DNA of 51,522 nt from Cytophagaceae bacterium (GTDB lineage Bacteria; Bacteroidota; Bacteroidia; Cytophagales; Cytophagaceae): the NCBI GenBank assembly GCA_025455005.1, contig JALONH010000027.1, forward strand, positions 1 through 51,522. The letters run 5' to 3'. Made by a program: the position numbers and the translations under genes. The notes beneath the pieces are model-generated. The model was not told where the DNA came from and did not search any database. It worked only from the letters and a program-made list of their open reading frames with translations. This document shows, one piece after another, positions 1 through 51,522 of this stretch (positions are counted from its first letter, which is position 1; the number at the start of each line of letters is the position of its first letter).

Positions 1-651
1 TAAGCCTCCACTTTTATCCAACAGCATTAACTCTGTACTACGATCAACACTAATAGAAATTAAACTTCCTCCTTTTAACAACACAAATTTATAAAAGACG
101 AGCAATACCATGAATACGGTAATTAGACCCATTAAAAAGGAATTGTTTAAGTAATACGATTTAATATGAATAGGAAATAAATTAGATGAAACTTCAGATG
201 TCGATTCTTGTTTGTTCATACTACTATGAATAATCCCTAAACTTAACGAATCCTTAAAAAGTTTTGTGGAGGGGTGGTAAAATAAAATTAATAAAGGTCT
301 AGCAGAAGAAAATGTAGACCATTTTTTTAATTCAATGTATTCTCGTTTGGGTTTTGTTTCCTTAAATTTATAAACCAACTGATTGTCTATAAATACCGTT
401 AAGCCGGGACTTCCATAAAAGGACAGTATATTATTCTGTAGTTCCAGATCACTCAAGAATACACCGGCTGTCGTTGAAGATGCGGAGGGTACAACAGAAG
501 GCACAAACGTTTGGTAAAACTTATTGTATTCATACCATTCATTGGACATATCTTTGAGGACACGATAGGTAGTAGGTGCACCAAAGCTTTGAACACTAAT
601 AAAAAGTATCCATATCGGTAATATGAATATCCTATTTTTTAATGCGGGCAT
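1..651 (-). CDS. Secreted/membrane-anchored protein of unknown function, 3' end outside window
   Basis: The frame is open for 217 codons from an ATG at 651 to the window edge, so the C-terminus is missing. Residues 1-25 look like a signal peptide (basic start, then a hydrophobic run ending in SFGAP). The segment after it is polar, with a Ser/Thr/Pro stretch around 50-62. A second hydrophobic segment lies near 172-192 and is followed by KFVLLKGG. I do not recognise the family. The start overlaps the last 20 bases of the WecA-like gene upstream, which suggests translational coupling as the last visible gene of the omp85-wecA set. An envelope role is inferred only from the signal peptide and the neighbours. 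Confidence 0.6.
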   Translation of the reverse strand, partial: MPALKNRIFILPIWILFISVQSFGAPTTYRVLKDMSNEWYEYNKFYQTFVPSVVPSASSTTAGVFLSDLELQNNILSFYGSPGLTVFIDNQLVYKFKETKPKREYIELKKWSTFSSARPLLILFYHPSTKLFKDSLSLGIIHSSMNKQESTSEVSSNLFPIHIKSYYLNNSFLMGLITVFMVLLVFYKFVLLKGGSLISISVDRSTELMLLDKSGGL

Positions 652-1681
652 AAAAGTATTTTTCAAACAAAGTATACCAAATCATTAATAACACTACTAA
701 AGCACCGAAACTAGTTGTAGGAGAATAGTATTCCAATAGGATAAGTAAAAATGCCAATGTGAACAATGTCAGCCCCACAAGAGTGAATACTACTTGCAAG
801 GAAGAAAAACCTAAATCCAAGAGTCGATGATGAAAATGATTTCTATCCGCTGTGAATGGACTGTCGCCTTTAAAAATTCGCAATAAAAACACTCGTACGG
901 TATCGGATACCGGCAAAATGATAGCTGTAACGGAGATTACAGGCAGCGCACCTTGCCACTCCAATGGGACAGGTATATTACTCATATGAATAGCAACAAA
1001 CGAAATAATAAATCCAGAAACCAAGGAGCCGGTATCTCCCATAAAGATAATGGCGTTTCGTATATTATATCTCAAAAAGCCAATCAGTGCTCCTAAAAGT
1101 CCTACACAAATGTAAACTACAGGACGGCTCTCCTCCCCACCTAGCGCAATACCAATAAAGGCATAAACGATTAATGCGACGGACAACAATGATCCGGCTA
1201 GACCGTCTACCCCATCAATCAAATTCACCGCATTCGTTATTCCTAAAATGACAATAAACGTTATGAAATAACTTAATCCTTCGTCTAAAGGCCCTATACC
1301 CAATATTCCGTAAAAATTCGTAATTCTATTTTGACTGAGGAAAAGAACGATTGAGGCGGAGAGAAATTGTACAAAAAACTTTTTAAAAGCAGAAATGGAT
1401 ACCATATCGTCTTTTAGTCCGATAAAGAAAATGATAATTGATCCGGCCAACATTTTTTGAGTATTACTATCGATATCCCCAAAGGTTAAAACAGCTGAAA
1501 AAAAACCGGCGAAAATCGCCAAACCTCCTAAGCGTGGAGTGGAAGATAAATGTAATCTACGTTGATTAGGTATATCTAACAATTGTTTTTTATGGGCTAC
1601 CGCAATAATGGATGGGATAGCGAAAAGAGACACAAAAAGTGCCCAAAAAAAAGTTAGAATATAATAATAAAGTTCAACCAC
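632..1681 (-). CDS. WecA/MraY-type polyprenyl-phosphate sugar-1-phosphate transferase (glycosyltransferase family 4)
   Basis: This is a polytopic inner membrane enzyme of 349 residues that should move a HexNAc-1-phosphate from a UDP-sugar onto undecaprenyl phosphate. That is the first step of O-antigen, capsule or exopolysaccharide synthesis. The family motifs are in order: the Asp pair GLKDD (88-92), NLIDGVDGLAG (153-163), MGDTGS (214-219) and the C-terminal DRNHFHHRLL (279-288), the WecA-type His motif. About ten hydrophobic segments are visible. WecA/TagO is more likely than MraY because of the HFHH motif and the absence of mur neighbours. It lies 27 bases after the Omp85 gene and overlaps the next gene, so the three are probably co-transcribed. 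The sugar specificity cannot be read from the sequence. Confidence 0.9.
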   Translation of the reverse strand: MVELYYYILTFFWALFVSLFAIPSIIAVAHKKQLLDIPNQRRLHLSSTPRLGGLAIFAGFFSAVLTFGDIDSNTQKMLAGSIIIFFIGLKDDMVSISAFKKFFVQFLSASIVLFLSQNRITNFYGILGIGPLDEGLSYFITFIVILGITNAVNLIDGVDGLAGSLLSVALIVYAFIGIALGGEESRPVVYICVGLLGALIGFLRYNIRNAIIFMGDTGSLVSGFIISFVAIHMSNIPVPLEWQGALPVISVTAIILPVSDTVRVFLLRIFKGDSPFTADRNHFHHRLLDLGFSSLQVVFTLVGLTLFTLAFLLILLEYYSPTTSFGALVVLLMIWYTLFEKYFYARIKK

Positions 1682-1708
1682 GTGAGGAGTATTTAAATGG
1701 CAAGTTAA

Positions 1709-3448
1709 TCAGAATCGAGTACTTAATCCAAAATGTATTTTAGACAAATTAAAACTTAATGTTTGATCTTTAGCATAACCTAAAGCATAGATAAATTGAA
1801 AGACACCGGCTTTAGTACTAAAACTCAAGCCGGTACCAAAACCTATCGGCCAGTCGGTATAGTTGTTATTTAACGAATTACGAATATATGCTTGTTCTAC
1901 AAACAATAAAACATAGGAAGTAGCTTCTGTAAAATATCTGTACTCCAACGTATAAATAGCCGCATCGGAGACATAATAATTATTTTCATTATAGCCTCTT
2001 AATGTTTTTAATCCCCCTACCCGATATAAATCACCCAAGACTAAATTATTACTTTGAATATACATCCCTTGAAAGCGTTGCAATAAGGTCGCTTTTTTAC
2101 CGATACGAATATATTTTTCTAAAGTTCCATCTAAAGTCCATTGTAGGGCTTGTATAGGAATAGTAGCTGCATTTTGTGGCAACTGGTCGGTATTAATCCA
2201 TTTTTTTTCCCCACCGTTCCATTGAACCGCAATATCCCAACCGCTGAGAGGATAAAAAATATCATCCAACGTAGTGTACTTTGCCCACACACCGTATTGG
2301 GTAAAATTAAAATCTGCGAATAACGTAGAGCTCGACGTATACACTTGCTCACTTAACGACCGACTACTTTTTATCGTTGTAATGACGCCCATTTTGACTT
2401 CCGGAGAAAGTGAATACCCTAAGCCTATTTTTCGATCTAAATTTAGAAACAAAGTATCTTGCTTTAATAAATCCAAGCCTAACAACAAATCGATATTCGA
2501 TCGAAGGATACGGGGGTGCAAGTATTCCAGTTTTAACTTTTGAGACAAAGGTTCAAAACGACGCCATTGAATTTTAATTTCCTTACCAGAATTAAATGCA
2601 TTTTTAAGATTAAGATTAAATTCTCCTGTCACTAACAAGCGACTATTTGTCGAGGAGCCTATTGTCGTATTCGGTTGAAACCCAACAAACCCATCGATTT
2701 GATTACATTTTCTATAATTCAAATACAGAATAGGATGAGCTAATCCATTTACAAAATAAACTTCAGAGGGGCGCATCCATCGAACATACGGTATGTGTTT
2801 CAGTTGTTTATCCAGCCCTATTACTTGTTTGTGATTATATAGACTCCCTTTTTTAAAATTTAAATAACTTTCTAAAAAAATACGTTTCACTTTGGCTGTA
2901 CCTATTACCGTTACTGTATCCATTCGTATCATGGGTCCAGCTTCGTATTGAATACGGGCACTAAACGCTGCGCTATCCGATTGTATAGAATCCAGAAATA
3001 CACGGGCGAAGGGGAATCCGGCATTTTCAGAATATCGAATAATTCGGTTTTCTAAACGATTTAACTCCTTATAATTAAAACGCGTGTTGGCATAAAATTT
3101 CTGTTTGTATCCCGATTTATATAAAAATTCTTCCGGCACACTTCCGTTGATTAGCCTAGACCATCTATGGCTGGTACCTCTGTGAACCCAAGCTCTTAAG
3201 GTATCTTTATAAAAAGCTATACTATCCACAGAGGCTTCCAAATACGTACTTTCATGCAAAGAAATAACGTACTGTTGTACCCATTGTAAAGCAGATAAGC
3301 TATCTTTGACAGGTTGAATAACGGTGGGTATACCTACTGTTTTCGAGCCGTTTGTAGAGGGATATACCGCAACCACTTTCTGTTGCCCCATAACATGACC
3401 GCAAAAGAGAAAATAAGCCAAACATATGTACGATACCCGATTCAACAC
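1709..3448 (-). CDS. Omp85/TamA-like outer membrane beta-barrel protein
   Basis: The C-terminal half is a beta-barrel of the bacterial surface antigen (D15/Omp85) type. It alternates hydrophobic and polar residues, ends in a terminal Phe (LSTRF) and carries the conserved loop-6 signature GGLKTLRGYNE near residue 480. The region before it (about 120-270) has the look of one or two POTRA domains. Omp85 proteins insert or translocate proteins, or in some cases lipids, at the outer membrane. The frame is open up to an ATG at 3547, but that start would overlap hemW on the other strand and put 33 polar residues before the signal peptide. A GTG at 3448 gives VLNR followed by a clean hydrophobic stretch and a cleavage-like site VMG/QQ, so I choose it; a TTG at 3445 is equally possible. 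The length is about 579 residues. Confidence 0.75.
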   Translation of the reverse strand: MLNRVSYICLAYFLFCGHVMGQQKVVAVYPSTNGSKTVGIPTVIQPVKDSLSALQWVQQYVISLHESTYLEASVDSIAFYKDTLRAWVHRGTSHRWSRLINGSVPEEFLYKSGYKQKFYANTRFNYKELNRLENRIIRYSENAGFPFARVFLDSIQSDSAAFSARIQYEAGPMIRMDTVTVIGTAKVKRIFLESYLNFKKGSLYNHKQVIGLDKQLKHIPYVRWMRPSEVYFVNGLAHPILYLNYRKCNQIDGFVGFQPNTTIGSSTNSRLLVTGEFNLNLKNAFNSGKEIKIQWRRFEPLSQKLKLEYLHPRILRSNIDLLLGLDLLKQDTLFLNLDRKIGLGYSLSPEVKMGVITTIKSSRSLSEQVYTSSSTLFADFNFTQYGVWAKYTTLDDIFYPLSGWDIAVQWNGGEKKWINTDQLPQNAATIPIQALQWTLDGTLEKYIRIGKKATLLQRFQGMYIQSNNLVLGDLYRVGGLKTLRGYNENNYYVSDAAIYTLEYRYFTEATSYVLLFVEQAYIRNSLNNNYTDWPIGFGTGLSFSTKAGVFQFIYALGYAKDQTLSFNLSKIHFGLSTRF

Positions 3449-3478
3449 AATAAAGATACTTAAAAACTTTTGAAGGAA

Positions 3479-4609
3479 ATGAATACCGTTGGTATATACA
3501 TTCACATCCCGTTTTGCAGACATGCTTGCCACTATTGTAATTTTCATTTTTCAACCCAACTCCACAACAAACCGGAACTCATAGCCGCTTTAGGTAAAGA
3601 AATTCAAATGCGTTCTACTTTTTTTGATAAAAACACCTTAGTACAAACCCTTTATTTCGGTGGCGGTACACCGTCCTTATTAGAACGAAAGGAATGGGAA
3701 TATCTTATTCAACAACTTCAAACTCATTTTACCTTTGCGAGCGATGTAGAATGGACTATTGAAGTGAATCCGGAAGATGTAACTCCGGTATCTCTTTCCT
3801 TTTGGAAGTCTATAGGGGTAAATCGATTAAGTATAGGTGTTCAAACCTTACACGCTCCTGCTCTGACTTTTTTAAATCGACACCACACTCCCAATCAAAG
3901 TCTCCAATGTATGGATTGGGTAATACAAGCCGGCTTTACCAATTATTCTGTCGATCTCATTTTTGGAATACCCTTAGTGACAACGGCAAGATTAATAGAA
4001 GACATAAAAACACTCACACAATATCGAGTTCCACATATTTCTGCCTATGCTTTAACGATAGAACCTAAAACGTACTTTGGTCATCAGGTCACAAAAAATA
4101 AAATGCAGGTGCCGGAGGAGGAATTTGTAGCAGAGCAATTTGAAGTAGTGATGGACTGTCTTGAAGCGTCTGGTTATGAACAATATGAAATATCCAATTA
4201 TGCATTGAATCGTTCTTATGCACAACATAATTCTTCCTATTGGCAGGACATTCCTTACCTAGGGGTAGGTCCCGGAGCACATTCGTATGATGGACAGAAC
4301 CGTTTTTCAATGATTGAAAATAATGCACTCTATATTCGAGCTATACAATCCGGTTCGATACCGTTAACCCTTGAAGAAATGAAGCCCGAGGATCGATATA
4401 ATGACATTATATTAACCTCCATCCGTACGAAAACCGGCGTATCCAAATCGTGGATAGAAAACCGTTCCGATAAGGAACGCGTCCAAGTACTTCAATCCAT
4501 CGACATCCTTCTAAACGAAGGTTTCTTAATTCAAAATAATGATTATTATCAGTTAACCCGAAAGGGCAAACTGCTAGCCGACGAAATCACTTTAAAACTA
4601 TTATTATAG
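3479..4609 (+). CDS. hemW: Radical SAM protein HemW (heme chaperone)
   Basis: The N-terminus IYIHIPFC carries the radical-SAM triad CxxxCxxC at Cys13, Cys17 and Cys20. GGGTPS follows at 61-66, then NPED, RLSIGVQT and a typical HemW C-terminal winged-helix region. HemW was long annotated as oxygen-independent coproporphyrinogen oxidase. The known activity of the family is binding and transferring heme with a 4Fe-4S cluster and SAM. The length (376 residues) is normal. I use the ATG at 3479, preceded by GAAGGAA, rather than a TTG nine bases earlier. The gene is divergent from the Omp85 gene with about 30 bases between the chosen starts. Confidence 0.93.
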   Translation: MNTVGIYIHIPFCRHACHYCNFHFSTQLHNKPELIAALGKEIQMRSTFFDKNTLVQTLYFGGGTPSLLERKEWEYLIQQLQTHFTFASDVEWTIEVNPEDVTPVSLSFWKSIGVNRLSIGVQTLHAPALTFLNRHHTPNQSLQCMDWVIQAGFTNYSVDLIFGIPLVTTARLIEDIKTLTQYRVPHISAYALTIEPKTYFGHQVTKNKMQVPEEEFVAEQFEVVMDCLEASGYEQYEISNYALNRSYAQHNSSYWQDIPYLGVGPGAHSYDGQNRFSMIENNALYIRAIQSGSIPLTLEEMKPEDRYNDIILTSIRTKTGVSKSWIENRSDKERVQVLQSIDILLNEGFLIQNNDYYQLTRKGKLLADEITLKLLL

Positions 4610-4611
4610 AC

Positions 4612-4641
4612 TTTGAAAAGGTGTAATAATTTCTAACTTTG
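4612..4641 (+). promoter_or_regulatory. Bacteroidota-type promoter for the 4662 gene
   Basis: TTTG at 4612-4615 and TAACTTTG at 4634-4641 are separated by 18 bases. This fits the primary sigma factor consensus of Bacteroidota (TTTG, about 19 bases, TAnnTTTG). The expected start of transcription is about 15 bases before the ATG at 4662. Confidence 0.65.
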
Positions 4642-4661
4642 TATAGATAAAATTTTTAAGA

Positions 4662-5027
4662 ATGTCATCAGAAGATAAAAAAATACTTCTTTTACTTCAC
4701 CTTATCATCTTTAACTATCATGGTTTGGATGAAAAAGAACGTGTCTTTTTGCAAGATTTAGCTCGACACCACGAAGCAAAAGAAGAACTGCAATGGGCAT
4801 ACGATAAAGTAGGGGATGATTATTATTCTTCGTATGATGCAATCCATTCTTGGTTCGACGAAATGGTAACCCCATTAGCACCGGAACGTCGATTGTGGTT
4901 TTTAGAAAAAGTATGGGAAGCGAACGTCAATAAGGGCTTTATCAGTGAAATGGAAGCTACTGCAATGTTAAAAATTGCCAAACGTTGGTCCGTCCAAAAA
5001 GAGTTATTATCCTATATTCGCAAATAA
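4662..5027 (+). CDS. Small helical protein, possibly TerB-like
   Basis: The product has 121 residues, no signal peptide and no cysteines, and is predicted helical throughout with many acidic and aromatic residues. The pattern of Asp/Glu in the first helix (HGLDEKERVFLQDLA) and of a later helix (GFISEMEATAMLKIA) is loosely like TerB or tellurite-resistance helical bundles, but I cannot assign it with confidence. It has its own consensus promoter and ends 11 bases before the M1 peptidase gene, so the two probably form an operon. Confidence 0.7.
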   Translation: MSSEDKKILLLLHLIIFNYHGLDEKERVFLQDLARHHEAKEELQWAYDKVGDDYYSSYDAIHSWFDEMVTPLAPERRLWFLEKVWEANVNKGFISEMEATAMLKIAKRWSVQKELLSYIRK

Positions 5028-5038
5028 GTACGTTTTCT

Positions 5039-6664
5039 ATGTACGTTAAACTTACGCTTATGGTGTTGTATATTTTGTACAACACCTTTTCTATTTCTGC
5101 ACAAACTGTTTATACTCGACAAGACTCCCTTCGTGGCTATTTGAGTCCCCTACGCTCCTGTATGGACATACATTTTTACGATCTATCTTTACGGATAGAC
5201 CCGATAGAGAAAAGTTTAAAAGGTCATAATCAGATTCATTATACGGCCACCGAAATGCACGATAAAATACAATTGGATTTATTTTCGAACCTTATACTTG
5301 ATTCTGTATTGTGGAGAGGATCAGTACTTAAGGTTGAACGAGAGGGGCATCACTTTTTTGTGACCTACCCGTACCAACTTATAAAAGGTGAGGCGGTGAG
5401 CCTTTCTGTATTCTATCATGGTCAACCGCTCAATGCTAAAAAAGCGCCTTGGGATGGTGGTTGGGTATTCAAAGAAGATAGTTTACACCGCCCTTGGATA
5501 GGTGTTGCCTGTGAAGGAATAGGGGCCAGCTTATGGTGGCCACTCAAAGATCATCTGAGTGACGAACCGGACAGTATGCGCATGACCTATCGAGTACCCG
5601 ATCCACTATCCGCAATAGGTAATGGATTATTAGAAAAAACAGAGCGCCACTCTGATGCTACCTCTTCTTATACCTGGCGAGTCGCGTATCCGATTAACAG
5701 TTACAATGTCACTTGTAACATTGCACATTATGCGCATATTACGGATACCCTTCAACAACAAACCGGTGTACTTCCTTTGGATTATTATGTTCTTGACTAT
5801 AATCAAAAAAAAGCGACAGAACATTTTAAACAAGTAAAACCCATGTTGAGAGCTTATGAGCATTATTATTCCTCTTATCCGTTTATAAAGGATGGATTTG
5901 CGTTAGTGGAAACACCTTATTGGGGGATGGAGCACCAAAGTTGTATCGCGTATGGAAATAATTACACCAACTATGTTGGCGATTTTGATTATATCATTAT
6001 TCATGAAAGTGCGCATGAATGGTGGGGCAATTTAATTAGCACACAAGACCATGCTGAATTATGGATTCACGAATCGTTCACAACCTATACTGAAAACTTA
6101 TTGTTGGAATACTATTATGGATATGATGCGTCTGTTCAGTATTTAATGTTTCAGCGCCAACGTATAAAAAATGCAGATCCAATTATAGGCCCACTAGATG
6201 TTAATTTTCAAGATTGGAAAGGGTCTGACATGTATTACAAAGGAGCTTGGATATTGCATACCCTCCGCAACACTATACAAAACGATAGTATTTGGTTTGG
6301 CTTATTAAAATCCATGATACAGCACTTTGGATATAAAACGATAAAAACCAATGATTTGATAAACTATGTAAACACCTACACCGGGAACGATTTTCGGCCC
6401 TTCTTTCAACAATATCTATATCAAGCAAGTCCCCCTTTATTAGAATATTCTATTCAAAAGAAAGGGAAATTGATGGTCGTCCGATACCAATGGGTAAATA
6501 CACACTCTAATTTTACCATACCTTTATACTTGGTCGATTCCCAAACATGGGTTAGACCCAGTACGAACCAACAAGAAATTACAGTACCGTTTGTACCAAA
6601 AAAGAGACGCTTATTGTGGGACACCAAGTCTCATTATTTTCAAACCAGAGAGGTTTCGTATTAA
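5039..6664 (+). CDS. Secreted M1-family zinc metallopeptidase (aminopeptidase N-like)
   Basis: The zinc site is complete: HESAH at 322-326 and the third ligand Glu345 in WIHE, an exact HEXXH-X18-E. The exopeptidase motif is present as GMEHQ at 296-300, in place of the usual GAMEN. Residues 1-21 form a signal peptide (hydrophobic run to SISA/Q), so the enzyme should work in the periplasm or outside. At about 541 residues it lacks the large C-terminal helical domain of classical aminopeptidase N, as many short bacterial M1 enzymes do. I use the ATG at 5039, which directly precedes the signal peptide. The longer frame from 4985 would overlap the upstream gene. Confidence 0.9.
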   Translation: MYVKLTLMVLYILYNTFSISAQTVYTRQDSLRGYLSPLRSCMDIHFYDLSLRIDPIEKSLKGHNQIHYTATEMHDKIQLDLFSNLILDSVLWRGSVLKVEREGHHFFVTYPYQLIKGEAVSLSVFYHGQPLNAKKAPWDGGWVFKEDSLHRPWIGVACEGIGASLWWPLKDHLSDEPDSMRMTYRVPDPLSAIGNGLLEKTERHSDATSSYTWRVAYPINSYNVTCNIAHYAHITDTLQQQTGVLPLDYYVLDYNQKKATEHFKQVKPMLRAYEHYYSSYPFIKDGFALVETPYWGMEHQSCIAYGNNYTNYVGDFDYIIIHESAHEWWGNLISTQDHAELWIHESFTTYTENLLLEYYYGYDASVQYLMFQRQRIKNADPIIGPLDVNFQDWKGSDMYYKGAWILHTLRNTIQNDSIWFGLLKSMIQHFGYKTIKTNDLINYVNTYTGNDFRPFFQQYLYQASPPLLEYSIQKKGKLMVVRYQWVNTHSNFTIPLYLVDSQTWVRPSTNQQEITVPFVPKKRRLLWDTKSHYFQTREVSY

Positions 6665-6828
6665 CGTTTTTTTACCGACAGTTGGGAAATATCGGTGGCG
6701 GGCTTTTTCTGCGAAGAAGATGGTGTACTACGCAATCGAATATTATCATCCCATAACAATACGAATGGAGCTGCAACACGTTGCAACATTTTATCCGGCT
6801 CTGTAAATGACATGATGTGATAATTCAT
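6661..6828 (-). CDS. Small ORF of unknown function (55 codons)
   Basis: The frame opens at ATG 6828 (MNYHIM), with a second in-frame ATG at 6813. It reads a coherent peptide with a hydrophobic core (VAAPFVLLWDD), then a Ser/Pro/Lys-rich tail ending in VKKR. It ends tail to tail with the M1 peptidase gene; the stop codons overlap. It lies 98 bases after the end of uvrA on the same strand. I recognise no family. Composition and sensible codon use make it a candidate small gene, not a proven one. Confidence 0.4.
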   Translation of the reverse strand: MNYHIMSFTEPDKMLQRVAAPFVLLWDDNIRLRSTPSSSQKKPATDISQLSVKKR

Positions 6829-6926
6829 AGATTTGTGTACTATATAACAAGTTTACACAATTATAACCTATGAAATCGTTTCAGGTAAGACTATCGAAAA
6901 AGCTGACGTCAGATGTAAGAAATCGA

Positions 6927-9812
6927 TTAAGAGGCGCTTACTTTTTTATCTTTTATGAGTTCTTGTTTTAAAAACTGAGCAGTATAACTGTTTTTGTGAT
7001 GTATGATTTCTTCCGGAGTACCAATTGCAATGATATTTCCACCGTTTTCACCCCCCTCCGGTCCTAAGTCGATAATATAATCACAAGCTTTGATTACATC
7101 TAAATTGTGTTCGATAATCAAAACTGTATTTCCTTTTTCTACTAATTTATTTAACACAAACATTAAGTGTATGATATCTTGAAAATGCAAACCGGTGGTG
7201 GGTTCATCTAAAATATATAAGGTTTTACCGGTATCCCGCTTTGAAAGTTCAGTGGCTAATTTGACACGTTGTGCTTCCCCTCCTGATAAGGTAGGAGCGT
7301 GTTGACCTAACGTAATATAATCTAATCCAACTTCTTTTAACGTTTCTATTTTTTTTACAATCCGCGGTTGGTTTTCAAAAAACTCTACTGCTTGCTCTAC
7401 TGTCATTTGTAAAACGTCCGCAATAGATTTGCCTTTGAAACGAACTTCTAACGTCTCTCGATTGTAACGAGAGCCTTTACAACTTTCACAGGGAACATAC
7501 ACATCTGGTAGAAAATCCATTTCGATTAATTTCATACCAGCACCTTCACATGTTTCACAACGTCCGCCTTTAACATTAAATGAAAATCGACCGGCTTTAT
7601 ACCCTCGAATTTTTGCTTCCGGCAATTGCGTGAACAAGTTTCTAATTTCGGAAAAGACTTCCGTATACGTAGCGGGATTAGAACGTGGCGTTCGGCCAAT
7701 AGGAGATTGGTCCACTTCGATTACTTTATCGATGTGTTCTAATCCTTGTACTGAAGTATAGACTAGTGGATCTTTTCTGGAACCAAAAAAATGTTTATTC
7801 AAAATGGGAAATAATGTTTCATGAATCAAGGAGGATTTCCCGCTTCCGGACACCCCCGTTACACAAACCATTTTACCGAGTGGTAATTCAAAATTAACTT
7901 TTTTCAAATTATGCCCACCGGCTCCCTTTATTTTTAACCAATGCCCATTGCCTTCTCTACGTTTATCCGGCATAGGAATCCGAGCTTTCCCTGTAAGATA
8001 ATCCGCTGTCTTTGTAGATTGTAATATCATTTCAGACGGAGTGCCTTGGGCTACGATGGCCCCACCATGTCTACCGGCACCAGGGCCAATATCGACCACA
8101 TAGTCCGCCTCCAACATCATGTCCTTATCATGCTCAACCACCAAAACAGTATTCCCAATATCCCGTAAGTTCTTTAGCGCTTGAATCAACTTTACATTAT
8201 CTCTTTGGTGAAGACCTATACTCGGCTCGTCTAAAATATATAAAACCCCTACCAACTGAGTGCCAATCTGTGTGGCCAACCGAATTCGCTGCGCCTCTCC
8301 ACCAGACAGTGATCTAAGGGCTCTATCCAACGTCAGATAATCCAAGCCTACTTCTACTAAAAACCCAACACGCTTACGGATTTCTTTAATAATTTCCGTT
8401 GCAATTATTTTTTGAGACTCTTCTAATCGATCTTCTACCCCTTCTACCCATTCATACAAGCGACGAATACTCATAGAAGATACTTCGAATATATTTTTGT
8501 GATCGATTTTAAAATGAAGGGATTCCTTTTTCAATCTTGCACCATTACAATCCGGGCAAGTAGAAACCGTAATATAATCACTTAACCATTGTTGTGTTCG
8601 TTCCGTACCCTCTTCTTGTTGTGTTTTTAAAAAATTCAATACCCCCTCGAAAGTAAACTTTAACTTTAATTTCTCTTCTTCTACTCCTTCGTTGTAGGCT
8701 TCTGTCCCATATAAAATAATATCCAATGCATCCGAAGGAATTTTATCGATTGCAGTAGACAAACTACACTTGAATTTTTTTAATACACTTTCAATTTCTC
8801 GGAAAATCCAAATATCTCGATATTCGCCAAGAGGAAGAATAGCACCACGGCTGATACTCTTAGATTCATCCGGTATAATAGATACTCGAGTAATTTCTTC
8901 GATTACACCTAAGCCATTACACGTAGGACAAGCACCATACGGCGAGTTAAAAGAAAACATATTCGGGGCCGGCTCATCATAAGATATACCCGATTCCGGA
9001 TCCATTAAATATTTAGAGAAAAATTGCGCCTCCCCTTCTTTACCATTGGTCTGGATTGGTATGACTTGAATGATACCTTTACCTTGATTCATGGCGGTTT
9101 TAACCGACTGACTCAAGCGAAATCGATCTTTACTTTCAACTTGAATTCTATCAATGACAATTTCTATATCATGGATTTTGTATCGATCGACTTGAAGTTT
9201 TGGTGTTATTTCCAACATCTCACCGTCTACCCGAACTTTTGTATACCCTTGTTTACGGACTTGCTGGAATAACTCTCTATAATGTCCTTTACGACCTTTT
9301 ACAATAGGGGCCAGTAAAATCAGCTTTTTGCCTTCAAATTGCTTTATCAGATAATCTATAATTTGATCTTCGGATTGCCGAATCATACGCTTTCCGGTTA
9401 CATAAGAGTATGCTTGTCCGGCTCTTGCATATAGAAGGCGTAAAAAATCATAAATCTCTGTAGTCGTACCAACGGTAGAGCGAGGATTTTTAGAGGTTGT
9501 TTTTTGTTCGATTGATATAACCGGCGATAACCCGTTTATTTTATCAACGTCCGGCCGTTCCATACCTCCGATAAAAGATCGGGCATAAGCTGAAAAGCTT
9601 TCCATATACCGACGCTGGCCTTCAGCATAGATAGTGTCAAAAGCAAGCGAGGATTTCCCACTACCACTGATACCCGTTACCACTACTAACTTATGCCTTG
9701 GAATACGAACATCAATATTTTTCAAATTGTGCTCCCGTGCTCCAAATACTTCAATATATTCACCACCGTCGCTGGCGTCGGATTGTGTACTGTTTACTTT
9801 TCCTTTTTTCAC
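6927..9812 (-). CDS. uvrA: Excinuclease ABC subunit A
   Basis: UvrA is the damage-sensing ATPase of nucleotide excision repair. It works as a dimer that loads UvrB at lesions. All parts are visible in 961 residues: Walker A GISGSGKSS at 47-55, a zinc finger around CPTCNGLG, the ABC signature LSGGEAQRIRLATQIG, a second Walker A GVSGSGKSS, a second zinc module (CETCEGAG...CESCKGSRY) and a second signature LSGGEAQRVKLA. The length is normal for the family. The start overlaps the stop of the transglycosylase gene by four bases, so the two are translated from one message. Confidence 0.98.
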   Translation of the reverse strand: MKKGKVNSTQSDASDGGEYIEVFGAREHNLKNIDVRIPRHKLVVVTGISGSGKSSLAFDTIYAEGQRRYMESFSAYARSFIGGMERPDVDKINGLSPVISIEQKTTSKNPRSTVGTTTEIYDFLRLLYARAGQAYSYVTGKRMIRQSEDQIIDYLIKQFEGKKLILLAPIVKGRKGHYRELFQQVRKQGYTKVRVDGEMLEITPKLQVDRYKIHDIEIVIDRIQVESKDRFRLSQSVKTAMNQGKGIIQVIPIQTNGKEGEAQFFSKYLMDPESGISYDEPAPNMFSFNSPYGACPTCNGLGVIEEITRVSIIPDESKSISRGAILPLGEYRDIWIFREIESVLKKFKCSLSTAIDKIPSDALDIILYGTEAYNEGVEEEKLKLKFTFEGVLNFLKTQQEEGTERTQQWLSDYITVSTCPDCNGARLKKESLHFKIDHKNIFEVSSMSIRRLYEWVEGVEDRLEESQKIIATEIIKEIRKRVGFLVEVGLDYLTLDRALRSLSGGEAQRIRLATQIGTQLVGVLYILDEPSIGLHQRDNVKLIQALKNLRDIGNTVLVVEHDKDMMLEADYVVDIGPGAGRHGGAIVAQGTPSEMILQSTKTADYLTGKARIPMPDKRREGNGHWLKIKGAGGHNLKKVNFELPLGKMVCVTGVSGSGKSSLIHETLFPILNKHFFGSRKDPLVYTSVQGLEHIDKVIEVDQSPIGRTPRSNPATYTEVFSEIRNLFTQLPEAKIRGYKAGRFSFNVKGGRCETCEGAGMKLIEMDFLPDVYVPCESCKGSRYNRETLEVRFKGKSIADVLQMTVEQAVEFFENQPRIVKKIETLKEVGLDYITLGQHAPTLSGGEAQRVKLATELSKRDTGKTLYILDEPTTGLHFQDIIHLMFVLNKLVEKGNTVLIIEHNLDVIKACDYIIDLGPEGGENGGNIIAIGTPEEIIHHKNSYTAQFLKQELIKDKKVSAS

Positions 9813-10768
9813 TCTTCTTGTTTGTCTAACTTATCCAACTCTACAAAAATACTATCCGATGCCGGGCTTGTCATTTTTAAAGGTAATTCAATAGTGAACG
9901 ATTTCCCCTTTTCCAAGGTCAAACTCTCCCCAATTAACCAAGGGTTATATTCTTTTACAACATCATACCGCACATTATGTTTAGCGGCCCAAGTTTTAAG
10001 GTCCGATACCGATTCCTTTACCACGATAGATTGTACAGCAGGCCGGTTCCACCGATACATTTTCAATCCATACTTATTCGGATGCTCCATTACATCTTTT
10101 ACAGCTAGGAGGCGGTAAATATAAGAGGCTGTTTCGCGATTTAAATCCAAATCATAAAAATCATTTACGCCTTGTTTATCCATAGCACGTTGCATGCCTC
10201 CCATCCCTCTATTATAAGAAGCAGCGGCCAATGTCCAGGTACCAAACTCTTTATAGGCTTGTTTAAAAAAACGAATAGCCGCTTGAGTAGAACGAATGGG
10301 ATGAAGTCGTTCATCCACCTCCGCATTGACAATCAGTCCTAATTCGATGGCGGTATTTTCTTTTAATTGCCAAAACCCAACGGCTCCTTTAGGTGAGTAT
10401 ACATTTTGTAATCCACTTTCCACAATTGGAATGTATTTAAAATCCTCCGGAATGCCTTGTTGGGTTAACATACGTTCAAAAACGGGTAACCAAATAGCGG
10501 CGTTTTTCAGTAATAATCGAGCACTGGAGTTGCGTTGAGCATTGGATTGCAGCTCTCGATTATAATAACCGTATGCTTTAGGGTTTTTAAAATGAACCAA
10601 CTCCCCTGCGAAGAGATGATGGGTGGGTATTTTATGATTAAAAAATTGATGCCGGTGTTCCGTTTGAGGAATATAAAACTGATCCTCATTGATGATAGAA
10701 AAGGCTATAAACGCTCCTAAAAATGAAGCGATAGAAAAGAATACCACACGAATATTTTTTCTAATCAT
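9809..10768 (-). CDS. Lytic murein transglycosylase (SLT domain, MltD-like)
   Basis: An N-terminal membrane anchor or signal (residues 7-26) is followed by a goose-type lysozyme/SLT fold. The catalytic Glu is Glu117 in PIVESGLQ, followed by SPKGAVGFWQL and the conserved ASYNRG near 185. The C-terminus (KTWAAKHNVRYDVVKEYNPWL) resembles a single LysM peptidoglycan-binding module. Such enzymes cleave the glycan strand to 1,6-anhydro ends in the periplasm. The length of 319 residues is short for MltD, which usually has more LysM repeats. It is the first gene of a two-gene unit with uvrA, with no obvious functional link. Confidence 0.88.
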   Translation of the reverse strand: MIRKNIRVVFFSIASFLGAFIAFSIINEDQFYIPQTEHRHQFFNHKIPTHHLFAGELVHFKNPKAYGYYNRELQSNAQRNSSARLLLKNAAIWLPVFERMLTQQGIPEDFKYIPIVESGLQNVYSPKGAVGFWQLKENTAIELGLIVNAEVDERLHPIRSTQAAIRFFKQAYKEFGTWTLAAASYNRGMGGMQRAMDKQGVNDFYDLDLNRETASYIYRLLAVKDVMEHPNKYGLKMYRWNRPAVQSIVVKESVSDLKTWAAKHNVRYDVVKEYNPWLIGESLTLEKGKSFTIELPLKMTSPASDSIFVELDKLDKQEE

Positions 10769-10827
10769 ACTTCCAACGAAACAAGTCCATTTATGAAAGT
10801 ACGAAAAACTACCTTAAGCTACCTATT

Positions 10828-11724
10828 TCAATCTATTAAATTTTCGATAGCTTTATCTATCGTGTTGAATTTGAATACAAATCCTTTGGATACGATTTTT
10901 TTAGCGGAAACGTGTACGCTCCCTAACAAAGCCTGAGCCCGCCCCTTACCCATGAGGAGTTGTAACATAAAAGAAGGGACGTTGGGTAACCAAATCCGTT
11001 TTTTTAATCGACGAGCGATGGCATGGGTCAAGTCTCTATTGCTTACCGGCTCCGGTGCAACGGCATTATAAGACCCTTCCCACGATGTATCCAAGAGCGA
11101 TTGGCAGAACAGTTGTACTAAGTCGTCGATGTGTATCCAAGAGACAACTTGCTTCCCGCTACCTAGAGGTGCGCCCAGACCAAAGCGAACAGGGGCCATT
11201 AATTTAGGTAAAGCGCCTCCCTGTTTTGCCAGAACTATCCCGATTCGCCATTTAACAACGCGGCAATTATCACCGGCAAAGGCGTCTGCTTGTGCTTCCC
11301 AAGCAGTCGTAACGTTCGCTAAAAAGTCTTTAGCAGGTGGCATTTGTTCCTCTGCAATACGGTCCGGTAGGTGAGCCCCATACCAACCGATGGCCGATGC
11401 CGAAATAAAAGCGCGAAGGGAAGCAGGCGCTTTTTGGTGTAAAAGGCGTGCGGACTTTACTCTCGAGTCTAGTATTTCCGTTTTATACGTTTCATCCCAT
11501 GTTTGATCGAATACCCCTGCTCCGGCCAAATGTACGATGTGTGTTACACCCGACATTGCAGCCGGATCGATGATACCTTTCGCATAGTCCCATGCAAAGG
11601 TCTTCACCGGTGCGGAAGAAGATACGTTTCTAGTCAGCCAAACTACTTCAATAGACTGTTCTGTCAACACCTTTGTTAACTTTTGGCCTACTAATCCACT
11701 TCCACCGGTGATTAAAACTTTCAT
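10828..11724 (-). CDS. TIGR01777-family NAD-dependent epimerase/dehydratase (YfcH-like)
   Basis: The N-terminal Rossmann fold has TGGSGLVG at 6-13. The middle shows the atypical SDR pattern typical of YfcH/SulA-like proteins (HLAGAGVFDQTWDE, ISASAIGWYG). The C-terminus (RRLKKRIWLPNVPSFMLQLLMG) is the DUF1731 tail. The substrate is unknown for the family. A consensus promoter lies just upstream, and the secreted coiled-coil gene starts divergently 80 bases away. Confidence 0.9.
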   Translation of the reverse strand: MKVLITGGSGLVGQKLTKVLTEQSIEVVWLTRNVSSSAPVKTFAWDYAKGIIDPAAMSGVTHIVHLAGAGVFDQTWDETYKTEILDSRVKSARLLHQKAPASLRAFISASAIGWYGAHLPDRIAEEQMPPAKDFLANVTTAWEAQADAFAGDNCRVVKWRIGIVLAKQGGALPKLMAPVRFGLGAPLGSGKQVVSWIHIDDLVQLFCQSLLDTSWEGSYNAVAPEPVSNRDLTHAIARRLKKRIWLPNVPSFMLQLLMGKGRAQALLGSVHVSAKKIVSKGFVFKFNTIDKAIENLID

Positions 11725-11774
11725 AATTTTTATTTTATCGTTTAAACTACTATTTTGTAGTATTACAGTATTAA

Positions 11775-11805
11775 CAAATTTACCTAACCTAAGTAGATAA
11801 CCAAA
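11775..11805 (-). promoter_or_regulatory. Bacteroidota-type promoter for the TIGR01777 gene
   Basis: On the minus strand TTTG (11802-11805) is followed after 19 bases by TAAATTTG (11775-11782), an exact match to the consensus. The upstream box touches the ATG of the divergent gene at 11805, so the two transcription units share very little space. Confidence 0.65.
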
Positions 11806-12506
11806 TGAGACTACCTATTGTTTTATGCCTTCTATTCTGGACGCCGTTGGCACTTTGGGCTCAAAACACCACAAGAGAGATTAAAATACACGAAGGGAAA
11901 GAGACGGTGGACCGTATTCTACGAGAAGGAGTTTACGTGATAATAGAACTAGATTATACTTTTGTTAAAAATGCTTGGGAAAAGAAAGTGAAAGAATTTG
12001 GTCGAGTAGATTTGACTAAAGGATATGCGGTAATGAAAAATGTTACTATACCCAATGTGACAACTGGTGGAAATTCGTATTCCAATGTCAGTCCACAAAC
12101 AAATGGAACAAAAGTTTTTTGGGCAGTAGAAGATGTAAGTGGACCTGTAGTTCCAGGATCCGGTCATAAATGGGATGAATTAAAAAAGAAGTTATTGGCA
12201 TTTGCCAAACAAACGTATGTCGACGATATTAACAATCAAATCATCGCCGCAGAAAACGCCCTTCAAGCGGCTACGCGCAACCAAGAAAAAATCATTCGTG
12301 AAGGTGAGAATTTGCAGAAACAGCAATACGATAACGAACAAGAGCGAATAGAATTAGAAAATAAATTAAAAGCAAATGCAGCAGCTAAGGAGCAATTGCA
12401 ACTCTCGACAGAAAATAATCAATTGCAAAAACAAAATGCGGAAGCGGAAGTGCAAAAAATGCAAAAAGCGGTGGAGATAGTTAAACAACGATTGCTACAA
12501 TATTAA
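11805..12506 (+). CDS. Secreted protein with C-terminal coiled coil, unknown function
   Basis: Residues 1-19 form a signal peptide (MRLPIVLCLLFWTPLALWA/Q). The middle part, rich in Lys, Gly and Val, is probably beta-structured. From about residue 140 the sequence becomes a long amphipathic coiled coil (EQERIELENKLKANAA and similar) rich in Gln, Asn and Glu. There are no enzymatic motifs. It probably acts in the periplasm. The family appears limited to Bacteroidota as far as I can judge. It is followed after 11 bases by the mini-ferredoxin gene. Confidence 0.75.
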   Translation: MRLPIVLCLLFWTPLALWAQNTTREIKIHEGKETVDRILREGVYVIIELDYTFVKNAWEKKVKEFGRVDLTKGYAVMKNVTIPNVTTGGNSYSNVSPQTNGTKVFWAVEDVSGPVVPGSGHKWDELKKKLLAFAKQTYVDDINNQIIAAENALQAATRNQEKIIREGENLQKQQYDNEQERIELENKLKANAAAKEQLQLSTENNQLQKQNAEAEVQKMQKAVEIVKQRLLQY

Positions 12507-12517
12507 AAAGAATCCCA

Positions 12518-12754
12518 ATGGACAAAGAACACGTAACCAAGAAATATCGAAATGCCGACATTGAAGTTGTATGGCAACCGCATCTATGTACACATTCCAA
12601 AAAATGCTGGCGGAATTTGCCGGAAGTTTTCGACCCTATGGCACGCCCTTGGATCACACTGGATGGAGCAGAAACAGAAAAGATAAAAGACCAGGTAGAT
12701 CAGTGTCCAAGTGGTGCATTAAAATGGAATAAATTAAAAAATAGCGGAAGTTGA
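12518..12754 (+). CDS. Mono-cluster 4Fe-4S protein (Fer4_19, YjdI-like)
   Basis: The 78-residue protein has Cys24 and Cys30 in CTHSKKC and Cys63 in CPSGAL. The family hallmark RPWI is at 43-46. The divergent 4Fe-4S mono-cluster domain (Fer4_19) is normally this short. Its partners are unknown; it may carry a single iron-sulfur cluster for electron transfer. The assignment rests on the CxxxxxC...RPWI...CPSGAL order, which is characteristic. Confidence 0.88.
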   Translation: MDKEHVTKKYRNADIEVVWQPHLCTHSKKCWRNLPEVFDPMARPWITLDGAETEKIKDQVDQCPSGALKWNKLKNSGS

Positions 12755-12925
12755 TTTTTACGTGTTGCATGAATTAAAACCGTTACTGCATCACAGGTCT
12801 TTACCGGTTTAGTAGAAAATCAGCACTTACCTTTTATACTTTTTATTTGATTTGTCATTTTTAAAAGAATGTCACTTCAATTTAGTGTCACTAAGGATAG
12901 TAAGACATTTTTATACAAATTGTCT

Positions 12926-13918
12926 TTACCCAACTGCAATATCGATTTTACTTAATAATGAATCTACAATTTGTTGCGTTGTCACACCTTCCGTTTCGGC
13001 TTCGTAGGTTAAGATAATCCTATGATTAAAAACATCTTTTGCCATTTCTTTAATATCCTCCGGCAGTACAAAGTCTCTATCATTCAAAAAGGCAAGAGCT
13101 TTAGCCGCGCGGTTCAAATGAATAGCGGCGCGTGTAGAAACCCCATATAAAATATAATCCGATACTTCTTTTATCGGATATTCTTTTGGATACCGCGTAG
13201 CAAAAACTAATTCGATAATATATTTTTCTAGAGCTTCCGATATAGTCACTTTATTTATCTCTTCTTGTATAGAAAAAATATCTTCTTTCGAAATAATGGA
13301 TTGAACACCGGTACTAAAATTCAAATTAGATACTCGGCGCATCACTTCTAATTCATTTTCTTTTGATAAATAATCCAAATGCACTTTCATCATAAATCGA
13401 TCGACTTGCGCTTCCGGTAAAGGATAGGTCCCTTCTTGTTCTACCGGGTTTTGAGTAGCCAAAACTAAAAAGGGCTTATCTAAAGGATAAGTCGTCTCTC
13501 CTATCGTTACTTGTTTTTCTTGCATACACTCCAGTAAAGCAGATTGGACTTTTGCTGGAGATCGATTGATTTCATCTGCCAATATCAAATGAGCAAATAC
13601 AGGCCCTTTCTTTACTTCAAAATCCCCTTTTAAGGGGTTGTAAATCATTGTTCCAATTAAATCGGAAGGTAATAAATCCGGAGTAAATTGAATACGTTGG
13701 AAGTCCAAATCTAAGGTTTTAGCTAAGGTATTCACTGTAAGTGTTTTGGCTAATCCGGGTACACCTTCTAACAAAATATGACCACCGGTAAAAACCCCAA
13801 TCAATAAACGATTCACCATATACTGCTGTCCTACTACTACCTTAGCCACTTCGAGTTGGACATTTTTTATTTTGGTTCTAAAGTAGGCTGACCTTTCAGC
13901 AGCATTGGCAAATTCCAT
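12926..13918 (-). CDS. MoxR-family AAA+ ATPase
   Basis: Walker A is GVPGLAKT at 52-59 and Walker B LILADEIN at 111-118, followed by sensor 1 ATQNP and the lid region STRAAIHLNRAAKA. MoxR proteins act as chaperone-like ATPases, usually with a von Willebrand factor A protein encoded next to them (DUF58/VWA, BatA/B in Bacteroidota). Here no VWA gene follows; the downstream neighbour is the convergent mini-ferredoxin gene. The upstream neighbour is a DUF486 protein 12 bases away. The length of 330 residues is normal. Confidence 0.93.
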   Translation of the reverse strand: MEFANAAERSAYFRTKIKNVQLEVAKVVVGQQYMVNRLLIGVFTGGHILLEGVPGLAKTLTVNTLAKTLDLDFQRIQFTPDLLPSDLIGTMIYNPLKGDFEVKKGPVFAHLILADEINRSPAKVQSALLECMQEKQVTIGETTYPLDKPFLVLATQNPVEQEGTYPLPEAQVDRFMMKVHLDYLSKENELEVMRRVSNLNFSTGVQSIISKEDIFSIQEEINKVTISEALEKYIIELVFATRYPKEYPIKEVSDYILYGVSTRAAIHLNRAAKALAFLNDRDFVLPEDIKEMAKDVFNHRIILTYEAETEGVTTQQIVDSLLSKIDIAVG

Positions 13919-13930
13919 ATTGATATTTAT

Positions 13931-14299
13931 TTATTTCTTAAATATAAAAAAAACAGCCAACAGTATACACACAAAAGCGGCAATATGATTCCATTGTAAC
14001 TTATCCGATTTAAAGACAGCGAGAGCAAAAAAAGTAAATACACCAATTGAAATAACCTCTTGTAACAATTTCAATTGAAAGAGACTAAACGGCCCTCCGG
14101 ATGAAGTGTGGCCTATTTTATTCGCCGGCACTTGACATACGTACTCAAAAAATGCAATACCCCAACTCATCAATATTATACCTACTAAACCCCAACGCAT
14201 CCAAAAATTATCTTTATGGAGATGAAGGTGTCCATACCAAGCATAGGTCATAAACGTATTGGACAGAAGCAGCAAAATAATAGAGAGAAATCCATTCAT
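13931..14299 (-). CDS. DUF486 / DMT-family small membrane protein
   Basis: Four hydrophobic helices fill about 122 residues. The family marks are FMTYAWYGHL near the N-terminus, WGIAFFEYVCQVPANKIG in the middle and GPFSLFQLKLLQEVIS. DUF486 proteins resemble half-size drug/metabolite transporters; no substrate is established. I use the ATG at 14299, which gives the usual family start just before helix 1. An in-frame ATG at 14347 would add 16 residues. It is probably co-transcribed with moxR. Confidence 0.85.
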   Translation of the reverse strand: MNGFLSIILLLLSNTFMTYAWYGHLHLHKDNFWMRWGLVGIILMSWGIAFFEYVCQVPANKIGHTSSGGPFSLFQLKLLQEVISIGVFTFFALAVFKSDKLQWNHIAAFVCILLAVFFIFKK

Positions 14300-14520
14300 A
14301 AGTATAGTGAATAAAAGTAAAGATAGGGAGGATGGGGAATTGTTCAAACTCTTTAAAACGAAATCCCAATTCTAAAAATTGGTATATTTATATCCATTAT
14401 TTTAGTTAAGTAGGATAAACCGAAGTGATATAAACGAATATACAGGATAGAAATAAATATGAAGCGCTTTAATGTATAAACTAAAATACTGTTGGGGCTT
14501 TACTTAACCATCCTAATCGT

Positions 14521-15093
14521 ATGAAAGATAAAGTAAACATAGATTTTATTGGGCTTTTGTTAAAACTGGTTTATGCCATTATTCCGCTTGTCGGCATGTT
14601 ATATGCTCACTGGAATGTATATACCATTGTTTTTTTATTTGCAGCAGAAACGGTATTTATTGGAGTGCTTCATTTTATTCGACTTCAACTATCGAAATCA
14701 CCCGGATCTAGTCCATATTTTTTCTTACTTCATTATGGGATATTTGTTGGTGTTCAAACGATTTTGTTAGTGGTATTCTTTTGGCCGGGGGATCGTTGGG
14801 ATTCAAGGGAATTTATACAAGGATGTTTGAGTATAGGTGTAGGTCTGTTGATTCAATTTACACATCGTTATCTAACGGATAAAACATTCACAGCGAAAGA
14901 GGCGAGTGCTATACTTTTAGTACCTTATGTACGAATATTTATTCAACAATTTTTTATTATAGTATGTGGAGCGTTTGTACTTGGGGTAGAGCACCCAAAT
15001 GACTGGTTAATAGCAGGTTTTTTTGTAGGATTTAAACTCCTGTTTGAAATACTTTTTCTACTATATAATCCATTAAAAAATATCGATCAATAA
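14521..15093 (+). CDS. Polytopic membrane protein, DUF6498-like
   Basis: The product has 190 residues with five to six hydrophobic helices. The opening pattern (a helix, then HWNVYTIVFLFAAETVFIGVLHFIRL, then FFLLHYGIFVGVQ) resembles DUF6498 proteins, which carry the W...E...N/H and HYG marks. The function is unknown. A perfect hairpin terminator follows directly after the stop codon. Confidence 0.75.
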   Translation: MKDKVNIDFIGLLLKLVYAIIPLVGMLYAHWNVYTIVFLFAAETVFIGVLHFIRLQLSKSPGSSPYFFLLHYGIFVGVQTILLVVFFWPGDRWDSREFIQGCLSIGVGLLIQFTHRYLTDKTFTAKEASAILLVPYVRIFIQQFFIIVCGAFVLGVEHPNDWLIAGFFVGFKLLFEILFLLYNPLKNIDQ

Positions 15094-15125
15094 AAAAAGT
15101 CTCACCTTTCGATGAGACTTTTTTT
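15092..15125. terminator. Bidirectional hairpin terminator between the DUF6498-like gene and the tRNA-Leu region
   Basis: A perfect 13-bp stem (AAAAAAAGTCTCA against TGAGACTTTTTTT) encloses an 8-base loop. The A/T runs make it a good terminator in both directions: for the plus-strand gene ending at 15093 and for the minus-strand tRNA ending at 15127. Half of this terminator is repeated at 15465-15485. Confidence 0.85.
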
Positions 15126-15146
15126 GTACCCGAGGCGGGACTTGAA

Positions 15147-15166
15147 CCTGCCTGCCGGCAGGCAGG
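15147..15166. repeat. Perfect 20-bp palindrome inserted in a tRNA T arm
   Basis: CCTGCCTGCCGGCAGGCAGG is its own reverse complement. It sits exactly between the 5' T stem and the T loop of tRNA-Leu copy B. The undisturbed junction is seen in copy A (15486-15497), so the 20 bases are a clean insertion, ambiguous by one base, with no target duplication visible. Its GC content (80 %) is far above the surroundings. Confidence 0.9.
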
Positions 15167-15205
15167 CCCGCACGATCGTTGACGGATCACAGGATGTTAA
15201 GTCCT
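15167..15205. repeat. Direct repeat copy of the tRNA-Leu middle section (partner at 15493-15531)
   Basis: Thirty-nine bases match 15493-15531 with one mismatch, in the same orientation. They cover the anticodon arm, the variable arm and the 5' T stem. The mismatch changes the anticodon loop base after UAA and lets this copy pair with the flank before it (GATGTT against AACATC). Confidence 0.9.
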
Positions 15206-15464
15206 TAAAACATCTTATTTTTTAATCTTTCTTTTCCAATTCCTGCCTGATTTCCAATACTTTTCTCTACTTCTTGCAGATAGTCTATCTTTACATTCTT
15301 CCAAATAAATCAACTCAAATGGAGCATATGGCCTCGTTGTTTTCTCTCGTCCTTTATTATGTCTTTTTATCCGCTCCTCTACTTCTCTCGTTATTCCTAC
15401 ATAGATGTAGGACTTTTGTACACTTGAAATTGCATAAACGAAATAGGTCATGGAGATGCTATTT
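15206..15464. mobile_element. Candidate GIY-YIG nuclease insertion between the two partial tRNA-Leu copies
   Basis: This 259-base segment is the unique sequence between two blocks of duplicated tRNA-Leu/terminator sequence. It holds little more than one 78-codon GIY-YIG nuclease gene. The flanks are repeats: 39 bp of tRNA on both sides (15167-15205, 15493-15531) and 21 bp of terminator (15089-15109, 15465-15485). Copy A lacks the 30 bases corresponding to 15110-15139. The mobile nature is inferred from this architecture; no known transposon ends are present. Confidence 0.55.
15215..15451 (-). CDS. Stand-alone GIY-YIG nuclease domain protein
   Basis: The 78 residues are essentially one GIY-YIG domain: the GIY-type strand FVYAISS (4-10), the YIG-type YVGIT (17-21), the catalytic-type Arg in TREVEERIKRHN (21-32) and the metal-binding Glu in RSREKYWKSG (60-69). 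The ending (NWKRKIKK) is typical of UPF0213/YhbQ-like short members, so the protein is complete. I use the ATG at 15451. The frame stays open upstream through tRNA-Leu copy A to 15553, which I take as accidental. GIY-YIG enzymes cut DNA in repair (UvrC), restriction and homing; the placement inside a broken tRNA suggests a homing-like role, which is inference. Confidence 0.85.
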   Translation of the reverse strand: MTYFVYAISSVQKSYIYVGITREVEERIKRHNKGREKTTRPYAPFELIYLEECKDRLSARSREKYWKSGRNWKRKIKK

Positions 15465-15485
15465 AATAAAAAAAGTCTCACCTTT
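15465..15485. repeat. Half-terminator repeat (partner at 15089-15109)
   Basis: Twenty-one bases identical to the left arm of the downstream terminator are joined directly to the T loop of tRNA-Leu copy A. The other arm of the hairpin and the tRNA 3' end are missing, so it cannot act as a terminator here. It marks one edge of the duplicated block. Confidence 0.85.
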
Positions 15486-15559
15486 ACTTGAACCCGCACG
15501 ATCGTTGACGGATCACAGGATTTTAAGTCCTGCGTGTCTACCAATTCCACCACCCGGGC
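15486..15559 (-). pseudogene. tRNA-Leu(UAA) 5' part, copy A, lacking the 3' T stem and acceptor strand
   Basis: On the minus strand the copy begins with acceptor GCCCGGG. It has a normal D arm, an anticodon arm CAGGA-CTTAAAA-TCCTG (anticodon UAA), a class II variable arm, the 5' T stem GCGGG and the T loop TTCAAGT. It then runs straight into half-terminator sequence. The missing CCCGC and CTCGGGT strands exist only in copy B. A functional tRNA-Leu(UAA) must therefore be encoded elsewhere, or be restored here by recombination or processing. Confidence 0.8.
15493..15531. repeat. Direct repeat copy of the tRNA-Leu middle section (partner at 15167-15205)
   Basis: Same 39-bp block as 15167-15205 with one mismatch, 326 bases apart and in the same orientation. 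Recombination between the two would delete the nuclease gene but keep the palindrome in the T arm. Confidence 0.9.
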
Positions 15560-15577
15560 ATTTCCTTACGGAACTTC

Positions 15578-15603
15578 AAAAAAAGAACCTCTATAGGAGG
15601 TTC
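15578..15603 (-). terminator. Hairpin terminator between tRNA-Gly and tRNA-Leu
   Basis: On the minus strand a perfect 7-bp stem GAACCTC/GAGGTTC with a 5-base loop is followed by seven T. It lies eight bases after tRNA-Gly and upstream of tRNA-Leu copy A. Most transcripts from the tRNA promoter should stop before the broken tRNA-Leu. Confidence 0.75.
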
Positions 15604-15610
15604 CAAAATT

Positions 15611-15686
<76 letters not shown>

Positions 15687-15700
15687 GTGAATTGGGATTG

Positions 15701-15731
15701 CAAAAATACGATTCTAACGCAATATCCCAAA
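15701..15731 (-). promoter_or_regulatory. Bacteroidota-type promoter for the tRNA cluster
   Basis: TTTG (15728-15731) and TATTTTTG (15701-15708) on the minus strand are separated by 19 bases, an exact fit to the consensus. Transcription should start a few bases before tRNA-Gly. Confidence 0.7.
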
Positions 15732-15841
15732 CAGAATGAAGAAGTTTTTTTATCGTTTTTCTAAAGTATTTGGTAAACAAGCGATTAAATTCAAGTTTTA
15801 GAATCCCTGGAGGCAACCGAATACTTATACTCTATTTTTGC

Positions 15842-16297
15842 TTAGTTGGCCGGTAAGTACATTGAAAATTTATCGAACAAATGCTTCGACGTTTTACCGA
15901 TATCATAATGTTTACCTTGAAAATGAACATGCTCTTGCTTACCTGTATCATTCAATATAGTGTTCTTTATGCCGGTTGTTTCAAAAGCCGCAATTTCATC
16001 TATATTTTCTTTTACAGTACTTTGATAAGATGCCAAAGTAGCTTTACTCTTAATTCCTTTTATCTGTTTTTCTAGATCTACATTGGACGCTTTGGCTTGA
16101 TTAACCAAGGCCATGGATCGATCGTATTCTGCTTCATTTTTGGTGACAATAAAGGTCAACATGTGTTTAGCTGCGCTGTCTAAAAATAGTTCTGTTTTTT
16201 CAGATAATGCTTTAACAGCTTTCATATCTATCTTTTGCGCCACTGTAACTTGAGTAAAGGAAAGGAGTCCTAAAAGTATGCCTAGTATTGTTTTCAT
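15842..16297 (-). CDS. Secreted helical protein of unknown function
   Basis: A signal peptide (residues 1-20, ending TVA/Q) is followed by about 130 residues of predicted helix with regularly spaced Lys, Glu and Ala. There are no cysteines after the signal and no catalytic motif. A short segment near 120-131 (KQEHVHFQGKHYD) holds three His and could bind metal, but this is speculation. I do not recognise the family. It lies 42 bases downstream of mutS on the other side of its stop, so it is probably a separate unit or a weakly coupled one. Confidence 0.7.
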   Translation of the reverse strand: MKTILGILLGLLSFTQVTVAQKIDMKAVKALSEKTELFLDSAAKHMLTFIVTKNEAEYDRSMALVNQAKASNVDLEKQIKGIKSKATLASYQSTVKENIDEIAAFETTGIKNTILNDTGKQEHVHFQGKHYDIGKTSKHLFDKFSMYLPAN

Positions 16298-16339
16298 GGT
16301 TCTATTGGTTTTAACATTTATAAAAAAACTAAATCTATT

Positions 16340-18946
16340 TTATTTTAGCAAAAGTTTCCATTCATTTATCTTTAGTAATGCTTCAACGGGTGAGAGCGAG
16401 TTAATATCTAATGATTCAACTTGGGCTTTTATGGTCTCAGCTACCGGGTCAGAGGTGTTAAACAAACTCATTTGCCAGGTACTTTTTGGCACTTCTTTTA
16501 AATGCGCTTCGTTTGTTTCTCTAATATGATCTTGTTCCAAGTGTTTCATTATTTCATGCGCTCTTAACACTAATGTGTTCGGCATGCCGGCCATTTGAGC
16601 TACATGAATTCCAAAACTATGTTCACTTCCGCCTTCTTTTAACTTACGAAGAAATATTACTTTGTTTCCTGCTTCCCGAACGGACACATTGAAATTTTTT
16701 ACTCTTGGCAAATCCTCTGCCAGTTGATTTAATTCATGATAATGCGTCGCAAATAACGTCTTGGGGCGGTATTGAGTATGATTATGTAAGTACTCAACTA
16801 TAGCCCAAGCAATAGATATTCCATCATAGGTACTGGTTCCACGGCCGATTTCATCCATTAAAATCAAACTGCGGTCGCTAAGATTATTTAATATACTAGC
16901 GGTTTCATTCATCTCTACCATAAAAGTAGATTCTCCTTTAGATAAATTATCTGAAGCTCCAACACGAGTGAACACTTTATCCACTAACCCTATGGTTGCC
17001 TTTGTAGCCGGGACATAAGACCCTGCTTGAGCCATCAACACAATTAATGCGGTTTGTCGCAACAATGCAGATTTACCGGCCATGTTTGGACCTGTAATAA
17101 TCATTATTTGTTGACGATCATTATCGACATAAATATCATTCGGGACATACGCTTCTCCAATTGGTAATTGTTTTTCAATAACCGGGTGTCGCCCTTCCTT
17201 GATATCAATTCCTCCATCCGTGGTAAGCTCCGGTGCACAGTACTGATTAGTAATGGCCGCTTGAGCAAAAGAGGACAAACAATCTAATTGAGCAATTATA
17301 GCAGAATTTTGTAAAACTTGATTCACATATGTTTCTGCTTCTGCTATAAGATCTATAAATATTTTTTGCTCTATAGCATTAATTTTATCTTCTGCGCCTA
17401 AAATTTTCTCCTCATATACTTTTAATTCTTCCGTTATGTATCGCTCAGCATTGACGAGGGTTTGTTTCCGTATCCAATCGGAAGGAACTTTATCTTTATG
17501 TGTATTGGTAACTTCTAAATAATATCCAAAAACTTTGTTATAAGATATTTTTAAAGAACTAATTCCGGTTCTATCGATTTCTCGTTGTTGTATTTGAAGT
17601 AAATAATCTTTACCAGAGAAGGCGATTGCTCTCAACTCATCCAGTTCAGTGTGAACTCCGTCACGAACCATTCTACCAAGATTAGAGAGCACCGGAACCT
17701 CTTCTTTTAGTGTCGAATGGATGCGCTGATACAGGTATTCGCAAGGGTTAAGTTGATCAGCGAGTTTTGACATTATGGAAGCTCCGGAGCCTTGTATTAT
17801 TTGTTGAATAAGGGGTAATCGTTCCAATGCTCGTTTCAATTGAACCATTTCTCTTGGATTAACCCGGCGAGCCGCTACTTTGGCCATTAAGCGTTCCAGA
17901 TCTCCTATAGGTTTTAATTCTGATTGTAATTGTAACAACAATTCTCTCTGTTCTATTAAAACCGTCACCGCTGTCAATCGATCTTGAATGGGTTGAATTT
18001 CTTTCAAAGGTAACAACAACCATTTTTTCAACATCCGCGCTCCCATGGGGGTAGCGGTATAATCTATAATATCCAATAAGGGTACGCCTTCCGGATGCTG
18101 GGATTGTATGATTTCCAAATTACGGATAGTAAAGCGATCCAACCATACATACTTTTCTTCTTCTATTCGACTGAGTCGTAGTATATGTCCTACTTCTTTG
18201 TGTTCTGTTTCATTTAAGTATTGAAGAATGGCTCCAGCAGCTACTATACCTTCCGGCATATTCTCTACCCCAAACCCTTTTAATGAAGCGGTAGCAAAGT
18301 GTCTACACAGTAATTCCTCCGCATACGCAGGAGTAAATATCCAATCTTCGAGTGCGAACGTATTGTATACATCTGCCTGCAGGGACTCCCATTCTTTACG
18401 TCTTGGTTTGGAAATCAATACTTCCGAAGGGCTAAAATTTTGAAGTAACTTATCAATATAAGGAGCCGGCCCTTGAGCAGTTAAAAACTCCCCTGTGGAT
18501 ACATCTAAAAAAGAAATACCATGTACTGTACTCGTTAAATGTACTGCTGCCAAATAGTTGTTTTTTCGAACGTCTAGAACATGATCATTAAAGGACACCC
18601 CCGGGGTAACTAATTCCGTTACGCCACGTTTTACAATACCCTTGACCGATTTAGGATCTTCTAATTGATCGCAGATCGCCACTCGTTGACCGGAGCGTAC
18701 TAATCGGGGTAAGTAATTATCCAATGAATGATGAGGAAATCCGGCTAATGCGATTTCAGAAGCAGTACCATTGCCCCGTTTGGTTAATGTTATATCTAAA
18801 ATTTTTGCCGCCTTGATAGCATCTTCTCCAAATGTTTCATAAAAATCTCCTACCCGAAAGAGTAATAAAGCGCCGGGATACTTTGCTTTTATAGCATAGT
18901 ATTGTTTCATTAAAGGAGTTTCAATTGTTTCTTTTGTTTTGCTCAA
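16340..18946 (-). CDS. mutS: DNA mismatch repair protein MutS
   Basis: The mismatch-reading motif is in LLFRVGDFYETFGEDA at the N-terminus. The P-loop TGPNMAGKS is near residue 617, followed by DEIGRGTSTYDG and TLFATHYHEL. The clamp and lever domains in between have the normal length. The frame is open to an ATG at 19024, but residues before KTKETIETPLMKQYY do not look like MutS. A TTG at 18946 gives a start (MSKTKETIETPLM) matching the family, with 868 residues, so I choose it. MutS binds mismatches as a dimer and recruits MutL. Confidence 0.95.
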   Translation of the reverse strand: MSKTKETIETPLMKQYYAIKAKYPGALLLFRVGDFYETFGEDAIKAAKILDITLTKRGNGTASEIALAGFPHHSLDNYLPRLVRSGQRVAICDQLEDPKSVKGIVKRGVTELVTPGVSFNDHVLDVRKNNYLAAVHLTSTVHGISFLDVSTGEFLTAQGPAPYIDKLLQNFSPSEVLISKPRRKEWESLQADVYNTFALEDWIFTPAYAEELLCRHFATASLKGFGVENMPEGIVAAGAILQYLNETEHKEVGHILRLSRIEEEKYVWLDRFTIRNLEIIQSQHPEGVPLLDIIDYTATPMGARMLKKWLLLPLKEIQPIQDRLTAVTVLIEQRELLLQLQSELKPIGDLERLMAKVAARRVNPREMVQLKRALERLPLIQQIIQGSGASIMSKLADQLNPCEYLYQRIHSTLKEEVPVLSNLGRMVRDGVHTELDELRAIAFSGKDYLLQIQQREIDRTGISSLKISYNKVFGYYLEVTNTHKDKVPSDWIRKQTLVNAERYITEELKVYEEKILGAEDKINAIEQKIFIDLIAEAETYVNQVLQNSAIIAQLDCLSSFAQAAITNQYCAPELTTDGGIDIKEGRHPVIEKQLPIGEAYVPNDIYVDNDRQQIMIITGPNMAGKSALLRQTALIVLMAQAGSYVPATKATIGLVDKVFTRVGASDNLSKGESTFMVEMNETASILNNLSDRSLILMDEIGRGTSTYDGISIAWAIVEYLHNHTQYRPKTLFATHYHELNQLAEDLPRVKNFNVSVREAGNKVIFLRKLKEGGSEHSFGIHVAQMAGMPNTLVLRAHEIMKHLEQDHIRETNEAHLKEVPKSTWQMSLFNTSDPVAETIKAQVESLDINSLSPVEALLKINEWKLLLK

Positions 18947-18962
18947 ATCCGAAGTAACTTTA
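18934..18962 (+). promoter_or_regulatory. Candidate promoter for the TrmH-type gene, inside the mutS start
   Basis: TTG at 18934-18936 and TAACTTTA at 18955-18962 are 18 bases apart. The last base of the second box differs from the consensus TAnnTTTG. The boxes overlap the first codons of mutS on the other strand. The expected transcript would start 55-60 bases before the ATG at 19030. Confidence 0.4.
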
Positions 18963-19029
18963 CACGTGATGAATAAAATTAACCAACCTCTGGCGGAATT
19001 GCCAAAAGAGTTATACACAAACACCCCCT

Positions 19030-19572
19030 ATGCGAAAACTTTCCTTAGCCGATTTACAACGCCATTCCATTGAAAGCTTTAAAGATGTTCCGAAACTGCC
19101 CTTAGTTGTCGTTTTAGACAATATTCGTAGTATGCACAATGTGGGTACTTTCTTTAGAACAGGTGATGCCTTTGCGATTGAGCATTTGTATTTGTGTGGC
19201 ATCACAGCACAACCTCCACATCCTGAAATTCATAAAACAGCCTTAGGCGCTACGGAGGCTGTTACTTGGAGTCATGAGAATGACATCACTGTTGTGTTAA
19301 AGAAATTGAAAACGGAGGGATATCTTATATTGGCTATAGAACAAACAGATTCCAGTACTTTTCTGCAAGACTATACGTTTGATGTAACAAAAAAATACGC
19401 CATTATTTTTGGCAACGAAATATCAGGGGTTCAGTCTTCCACTTTAGAACACTGTGATACAGCAATAGAAATTCCGCAATTCGGAACCAAACATTCGTTT
19501 AATGTTTCTGTAACGTTTGGTATTGTGCTTTGGGACTTTGTAAGACGACGATTGATTGCAGAAATTAAATGA
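19030..19572 (+). CDS. TrmH/SpoU-family RNA 2'-O-methyltransferase
   Basis: The SPOUT knot motifs are in order: LDNIRSMHNVGTFFRTGDAF (motif 1, with the catalytic Arg), IIFGNEISGVQ (motif 2) and AIEIPQFGTKHSFNVSVTFGIVLW (motif 3). At 180 residues it has the catalytic domain only, without the N-terminal RNA-binding part of RlmB. The substrate could be a tRNA (Gm18-like) or rRNA. It overlaps the convergent DUF1802 gene by eight bases. Confidence 0.9.
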   Translation: MRKLSLADLQRHSIESFKDVPKLPLVVVLDNIRSMHNVGTFFRTGDAFAIEHLYLCGITAQPPHPEIHKTALGATEAVTWSHENDITVVLKKLKTEGYLILAIEQTDSSTFLQDYTFDVTKKYAIIFGNEISGVQSSTLEHCDTAIEIPQFGTKHSFNVSVTFGIVLWDFVRRRLIAEIK

Positions 19573-20077
19573 TCGTTTTATTCACTACCGGTCGACCCAC
19601 AAATTCAATGTTTTTTTCAATTTTCAACCATGATGTACAACCGCCGTATTCCGGTACTAAATCCAATTCAAACGAGGCCCCAAATTCAAATACTTGCACA
19701 ACAAACATGTGTATTTGATTATTCCAACGGGTAAAGCGTTCTTCTATTACTGCTTCCGACCATGCATGAAAAGGGTGCAATCGTTTTACTTTATCCCAAT
19801 CCGTTAGCACTTGAACATCGGCAACTTTAACAAAATATTTTATAAGTACTTTATTTGGGTTTATATAAAAACTATCGTGTTTTAAAAATGGTTTCCAAGA
19901 AGGCTTGATGGCGGCATCTGCTTGATGGTATAGTGTCGGGAATAAAACAAATTCATTTCCTTTCATTTCAAATTCGTCACCCTCTTCTTGTATACCCCCC
20001 TTTCTGAGAATAAGACTTTGTTTCCCTTTGCCTAATGCATCCACTATGCAGGACCATTCTTTAAATGCAAGTGTCAT
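19565..20077 (-). CDS. DUF1802 family protein
   Basis: The 170-residue protein opens with AFKEWSCIVDALGKGKQSLILRKGGI, followed by FVLFPTLYHQ, both typical of DUF1802. The function of the family is unknown. It has no signal peptide, so it is cytoplasmic. The start overlaps the stop of the thioredoxin-like gene by four bases, which ties the two together in translation, although one partner is exported and the other is not. Confidence 0.85.
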   Translation of the reverse strand: MTLAFKEWSCIVDALGKGKQSLILRKGGIQEEGDEFEMKGNEFVLFPTLYHQADAAIKPSWKPFLKHDSFYINPNKVLIKYFVKVADVQVLTDWDKVKRLHPFHAWSEAVIEERFTRWNNQIHMFVVQVFEFGASFELDLVPEYGGCTSWLKIEKNIEFVGRPVVNKTII

Positions 20078-21495
20078 TTGTTTTTTTTCATCTTTTCGTA
20101 CGCTTTTAAAAAATCATCTAGATCTTCCATGCCAATCCGCTTAGCTATTATTTCTTTTTTCTCATTTAAAACATACATAACCGGAGTAGAATAAATATCA
20201 TACGTTTGTTTAAAATCGGTATGATTGTATTTATCTCTTACATTATACCAAGCTTTGATGTTGTTCTTACGAATATAGGCTAACCACTCTTCGTCTTTCC
20301 GTTCAATATTGGCAGCATAGACAGCAATCCCTTTGGCACGGTTTGCCAGCCACCATTCATATAGTTTAGGTGTTTCTTTTTGACAGTGACCACATCCGGA
20401 ATCCCAAAAATAGAGTATGATGTATTTAGCTTGTATGGTGGACAAGTACACATATTTTCCGGAAGTATCCGCCATATATAAATTAGGCGCAACTTTCCCG
20501 ATCAGCAAAGGTTCCAACAAATTCGCTCTATCCGATATTTTTTTCACCACTTCTTGGGTAGCCCAAGGGCATTTCCCTTTCATATAATAATTCTTTGCCA
20601 TGTGAACAAAAACAGCATCCATTCCCATTACCGTTGATGTTTCATATTTGTAGGTAAACTCTCGGGTGAAATATTCAAAATTATCTTTTGCACCGGCACA
20701 TTTCGACAAAACAAAATCAATTTCTTTCGTTATGGAATCGGACACATTGACTACTAACCGTTTGAAATAATCCTCTACTTTGGAAGCTAGAACAGGCGTA
20801 CGGATTAATCTATTATCCGTAAAATCGACTTGGTCAAAATAATGTGCTTTATAATACCGATACATAAATAATGTATCTCGTGCACCGGATGGTAAACGAG
20901 GCGCTTCGGGAATATCTACGTCTTTAGTTGTTTTTAAAATTGCTGTAAATAAATTTTTAGGATGGGTTTGTATGAAATTCGTTATATATTGAACCATAGA
21001 AGAATCTATTTGCTTCAATTGTTTTTCATACTGCGCTTTATTCGAAGGCGCTGCCTGTTTGTAAAGAGTGCCAATGGAATCTGCAACGGTACGTTGTTTT
21101 TGAAAATATTTTTGGTAGGCATAAAAATCTGTATTATCCGGTGAGCCTTTAAATTGTACAGTAGATATAATATTATCCGGATCAGCGGATAAAGAAAAAT
21201 GAGTAGGACTTAATATAACATCCATAATACGTTGCTTAGGAAACAAGAAAAAATACATTCCTTCCGCTAACGTAGTCGTGTCTTGAAAAAGAACCATACT
21301 TTTAGCATCTACAATAGCGGTGTCTTGGTAAAACCGCTTATCCCCATAATACCGACAAAAATAAACAGTATCCTGGGCTTGCAATCCTTTAAAATGGGCT
21401 TGTATTTGATATCCGGATTTTGTTCCGGCAGCCCAAAGAACCGTATGTACAAATCCTGTTATTAAGAATAGGCCAACCTTTATCCAATGCTTCAT
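20074..21495 (-). CDS. Exported thioredoxin-like protein (DUF4369, DUF5106, TlpA-type domain)
   Basis: A signal peptide (residues 1-22) leads into a beta-rich DUF4369-type domain. A helical DUF5106-like middle follows, and then a thioredoxin fold whose active site is Cys-Gly-His-Cys at about 367-370 (FWDSGCGHCQKE). The cis-Pro site is YSTPVMYVLN. Proteins with this order are common in Bacteroidota and should reduce or exchange disulfides in the periplasm or outer envelope. Exact partners are unknown. Confidence 0.88.
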   Translation of the reverse strand: MKHWIKVGLFLITGFVHTVLWAAGTKSGYQIQAHFKGLQAQDTVYFCRYYGDKRFYQDTAIVDAKSMVLFQDTTTLAEGMYFFLFPKQRIMDVILSPTHFSLSADPDNIISTVQFKGSPDNTDFYAYQKYFQKQRTVADSIGTLYKQAAPSNKAQYEKQLKQIDSSMVQYITNFIQTHPKNLFTAILKTTKDVDIPEAPRLPSGARDTLFMYRYYKAHYFDQVDFTDNRLIRTPVLASKVEDYFKRLVVNVSDSITKEIDFVLSKCAGAKDNFEYFTREFTYKYETSTVMGMDAVFVHMAKNYYMKGKCPWATQEVVKKISDRANLLEPLLIGKVAPNLYMADTSGKYVYLSTIQAKYIILYFWDSGCGHCQKETPKLYEWWLANRAKGIAVYAANIERKDEEWLAYIRKNNIKAWYNVRDKYNHTDFKQTYDIYSTPVMYVLNEKKEIIAKRIGMEDLDDFLKAYEKMKKNK

Positions 21496-21552
21496 ATGTA
21501 AAATTAAGATTTGAAAAGTCTATTACAAAAGTAATGCCGTTTGTCGATAAAG

Positions 21553-21581
21553 ACAAAAGGGCAGTAAAACTGCCCTTTTGT
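21553..21581 (-). terminator. Hairpin terminator after the AsmA-like gene
   Basis: A perfect 13-bp stem (ACAAAAGGGCAGT/ACTGCCCTTTTGT) with a three-base loop lies 22 bases downstream of the asmA-like stop. It is followed on the minus strand by a T-rich run. It separates this gene from the thioredoxin-like gene. Confidence 0.75.
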
Positions 21582-21602
21582 AACATTATAACATTTTAAT
21601 TA

Positions 21603-24600
21603 TCACCATTTTGGAATACCTTTTTTCAATGCATCCAATTGTTTTTTCGCAGAGTCTTGCGCTTGTTTCTTTTGTTGATCGACTTGTTGCTGGGTTTGCT
21701 GTTTGGTTTGATCGACTTGTTGTTGTACTTGTTGCTGTGTTTGGTCGACTTGTTGTTGTACTTGCTGCTTGGTTTGGTCGACTTGTTGTTGCGCTTGTTG
21801 TTTCGCTTGATCCACTTGTTGTTGGGCTTGTTGTTTTACCTGATCCACTTGTTGTTGAACCTGCTGTGCTTGTTGTGTATTCATCAATTGGTCTTTTACA
21901 GCAGCTTGGTCTATCTGGCCAAAGTTTGTTTTTAAAATCTTAACAGCCGGTTTCTTGCCGGGTCCGGAGAAATTCAAATCCATAATAATATCCTTCGGCA
22001 TGGCTACTGCCCCTCCTACTAATCCGCTCAATGCACCACTAGCAGCATTCCCGAGTGCACCGGAGGGTGTAGTAAGCTGTACATCATAATCAATCGTTCC
22101 GGTCAACTGATTAATCGCTTTTTTGACATCAAACTTTGTATTTCCGGCGTTTACTTTGAATGGATCTAAATGTACAGCCCCATCGATTATTTTAAATTTT
22201 GTATTAAAATCATTTATCGTCATAGGATTCAGATTACTCATTTTTGTTAGACCGGATAAAGTTGCCAAGGCCGGATTTTCTTTTATGGTTGCCGACTTGG
22301 TACTTAATGTTCCTAATCCATTTAATGTTTCATACTTCGGCATCATATCTTGACCTAACAATCCGGAAGCCTTAACCGACATATTCATTTTACCTTCCAT
22401 GTATTGAGCAATACCGGCTAATTGCTTAACTGAATTGAATGCTACATATGCATCTTTGAAGGTAACATCCGAAATATTCATGTCCATATCAAATGCAGGC
22501 TTAGCTAAGTTTTGCGCATTGTAGGACCCATTTAATGCAAACAATCCCCCTAAAGAAGAAAACTTAAGATTACTAAGTTTAACAATAGACTCTTTCACCA
22601 TGATGGCACCGGTCATATCCGTAAGTGTCAAGTTGCTGTACAGAACTTTTGACATGGTAGAGTTGAAAGTAAAATCAATATTAGAAGGTACTTCCACCAC
22701 TTCCATAGGTACTTCCTCTTCCGGAGTTGGTGGAGTAGTAGTGGGTTCTTCAGCCATCCATTCATTTACATCAAAGGATTGAGAATTTAAATTCATCACA
22801 CCATGTAAGGTGGAATCTTTGCCGCCAAACATATAGCCCATATAATTGGACAAATAGCCGGTAATGGCATAATCACTTTTACCTAAAAGACCTTGCATGG
22901 TTTCTATAGTAAAACGGTCAGGAGCTAAACTTAAGGCTCCTTTATTCAGGGTAAATCCTTGAGGTAAATCAGCACTTTTGTAAATCAAATTTGTTATATC
23001 CATTCTTCCGGAAGACTGCGTATTCGTGTAATTACCGGCTTGTACTTGAGATAAAACCCCTTTGGTTGTTAAATCCGCTAAAATTATTCCGGTCAATGTT
23101 GTTCCTTCGATTGGATACACCTTTGTCATTTTTTCCAGATCGATTTTCCCTTTAATAGTGGCATCATAATTTGGATCGTCAAAATTTTTAACAAACGCTT
23201 TGGCTTCGAATGGTTCATTATCGAGTAATAAACGGAAATAATCCAAATTAAACGTAGAGGTAGACATATCGCCGTTGCTTTTAGCAGTTGCAAGGAACTC
23301 TACTTTTTCTAACGGCTTAGGGAAGTCTACCGATTTTACATATCCGTTGGTAAGAGAAGCTGTGGCCGTAACCATTGGCATTACGTTCTCTTCTGCACTA
23401 TACTTTCCTTTACATTTAACATCCATACCAAAAAGGCCTTTCAATGTTGTTCCTTCTATAGGGTAAAATTTTTGAATGTCTTCTAGATTCATTTTAGCTA
23501 ATACATTGCCATCAAGATCATATGGGTTCATACGCGTCATTAACAAGCGGGCATCCACGGGATTCTTACCCATGTCCATATGGAAGTTTTTTAAGTGAAC
23601 TAGAGTATGATCTATTATGCCATCTTTATTTTCGACTTTTAAATCCATCATAACATTTTTTACAGCTTCCGGTAAGTCAGGATATTTAAAATAGCCATTA
23701 TTGATTTGTGTATTCAATCCAAATCCGGGCATTGTCGTATTGTTGTAAACACCTTTAACCCAACCATCAAATGCAATAGTTCCATCGGATTCCAACTTGT
23801 CAAAATCCTTGGTATACAAAGCCGGGATAAGAGAAATTAAATTTTTGAATTTTGTTTCCTTTGCTTGATAGGTAATATCCATCGTAATATCCTCGGCCGG
23901 CATAGCAACAAAACCGTTAACCCCAAATTTAAAGTCATTTACCGCAAATTCATTTTCTTTGAACGTGTATACCGACTTAGCTAAGTCTATCCCTAATTCG
24001 GCATCAGCAAACAATTTATGTCCACTTAAATAAGTAGTTCCATCATAGGAGACTAAGCTATTCGCGATATCAGTCCAAGTTTTCAGACTATAAACGTCTC
24101 CATCTATTTTACCGCTACCTTTATGATTAAAGCCTTTTAATTCCATATACATCGGCATGGTTTGATCGTCGTATACTATAATACCATCTTCGATTTCCCA
24201 ATGCTGTATATCCACTTTTAATGTTGAAGCGGTCGTATCGACAGGTTCCGGAGCTGCCGTAGAATCCGGAAATGTAATATCCCAACTAAAATTTCCGGCT
24301 CTATCGTATACCGTAACTACTTTTGGTTGTTTTAAATAGATAGCGTTGACTTGAATTGCATCACCAAATAAAACGGATTTAAGATTTACAGCTACAGAAA
24401 ATTCTTTTGCCGCAAATAGCGTGTCTCCTTTGAAGGCTTCCGCTTTAGAGGCTACACCAATATCACCGATTGAAACAGTCAAATTAGGAAAGCGCTTGAA
24501 CAGCGACAAACTGAAGGATTCAGCATTATACCAAACAGTTGCATTAATATTTTGCTTTATTTGCTCGTCTATTGCTGCTTTAATTTTGTCCTTGAATAAG

Positions 24601-24671
24601 AATGGTGCTACTACCATAGCGATTAATAGAACACCCAAGGAAATTCCTGAGATTTTTAAAAACTTTTTCAT
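21603..24671 (-). CDS. AsmA-family envelope protein with Gln-rich hendecad tail
   Basis: An N-terminal membrane anchor (residues 5-27) is followed by about 900 residues of beta-rich sequence typical of AsmA/TamB-like proteins, which bridge the periplasm and are linked to lipid transport. AsmA marks include the NINATVWYNAESFSLSLFKRFPNLTVSIGDI opening and several repeats of YPIEGTTLKG/TG at about 395, 530 and similar. Near 665-680 there is a Pro/Glu/Thr-rich linker. The last 100 residues contain six 11-residue repeats of the form QQVDQxKQQxQ. The length is 1022 residues, and a consensus promoter lies upstream. Confidence 0.88.
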   Translation of the reverse strand: MKKFLKISGISLGVLLIAMVVAPFLFKDKIKAAIDEQIKQNINATVWYNAESFSLSLFKRFPNLTVSIGDIGVASKAEAFKGDTLFAAKEFSVAVNLKSVLFGDAIQVNAIYLKQPKVVTVYDRAGNFSWDITFPDSTAAPEPVDTTASTLKVDIQHWEIEDGIIVYDDQTMPMYMELKGFNHKGSGKIDGDVYSLKTWTDIANSLVSYDGTTYLSGHKLFADAELGIDLAKSVYTFKENEFAVNDFKFGVNGFVAMPAEDITMDITYQAKETKFKNLISLIPALYTKDFDKLESDGTIAFDGWVKGVYNNTTMPGFGLNTQINNGYFKYPDLPEAVKNVMMDLKVENKDGIIDHTLVHLKNFHMDMGKNPVDARLLMTRMNPYDLDGNVLAKMNLEDIQKFYPIEGTTLKGLFGMDVKCKGKYSAEENVMPMVTATASLTNGYVKSVDFPKPLEKVEFLATAKSNGDMSTSTFNLDYFRLLLDNEPFEAKAFVKNFDDPNYDATIKGKIDLEKMTKVYPIEGTTLTGIILADLTTKGVLSQVQAGNYTNTQSSGRMDITNLIYKSADLPQGFTLNKGALSLAPDRFTIETMQGLLGKSDYAITGYLSNYMGYMFGGKDSTLHGVMNLNSQSFDVNEWMAEEPTTTPPTPEEEVPMEVVEVPSNIDFTFNSTMSKVLYSNLTLTDMTGAIMVKESIVKLSNLKFSSLGGLFALNGSYNAQNLAKPAFDMDMNISDVTFKDAYVAFNSVKQLAGIAQYMEGKMNMSVKASGLLGQDMMPKYETLNGLGTLSTKSATIKENPALATLSGLTKMSNLNPMTINDFNTKFKIIDGAVHLDPFKVNAGNTKFDVKKAINQLTGTIDYDVQLTTPSGALGNAASGALSGLVGGAVAMPKDIIMDLNFSGPGKKPAVKILKTNFGQIDQAAVKDQLMNTQQAQQVQQQVDQVKQQAQQQVDQAKQQAQQQVDQTKQQVQQQVDQTQQQVQQQVDQTKQQTQQQVDQQKKQAQDSAKKQLDALKKGIPKW
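21657..21854. repeat. 33-bp tandem repeat coding for an 11-residue unit (six copies)
   Basis: Six in-frame units of 33 bp, each starting TCGACTTGTTG or TCCACTTGTTG on the plus strand, encode QQVDQxKQQxQ. The copies differ at several positions per unit, so the array is not freshly amplified. Confidence 0.85.
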
Positions 24672-24708
24672 AGTAGAATTTGGTAAACGTAAACGGTATA
24701 AAGGTTAC

Positions 24709-24739
24709 TAAAAATACAACGCTTTTTACCGTATGCCAA
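24709..24739 (-). promoter_or_regulatory. Candidate promoter for the AsmA-like gene
   Basis: On the minus strand TTG (24737-24739) and TATTTTTA (24709-24716) are 20 bases apart. The second box differs from consensus at its last base. The distance to the ATG at 24671 is about 38 bases. Confidence 0.45.
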
Positions 24740-24781
24740 GTATTTCCCTTTAATATTAAATTAAAATGGATCGTAGGTGGC

Positions 24782-25801
24782 TTATTTTTGAGAATAAAAA
24801 GATTGTATCACCGGACATATCTTTTCCGCTTCTACTAAAAAGCCATCATGGCCATAGAGGGAATCAATACATACATATGCTGAATGTGGGATATTTTTCG
24901 ATAAATAAACTTGTTCAGACGGTGGGAATAAAATATCAGAGGATATCGCAATAACTAGTGTTTTGGCTGTTATGGATTGTAGCGCATTTTCTATACTTCC
25001 TCTATTTCGGCCTACATTATGACTGTCCATAGCTTTGGTTAAATACCAATAGGAATGACAATTAAACCGTTTCACCAATTTGTCGCCTTGATAATGCTGA
25101 TAAGAAACAACTTTATAATCATCTGTCTTATTTATATCCTCATCCCGCTGTGTTTGTTCGTATGTATCATAACTTCTATACGATAACATAGCAATAGATC
25201 GAGCGGCTTTAAGACCATCTCTTCCGGCATCAAAAGAAGGATTGCGCCAAGTGCTATCTAAGTCAATAGCCATGCGTTGGGATTCATTGAACGCTATACC
25301 CCAAGGAGAATGAGCAGCATTGGTTGCCAGTAATATTAAATGTGTAAATAAATGTGGTCGAAGTATTGCCCATTCCATTGCTTGTTGACCACCCAATGAT
25401 CCTCCTATTAACGTGTGGATATGTTGGATTTTTAGGTATTCGCGTAAGGTTTCGTGAGCGAGTACCATATCTCGAATGGTAACAATAGGGAAATCCAAAA
25501 AATAGGGTTCATTCGTGTCCGGATTTGTTTCCGTAGGGCCTGATGTTCCGTAACAGGATGCAAGAATATTAGCACAGATGATAAAATACTTTTCCGGGTG
25601 ATAGAAAGCGTCAACACCCACGACACCCGGCCACCATGAGGCGGCATCGGAATTTGCAGTTAACGCGTGGCACACCCAAATTACGTTAGAATCATCCGGT
25701 AGACGAGTTCCATATGTGGAATACTGAATTTTCAACTCCGGTAAACGAACACCAGATTCTAGTGTAATGGCTTCTTTATGAATGTAAATATGATGCTCCA
25801 T
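24782..25801 (-). CDS. metX: Homoserine O-acetyltransferase
   Basis: The protein is an alpha/beta hydrolase that acetylates homoserine for methionine synthesis. The catalytic triad is readable: Ser135 in GGSLGGQQ, Asp289 in SSDILFPP and His318 in YGHDGFL. The conserved SDAASWWPGVVG and the long NP-rich loop SCYGTSGPTETNP support MetX. I use the ATG at 25801 (MEHHIYIH), which gives 339 residues; the frame from 25837 would run into the riboswitch leader. Acyl specificity (acetyl or succinyl) cannot be settled by eye. A SAM-I-type riboswitch precedes it. Confidence 0.92.
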   Translation of the reverse strand: MEHHIYIHKEAITLESGVRLPELKIQYSTYGTRLPDDSNVIWVCHALTANSDAASWWPGVVGVDAFYHPEKYFIICANILASCYGTSGPTETNPDTNEPYFLDFPIVTIRDMVLAHETLREYLKIQHIHTLIGGSLGGQQAMEWAILRPHLFTHLILLATNAAHSPWGIAFNESQRMAIDLDSTWRNPSFDAGRDGLKAARSIAMLSYRSYDTYEQTQRDEDINKTDDYKVVSYQHYQGDKLVKRFNCHSYWYLTKAMDSHNVGRNRGSIENALQSITAKTLVIAISSDILFPPSEQVYLSKNIPHSAYVCIDSLYGHDGFLVEAEKICPVIQSFYSQK

Positions 25802-25890
25802 GCAGCTCTTTATACCTTTTGAGACAAGCATGACCACAAACCTGATGCAGATGTAAACCGAAGAAAATCGGGAACGACGCAGAACTGTCT

Positions 25891-26013
25891 GTAATCAATT
25901 TATATTTCCCGATTGACGGGTCAGGATGTAGCACCTTAAATTCCAATTGGTTAGATAGGTTGCTAGAGGTTCCAAGAGCCTGTTCTCTCCCCTCTTCTTT
26001 ATAAATCAATTAC
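25891..26013 (-). promoter_or_regulatory. SAM-I-type riboswitch in the metX leader
   Basis: The minus strand carries the SAM-I core: GAAGAGGGGAGAGAAC, then GGAACCTCTAGCAACC, then AAGGTGCTACATCCTGACC. The P1 strands are 26000-26013 and 25891-25904, which pair over 14 positions (two G-U). P4 is the CCCG/CGGG hairpin. Downstream, AATCGGGAA (inside the riboswitch) can alternatively pair with TTCCCGATT (25865-25873), followed by a U-rich stretch, as an expression platform. Binding of SAM should lower metX expression. The identification is from motif recall, not a covariance search. Confidence 0.85.
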
Positions 26014-26027
26014 TCCCGTAATTGATT
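26004..26027 (-). promoter_or_regulatory. 5' leader hairpin that competes with riboswitch P1
   Basis: A perfect inverted repeat of AATCAATTAC and GTAATTGATT around GGGA lies at the very start of the metX transcript. Its second arm is also the 5' strand of riboswitch P1, so the two structures exclude each other. Confidence 0.6.
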
Positions 26028-26034
26028 AAGAGTT

Positions 26035-26065
26035 CAAATATACTATCCTTTTGCTAAAATACCAA
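26035..26065 (-). promoter_or_regulatory. Bacteroidota-type promoter for metX
   Basis: TTG (26063-26065) and TATATTTG (26035-26042) on the minus strand are separated by 20 bases. The start of transcription would be just before the leader hairpin, giving a 5' UTR of about 225 bases. Confidence 0.65.
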
Positions 26066-26075
26066 TTAAAATTAG

Positions 26076-26261
26076 GTGCTAAAGCCCGCTCAAAAAACAT
26101 TCATTGGTTATCTGGCACTATTGTTGGGTTACTTCATTATAACTTATGTTATTAAAGTAAAAGGAGAACATCTTATGATACTATTACTTCTTATAGCCGT
26201 TATATTGTATGTATTAGTTCGATTAATTATTCGCCACTCGGATAATGAAGCAATGGAATAA
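26076..26261 (+). CDS. Small two-helix membrane protein
   Basis: The product has 61 residues from a GTG start with two hydrophobic helices (about 9-28 and 33-52) and a charged tail. No family is recognised. It starts 10 bases beyond the upstream promoter box of metX on the opposite strand, and the next membrane-protein gene follows after 26 bases. The open frame, good hydrophobic pattern and placement support it, but the GTG start is uncertain. Confidence 0.5.
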   Translation: MLKPAQKTFIGYLALLLGYFIITYVIKVKGEHLMILLLLIAVILYVLVRLIIRHSDNEAME

Positions 26262-26287
26262 GGAATTTTCTATCTTAGATATTGCGA

Positions 26288-26758
26288 ATGGTAGACACAA
26301 GCCGACTATTTTTTCGTATATTGTACTTTGTTGCGTTTTACTTTTACCTTATGTTACACAATGCACATCGTTGGTTCTTATTAGGAGCGTCTCTTTTAAT
26401 GTTAGGGATAGCCGTTATAGGAATTTTATTGGCTGAGGATTTGCATTTCCCTTTTGCACATGGCAATCGCTATATATGGCTATACAGAATCAATTATGTT
26501 ATTTTAACATGGATTATTTTAACATTTACAAACGAAAAATGGGTTCGTGTATATGGATTACTTTCCGGATGGGCTATGATATATTTAGTCCTTTCGAATT
26601 GGTTCCATTTACCCCCCGGTGAATTACTGGGATTGACCGGACCCGATAATATTCTTCATATTAATTTAGGTTTGTCTTCTATTTTCTTTGCCTTATTTTT
26701 TTCCGAAAAAAAATCGGGGGTGCATTTAGAAGACGAGTCTGATGACGACTTCTTATAA
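26288..26758 (+). CDS. Polytopic membrane protein, weakly DUF4383-like
   Basis: About 156 residues contain four hydrophobic helices. The segment GELLGLTGPDNILHINLGL resembles the conserved loop of DUF4383 proteins (LLG...NxLHxxLG), and the C-terminus is acidic (LEDESDDDFL). The function is unknown. I use the ATG at 26288 rather than a TTG six bases earlier. It ends overlapping the convergent yicC-like gene by six bases. Confidence 0.7.
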   Translation: MVDTSRLFFRILYFVAFYFYLMLHNAHRWFLLGASLLMLGIAVIGILLAEDLHFPFAHGNRYIWLYRINYVILTWIILTFTNEKWVRVYGLLSGWAMIYLVLSNWFHLPPGELLGLTGPDNILHINLGLSSIFFALFFSEKKSGVHLEDESDDDFL

Positions 26759-27631
26759 TATATTTAAGGATTGTTCTTTAATTTTTTCCAATTCTTCTTT
26801 CATACGGACAACGCACTTTTGAATATTCGCGTCATTGGCTTTTGAGCCGATAGTGTTGATTTCTCTTCCGATTTCTTGTGATATAAATCCGAGTTTTTTT
26901 CCGCTGGCGTCTTTATCCTGAAGTGTTTGTAAAAAGTACTGTAAATGGGCTCTTAGTCTAACCTTCTCTTCATTGATATCTAATTTTTCGATATAATAAA
27001 TGAGTTCTTGTTCAAATCTTCCGCTATCCAACGATTCTGATTTCCCAAAGTCTTCGAAATGCTGGTGTATCCTAGTTCGAATGGATTCAATTCGAAGTGG
27101 GTCATATGTTTCAATTAGTTTCAAATTCGACTCGATTGACTCAATGTATTCTTTAAATTTTTCCGCTAATACATTTCCTTCGTTTAATCTGAATTCTGTA
27201 CATTTTCGGACGGCTTCTTGAATGACTTGTAGAATCAATTGCCACTCTGCACTGTGATCTTCATGATCTAAATCACTTTCTATAGCTTTTGGCATTTGCA
27301 AAGCCAACTTAAATAAATCGGTAGACTCTGCTTGAACGTATTGGTGTGCAGCTTTCAAATCTTCGTAATATAATTTAACTAATTCTTTATTTATAAAAAC
27401 CTTCGGCTTCGCTACTGTTTTGTTAACTACATCTATAGTTAAGGCTACCTTACCACGTTCAATAGTATGGTTCAATAAATTTCGAACTTCTACTTCTTTA
27501 TCGGAAAAATCTTTCGGTAATCGTAGATTCAAATCCAAATATTTTGAATTTAATGACTTTATTTCTACTTGTACAAACAACTCATTATTTTCCGCACTGT
27601 GTGCACCGTAACCGGTCATGGATTTAATCAT
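26753..27631 (-). CDS. YicC-family endoribonuclease-like protein
   Basis: The N-terminus MIKSMTGYGAHSAENNELFVQVEIKSLNSKYLDLN is the hallmark of YicC. The C-terminal DUF1732 part carries LGFISQEIGREINTIGSKANDANI. The length is 292 residues. In other bacteria YicC-like proteins are reported as endoribonucleases acting on small RNAs, but the physiological targets here are unknown. It stands alone between convergent membrane genes and the asd terminator. Confidence 0.93.
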   Translation of the reverse strand: MIKSMTGYGAHSAENNELFVQVEIKSLNSKYLDLNLRLPKDFSDKEVEVRNLLNHTIERGKVALTIDVVNKTVAKPKVFINKELVKLYYEDLKAAHQYVQAESTDLFKLALQMPKAIESDLDHEDHSAEWQLILQVIQEAVRKCTEFRLNEGNVLAEKFKEYIESIESNLKLIETYDPLRIESIRTRIHQHFEDFGKSESLDSGRFEQELIYYIEKLDINEEKVRLRAHLQYFLQTLQDKDASGKKLGFISQEIGREINTIGSKANDANIQKCVVRMKEELEKIKEQSLNIL

Positions 27632-27663
27632 ACGATCGTCGTTTTAAAAGAGTAAAATTAAAA

Positions 27664-27687
27664 AAAGGGAGTTGGTACACTCCCTTT
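27664..27687 (-). terminator. Hairpin terminator after asd
   Basis: On the minus strand AAAGGGAGT/ACTCCCTTT (9 bp, six-base loop) is followed by a run of T. It lies just downstream of the asd stop codon. Confidence 0.8.
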
Positions 27688-27699
27688 CACTTTGTTTGA

Positions 27700-28692
27700 T
27701 TATACTAATTTTTTAGCCACTAAGTACTCTGCTATTTGAACAGCATTAGTCGCTGCACCTTTTCTTAAATTATCTGCAACAATCCAAAGGTTTAATGTTT
27801 TGGGCTGAGATTCATCTCTACGAATTCTTCCAACAAAGACTTCATCCTTATTATGTGCGTCTAGGGGCATAGGATATTCTTGTTTTGCCGGGTTATCTTT
27901 TACAATAACACCGGGAGCTTGGGCTAATAGTGCTTTCACCTCTTCTACATTAAAGTCGTTTTCGAATTCAATATTTACAGATTCAGAGTGACCGCCCATG
28001 ACAGGGACGCGTACCGTAGTTGCGGTTACTTTTATAGAATCATCTCCCATGATTTTATTCGTTTCTTTAATCATTTTCATCTCTTCTTTAGTGTATCCAT
28101 TGTCTTGGAACACGTCGATTTGAGGAATCAGATTTAAATCGATCGTATAGGCATATGCTTTAGGACCATCCATTACTCCTTTGCGTTCATCGAACAATTG
28201 ATCCACGGCTTTTTTACCGGTACCGGTTACCGATTGATACGTAGACACTACCACCCGTTTGATTTTATATTTCTCATGTAATGGCTGTAATACCACTACC
28301 ATTTGAATAGTAGAGCAATTTGGATTCGCTATAATTTTATCCTCTGGAGTTAAGACACCGGCATTTACTTCCGGAACTACTAATTTTTTAGTTGGATCCA
28401 TTCTCCAGGCAGAAGAGTTATCAATCACTACAGTACCTACTGCAGCAAATAGAGGTGCTAATTCTAAAGACGTACTCCCACCGGCTGAGAAAATAGCAAT
28501 TGCCGGCTTCATAGCTAATGCCGTTTCAGCATTTACTACTTTAAATTTTTTGCCGTTGTATTCTACTTCCTTACCTACAGATTTTTCTGAAGCTACAGGA
28601 ATTAATTCTGTTACCGGGAAATTACGTTCTTTTAAAACGTTCAACATTTGAGTACCTACCAGTCCTGTGGCACCTACAACTGCTACTTTCAT
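27700..28692 (-). CDS. asd: Aspartate-semialdehyde dehydrogenase
   Basis: The enzyme reduces aspartyl phosphate to aspartate semialdehyde with NADPH, the branch point to lysine/diaminopimelate, threonine and methionine. The N-terminal Rossmann motif is GATGLVG (7-13). The catalytic Cys126 is in NPNCSTIQ, and the phosphate- and substrate-binding RVPVMGGHSESVNIEFE follows, with the catalytic His. The length of 330 residues is normal. Related pathway genes metX and dapF are in the same window but not in the same operon. Confidence 0.97.
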   Translation of the reverse strand: MKVAVVGATGLVGTQMLNVLKERNFPVTELIPVASEKSVGKEVEYNGKKFKVVNAETALAMKPAIAIFSAGGSTSLELAPLFAAVGTVVIDNSSAWRMDPTKKLVVPEVNAGVLTPEDKIIANPNCSTIQMVVVLQPLHEKYKIKRVVVSTYQSVTGTGKKAVDQLFDERKGVMDGPKAYAYTIDLNLIPQIDVFQDNGYTKEEMKMIKETNKIMGDDSIKVTATTVRVPVMGGHSESVNIEFENDFNVEEVKALLAQAPGVIVKDNPAKQEYPMPLDAHNKDEVFVGRIRRDESQPKTLNLWIVADNLRKGAATNAVQIAEYLVAKKLV

Positions 28693-28822
28693 GATTTAAT
28701 AATTTTATACGTTTATTTTCATTCGAAACGGGTCGCAAGTTATTTAATTTTAACTTATTTTGCATCCTCAACCTGCTTTATTTCAGATTTCAACCCTGGA
28801 ATAGGCTTTTTATATACCAGCT

Positions 28823-31213
28823 ATGCGAAAAATTTTAATTTTAAGCCTATTTATAGGCTGTACCCCTTTGTATGCCCAATGGAATACATTTCCCAATGAG
28901 CTTCCGAGTCCAATTACAGGAGATCGATCGAATGTCATTGTTGAGGATGGCTACATTCGACTCCAGGCTCCGACTTCGACTACAGAAAGCTACCTCTCTT
29001 TCCCTACGGCAGAAAGGACAGCTTGTAAGTATTCGTTTACAGTAGGTTACGATATCGAGCCTTCTACATCCAACTATATGGCATTAATCATAAAAGACAG
29101 CATTCGTAGTGATGTATATTGGTCTATTCAAGTTGGCGGCACCTCCGGTAGTAATGATAAGATTTTAGTATGGTGGCATACTCCTCAACAAAAAACGTTG
29201 CTCTGGCAAAGTGTTTCGGGGATAGGATCTGTATTCCCGATAGAGGTAAACCTAGAAGTGCTTACTCAAAACCATGAATCCTTTCAACTATCCTACCATG
29301 CAGGGACAACGAAGGGTAGCGGGGAATGGAATGTACCCGAAGTCTTATTGCCTAACAGCATCGATTGGAAGGTATGGTATACCTCTACCCGAACGACTAA
29401 ATACCGTTTACTATCGATTGATTCAGAGAAAGTATTCGCTATTCATTCTACGTTTATTCAACCGGATTATAGTCGGGCATCTTGGACATTTAATACGACG
29501 ATTATTGGATATAAAACCGATCGTTGCCCTTTATTTTCCTCTGCTCATTGGTATCTTCAAGATAGTACTCTCCATATTATATTCGCTTCACCCTTACCTG
29601 TAGGATCCTATACCTTAGACTCTATTGAAATAACATCCGCCTCCGGTATTTCGAATTGGTTTTCTCTACAACTCGTTCGACCCATTACCATTTTCGAAGG
29701 AATGATTCGTATCACCGAAGTCATGTCGGACCCTTTACCTTCGTTCAGTTCTATCCAGACAGAATACATTGAGCTTAGCTCCTTCAGTCTCGACACCATC
29801 ACAACAGCAAATTGGAGCCTTCAAGACAACAGTGGCCTTACGCCTTTGCCTTTTTGCACCCTCTATCCGGGTACGGTCATTATTGTAGTACCGGAAGGTG
29901 CCTGCCCCATGTTTCCTGGAAAAACCTGTGTTGAATGGTATTCATTCCCCTCCTTGAACAATGATGCGGATTATTTAACATTATACTATCGGGAACGTTG
30001 TATTGATTCTGTATCCTATCATATTATACCCGGAGATTATAGATCAGAAGGCGGATATGCTTTTCATAGAAATCGCATTCCATCTGTTTGTAGACAAGAT
30101 CCAACAATAGAGTATACCTCAACCGCATCGGACCCCGGTATACATTCAACACATTTTTTTACTCCTCCCGTATTAACCGTGACCTTTAAAGACAGTACTA
30201 CGATTATTGTCGAAACGACCGAAGCCTCCCATGTTACTAGCGCAGAAGGCACAGTGGAAAGTTTAACAACCTATACCCACTGGTTTACACCTCATACTGT
30301 ACCTAGCGCCGGTTTTGTTTATCCTTTCAACATACAACTACAAAGCACATGTCGTTCATATGAGTTGGATACTATCGTCCAGATTATTTTTCCAAAAAAA
30401 GCAAGAAGAGGAGACCTGTACATTAGTGAAGTACTTGCCGATGCCTTGCCCTATCAATACGAATACATTGAAATCGTTAATACAACGAATCAGTATTTAC
30501 TTTTGCAAGACATGCAAATTCAATTAAAAAGTGTACAATCTTTAAAACAAATGCATATCCCAACAGGTATCCTACCTCCATTATCCTATGTGGCCGGAAC
30601 AGCCGATACCAATAGTATTCGAATGCTTTACGCAGAAAGAAGTGGTTATTTACAAGAATGGACCAACTGGGAAAGTATAGACGATGAAGCGTGTTCTATT
30701 GTATTAAAAACCGGAAGTCAGGTTCTAGACTCCATTTACTACACCACATCATTACACAGTGTTTTTCAGTCCGAAACAGAGGGTTGGGGAATAGAAAAAG
30801 TTATAGTGGAAGCCCCGTTGTTTTATACAGACAACTGGACAACAGCGCCTCAGCACGGGTCTCCCGGACTATTCAATTCCTTTTCAGTAGAAACAACATT
30901 GACCAATACTGCCTATTGCTCGCCTTGTCACTTACATATTGGTTCATCCTCCGCATCTTTGATCGGGATTCATTTACCTAAGACGGTTGCGGGCAGCAGG
31001 GCTTCCATTTCAATTTATACCTTAGAAGGGCAATTCCTACATCAACTTGTCAGCAATGTTCCACATGAACCCCATCGCATCTATCAATGGGATGGAAGTG
31101 GGCTTGAATCCATTCTTCCTTGGGCGGATTGGTATGTGGCACAGGTACTTTTATGGGATGCTACTGGGGATAAAAAAACGTATCATGTGCTTATAAGTGC
31201 AGCATCCTTTTGA
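28823..31213 (+). CDS. Large secreted protein with two lamin-tail domains
   Basis: A signal peptide (residues 1-18, ending YA/Q) opens a 796-residue extracellular protein. Two lamin-tail (LTD) domains are visible: RITEVMSDPLP...YIELSS near 292-310 and YISEVLADALP...YIEIVN near 532-550. The C-terminal 80 residues (SIYTLEGQFLHQLVS...YQWDGSG...WYVAQVLLWD) resemble a FlgD-like/type 9 secretion-associated Ig module. The N-terminal 200 residues look like a lectin-type beta sandwich. The role is likely surface or envelope structure; LTD proteins in bacteria have no fixed function. Confidence 0.8.
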   Translation: MRKILILSLFIGCTPLYAQWNTFPNELPSPITGDRSNVIVEDGYIRLQAPTSTTESYLSFPTAERTACKYSFTVGYDIEPSTSNYMALIIKDSIRSDVYWSIQVGGTSGSNDKILVWWHTPQQKTLLWQSVSGIGSVFPIEVNLEVLTQNHESFQLSYHAGTTKGSGEWNVPEVLLPNSIDWKVWYTSTRTTKYRLLSIDSEKVFAIHSTFIQPDYSRASWTFNTTIIGYKTDRCPLFSSAHWYLQDSTLHIIFASPLPVGSYTLDSIEITSASGISNWFSLQLVRPITIFEGMIRITEVMSDPLPSFSSIQTEYIELSSFSLDTITTANWSLQDNSGLTPLPFCTLYPGTVIIVVPEGACPMFPGKTCVEWYSFPSLNNDADYLTLYYRERCIDSVSYHIIPGDYRSEGGYAFHRNRIPSVCRQDPTIEYTSTASDPGIHSTHFFTPPVLTVTFKDSTTIIVETTEASHVTSAEGTVESLTTYTHWFTPHTVPSAGFVYPFNIQLQSTCRSYELDTIVQIIFPKKARRGDLYISEVLADALPYQYEYIEIVNTTNQYLLLQDMQIQLKSVQSLKQMHIPTGILPPLSYVAGTADTNSIRMLYAERSGYLQEWTNWESIDDEACSIVLKTGSQVLDSIYYTTSLHSVFQSETEGWGIEKVIVEAPLFYTDNWTTAPQHGSPGLFNSFSVETTLTNTAYCSPCHLHIGSSSASLIGIHLPKTVAGSRASISIYTLEGQFLHQLVSNVPHEPHRIYQWDGSGLESILPWADWYVAQVLLWDATGDKKTYHVLISAASF

Positions 31214-31278
31214 CAATCAGCCTAGTCGCATGGTTTAATTTGTGGAAAAAGTAGTCCATTTTGTAACCTTTTTTTAAA

Positions 31279-31286
31279 TAGATTTG
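31279..31286 (+). promoter_or_regulatory. Candidate -7 box TAGATTTG for the dksA-scpB operon
   Basis: An exact TAnnTTTG box lies 48 bases before the ATG at 31335. The nearest TTG upstream is only 15 bases away, shorter than the usual 19, so the upstream element is unclear. Confidence 0.4.
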
Positions 31287-31334
31287 TAATAGGTAGATAT
31301 ATAGTTTACCCAACCCTATTACTTTTAGCGGCTT

Positions 31335-32060
31335 ATGAGCAAAAGTGCCAAAAAAGCAGTCAAGAAGACTCCTACTAAGCAAGTAGTTACCAAGAAGTCC
31401 ACTTCGACAAGCGTAAAAAAGAAATCCAGCACTGTAGGTGCAGCCAAGAAAGTGGTGAAGAAAGCAGCAGCAACGCCAAAAGCTTCTGCCAAAAAACCGA
31501 CGACTGCATCCGCTAAAAAGAAAACAACCTCTATAGGTACAAAAGACGCAACTAAACATGTAAAGAGTAAAAAGTCTCTTGTATCTGAAAAAAATATCCC
31601 ACATGCCGGTCTTAAGAGCAAGACAAGCATACCATTGAATACACCCAAGACCCCAATTAACAGTAATTCTATGAGCGAAAGCAGCAAGGTGAATGTGCGC
31701 TATAGTAGCGACGATTTGAAAGAGTTTGAAGACATAATAAAAGAAAAACTAGAAACAGCTCGTAAAGAATTGCAATTTATTAAAGAGCTTCTTAGTCGAA
31801 AAAACGATGAAGGAACCGATAATACAACCGGGAACTTGAAAATGTTAGAGGATGGGGCTGATGTTTTAGAAAAAGAAAGTAATAGTGCTATGGCTGCTCG
31901 CTTACAGAAGTTCATTGTACAATTAGAAAACGCTCTTGCTCGAATTAAAAATGGCACTTATGGTGTATGTATTGTTACGGGTAAATTGATTCCGAAAGAG
32001 CGCTTACATTTAGTTCCCCATACCCAGCATTCCATAGAAGCCAAAAATCAACGACTTTAA
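31335..32060 (+). CDS. DksA/TraR-family protein with Lys/Ala-rich (histone H1-like) N-terminal tail
   Basis: The C-terminal 115 residues are a DksA/TraR-type coiled coil and C-terminal module (KNGTYGVCIVTGKLIPKERLHLVPHTQHSIEAK). Three of the four zinc cysteines of classical DksA are replaced (only Cys at YGVC is left), as often seen in Bacteroidota. The first 110 residues are a low-complexity tail with repeated AKK, KKP and KKS blocks like histone H1 tails, probably nucleic-acid-binding. DksA proteins bind RNA polymerase through the secondary channel. It is the first gene of a tight four-gene plus-strand operon. Confidence 0.85.
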   Translation: MSKSAKKAVKKTPTKQVVTKKSTSTSVKKKSSTVGAAKKVVKKAAATPKASAKKPTTASAKKKTTSIGTKDATKHVKSKKSLVSEKNIPHAGLKSKTSIPLNTPKTPINSNSMSESSKVNVRYSSDDLKEFEDIIKEKLETARKELQFIKELLSRKNDEGTDNTTGNLKMLEDGADVLEKESNSAMAARLQKFIVQLENALARIKNGTYGVCIVTGKLIPKERLHLVPHTQHSIEAKNQRL

Positions 32061-32064
32061 TATT

Positions 32065-32754
32065 ATGTCGATCAACTTTCTACAAAATCACATTGAGAGT
32101 ATTATCTTTTGCGCCAGCGACCCGGTAAAACCGGAAGAAATACGCCAATGTATGTCGGAGATGTTTGAAGCGGAAATTCCGATTGAAGATATTTTGACAG
32201 CCTTAGACAATCTCTTGGCTAAATACGAAGACGAAACTTCTCCTTTCCAAATTTTCACGATTGGAGGTGGTTATCAATTTATGACAAAACCGGCGTACCA
32301 ATCGTCGTTGAGCATATTTTTAAAACAAAAATCAAAAAAGCGATTGTCTACTTCTGCTTTGGAGACAATGGCTATTATAGCATATAAACAACCGATTACC
32401 AAAGGTCAGATCGAGCAAATCCGAGGGGTTAATTGCGATTATGCTATTCAAAAACTATTAGAAAAAGAATTAATTGAGATACAAGGTAAGTCAGATGGTG
32501 TTGGACGCCCTATTTTATACGGTACAAGTCCAAAATTCTTGGAATACTTCGGTATTAATGATTTAAAAGACTTACCTTCGCCTAAAGATTTCAGTTCCGA
32601 GGTGAACGAAATCGGTTTAGTAAACGATCCGGAATTCAATCAATTAGCAGAAGAAGCCGTTTCAGAACTATTACCACCTGATCATACACACACAGGCGAA
32701 TCGGGAGATTCTCCTACAGACTTAAGTTCCAATGAGCAAACAGAGAACGAATAA
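32065..32754 (+). CDS. scpB: Segregation and condensation protein B
   Basis: ScpB is the kleisin-associated winged-helix partner of SMC-ScpA in chromosome condensation. Family marks are IESIIFCASDPV, FQIFTIGGGYQF, LSTSALETMAIIAYKQPITKGQIEQIRGVN and VGRPILYGTSPKFLEYFGI. It has 229 residues with an acidic tail. scpA is not adjacent here. It follows the DksA-like gene after four bases and overlaps the next gene by 23 bases. Confidence 0.95.
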   Translation: MSINFLQNHIESIIFCASDPVKPEEIRQCMSEMFEAEIPIEDILTALDNLLAKYEDETSPFQIFTIGGGYQFMTKPAYQSSLSIFLKQKSKKRLSTSALETMAIIAYKQPITKGQIEQIRGVNCDYAIQKLLEKELIEIQGKSDGVGRPILYGTSPKFLEYFGINDLKDLPSPKDFSSEVNEIGLVNDPEFNQLAEEAVSELLPPDHTHTGESGDSPTDLSSNEQTENE

Positions 32755-34258
32755 ATCGACAAGGCCCGCTTCCAGCAGGCCTTTTTCGTCAGATAAGCCC
32801 GCTAAAAAATCTTCTTCCCGTTCCGCTTCGAGTTCTACTCGTTCGGAGAAGCCGTCGTCTAGAAGTGGAAGCGGAACAAAAAAATCCTTCAGCAAAAAAG
32901 ATTCTTTTGGATCTTCTTTTAGCAAAAGCACAAGTAAGCCTTCTCGCTCCACATCCTCAAGAAAAGAGAGTATTTCAGAAAGAAGAGAGGATCGGTCATT
33001 CCAACCGAAACGCTCCGATAATGCATCGGCTAAAAAAGCGTATCGAGATAAAAAAAGCGAGAATTACACAGACCGTCCTAAAAAATCATTTCGTTCTAAG
33101 TCGGACAATCACGACTCGTTTAAAGAAATGCGAGGATCTTTTTCAGATAAACCCAAAAGACGTTCTTCGAGCTCTTCTTCCTTCCGAAAGGAAGAGTCAT
33201 CGTTCTCCGATCGACCTAAAAAAACCTTTCGTTCTAAAGAAGAAGGTTTAGAAACATTTAAAGAACGCCGAACAGCAACATCCGACCGTCCAAGAAAAGT
33301 ATACCGAGACACAGATAGTAGTGCTCCGGAAGGCCGAAGAAGCTATAGTTCCAAAAATACTAAAGAAGAAAGAAGTACAGCATTTGATAAGAAAGCTAGA
33401 CCGGAACGCAGTAGTGGAGGTTATAAAAAAGACATTAAAAAATCCTTTGATAGTGACGATTTAAAAAAAGGTCGAAAGTCTTACTCCAAAAAGATTGACC
33501 GAATCGGGAAAGGCAAAAAGTATACTCCTTCTAAACAAACAGAAGACAGTAGTATTCGTCTTAATAAATATATTTCAAACTCCGGTATTTGTTCGCGAAG
33601 AGAAGCCGATCAATTGATTATCGAAGGTTTAGTACAAGTAAATGGTGTTGTGATAACAGAACTCGGGCATAAAGTACAACCCGGAGACTCTGTTAAATAC
33701 AACAATAAAGTAATACGTCCGGAAAGTTTAGTTTATGTTTTATTAAACAAACCTAAAGATTTTATTACGACCATGGATGACGAAGGTGGTCGGAAAACGG
33801 TAATGGACTTAGTTGCCAACGCTACCAAAGAACGCATTTTTCCGGTAGGTCGACTAGATAGAAACACCACCGGATTGTTATTACTCACCAACGATGGTGA
33901 GCTAACTCAAAAGCTCACACATCCCAGCTTTAAAATTAAAAAGATTTACGAAGTTGAGTTAAATGAATCCATAACACCGGAGGAGTTTGAACGCCTTCAA
34001 AAGAGTCATATCACGTTATATGATGGTCCGGTCAAAATCGATGACATTGCCATTATCTCACCTAATCGTAAAATCTTAGGTATAGAAATTCATGAAGGTC
34101 GAAATAGAATTGTTCGACGTGTATTTGAATCTTTGGGAAAAGAAGTGGTACGACTAGATAGAGTAATGTATGCCGGCTTAACGAAAAAAAATCTTCCTAG
34201 AGGTAAATGGAGATTTCTGACAAACTCAGAAGTAAATCAAATGAAATACTTATTGTAA
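32732..34258 (+). CDS. RsuA/RluB-family pseudouridine synthase with long Ser/Lys/Arg-rich N-terminus
   Basis: From about residue 275 the S4 RNA-binding domain is clear (LNKYISNSGICSRREADQLI). The synthase core follows, with the catalytic Asp in GRLDRNTTGLLLLTND and the motif GIEIHEGRNRIVRRVFESLG. The substrate is likely 23S rRNA. The first 270 residues are disordered, built from Ser/Arg/Lys/Asp/Phe segments with repeats like DRPKKSFRSK and DRPKKTFRSK. The overlap with scpB suggests translational coupling, a pairing common in many bacteria. Confidence 0.93.
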   Translation: MSKQRTNKSTRPASSRPFSSDKPAKKSSSRSASSSTRSEKPSSRSGSGTKKSFSKKDSFGSSFSKSTSKPSRSTSSRKESISERREDRSFQPKRSDNASAKKAYRDKKSENYTDRPKKSFRSKSDNHDSFKEMRGSFSDKPKRRSSSSSSFRKEESSFSDRPKKTFRSKEEGLETFKERRTATSDRPRKVYRDTDSSAPEGRRSYSSKNTKEERSTAFDKKARPERSSGGYKKDIKKSFDSDDLKKGRKSYSKKIDRIGKGKKYTPSKQTEDSSIRLNKYISNSGICSRREADQLIIEGLVQVNGVVITELGHKVQPGDSVKYNNKVIRPESLVYVLLNKPKDFITTMDDEGGRKTVMDLVANATKERIFPVGRLDRNTTGLLLLTNDGELTQKLTHPSFKIKKIYEVELNESITPEEFERLQKSHITLYDGPVKIDDIAIISPNRKILGIEIHEGRNRIVRRVFESLGKEVVRLDRVMYAGLTKKNLPRGKWRFLTNSEVNQMKYLL

Positions 34259-34264
34259 TCTTCT

Positions 34265-34696
34265 ATGAAATCGTTATCCCCGGTTATAGAAAAAAGAATA
34301 GAGAGCATTTGTGCACAAGCAGATGCATTATTTGACGATGAAAAATGTGAAGCGGCGCTTGTTGCATACGAAGAAGCCCTTTCTCTTTTACCAGAACCAA
34401 TGGAAGAATACGAGCCCTCTGCTTGGTTATTGTCTTCTATGGGTGATGTATATCTTTTTTTAGAAAAATACGAACAAGCTTTATTGCAGTATGAACATGC
34501 CTTAGACTGTGTAGACAGTGAGGATAATCCATATCTGTATTTACGAATAGGCCAAACCCTTTATGAACTCCACCGGGATGATGAAGCCGCGGAAAGCCTT
34601 TATGAGGCCTACTTGATTGAAGGAGAAGACATATTTGCTGAAGAAGACCCTGCATATTTAGCCTTCCTAAAAAGTAAAAAGACTCTACCGGAATAA
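34265..34696 (+). CDS. Small tetratricopeptide repeat protein
   Basis: The 143 residues hold about three TPR units (for example ALVAYEEALSLLPEP, ALLQYEHALDCVDSEDNPYLYLRIGQTLYEL, AAESLYEAYLIEGE). There is no signal peptide, and it is strongly acidic. Similar stand-alone TPR proteins act as protein-binding adaptors. It is the last gene of the dksA-scpB operon and is convergent with the DUF6671 gene two bases away. Confidence 0.85.
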   Translation: MKSLSPVIEKRIESICAQADALFDDEKCEAALVAYEEALSLLPEPMEEYEPSAWLLSSMGDVYLFLEKYEQALLQYEHALDCVDSEDNPYLYLRIGQTLYELHRDDEAAESLYEAYLIEGEDIFAEEDPAYLAFLKSKKTLPE

Positions 34697-34698
34697 GT

Positions 34699-35538
34699 TT
34701 AAGGATTACAAAAATCACAATACATAGGATCTTCCCTTGTTTTATTATTAGGATAAAAAAATGTCTCCTCTGCACCACAGTGGAGACATTTTTTTATTAC
34801 AGACCGAATGCTTTGAGTAGGCCGTAGACATTGTTCACACACTAATCCTCTTTCCACCTGTACTACATCAAATCCGGGAGTATGACAAGAAGGACAATAA
34901 GATACTAATTTTTTCACTAATGCTTCTGCTGCTGCTTCAATCACTTTCATACGTGTAGGATTAAAATGAGCGCGCATATCAGTAGTTAACTCAATAGTAT
35001 CATGTAAAGCCAATCCCTCTGCTATACATTTTTCTAGTTTAATTTTATCATCTATTCCCTTAATTATCCATTGCTTATTCATGGAAGAACAAATTAAACC
35101 ATGAGAGGGGAAATGCACTTGTTGTAAAAAAGGGTTAATATCAGTAGAAGCATCCAATTGGAGGGAAGCAAAATTAGTATCTGTACTTAATATAGATGTA
35201 GAAACTGTATACCCGAGTTTAAAATCTTTCCATACTAACCATTCTTCATTTGAAGGAATAAAAGGGATAAAGGGATGTGGCCCGAATGAACCTTCCGATG
35301 CGATAACAATATCTGCCCCTTCGAGTTCGTTGCCCAATCGGCATTTTTCCAATGCTGTTTCATAAGGGGAACTTTTTCGGTTTATTTCACCCGAAAAAGT
35401 ACCTAAAGTATCTGTATTTACTTGAGTAGACACAGTACAAGTAACACCTAAAGCACTTAGAATAACAGGGGCGATTACCGTTTCTTTTTTATGTAGTGAA
35501 ACGATAAGCGCCGATCTGTTTGCAAACCAATGGGACAT
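34699..35538 (-). CDS. DUF6671 family protein with C-terminal zinc ribbons
   Basis: The N-terminal 190 residues match the DUF6671 pattern: LHKKETVIAPVILSALGV, TDTLGTFSGEI, ETALEKCRLG and DIVIASEGSFGPHP. The C-terminus carries CPSC, CEQC, CLHC and CDFC pairs (about 216-277), which should form two zinc ribbons. The family has no established function. It is 279 residues long, starts three bases after the small coiled-coil gene, and is the last gene of the isocitrate dehydrogenase unit. Confidence 0.85.
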   Translation of the reverse strand: MSHWFANRSALIVSLHKKETVIAPVILSALGVTCTVSTQVNTDTLGTFSGEINRKSSPYETALEKCRLGNELEGADIVIASEGSFGPHPFIPFIPSNEEWLVWKDFKLGYTVSTSILSTDTNFASLQLDASTDINPFLQQVHFPSHGLICSSMNKQWIIKGIDDKIKLEKCIAEGLALHDTIELTTDMRAHFNPTRMKVIEAAAEALVKKLVSYCPSCHTPGFDVVQVERGLVCEQCLRPTQSIRSVIKKCLHCGAEETFFYPNNKTREDPMYCDFCNP

Positions 35539-35541
35539 GTT

Positions 35542-35790
35542 CTACAGAGAGACAACTTGAGTTCGTAAAGTTACACCGGTAGGACAATCCGAACAAGTCA
35601 GTGAATGTCGTAATTCTTGTAATTCAGCTTGAAGTTTTTTGATACTTCGTTCCCGTTGCTTAATATCTTCTTCAGATGTAACGCTTTCCAATTGTTTTTC
35701 ATGAAATTGGATTTGTGAATGAATCCAATAAGACAATACTTCTAGTGTTTGTTGAGCAGGTAATACTCCGGAATTTTCGAACGTTTTCAT
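35542..35790 (-). CDS. Small coiled-coil protein with a CxxC
   Basis: The product has 82 residues with a predicted coiled coil from about 25 to 66 (QIQFHEKQLESVTSEEDI, SIKKLQAELQELRHSL). It has a single CSDC pair at 69-72. There is no signal peptide. No family is recognised. Tight spacing on both sides (12 bases after isocitrate dehydrogenase, three before DUF6671) supports a real gene. Confidence 0.65.
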   Translation of the reverse strand: MKTFENSGVLPAQQTLEVLSYWIHSQIQFHEKQLESVTSEEDIKQRERSIKKLQAELQELRHSLTCSDCPTGVTLRTQVVSL

Positions 35791-35802
35791 AGTTGTAGAT
35801 GT

Positions 35803-37236
35803 TTATTGACCTTGACCAAGCGAGAAGGCCGGTTTACCGTTGAAAGTATATAAGTTTTCAGTTTTAATTACTTCTAAAGAGGCTGTTTGAAATTGTTTCA
35901 ATAATTGAATAACCTCATTCGCCCCTATTGAACTACCATCTGACACTTGGAATCGACATCTCCAATGGTCGGTGCAATACGTTTCTTTAAATCCATCCGG
36001 CCATACTTTTATCCCTCGATTTGTAATCATCTTAAGTGGGAATAGTGTAACATCTTTTTGTATGGCTGCGGCTAATTCATTAGGGTTCGATCCGTTCCAA
36101 TGAACGAATATATCCACCCCAATTTGTGCTTTCGGAGCCGGAGACGATCGTTTATAAGAAGGGAGTTGCATGGGTTTGTTTTCGCCATATACGATGGGCT
36201 TTAATTGTTTCGGTTGTTTACCTAAACGTTCTATTACAGCCAACGCAAATTCATGCGTACCTACTTTTTCTTTACTGGTTCCTTCTTTGAAAATATCATA
36301 GGTGTGTATTCCGTCTTCTAAAGTGGTTAACCAAGCATTTTGTATTTTTTCAGCAACATCCGCTTTACCTAAATGAAGCAACATTAAGATGGCTCCTTGA
36401 AGTAATCCGGATGGATTGGCCATATTTTGACCGGCTCGTCTTGGTGCAGAACCATGTATGGCTTCAAACATCGAACATTCTTCCCCTATATTGGAAGAGC
36501 CTGCTAAACCAACCGATCCGGCTATTTGTGCAGCTACATCACTCAGTATATCTCCATATAAATTTGGCATTACGATAACATCAAATGCTTCCGGAGTATC
36601 CGCTAATTTTGCAGCTCCTATATCTACAATCCAATGTTCATTTTCTATTTCAGGATACTCAACTGCGATTTCATTGAATACTTGATGGAATAATCCATCC
36701 GTTTGTTTCATAATATTGTCTTTTGTAAAACACGTCACTTTTTTTCTTCCTTGTTGACGGGCATACTCGAAGGCATACCGAACAATTTTAGCACAACCGG
36801 CTTTTGAAATTAATTTTAGACATTGTACCACTTCGTCGGTTTGTTGGTGTTCAATTCCGGCATACAAATCTTCTTCGTTTTCTCGAACGATAACAACATC
36901 CATGTGCGGATGCTTTGTCCGTACATAAGGATCGAAACTTTTACATGGTCGGACATTAGCATATAAGCCTAAAAATTTTCGTGTTGTAACATTAAGACTT
37001 TTGTAGCCTCCGCCTTGGGGTGTTGTAATAGGAGCCTTTAAGAAGACTTTATTTTTACGAATAACATCCCATGACTCCGGAGCTATCCCGGCCGTATTAC
37101 CGGATAAATACACTTTTTCACCTACTTCTATTTCATCATAGGCCAAATTTGCTCCGGCGGCATTTAAAATAAGAAGGGTAGCGTCCATAATTTCCGGACC
37201 GATTCCATCCCCTTTCGCTATTGTAATTCGTTGCAT
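35803..37236 (-). CDS. icd: NADP-dependent isocitrate dehydrogenase (Thermus-like long form)
   Basis: The enzyme makes 2-oxoglutarate and CO2 from isocitrate in the TCA cycle. Family marks are GDGIGPEI (9-16), the substrate loop TPQGGGYKSLNVTTRKFLGLYANVRP, the Arg-rich VIVRENEEDLYAG, the metal-binding DIGAAKLADTPEAFDVIVMPNLYGDILSDVAAQIAG and the nucleotide-binding IHGSAPRRAGQNMANP. The extra C-terminal region of about 130 residues is typical of Thermus-type enzymes. The cofactor preference (NADP) is inferred from this subtype. Confidence 0.9.
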   Translation of the reverse strand: MQRITIAKGDGIGPEIMDATLLILNAAGANLAYDEIEVGEKVYLSGNTAGIAPESWDVIRKNKVFLKAPITTPQGGGYKSLNVTTRKFLGLYANVRPCKSFDPYVRTKHPHMDVVIVRENEEDLYAGIEHQQTDEVVQCLKLISKAGCAKIVRYAFEYARQQGRKKVTCFTKDNIMKQTDGLFHQVFNEIAVEYPEIENEHWIVDIGAAKLADTPEAFDVIVMPNLYGDILSDVAAQIAGSVGLAGSSNIGEECSMFEAIHGSAPRRAGQNMANPSGLLQGAILMLLHLGKADVAEKIQNAWLTTLEDGIHTYDIFKEGTSKEKVGTHEFALAVIERLGKQPKQLKPIVYGENKPMQLPSYKRSSPAPKAQIGVDIFVHWNGSNPNELAAAIQKDVTLFPLKMITNRGIKVWPDGFKETYCTDHWRCRFQVSDGSSIGANEVIQLLKQFQTASLEVIKTENLYTFNGKPAFSLGQGQ

Positions 37237-37330
37237 ATAAATACGTGTTTGTTTGTTGACGATTCAAAATTGGCTTTTAATTTTCATTAATTTTTATTTA
37301 TCTTTATTATACATAACATTAAATATATTT

Positions 37331-38254
37331 ATGAATTACACATTTCATCAACTAAGTGTGTTTCTGAAAGTAGTGGAAACAAAAAGTATTACTAAAGCAG
37401 CGGAAGAATTATTTCTTACACAACCTGCTGTATCGATTCAACTGAAAAATTTTCAAGATCAATTTGAAATACCCTTAACGGAAGTAGTAGGTCGACAATT
37501 ATATGTGACAGATTTTGGGAATGAAATAGCGGAGGCAGCACAAGCCATTTTGGATCAATTACAAACAATACAGTATAAAACAAGTGCGTATAAAGGATTA
37601 CTAACCGGTAGACTAAAAATATCCATCGTATCAACCGGGAAATATGTTATGCCTTATTTTTTACAACCCTTTTTACATCATCATCCCGGAATAGATTTAA
37701 CTATGGATGTAACCAATAAAAGTAAAGTTATTGAAAGCTTAGAACGTAATGAAGTAGATTTTTCGTTAGTCTCTATAGTACCGGAGCACTTATCCATAGA
37801 GAAAATCGATTTACTACAGAATAAATTATATTTAGTAGGCAAAAATATGCCATCGGAAAAAAAAGAACTTTACGATCGTTCTATCATCAAACAACTCCCT
37901 ATGATCTATAGAGAGATTGGTTCCGGAACGCGTCAGACAATGGAAGGGTTTATCGATCGCTATCAAATTAAACCCTTGAAAAAAATAGAGCTTACTACCA
38001 ATGAAGCGGTAAAACAAGCTATAATGGCGGGTATGGGATATTCCATAATGCCCTTAATAGGAATAAAAAATGAACTCATTCGAAAAGACGTGCGCATCAT
38101 ACCGGTTAAAGGGCTTCCTATACGAACCACATGGAGTTTAATTTGGCTTAAAGGTAAAAAACACCGTCCGGAATCCTTAGCTTATATAAAATTTTTAAAA
38201 GGGAATAATCAAGAAATTATTAATAATACCTTTGAATGGTTTGAAAAATATTAA
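37331..38254 (+). CDS. LysR-family transcriptional regulator
   Basis: The N-terminal winged helix (YTFHQLSVFLKVVETKSITKAAEELFLTQPAVSIQLKNF, residues 3-42) is a classical LysR DNA-binding domain. The effector domain follows, with LTGRLKISIVSTGKYVMPYFL. I use the ATG at 37331 (MNYTF), which gives 307 residues. The longer frame from 37253 would add a hydrophobic stretch that is really promoter DNA. It is divergent from icd by 95 bases, so icd or an outside target could be its regulon; CbbR-type regulators have a similar N-terminus. Confidence 0.92.
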   Translation: MNYTFHQLSVFLKVVETKSITKAAEELFLTQPAVSIQLKNFQDQFEIPLTEVVGRQLYVTDFGNEIAEAAQAILDQLQTIQYKTSAYKGLLTGRLKISIVSTGKYVMPYFLQPFLHHHPGIDLTMDVTNKSKVIESLERNEVDFSLVSIVPEHLSIEKIDLLQNKLYLVGKNMPSEKKELYDRSIIKQLPMIYREIGSGTRQTMEGFIDRYQIKPLKKIELTTNEAVKQAIMAGMGYSIMPLIGIKNELIRKDVRIIPVKGLPIRTTWSLIWLKGKKHRPESLAYIKFLKGNNQEIINNTFEWFEKY

Positions 38255-38367
38255 ACGAATCCAATGACATTATTTAGTATATTTCGATGTCGTTTAGCTG
38301 AAACCTAAGGATTGTTAGTGTAATAAATGTATCGCTTTATTAAGATTTATTCTCTTATATACATTTA

Positions 38368-38380
38368 AACCAGTCTGGTT
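38368..38380. promoter_or_regulatory. Possible operator upstream of the phosphorylase gene
   Basis: AACCAGTCTGGTT is a perfect 6-bp inverted repeat with a one-base centre, 51 bases before the ATG at 38431. Its size and spacing suit a small dimeric repressor (TetR-like). No regulator gene is adjacent except LysR, so the partner is unknown. Confidence 0.35.
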
Positions 38381-38430
38381 AATACTCTTTACAAAACAAC
38401 TTGAAGTATAGTTATTAAATAAAGTCTAGT

Positions 38431-40077
38431 ATGAACTTATTCCCTTTCGAAATTCACTCTGAGTATCAAACTAAAGTTGCCTATTTTTCAATGGAGTTTG
38501 CTATTCATCAATCGTTAAAAATATATTCCGGTGGTTTAGGATTCTTAGCCGGTTCTCATATGCATAGCGCGTATGACTTAAGACAACATCTAGTTGGTGT
38601 TGGAATGTTGTGGAAATACGGTTACTACGACCAAACCCAGCAAGAAGACCAAACCTTAGCCGTATCCTATACCATAAAAAAATATTCCTTTTTGAAAGAT
38701 ACCGGAATAAAGGTCCAAGTAGAAGTATTCGGAAAATCAATTACTGTGAAAGCGTATTTGTTAGAAGCCGAAACTTTTAAATCTGCCCCAATTATTTTAC
38801 TTAGTACCGATGTTCCGGAAAACGATTATTTATCTCAATCCATTACACACCATTTGTATGACCCAAATGAACATACTCGAATTGCGCAAAGTATTGTCTT
38901 AGGTGTAGGTGGTGCAAAAATTTTAGAGGCTTTACAATATAACACCGACATCTTTCATATAAATGAAGCCCATGCCTTGCCGGTAGCCTATCATTTATAT
39001 GAACAACTTGGAAGTTGGGAACGGGTTCGACATCATTTAGTTTTTACGACACACACACCAGAAAAAGCAGGAAATGAATCGCACTCTATCGATTTATTAA
39101 AGTATGCTTCTTTCTTTCAACACGCGCACTGGGATGAAGCGATTCAAAAGGGAGTAGTAGAAAATGGCATGTTTGACTATACACTAGCTGCTTTACGAAT
39201 GGCAAAAAAGGCAAATGCCGTTTCGAAAATACATGGCGATGTAAGTCGAGGGATGTGGTCATCATATGAAGGTATTTGCTCTATTGATCATATAACTAAT
39301 GCACAACATAAAGGATTTTGGACTGACTCAGAGTTACTTCAAGCTTACGAAAAACACGATTTAGAATCCTTCAAAAAAAGAAAACGAGAATTAAAACAAC
39401 TATTATTTGAAGAAGTTGCCAATCAGGAAGGTGACTGGTTTTCTCCGGACGTATTAACGGTCGTGTGGGCGAGACGATTTGCAGGTTATAAACGACCGGA
39501 TTTGCTATTACGTCAATTTGAACGTTTTCTCCATTTAGTAAATCGTAGCGAACAACCCATCCAAGTCATTTGGGCAGGTAAGCCATACCCTAAAGATCAG
39601 GGGGCCATTGATCTTTTTAATCACATCAAACGTATGACAAAAGAATTACCTCGAGTAGCTATTTTAATGGGGTATGAATTACAACTTTCTCGTTTGTTAA
39701 AACAAGGAGCAGACGTATGGTTAAATAATCCCCGTTTTACCCGAGAGGCCTCCGGAACAAGTGGTATGACGGCAGCTATGAATGGCACTATCAATTTATC
39801 CAATAGTGATGGATGGATTTATGAATTTGAACATAAGAATGAAAATATGTTTTTAATGCCTCATGCGGCTCCTGAACTTCCGGTTCAAGAAATGGATGAC
39901 TTAGATGCTGAATATTTATATCAAACATTAGAAAATGAAGTTATTCCAACGTATTATCACCATCCGGAAAAATGGCATTCTATGGTGTTTGCCGGAATGA
40001 AAGATGTAATGGAAGGTTTCAACTCTAATCGAATGGCAAACGAATACTACGTTAAACTATACCACGCAGCTATATAG
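38431..40077 (+). CDS. Alpha-glucan phosphorylase homologue (short GT35 form), PLP lysine replaced
   Basis: The fold is that of short bacterial alpha-glucan phosphorylases: AYFSMEFAIHQSLKIYSGGLGFLAGSH at the N-terminus, FHINEAHALPVAYHLYEQ, VWARRFAGYKRPDLLL and VWLNNPRFTREASGTSGM. In active phosphorylases the pyridoxal-phosphate lysine lies in GTGNMK or GTSGMK. Here the residue is Thr447 (GTSGMTAAMNG), so cofactor binding by Schiff base looks impossible. It may be a related glucosyltransferase or a non-phosphorolytic homologue. The length is 548 residues, the usual size for this subgroup. Confidence 0.88.
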   Translation: MNLFPFEIHSEYQTKVAYFSMEFAIHQSLKIYSGGLGFLAGSHMHSAYDLRQHLVGVGMLWKYGYYDQTQQEDQTLAVSYTIKKYSFLKDTGIKVQVEVFGKSITVKAYLLEAETFKSAPIILLSTDVPENDYLSQSITHHLYDPNEHTRIAQSIVLGVGGAKILEALQYNTDIFHINEAHALPVAYHLYEQLGSWERVRHHLVFTTHTPEKAGNESHSIDLLKYASFFQHAHWDEAIQKGVVENGMFDYTLAALRMAKKANAVSKIHGDVSRGMWSSYEGICSIDHITNAQHKGFWTDSELLQAYEKHDLESFKKRKRELKQLLFEEVANQEGDWFSPDVLTVVWARRFAGYKRPDLLLRQFERFLHLVNRSEQPIQVIWAGKPYPKDQGAIDLFNHIKRMTKELPRVAILMGYELQLSRLLKQGADVWLNNPRFTREASGTSGMTAAMNGTINLSNSDGWIYEFEHKNENMFLMPHAAPELPVQEMDDLDAEYLYQTLENEVIPTYYHHPEKWHSMVFAGMKDVMEGFNSNRMANEYYVKLYHAAI

Positions 40078-40096
40078 TAGACGTACAACTATACTT

Positions 40097-41065
40097 TTAC
40101 CAAACTACCGCATTCACAATAGCAAAATACAATGGCATACCGATGGTAATATTGATGGGGAAAGTTATAGCTAATGCCATTGGTAAAAATAGTCCCGGGT
40201 TAGCACTCGGTACAGAAATTTTAAATGCGGCAGGCACAGCAATATAAGAGGCGCTGGCGGCTAGTACAGCGAACATAAAACGATTAGAAACATCGTCCGT
40301 TACGAGTCCGCTTATTGCACCTATTAAGGAACCATTAATAAGTGGAATAACTATAGCAAATACAATTGGAACCCATCCAAATGCGAAAAACTCCTTTAAT
40401 TTTTTACCACTCGTGATTCCCATATCTAATAAAAAGATTGCTAGAAAGCCTTTAAAAATATCGTTCGTGAATGGTTTAATTCCTTCCGCATGTTTAGTGC
40501 TAGCCACAAATCCAATCACCAAACTACCTAAGATCAGCATAACACTTCCATTGGTAAAAGAATGTTTGAAAACACTGAGTTTATTTATAGAAGATGCTTC
40601 CTCTTTTGTATACATAGTTATTAAAATCAATCCCATAATAATTGCCGGAGATTCCATTAAAGCCATGATGGCCACCATATGACCATGAAGTGCTAAGTGG
40701 TTAGCTTCAAGAAACGAGGTGGCCGTTACGAAAGTAACAGCACTAACCGAACCATAGGCTGCGGCCACTGCACCTGCATCTACAATACTACATTTTTTCT
40801 TAAGAATAAAGAATGTATAAATTGGGATAATCAAAGAAATCCCTACTCCAAAAATCATAGACCAAGCAATTTCAGCAGAGAAGCTATCATGGGCTAACTC
40901 TTGCCCTCCTTTAAATCCAATAGCGAAAAGCAAGTAAAGCGAAATGAATTTAGAAGAGTTCGTTGGAATTTTCAGGTCACTACCAAAATAAACGGCTAGT
41001 ATACCTAAAGCGAAAAACAATAATGCGGGATTAGTAAGATTGTCAATTAATAAATGGAAATTCAT
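40097..41065 (-). CDS. SbtA-family sodium-dependent bicarbonate transporter-like protein (DUF897)
   Basis: Ten hydrophobic helices are arranged as two inverted halves, typical of SbtA. Recognisable parts are NPALLFFALGILAVYFGSDLKIP, AIGFKGGQEL and AVAAAYGSVSAVTFVTATSFLE (the Ser-rich sodium/bicarbonate site). The length from the ATG at 41065 is 322 residues. Homologues outside cyanobacteria are frequent and the substrate is often untested. The usual partner SbtB (a PII-like protein) is not next to it. Confidence 0.88.
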   Translation of the reverse strand: MNFHLLIDNLTNPALLFFALGILAVYFGSDLKIPTNSSKFISLYLLFAIGFKGGQELAHDSFSAEIAWSMIFGVGISLIIPIYTFFILKKKCSIVDAGAVAAAYGSVSAVTFVTATSFLEANHLALHGHMVAIMALMESPAIIMGLILITMYTKEEASSINKLSVFKHSFTNGSVMLILGSLVIGFVASTKHAEGIKPFTNDIFKGFLAIFLLDMGITSGKKLKEFFAFGWVPIVFAIVIPLINGSLIGAISGLVTDDVSNRFMFAVLAASASYIAVPAAFKISVPSANPGLFLPMALAITFPINITIGMPLYFAIVNAVVW

Positions 41066-41140
41066 TTTGCTATTTGTTGGATACAATGGAGCACAAAAAT
41101 GATCATTCCACTTGAACTATTTGCATTTATAGTATCTATA

Positions 41141-41167
41141 GTATCCATAAAATAATTTTATGGATAC
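41141..41167. repeat. Perfect 12-bp inverted repeat between the secA operon and the transporter gene
   Basis: GTATCCATAAAA, a three-base centre and TTTTATGGATAC form a perfect hairpin 16 bases beyond the end of the DUF1569 gene. It is AT-rich and lacks a clear T run, so a terminator or an operator are both possible. Confidence 0.6.
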
Positions 41168-41183
41168 CCCTTTTACTTTATAA

Positions 41184-41642
41184 TTACACTCCAAATTGTT
41201 TTAAGTGATGATCAATATGTTTATAAAACATATTATTCCATTCATCCGATGTTAAGGTTCCAAAAGATAATGATTCCTTTCCTTCAAAATGAGCTTTACC
41301 AAGGCTAAGAGTATGCTGCAAATATTGAATCAATCGTAGTCTTTCTTTCTCGACATCCTTTGACTCCTTCATTATAAAAGCAGGAGCTGTAGGAGAATTC
41401 TTTTTATAGAGCTTATCGTTTACGACTCCATTTTTAACAAACCATTTCAATACTAGTCTAAGCATTGCATTCGGTTTAGGGTGAATGTTTTCGTAAGCCA
41501 TTTCATATGTAACATTACAATGCGCTAACATTTGACCAACTGTCATCTTTCCCCAAAGCGGTGTTTGATTGGGTTGTAGGTGGTTCAATCGAACAATTAA
41601 GGATTGAACGACTTCAGGTGAAAATATATTTTGCATTTCCAT
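41184..41642 (-). CDS. DUF1569 family protein (DinB-like helical bundle)
   Basis: The pattern PLWGKMTVGQMLAHCNVTYEMAYEN near the N-terminus and LTSDEWNNMFYKHIDHHLKQFGV at the end are the family marks. The two His regions are placed as in DinB/YfiT metal-binding four-helix bundles. The product has 152 residues and is cytoplasmic. The function is unknown. It is the last gene of the secA operon, two bases after the barrel gene. Confidence 0.88.
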   Translation of the reverse strand: MEMQNIFSPEVVQSLIVRLNHLQPNQTPLWGKMTVGQMLAHCNVTYEMAYENIHPKPNAMLRLVLKWFVKNGVVNDKLYKKNSPTAPAFIMKESKDVEKERLRLIQYLQHTLSLGKAHFEGKESLSFGTLTSDEWNNMFYKHIDHHLKQFGV

Positions 41643-41644
41643 AA

Positions 41645-42271
41645 TTACAGACGAATAAATAAACCACCGGAAAAATCTAACTGCATTTGATTGGAATAGG
41701 TACCAACACTTGGATTAACGCCTCCTGTTCCTATTGAAACACCTAAGCCTACACCATTCATAGGTGCTTGAACCCTTGCTTGGAATCGAAGACCTATGCG
41801 TTCATTTAACAAATATTTTAAACCTAAGGATATGGAAGTGGCGAAGGACCATTGTTCTTGATAACCTGTATAGTTAAAATTTCGATGCATAGCACCTATA
41901 CCGACTGTTAAGTAGGGCATAACATCCGGATTAGGTAATGGAAAGATTTTAAGCATTCCACCAGTTACATATCCTTGAGCATAAGGGGCACTCGCAAGGA
42001 TTGTAGCACCTGTGTTATCGTAAACATAGGCTTGTTGATTCGAAGACAAATAATTATAACTTAATTCCAATTGTTTTGTATCATCAATACTATAACTAAT
42101 AGCACCGGAATATAGCGCAGCATTTTTAATATCTCTGCCGGCAAGCATCCAACCTAACATTCCGGAAATATCAAAACGAGGTCGATATGTAGAGATGGGC
42201 TGGTCTTGATACTGTGCATTAGACAAAAGAGGGCCTATAAAAAGAAACAGGATGACAATATTTTTTTTCAT
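41645..42271 (-). CDS. Outer membrane beta-barrel protein (OmpW/PorT-like size)
   Basis: A signal peptide (residues 1-19, ending SNA/Q) is followed by about 190 residues of alternating polar and aromatic residues, ending LDFSGGLFIRL as in 8-stranded barrels. Gly/Asn-rich turns (GATILASAPYAQGY) support this. No specific function can be read. It lies ten bases after the M20 gene in the secA operon. Confidence 0.78.
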   Translation of the reverse strand: MKKNIVILFLFIGPLLSNAQYQDQPISTYRPRFDISGMLGWMLAGRDIKNAALYSGAISYSIDDTKQLELSYNYLSSNQQAYVYDNTGATILASAPYAQGYVTGGMLKIFPLPNPDVMPYLTVGIGAMHRNFNYTGYQEQWSFATSISLGLKYLLNERIGLRFQARVQAPMNGVGLGVSIGTGGVNPSVGTYSNQMQLDFSGGLFIRL

Positions 42272-42281
42272 AGTAAGAAGA

Positions 42282-43472
42282 TTAATTGTTTAATTCAGAA
42301 ACGGTCAACCAAGCCATTAATCCGGCTCCAACAGCTAGGGCGGATTCATCAATATCGAAAGTAGGTGTGTGTACACCGGATACTATTCCTTGTGCTTCAT
42401 TACGTACACCCAAACGATAAAAGCAAGCGTCAATATGTTGGGTATAATAAGCGAAATCTTCAGCCGCCATCCAAATATCTAAATCCACTACTTTATCCGA
42501 ACCCAAGTACTCTATCGCCGCATGTTTAGAACGGGCTGTTAATTCCGGATCGTTTTTTAAAAAAGGATACCCATCTTTAATATCCAACTCAATGGTAGCG
42601 CCCATCCCTTCAGCGATAGCAGTTGCCATCTTTTTAATTTTAGCCTTAGCTTCCGAGCGCCAATATTCATTTAACGTTCTTAATGTTCCTTCTATTTTAA
42701 CTTCATCTGGAATAACATTTGTAGCGCCGAGTCCTTCTATCTTTCCAAACGATAGTACAGCCGGTATTCTGGGATCTATCGTTCGGCTTACTATTTGTTG
42801 AAGCGCAACTATTATATGAGAGGCAATTAGAATCGGGTCAATATTTTTATCGGGCATGGCAGCATGCCCCCCTTTCCCTTTTACGGTTATATAAATTTCA
42901 TCCGCACTTGCCATGTACATGCCTTCGCGGAAACCCACTGAACCTACGGGTAGCAAGGTCATCACATGTTGTCCTAAAATATATTGAGGCGTTGGATTTT
43001 CTAAAACTCCGTTTTTAATCATTAAAGAAGCTCCTCCCGGAAACTTTTCTTCTCCCGGTTGAAAAATAAATTTAACCGTCCCCTCAAACGAATCTTTTAT
43101 TTCATTAAGAATCCGGGCTGTCCCTAATAAAGAAGAAGTATGGACATCATGCCCACAAGCATGCATAACACCTGTTTTGGTGGATTTATAAACGACTTGA
43201 TTTTTCTCTTCAATCGGAAGAGCATCCATATCCGCTCGTAACGCAATTGTTTTCTTGTCCGGGTGATTCCCTCGAACATACGCTACAATACCGGTACCGG
43301 CGATTCCGGTAGTATGTTCAATTTTATATTGAGTTAAGATTTTTGAAACAAAAGCCATGGTTTCATATTCTTCAAAGGACAATTCAGGATGTGCATGAAT
43401 ATGTCTTCTGTACGAAATAACATCGTCCGCGTAAGCGGTTGATAAGGCTTGTATGCGTTCTTTCAGTATCAT
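42282..43472 (-). CDS. M20-family amidohydrolase / peptidase
   Basis: The metal site motifs are present: RADMDALPIEE, MHACGHDVHTSSLLGTARIL, FQPGEEKFPGGASLMI and ILGQHV, and the dimerisation domain begins VKGKGGHAAMP. The C-terminal His ligand is likely in VSGVHTPTFDID. It has 396 residues and is cytoplasmic. Such enzymes are annotated as N-acyl-amino-acid or hippurate hydrolases; the true substrate is unknown. It starts five bases after the SPOR lipoprotein gene. Confidence 0.93.
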   Translation of the reverse strand: MILKERIQALSTAYADDVISYRRHIHAHPELSFEEYETMAFVSKILTQYKIEHTTGIAGTGIVAYVRGNHPDKKTIALRADMDALPIEEKNQVVYKSTKTGVMHACGHDVHTSSLLGTARILNEIKDSFEGTVKFIFQPGEEKFPGGASLMIKNGVLENPTPQYILGQHVMTLLPVGSVGFREGMYMASADEIYITVKGKGGHAAMPDKNIDPILIASHIIVALQQIVSRTIDPRIPAVLSFGKIEGLGATNVIPDEVKIEGTLRTLNEYWRSEAKAKIKKMATAIAEGMGATIELDIKDGYPFLKNDPELTARSKHAAIEYLGSDKVVDLDIWMAAEDFAYYTQHIDACFYRLGVRNEAQGIVSGVHTPTFDIDESALAVGAGLMAWLTVSELNN

Positions 43473-43477
43473 TTTAA

Positions 43478-43981
43478 TTATTTACCGGGAACGATTATAT
43501 CCGGTACGACCATAGCGTTTGGGAATTGTTTTCTTAATTCCATCAAATAGTAATTTGCCTGGACTTTATCTACGTAGTTGCCCACTTTAACTCTAAAGGT
43601 GGGTTGTTTAAAATCGGTGTGTACACTTAATTCAGGATTAAATACATACACTTGTTTGCGTACTTTTGAAGCTTCTTCACTACTTGTTCCACTGTAAATT
43701 AAAATTCTATAGCCCGATACCTCTTGTACCGTTTTTTGATGGTACATAGAATCTAATTTTTGATGTAAGGCTATAGAATCATCTGTACGAGATGAAGGAA
43801 CAATAGTCTTATTTGTATTCGGATTCGTTGTTGCAGAAGGAGAAGGTTGAACCCAAGACGGTCGAACAGAGGATATATCTTCCTTATAGGACGTCTTAGA
43901 TGTATTTTTTTGTTTTTGAGCAGCGCAAGCTACACTTAAAAGCAAAAACACCAATCCCACAAAACAGTTATATCCTTTCAT
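43478..43981 (-). CDS. SPOR-domain lipoprotein
   Basis: The N-terminus has a hydrophobic run ending at a lipobox SVAC (Cys19). A Ser/Thr/Pro-rich linker follows (SSVRPSWVQPSPSATTNPN). Residues 87-165 are a SPOR domain (GYRILIYSGTSSEEASKVRKQVY...FRVKVGNYVDKVQANYYLMELRKQFPNAMVV) that binds denuded peptidoglycan at the septum or wall. It lies four bases after secA. A link between envelope growth and protein export is only suggested by position. Confidence 0.88.
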   Translation of the reverse strand: MKGYNCFVGLVFLLLSVACAAQKQKNTSKTSYKEDISSVRPSWVQPSPSATTNPNTNKTIVPSSRTDDSIALHQKLDSMYHQKTVQEVSGYRILIYSGTSSEEASKVRKQVYVFNPELSVHTDFKQPTFRVKVGNYVDKVQANYYLMELRKQFPNAMVVPDIIVPGK

Positions 43982-43985
43982 ATTA

Positions 43986-46900
43986 TTAGTCTTCTATCAG
44001 CATGCATCTATTGGCTAATACATCTTCTTCAACACTTTTGAATTTTATATCCTTTTTTATTGTGCCATCCGGGTAACGGACAGAAACTTTGTCATTTCTA
44101 CCGGGCAGCTTAATGGATTTTATAGGTTCTTGTTTCGGTTTTTCTGAAGGCGGTACATCCTCTTGATTCATATTGGGACCTTGAAAAACAGAGCGCCCTT
44201 CTTCTTTACTCTCTTTTAATTTTGGAGGAGCTGACGATACTCTTGCTTCTTTCACATCTGAAGCTTCTTGTCGAGGGATGTCGGCTTTGAACAAAAACGA
44301 AACAATATCTTCATTGATTTTGTATATCAACTTTTTAAATAACTCAAAACCTTCGAACTTATATATAATTAGAGGGTCTTTTTGTTCATAAGTAGCATTT
44401 TGTACGGATTGCTTCAAGTCATCCATGTCTCTTAAATGCTCTTTCCAATGTGTATCAATCACGGCTAAAGTCGTGCTTCTTTCTATTGCAGCTGCTAAAG
44501 CTTGATTATCATCCGAAACTAATTTTTCAAGAGGAGCTACAATATTAAACTGACGTCGCCCATCTGTAAATGGTATAACTATATTTTCAATTTCTTTTCC
44601 TCTTTCCAAGTACAACTGACGAAATACGGATGCCGTTCTTTCTTGAATAAACCGCAATTTTTGATTGTAGTGTTGAAGCACTTCTTGATAAATACGCTCC
44701 GTTACGTCCGTCGCTTTTAATTTCATAAAATCTTCTGCCGTTATATCCGGTGTATTCCCGAATAAGCTAACGATTCGAAGTTTAAAATTATCATAATCTT
44801 TTACAGGGTGATTGCTTAGTGTGATGTCTTCTACTAAATCGTACAAAACATTTAAAATATCTAGTTTTAAGCGTTCACCATAAAGTGCGTTTCTTCTTCG
44901 TTTGTAAATTACCTCCCGTTGTGAATTCATAACGTTATCGTATTCCAATAAACGTTTTCGCATGGAGAAGTTATTTTCTTCAACTTTCTTTTGCGCTCGC
45001 TCAATAGAGGAAGTAATCATGGAGTGTTGTATAACTTCCCCTTCTTGTAAACCCAGTTTATCCATCAGCTTTACCACACGCTCCGGCATAAATAAACGCA
45101 TCAAATTATCTTCAAGAGACACGAAAAATAGGGAGGACCCCGGATCTCCTTGACGACCGGCTCGTCCTCTCAACTGACGGTCTACCCTTCTAGATTCATG
45201 TCGTTCAGTACCAATAATCGCTAAACCTCCCGCAGCTTTTGACTCGGGTGTAAGTTTAATATCCGTCCCTCTACCTGCCATGTTAGTAGCGATGGTAACA
45301 GTACCCGGCTTACCGGCTTCCGCTACTACATCTGCTTCTTTGGCATGCAATTTTGCATTTAATACTTGATGTTTGATAGAACGCATTTTTAACATTCTAC
45401 TTAACAACTCTGATATTTCAACGGATGTTGTACCTACTAATACCGGTCTACCATTTGAAGTTAATTCAACCACTTCATCTACTACTGCATTAAATTTTTC
45501 TCTAATGGTTCGGTATACTTTATCTTGTTGGTCTTTTCGAGTGATGGATTTATTCGTAGGAATAACTTTTACATCCAATTTGTAAATTTCATGGAACTCC
45601 GATTCCTCCGTTTCTGCGGTACCAGTCATACCGGCCAGTTTGTGGTACATGCGGAAGTAATTCTGTAAGGTGATAGTAGCATACGTTTGCGTAGCTTCTT
45701 CCACTCGGACACTTTCCTTTGCTTCTAAGGCTTGGTGCAAACCATCCGAATACCTACGGCCTTCCATGATACGACCGGTTTGTTCGTCTACAATTTTTAC
45801 CTTACCATCCATAATAACATAATCCACATCCTTTTCAAATAAGGTATAGGCACGTAACAATTGTTGAAGGGTATGGATACGTTCTTGTTTAATAGAATAC
45901 TCACTTAATTTTTTTTCCGTACGTTCCATTCGGTCTTGTTCGGATAGCGAGTTGTCTTTTTCTATTCGTGCGATTTCAGCACCTATATCCGGCAGGACAA
46001 ATAAAGTAGGGTCTTCTTGTTCTCCGGTAATAAATTCAATTCCTTTATCGGTAAAATCTACGTGATTATGTTTTTCATCAATAACAAATAATAAAGGCGC
46101 GTCCGCTTCCGGCATCCTTTTATTATTTTCTTGCATGTATTCATTTTCTGTTTTTTGTAAAGTAGCTTTTATACCTGTCTCACTCAAATACTTTACTAAA
46201 GGCTTATAATTGGGTAATCCTCTATGGGCTCTTAAGAGCGAAAGACCGCCTTCTTTTTCATTTCCTTCAGCTAATTTCTTTTTTGCTTCCTGTAAAAAAT
46301 TAGCAACTAATTTTTTTTGCTCTTCTACTACTTTAAAAATTCTAGGCTTTAGAATATCAAATTCGTGAATATCTCCTTTTGGAACTGGGCCTGAAATAAT
46401 GAGCGGTGTACGTGCGTCATCAATTAAAACAGAATCGACTTCATCGACCATGGCATAATGATGTTTACGTTGCACCACATCTTCGAGATTATTTGCCATA
46501 TTATCACGCAAATAATCAAAACCAAATTCATTATTTGTCCCATAGGTTATATCCGCACGATAGGCCTTCTTACGAGCGTCGGAGTGGGGTGCATGTTTAT
46601 CAATACAATCCACGCTTAGTCCATGGAATTCGAATAAAGGAGCCATCCATTCGCTATCCCGTCTAGATAAATAATCGTTTACAGTTACGATGTGTACCCC
46701 TCTACCGGCCAACGCATTTAGGTATGCCGGCAATGTCGCTACCAACGTTTTACCTTCCCCAGTAGCCATTTCCGATATGTTACCTTCGTGTAAAGAAATC
46801 CCCCCCATCAACTGTACATCGAAATGCAACATTTCCCATGTAACTTCATTTCCTGCCGCCAGCCACTGGTGCTTCCAAGTAGCCATCCCTCCTTCTATCA

Positions 46901-47339
46901 CCACATTCTTTTTTGAAGTTGCCAACTGCTTGTCCCAGTCGGTAGCCGTAACGGAGAGTTGCTTATTTTCTTTGAATCTTCGAGCAGTTTCCTTTACCAC
47001 AGCAAATGCCATAGGAAGTACCTCTGCCAATACCACTTCTAACGACTTATTTCGTTCCGCTTCTAAGTTGTCAATCGTCTGAAAAATTTGTTCTTTTTCT
47101 ACAACTGTAAGTTCGGTGTGCGCTGCTATATATTGATGACGTTCTGCTAATTGAGCATCTATCTCCGCCAGGTAAGTGTTAATTTGACGTTTTATGTCAG
47201 CTGTTTTTTCTCGAAGTTGATCATCCGACAAGCTATTCAATTGAGCATATGCCTCATTAATTTGCACCACAACAGGGCGCATTTTTTTAATATCTCTTTC
47301 TGATTTTGTACCAAAAACTTTGGTCAGTAATCCCAACAT
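43986..47339 (-). CDS. secA: Preprotein translocase ATPase SecA
   Basis: SecA pushes unfolded preproteins through SecYEG with ATP. The motor motifs are MATGEGKTLVATLPAYLN (Walker A), MVDEVDSVLIDDARTPLIISGP (DEAD-type) and GRGTDIKL...GRAGRQGDPGSS. The large Bacteroidota insertion of about 130 residues after LIISGP is present. Unlike most SecA proteins, the C-terminus has no CxCxSGxxxxxCxH zinc module; it ends VSVRYPDGTIKKDIKFKSVEEDVLANRCMLIED-like with one Cys. It is the first gene of a five-gene operon. Confidence 0.97.
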   Translation of the reverse strand: MLGLLTKVFGTKSERDIKKMRPVVVQINEAYAQLNSLSDDQLREKTADIKRQINTYLAEIDAQLAERHQYIAAHTELTVVEKEQIFQTIDNLEAERNKSLEVVLAEVLPMAFAVVKETARRFKENKQLSVTATDWDKQLATSKKNVVIEGGMATWKHQWLAAGNEVTWEMLHFDVQLMGGISLHEGNISEMATGEGKTLVATLPAYLNALAGRGVHIVTVNDYLSRRDSEWMAPLFEFHGLSVDCIDKHAPHSDARKKAYRADITYGTNNEFGFDYLRDNMANNLEDVVQRKHHYAMVDEVDSVLIDDARTPLIISGPVPKGDIHEFDILKPRIFKVVEEQKKLVANFLQEAKKKLAEGNEKEGGLSLLRAHRGLPNYKPLVKYLSETGIKATLQKTENEYMQENNKRMPEADAPLLFVIDEKHNHVDFTDKGIEFITGEQEDPTLFVLPDIGAEIARIEKDNSLSEQDRMERTEKKLSEYSIKQERIHTLQQLLRAYTLFEKDVDYVIMDGKVKIVDEQTGRIMEGRRYSDGLHQALEAKESVRVEEATQTYATITLQNYFRMYHKLAGMTGTAETEESEFHEIYKLDVKVIPTNKSITRKDQQDKVYRTIREKFNAVVDEVVELTSNGRPVLVGTTSVEISELLSRMLKMRSIKHQVLNAKLHAKEADVVAEAGKPGTVTIATNMAGRGTDIKLTPESKAAGGLAIIGTERHESRRVDRQLRGRAGRQGDPGSSLFFVSLEDNLMRLFMPERVVKLMDKLGLQEGEVIQHSMITSSIERAQKKVEENNFSMRKRLLEYDNVMNSQREVIYKRRRNALYGERLKLDILNVLYDLVEDITLSNHPVKDYDNFKLRIVSLFGNTPDITAEDFMKLKATDVTERIYQEVLQHYNQKLRFIQERTASVFRQLYLERGKEIENIVIPFTDGRRQFNIVAPLEKLVSDDNQALAAAIERSTTLAVIDTHWKEHLRDMDDLKQSVQNATYEQKDPLIIYKFEGFELFKKLIYKINEDIVSFLFKADIPRQEASDVKEARVSSAPPKLKESKEEGRSVFQGPNMNQEDVPPSEKPKQEPIKSIKLPGRNDKVSVRYPDGTIKKDIKFKSVEEDVLANRCMLIED

Positions 47340-47379
47340 AATTGTAATTCCTACGACGATTAAATAATACTACAAACAA

Positions 47380-47402
47380 CCTATATTATTGGATAATATA
47401 GG
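47380..47402. repeat. 10-bp perfect inverted repeat in the secA leader
   Basis: CCTATATTAT, a three-base centre and ATAATATAGG lie 40-63 bases before the secA ATG. A possible -7 box (TATCTTTA on the minus strand, 47408-47415) is right upstream, so the repeat would sit in the 5' UTR or at the start site as an operator or RNA hairpin. Confidence 0.55.
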
Positions 47403-47455
47403 GAACTTAAAGATACGAATTTAGGGGGAAATTCTGTTAAAGAATAATAAAAGGC

Positions 47456-48235
47456 TTATATCCAATCAACCGAACCTTGAAAGACTTGTTTAGCAGGTCC
47501 CATCAAGTAAATATTGACAAATCGGCCCGTTTCGTCTCGATTAAAAGACACTTTCAAAGGTCCCCCTACTGTTTGAACGGAAATAGGTGAAGTCATACCT
47601 TGTAGTGCCGCCGATAGTGCTGCTGCCGTTACTCCTGTTCCACAAGAATACGTTTCGTCTTCTACTCCTCTTTCATATGTGCGAACGAACAATCGATCGC
47701 CTTTTTTTTCCATGAAATTAACATTAGTACCGCCGGGGGCAAACGCACTGCTGTATCGAATTTCCTTTCCTACCGGGACCACTTCATACGAGTCGATATT
47801 TTGAACATCTGCCACATAATGTGGAGAGCCGGTATTCATGAAAACGTAATTGGAGTGTTGTTGGATGTCGTCCACATCTTTCATGTGTAATCGTACCCAA
47901 TGCTCGTCTACTTCTGCATCGTGAGGGCCATCTACCGCTAAAAATCGGGTTTGGGAACCGATTACCTTTAAATCATATGCGAATTGAACAATACAACGTC
48001 CACCATTTCCACACATCGTACCCTCTCTCCCGTCTGCATTGAAATATACCATTTCAAAATCATACCCTTCTTTATTCTGTAATAAAATCAGACCATCAGC
48101 CCCTATGCCAAAACGTCTATGGCAAAGTGCAGCAACAATGTCGGTACGGGTTCTATCAAAGAACAACGAACGATTATCTAGTAAAATAAAATCATTTCCG
48201 GTGCCTTGATATTTGTAAAAGGGTATGGTTATCAT
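47456..48235 (-). CDS. dapF: Diaminopimelate epimerase
   Basis: The enzyme converts LL- to meso-diaminopimelate for lysine and peptidoglycan. The two catalytic cysteines are Cys75 (MCGNGGR) and Cys198 (YSCGTGV), both in their conserved loops. The N-terminal KYQGTGNDFILLD and GIGADGLI are typical. The length is 259 residues. It starts five bases after purM. Confidence 0.97.
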   Translation of the reverse strand: MITIPFYKYQGTGNDFILLDNRSLFFDRTRTDIVAALCHRRFGIGADGLILLQNKEGYDFEMVYFNADGREGTMCGNGGRCIVQFAYDLKVIGSQTRFLAVDGPHDAEVDEHWVRLHMKDVDDIQQHSNYVFMNTGSPHYVADVQNIDSYEVVPVGKEIRYSSAFAPGGTNVNFMEKKGDRLFVRTYERGVEDETYSCGTGVTAAALSAALQGMTSPISVQTVGGPLKVSFNRDETGRFVNIYLMGPAKQVFQGSVDWI

Positions 48236-48240
48236 AACTT

Positions 48241-49422
48241 TTATGCGTAAGTAAAGGTACCTTGAGGTACTTTTATAGTGAGACGTTTTCCGGACTGTCC
48301 CGGTTCCACTCTACCAATAATTTTTGCCTCAATAGAAAATTCAGCTGCCTTGTCTATCAACTTTTGTGCATCAGAAGGATCCACGTACAACTCCAATCTA
48401 TGTCCCATATTAAAAACCTGAAACATTTCGTACCAATCCGTACCACTTTGTTCCTGTATCAACTGGAACAACGGAGGCAAATCAAACAATTGATCTTTTA
48501 CTATATGTACAGCATAATCTGTAAAATGGAGTACTTTAGTTTGACCACCTCCACTACAATGAACAGCCCCTTTTACTATATCCGGGTATTGTGTCAATAT
48601 CGCTTTCATTAAAGGGGCATAGGTTCTAGTAGGAGATAATACTAATTTCCCTGCGTCAACCGGCGTATGTTCAACCGTATCTGTTAAACGAATATTGCCA
48701 CTGTATATTAAGTCATCCGGAATTGCTGCATCATAACTTTCCGGATACTTTTGAGCTAAATATTTATGAAAAACATCATGGCGTGCGGACGTAAGTCCAT
48801 TACTTCCCATTCCACCATTATAGGTGTCTTCATACGTTGTTTGACCATAGGAAGCAAAGCCTACAATTACTTGACCTGCCTGTATAGCATCGTTTGATAT
48901 CACTTTTGCTCTGGGCATTCTACAAGTCACAGTGCTATCTACAATGATGGTTCGGACTAAATCCCCAACATCCGCCGTTTCCCCTCCTGTACTAAATATC
49001 GATATACCATTTTGACGCAGCATTTCTAATACTTCCTCTGTACCATTAATTATAGCTGCAATCACTTCACCCGGAATAAGTTGTTTATTCCTTCCGATGG
49101 TAGAAGACAGTAAAATATTATCCGTAGCACCAACGCATATCAAATCATCGATATTCATGATAACAGCATCTTGAGCTATACCCTTCCAAACCGAAAGATC
49201 ACCTGTTTCTTTCCAATACAAGTAAGCCAATGCAGATTTAGTACCGGCACCATCTGCATGCATGATATTGCAGTATTCGGGATCGCCACCTAAAACATCC
49301 GGTATGATTTTACAGAAGGCTTTAGGGAAAATACCTTTATCTATGGATTTAATCGCTTGATGCACATCCTCTTTTTGAGCGGAGACACCGCGTTGCATGT
49401 ATCTATTCTTCATATCGAACAC
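48241..49422 (-). CDS. purM: Phosphoribosylformylglycinamidine cyclo-ligase (AIR synthetase)
   Basis: The enzyme closes the imidazole ring in purine synthesis with ATP. The marks are HADGAGTKSALAYLY, QDAVIMNIDDLICVGA, STGGETADVGDLVRT, GFASYGQTTYE and GSNGLTSARHD. The C-terminal half has VHCSGGGQTKVLHF and VFNMGHRLELYV. The length of 393 residues is longer than in Proteobacteria, typical of the Bacteroidota form. An alternative start is the ATG three codons later (MKNRYMQRG). It forms a two-gene unit with dapF. Confidence 0.95.
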   Translation of the reverse strand: MFDMKNRYMQRGVSAQKEDVHQAIKSIDKGIFPKAFCKIIPDVLGGDPEYCNIMHADGAGTKSALAYLYWKETGDLSVWKGIAQDAVIMNIDDLICVGATDNILLSSTIGRNKQLIPGEVIAAIINGTEEVLEMLRQNGISIFSTGGETADVGDLVRTIIVDSTVTCRMPRAKVISNDAIQAGQVIVGFASYGQTTYEDTYNGGMGSNGLTSARHDVFHKYLAQKYPESYDAAIPDDLIYSGNIRLTDTVEHTPVDAGKLVLSPTRTYAPLMKAILTQYPDIVKGAVHCSGGGQTKVLHFTDYAVHIVKDQLFDLPPLFQLIQEQSGTDWYEMFQVFNMGHRLELYVDPSDAQKLIDKAAEFSIEAKIIGRVEPGQSGKRLTIKVPQGTFTYA

Positions 49423-49448
49423 TTAGTCGGGTAAGGGAGTACAAAAAT

Positions 49449-49481
49449 AAAAAAGTCTCCTGAATTACAGGAGACTTTTTT
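49449..49481. terminator. Bidirectional hairpin terminator between purM and the OmpA-PD40 gene
   Basis: A perfect 14-bp stem (AAAAAAGTCTCCTG/CAGGAGACTTTTTT) with a five-base loop lies 20 bases beyond the stop of the OmpA-PD40 gene and ahead of purM. On the minus strand it ends with T6 and should stop the upstream transcript. Confidence 0.85.
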
Positions 49482-49501
49482 AGTAAGGTATGAACAATCG
49501 T

Positions 49502-51481
49502 CTAGTTTTCTACTTTAATCTCTAAATCTTCATCAAAATGATTTAGAATTTTAAAGGTAGTTCGACGGTTTGTTTGATGTTGTTCTTCCGTCTGAGCATT
49601 TCTGATAGCCGGAGTATCTTCACCGTATCCCTTAGCTACCAGTCGATTTCTGTCTATCCCTTTTGAAACGATATAATCCACGGCTGCTTTTGCACGTTTA
49701 TCCGCCAATACTCGGTTATATTGTGCAGATCCTCGTTCATCCGTATGGGACCCTAATTCAATTTTTAGGATCGGATTTTTAACCATTAGTTCAACAATCT
49801 TATCCAATTCTAGAGCAGCATCCGGACGAATATCCCACTTGTCGTAATCATAGAGGATATTTTTTACGATGATAATGTTTTCCAGTTTAACCAATTTAAC
49901 TTCTGCTTTTTTCTTGATTATGTTTTCACCTTGTTTCAATTGATTAAACGGTGTTTCATCTACAGAGAAGGGCACCCAATCCTCTTTGGTTTGCTCAAAA
50001 TATTTTTCTTTTTCAGCCGCTAAAAAGTAGTTGGTTTTAGGCTTGATATCGCAAAACTCAAAATGACCATTGGCATCTGCGAGTGTAGTTGCTATGGTGT
50101 CTCCGTTCTCTGCTAACAAAAACACTTTAGCACCCGGTAACAAGTATTTCTTTATGTTTTTGGGATCCTTACGTGATTCTCCAAATGAAGTACCATCGAC
50201 ACAATACTTTGCTGTACGGTCGTCCTTGAAGTGGTAGATATCATCATCTCCTTTCGCGTCGTCCCCTTTACGATTAGACACAAAATATCCGGATAACGAA
50301 TCATCCCAAATTAGATTAAAGTCATCAAAAGAAGAATTTATAGGTAAGCCCATATTTTCAACAGTTGATTTTCCATTTTCTGTTTTCACGTAGAATATAT
50401 CTAATGACCCGAAGGAAGGATGACCATCAGATGAAAAATACAGACGATTCAATTTCTTATCTACATAAGGGAACATTTCATTACCGTGAGTATTGATGGG
50501 AGCACCTAAGTTTTCTACTACTGTCCATTGACCATTAGCGTCTTTGGTTACTTTATATAAATCCACGTTTCCTTGACCACCTTCTCTGTTCGACGCGAAG
50601 TACAATGTTTTTTCATCAGCAGATAAGAAAGGACAAGCATCCCATGCCAACGAATCATTAAATGGCATTTTTACCGGCTCATTCCAAGATCCATCAGATT
50701 TCATCGTGGTGATGAAAATATCACAATCCGGCGCTTTCTTTTTCGCACCATCATTACTTCGAGCGAAAATTAACGTTTTACCATCTTTTGAAAAAATACA
50801 ATTCGCTTCATGTGCATTATCCGTGTTGATGATATTTCCGGTATGCGTTGCTTGGCCGGAAAATTTACTTACGCCATCAAAAGCAAACTCATATATATCA
50901 GTAAAACCGGTTCCATTGGCAGCGTGCATTTCTTTTGCTTCTCTGTTGGAAGTAAAATATAATTTTTTGTTATACAAATGGGGGCCGTATTCTGCAAATT
51001 CTGTATTTAAATCTTCGATATTGTCAATTATATATGACTTTGGTCGAGCTGAAATTTCTTCCAACTTTTTTAAGTTTTCAATTTCTCTCTTCGAACGATT
51101 GATATAATCGAAGTTCGTACCGTTCTTAGCGTATTCTTGGAATTGAGCAATCGCTCCTTCATAATTTCCGGAGGATTTTAAAGCGTATCCGTAAAAGAAA
51201 TGTGCTTCTTCTACATCTAATCCGGCTTCAATCGCTTTTTTATAGTATGGTTCTGCTTCTTGAATACGATTAGAACGTCTGTAGGACTCAGCAATCATAT
51301 AGTTACATTGCTTGGCATCGTAGCCCTCGGATAATGCTTGTTGGTAATTTTGAATAGCGTGTTCGTATTCTTTTTCTTTAAAGTCGACCTTTGCTTTTTC
51401 AAAATACTTTTGAGCTTTTGGTGTACAAGCCATAAAAAAGGCAAATACAGATACAAAAAGTAGAAGTGTAATTTTTTTCAT
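49502..51481 (-). CDS. Outer membrane lipoprotein with TPR, PD40 and OmpA domains
   Basis: The start at the ATG 51481 (MKKITLLL) gives a lipoprotein signal with lipobox FMAC (Cys19). TPR units cover about 22-130. WD40-like PD40 blades follow at about 165-430 (LYFTSNREA, LIFARSNDG, LYFASNREGG, LYFSSDGH). After a short carboxypeptidase-regulatory-like segment (ANGHFEFCDIKP), the OmpA peptidoglycan-binding domain ends the protein (IELGSHTDERGS...NRVLADKRA). This order matches Bacteroidota PorE/SprE-like and gliding-associated proteins; it may anchor a secretion or adhesion system to the wall. Confidence 0.9.
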   Translation of the reverse strand: MKKITLLLFVSVFAFFMACTPKAQKYFEKAKVDFKEKEYEHAIQNYQQALSEGYDAKQCNYMIAESYRRSNRIQEAEPYYKKAIEAGLDVEEAHFFYGYALKSSGNYEGAIAQFQEYAKNGTNFDYINRSKREIENLKKLEEISARPKSYIIDNIEDLNTEFAEYGPHLYNKKLYFTSNREAKEMHAANGTGFTDIYEFAFDGVSKFSGQATHTGNIINTDNAHEANCIFSKDGKTLIFARSNDGAKKKAPDCDIFITTMKSDGSWNEPVKMPFNDSLAWDACPFLSADEKTLYFASNREGGQGNVDLYKVTKDANGQWTVVENLGAPINTHGNEMFPYVDKKLNRLYFSSDGHPSFGSLDIFYVKTENGKSTVENMGLPINSSFDDFNLIWDDSLSGYFVSNRKGDDAKGDDDIYHFKDDRTAKYCVDGTSFGESRKDPKNIKKYLLPGAKVFLLAENGDTIATTLADANGHFEFCDIKPKTNYFLAAEKEKYFEQTKEDWVPFSVDETPFNQLKQGENIIKKKAEVKLVKLENIIIVKNILYDYDKWDIRPDAALELDKIVELMVKNPILKIELGSHTDERGSAQYNRVLADKRAKAAVDYIVSKGIDRNRLVAKGYGEDTPAIRNAQTEEQHQTNRRTTFKILNHFDEDLEIKVEN

Positions 51482-51522
51482 GGAAATAATTCGCTTGAAA
51501 TACATTTTTAAGATAAAACCCA

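Follow-up and report, generated by a model that had tools for sequence, protein, structure and literature searches.

The tRNA genes of many Bacteroidota contain a unit that spans about 310-345 bases and encodes a single small nuclease; it is apparently a selfish element. The unit is widespread and real, and it is best read as a variant of the homing endonuclease elements. In the interpretation that we favor and consider probable, the element inserts at a fixed position within a tRNA gene and brings along a new tRNA end, while the old end is left behind, plugged by a hairpin. A 51,522-nucleotide contig of a Cytophagaceae bacterium, which was analyzed as a whole and is referred to below as the window, likely holds a degenerate copy of such a tRNA-invading homing element. 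The literature that we searched by title and abstract opening, with no preprints and few subscription papers among it, gave no report of this unit in bacterial chromosomes.

Organization of the locus in the window

On the minus strand of the window, an intact tRNA-Gly(GCC) is followed by a partial tRNA-Leu(UAA) (copy A), half of a terminator, a GIY-YIG nuclease gene, a second partial tRNA-Leu (copy B, 15205-15126) and the full terminator (Table 1). An earlier note on this DNA had described a tRNA-Leu(UAA) that is split and partly duplicated around a minimal GIY-YIG gene; this description was confirmed, the ORF matching PF01541 with an E-value of 4e-18, and the counts given there all hold. Copy A (15559-15486) passes directly into AAAGGTGAGACTTTTTTTATT (15485-15465), which is half of the terminator. 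The two copies have in common a 39-nt stretch with 97% identity (38/39 nt; 15531-15493 versus 15205-15167) and a second stretch of 21 nt with 100% identity (21/21; 15485-15465 versus 15109-15089), and 30 nt of copy B (15139-15110) are absent from copy A. Between the copies is a 259-nt segment that is nearly filled by the 78-codon ORF (15451-15215). Copy B had been described as running from the anticodon arm to the 3' end, and this extent is right; the copy is not simply complete, however, and a perfect 20-bp palindrome in its T arm, CCTGCCTGCCGGCAGGCAGG (15166-15147), which separates the T stem (GTGCGGG) from the T loop (TTCAAG), had been overlooked.

Table 1. Features of the tRNA-Leu locus in the window
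Feature	Position	Strand	Basis or remark
tRNA-Gly(GCC), intact	15611..15686	-	ARAGORN and Rfam
tRNA-Leu(UAA) copy A, acceptor 5' strand to T loop	15486..15559	-	Sequence; Rfam 27.9 bits
Second half of terminator, same as 15109-15089	15465..15485	-	Repeat family D3
GIY-YIG nuclease gene, 78 codons, nuclease domain only	15215..15451	-	PF01541
tRNA-Leu copy B, anticodon arm to T stem 5' strand	15167..15205	-	Repeat family D1
Hairpin plug of copy B, a 20-bp palindrome separating T stem from T loop	15147..15166	-	At the same place in relatives
tRNA-Leu copy B, T loop to 3' end	15126..15146	-	Taken as the displaced native 3' end
Complete terminator hairpin past copy B	15092..15125	-	Inverted repeat I1

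Neither copy was called as a tRNA by ARAGORN, and the Rfam score of copy A is below the 29-bit cut-off. Because dozens of other loci show the same anatomy, the arrangement in the window is more than chance. The rebuilt 3' end of copy A would have been lost through the 30-nt deletion, which begins in the T loop.

The view that the locus is neither an intron nor an integrase island was borne out. At the gathering threshold, the Rfam families detected were tRNA and a SAM riboswitch for the window and tRNA alone for 16 related loci; no intron family was among them, and a group I intron was rejected. The riboswitch (RF00162, 66.8 bits) is elsewhere in the window, at 25897-26007 on the minus strand. 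A tRNA-integrated island was rejected as well, the 259-nt segment having room for the nuclease gene alone and none for an integrase.

The earlier note had proposed a check for another tRNA-Leu(UAA), and no intact one was found anywhere in the window's assembly by tRNA calls, by Rfam scoring or with a relative's tRNA-Leu as query. The Rfam scoring covered 150 of the 214 tRNA candidates and was complemented by the search with the relative's tRNA-Leu, which besides copy A returned only one 22-nt match. The lack of an intact tRNA-Leu(UAA) in this assembly was counted against homing. Among the called tRNAs of this 45-contig draft, tRNA-Phe, tRNA-Ile(GAT) and tRNA-Ala(TGC) are likewise absent, and UUA is the commonest Leu codon (536/1174, or 46%, in the window's 26 long ORFs). 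For these reasons we considered that an intact tRNA-Leu(UAA) may be located in an assembly gap, or that the deletion in copy A may be an assembly fault. The same gaps among the called tRNAs, and the missing tRNA-Leu(UAA) in spite of the frequency of UUA, would fit an assembly artefact in the window, which we nevertheless regard as extremely improbable, since the same kind of unit occurs in a single-contig genome (G321). As to assembly fault, only the 30-nt deletion of copy A is doubtful. At L030 and L033, the end of a tRNA-Leu(CAA) coincides with base 1 of its contig (G000:C9:1-85), and a degenerate tRNA-like piece of 24.5 bits is close to another contig end (G000:C4:11008-11076).

Association of the nuclease with tRNA genes

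To obtain relatives of the nuclease, named genomes were scanned with an alignment of 10 nucleases, and the analysis was performed on the best 80 of 254 relatives. Among these 80, an intact tRNA was located within 500 bp of the nuclease in 73 cases; for each of these 73 the nearest one was a tRNA-Leu or tRNA-Ser, and the tRNAs listed were all on the strand of the ORF. This coupling, which we count in favor of homing, upholds the earlier claim that the unit is very small, consists of one gene and is linked to tRNA genes. The remaining seven of the best 80 relatives have, by eye, tRNA pieces that are interrupted (plugged) by a palindrome.

For 75 of the best 80 of 254 relatives, those with a tRNA within 700 bp, we searched the other side of the ORF for a second, partial copy of that tRNA. 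Such a copy was detected in 67 of the 75 loci, compared with 1 of 375 in a control with tRNAs of another amino acid, so that a new tRNA end on one side of the ORF and a displaced native end on the other is the usual arrangement in this set. Two observations were counted against homing: no partial copy was detected at the threshold used in 8 of the 75 loci, and for 16 of the 135 nucleases used for the tree, no intact tRNA is located within 700 bp on the same strand. It had also been proposed to look for the nuclease beside other tRNA genes. Besides Leu it adjoins Ser tRNAs, and more distant nucleases of the window's order adjoin Arg, Asp, Glu, Pro and Ala tRNAs, several of them with similar anatomy; beside other distant nucleases of that order no tRNA copy was seen. 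The nuclease is not a fixed neighbor unrelated to tRNA genes, which the earlier note had named as the finding that would speak against its claim. At one locus (L186), a full-length tRNA-Leu(CAA) plugged at nucleotide 24 is located downstream of the ORF, and no intact copy was called in the 3.6-kb locus.

Two layouts were distinguished. In the D-arm layout, a partial 5' piece is followed by the ORF and an intact tRNA, and the piece breaks after nucleotide 24 of tRNA-Leu(CAA) in 40 loci. In the T-arm layout, an intact tRNA is followed by the ORF and a partial 3' piece, which begins 23 nt from the 3' end of tRNA-Leu(UAA) in 15 loci and 21 nt from it in three. These breakpoints are accurate to 1-2 nt, because the ends of the plug match tRNA letters. 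The breakpoint and hairpin counts refer to 92 loci with a detectable copy, or to 89 after L139, L140 and L141, which are in genomes already counted, and L215, whose protein is the same as that of L080, were dropped. On a tree built from 135 nucleases, those with like target and layout group together, with 47 changes compared with a shuffled mean of 79.5 and 0 of 200 shuffles as low, indicating that the nuclease lineage goes with the site; 45 of the 128 inner branches of this tree are poorly supported, and the window's protein (P0001, the nuclease ORF minus its start codon) was left out of it.

The sequences beyond the tRNA were compared for copies that reach the tRNA end (33 D-arm and 33 T-arm loci). 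For 29 of the 33 D-arm loci, no similarity was detectable between the leader of one copy and that of the other, which is what a rebuilt end brought in by the unit would give. The duplicated target that had been postulated thus exists as a repeat, but on account of these dissimilar leaders it is better read as a replacement tRNA end together with a displaced native end. In 20 of the 33 T-arm loci, by contrast, the two flanks past the tRNA resemble each other, in a few of them through a T run alone; such likeness fits local duplication or later conversion too and was counted against homing. In a promoter count that proved too crude to be of use, TTTG was present in the 30 nt before the copy in 28 of 55 displaced and 17 of 55 restored copies.

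Empty sites, filled sites and tandem arrays

Empty sites in relatives, which the earlier note had suggested looking for, were found. In genus g8 of the window's family, tRNA-Gly is followed by an intact tRNA-Leu(UAA) in three genomes and the site is empty; this Gly-Leu order is conserved in relatives, empty sites included. Presence and absence of the unit at one conserved site in close relatives were observed in two genera. In the first, genome G051 has an intact tRNA-Leu followed by three units at 345-bp spacing, each composed of a terminator, a 77-aa GIY-YIG ORF and a tRNA-Leu piece from the anticodon loop to the 3' end, with its terminator, and the palindrome in this piece is at the same T-arm point as in the window. 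Of 30 loci fetched from this genus (40 genomes searched), 5 are filled and 25 empty; eight of the empty loci share the downstream flank of G051, within 270 bp of the tRNA in six of the eight. In the second genus (19 genomes searched, 17 loci), 3 loci are filled, 1 has an ORF-less plugged piece, 12 are without the unit ORF and 1 is without a tRNA call. Here the units are on the 5' side of tRNA-Leu(UAA). The local leader has stayed with the displaced 5' piece, and the rebuilt tRNA is located behind the ORF. The two tRNAs are separated by 386 nt in G185 versus 76-81 nt in five empty genomes.

Tandem units at 345-bp spacing occur in three genomes (G051, G231 and G383), and ORF-less plugged tRNA pieces were found beside intact Leu, Cys or Gln tRNAs (L147, L149, L154, L171, L285-L287 and L291). 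The hairpin at the breakpoint, the 5'-end layout, the tandem arrays and the ORF-less forms were all missed by the earlier note. Several ORF-less loci have, by eye, a second fold-back hairpin built from anticodon-arm sequence.

Tandem arrays and T-arm flanks that are alike on both sides would also be produced by a resident nuclease, i.e., a long-standing neighbor of the tRNA whose cuts yield tandem duplications of the tRNA end and the ORF, with nothing arriving from outside; SegB of phage T6 offers a precedent. We consider this explanation unlikely, given that the same flank adjoins empty sites in sister species, that the leaders of most D-arm loci are dissimilar, and that the nuclease is patchily present, in 45 of 390 genomes of the window's order at E 1e-9, the window's genome counted in.

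The hairpin plug

At the break, the tRNA piece typically carries the hairpin CCTGTCTGCCGACAGGCAGG. The threshold set for folding at the break was passed by 48 of 55 loci with the D-arm layout and by 29 of 34 with the T-arm layout, together 77 of 89, compared with 25 of 460 stretches chosen at random from these regions. The plug is at the same nucleotide in many genera. Its sequence differs between some targets: by eye, the inserts at Ser-GGA (L117), Pro (L123) and Asp (L135) are different, partly imperfect palindromes. That the hairpin is kept while its sequence differs fits recognition or protection by structure.

The palindromes might instead belong to a dispersed repeat that is independent of the unit and simply accumulates in tRNA pieces without function, in which case the plug would be no part of the element. 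The palindrome is present in 54 of 380 genomes of the window's order (the reversed control gave 0 in all), 21 of 30 palindrome loci, taken one per genome, are away from tRNAs and 9 beside them, which we count against homing, and some tRNA pieces hold several or nested palindromes. An independent repeat would have to account for the identical nucleotide position in many genera and for the other palindromes found at such sites, and we judge it rather improbable. In the window's 2.94-Mb assembly, the palindrome of copy B is a single copy with up to two mismatches allowed (reversed-pattern control 0), which rules out an ordinary dispersed repeat for this assembly alone, not for all genomes. By hand count, the palindrome occurs in 32 of 43 genomes with the nuclease versus 22 of 337 without it. 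The 22 were counted against homing, and the association as such may be due to kinship, because family f19 accounts for most of both. A class-wide scan for the nucleotide-24 plug, with up to two mismatches, gave 5 of 395 genomes, four with tRNA pieces and one of these with the ORF, so that this form is uncommon in the genomes sampled from the class. No paper was found for the plug sequence strings in the literature searched.

Two groups of loci with palindromes were noted besides. In L158 and L159 (position 1501), the palindrome is at the same place with similar flanks, and no tRNA was called within 1.2 kb. In L304-L306, and also upstream in L087, apparent tRNA-Gly 3' pieces with a T-arm hairpin, TCCCGAAG..CGGGA, and no ORF were seen by eye; these tRNA-Gly-like pieces are located between tRNA-Gly and tRNA-Leu.

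Properties and distribution of the nuclease

P0001 is a bare nuclease domain with no further domain. Its AlphaFold2 model has a mean pLDDT of 88, and the nearest neighbors in a fold search were UPF0213, SLX1 and the catalytic domain of I-TevI (best E 0.0018, probability 1.00; none at or below 0.001). A profile of 19 relatives matched the structures of UPF0213 (E 1e-13), SLX1 (E 1e-6) and, weakly, I-TevI (E 0.003). Across 19 diverse members, Y5, Y16, G18, R26, H30, N31 and E62 are invariant, and the domain presumably keeps its catalytic residues among them. The dN/dS of the nuclease is low, with values below 0.35 in 20 of 22 finite pairs and dS above 1 in many; this was counted in favor of homing. 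Both pairs above 0.35 involve L251, which was compared without gapped alignment, and one further pair gave no finite dS. NCBIfam holds no family for P0001, and PHROG, considered with regard to kinship with SegB of phage T6, gave weak matches only (E 0.008 to 0.0095), some of them named homing endonuclease.

With a tRNA-like piece alongside most of the nucleases, one may think of an addiction module, in which the nuclease would be a toxin that cleaves tRNA as RNA, with the plugged piece of tRNA serving as its RNA antidote or as a decoy. The predicted fold of copy B, in which the T stem still forms around the hairpin (z -1.9; 9 of 200 shuffles fold as well), would suit such a role. We regard it as highly unlikely: the nearest folds are those of GIY-YIG nucleases, whose members act on DNA, the PADLOC matches are weak (best E 0.0013), and the insertion within a tRNA gene with a rebuilt end would be left unaccounted for.

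The best 80 of 254 relatives are mostly from Bacteroidota, chiefly Flavobacteriaceae, and include a few MAGs labelled Ignavibacteria, Balneolia, Chlorobiota, Neomarinimicrobiota and Rhodobacteraceae. Named relatives in Flavobacteriia are up to 73% identical, versus 61-62% at best in the window's order as sampled, and phyla are mixed on the nuclease tree, in part from MAGs. The 18 other genomes searched of the window's family gave no relative at E 1e-8. P0001 had no match at E 1e-5 among 50,697 phage records or among plasmid records, and a search of viral contigs with alignment A3 gave one locus; phage or plasmid cargo was ruled out on the absence of a match in either record set.

Comparison with known systems and proposed mechanism

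Integrative islands at tRNA genes duplicate the tRNA end and restore the tRNA. The unit resembles them in both respects and differs in its size of about 310-345 bp, which leaves no room for an integrase. Homing-endonuclease insertions reportedly occur in rRNA genes of CPR bacteria, so that both cases have a homing nuclease in a bacterial RNA gene, rRNA there and tRNA here. With I-TevI, an intron GIY-YIG enzyme, and with UPF0213 and SLX1, the nuclease has a fold in common and weak to clear sequence kinship; unlike these, it occurs here with no intron and as the nuclease domain alone.

As far as the available parts of the sources go, the closest tested protein is SegB of phage T6, a free-standing GIY-YIG homing nuclease beside tRNA genes whose cuts fall within tRNA genes and lead, through recombination, to amplified tandem segments (PMC13096335). 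A GIY-YIG nuclease adjoining tRNA genes and tandem segments are common to both systems; SegB is phage-borne, and the part of its report at hand describes no rebuilt tRNA end with a hairpin-plugged remnant (PMC13096335). In our reading, the SegB motif RAWTSGAAC given there would fit the T arm on the other strand. The closest principle, again from the accessible part of the source, is that of the mobile mitochondrial endonuclease ORFs that carry a replacement gene end in Allomyces atp6 and Glomus atp6, atp9, cox2 and nad3, the Glomus atp9 ORF being a GIY-YIG endonuclease (PMC3630166). As described there, an endonuclease ORF in an essential gene brings a new 3' end and displaces the native one. 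Those fungal ORFs are in mitochondrial protein genes, whereas the units described here are in bacterial tRNA genes, at both 5' and 3' ends; set against the fungal ORFs as that source portrays them, the very small nuclease and the junction hairpin are features of the present units.

The mechanism that we propose was put together by combining SegB, which cuts in tRNA genes, with the mitochondrial ORFs, which supply a replacement gene end. The 78-aa nuclease would cut an intact tRNA-Leu gene at a fixed point, in the case of the window at the border of T stem and T loop (GCGGG^TTC), the site marked by the hairpin. The break would then be repaired by recombination from an element-bearing chromosome, with the tRNA sequence on either side serving as homology, and the unit would thereby be transferred. 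The repaired gene would gain the ORF and a fresh tRNA end past the cut, rebuilding a working tRNA on one side of the ORF, and the old tRNA end would remain across the ORF as a fragment with the hairpin at the cut point, where the hairpin may protect by spoiling the target in the leftover piece. D-arm elements would act at the 5' end, the local leader staying with the displaced fragment and being followed by the ORF and the rebuilt tRNA.

Against homing of this kind, the rebuilt tRNA presents the target sequence at the presumed cut point, which leaves the carrier's escape from its own nuclease unaccounted for. In one genus, the T loop reads TTCAAGT in 6 of 12 carriers versus 1 of 25 non-carriers (Fisher p 0.002, uncorrected for kinship); the count omits carrier G318, because no intact tRNA-Leu was called there. 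TTCGATT fits the SegB motif and TTCAAGT does not, and the latter T loop is a hint only as to how carriers might escape.

More tentatively, and as a view that we hold to be possible but not probable, the units may constitute a separate class of bacterial mobile elements, hairpin-tagged tRNA-rebuilding homing units, with ORF-less derivatives that would be mobilized in trans by an SLX1/UPF0213-like nuclease recognizing the hairpin and a tRNA arm. Such units would then probably be among the smallest autonomous homing units.

Implications

The natural series of empty, filled, tandem and ORF-less sites provides material for testing the homing cycle. If our reading is true, it would account for the GIY-YIG genes and tRNA pieces that are found next to tRNAs, and it would provide very compact nucleases whose targets are readable from the genome. 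The tRNA genes of many Bacteroidota would then be host to a single-gene parasite that persists by supplying a replacement for whatever it breaks.
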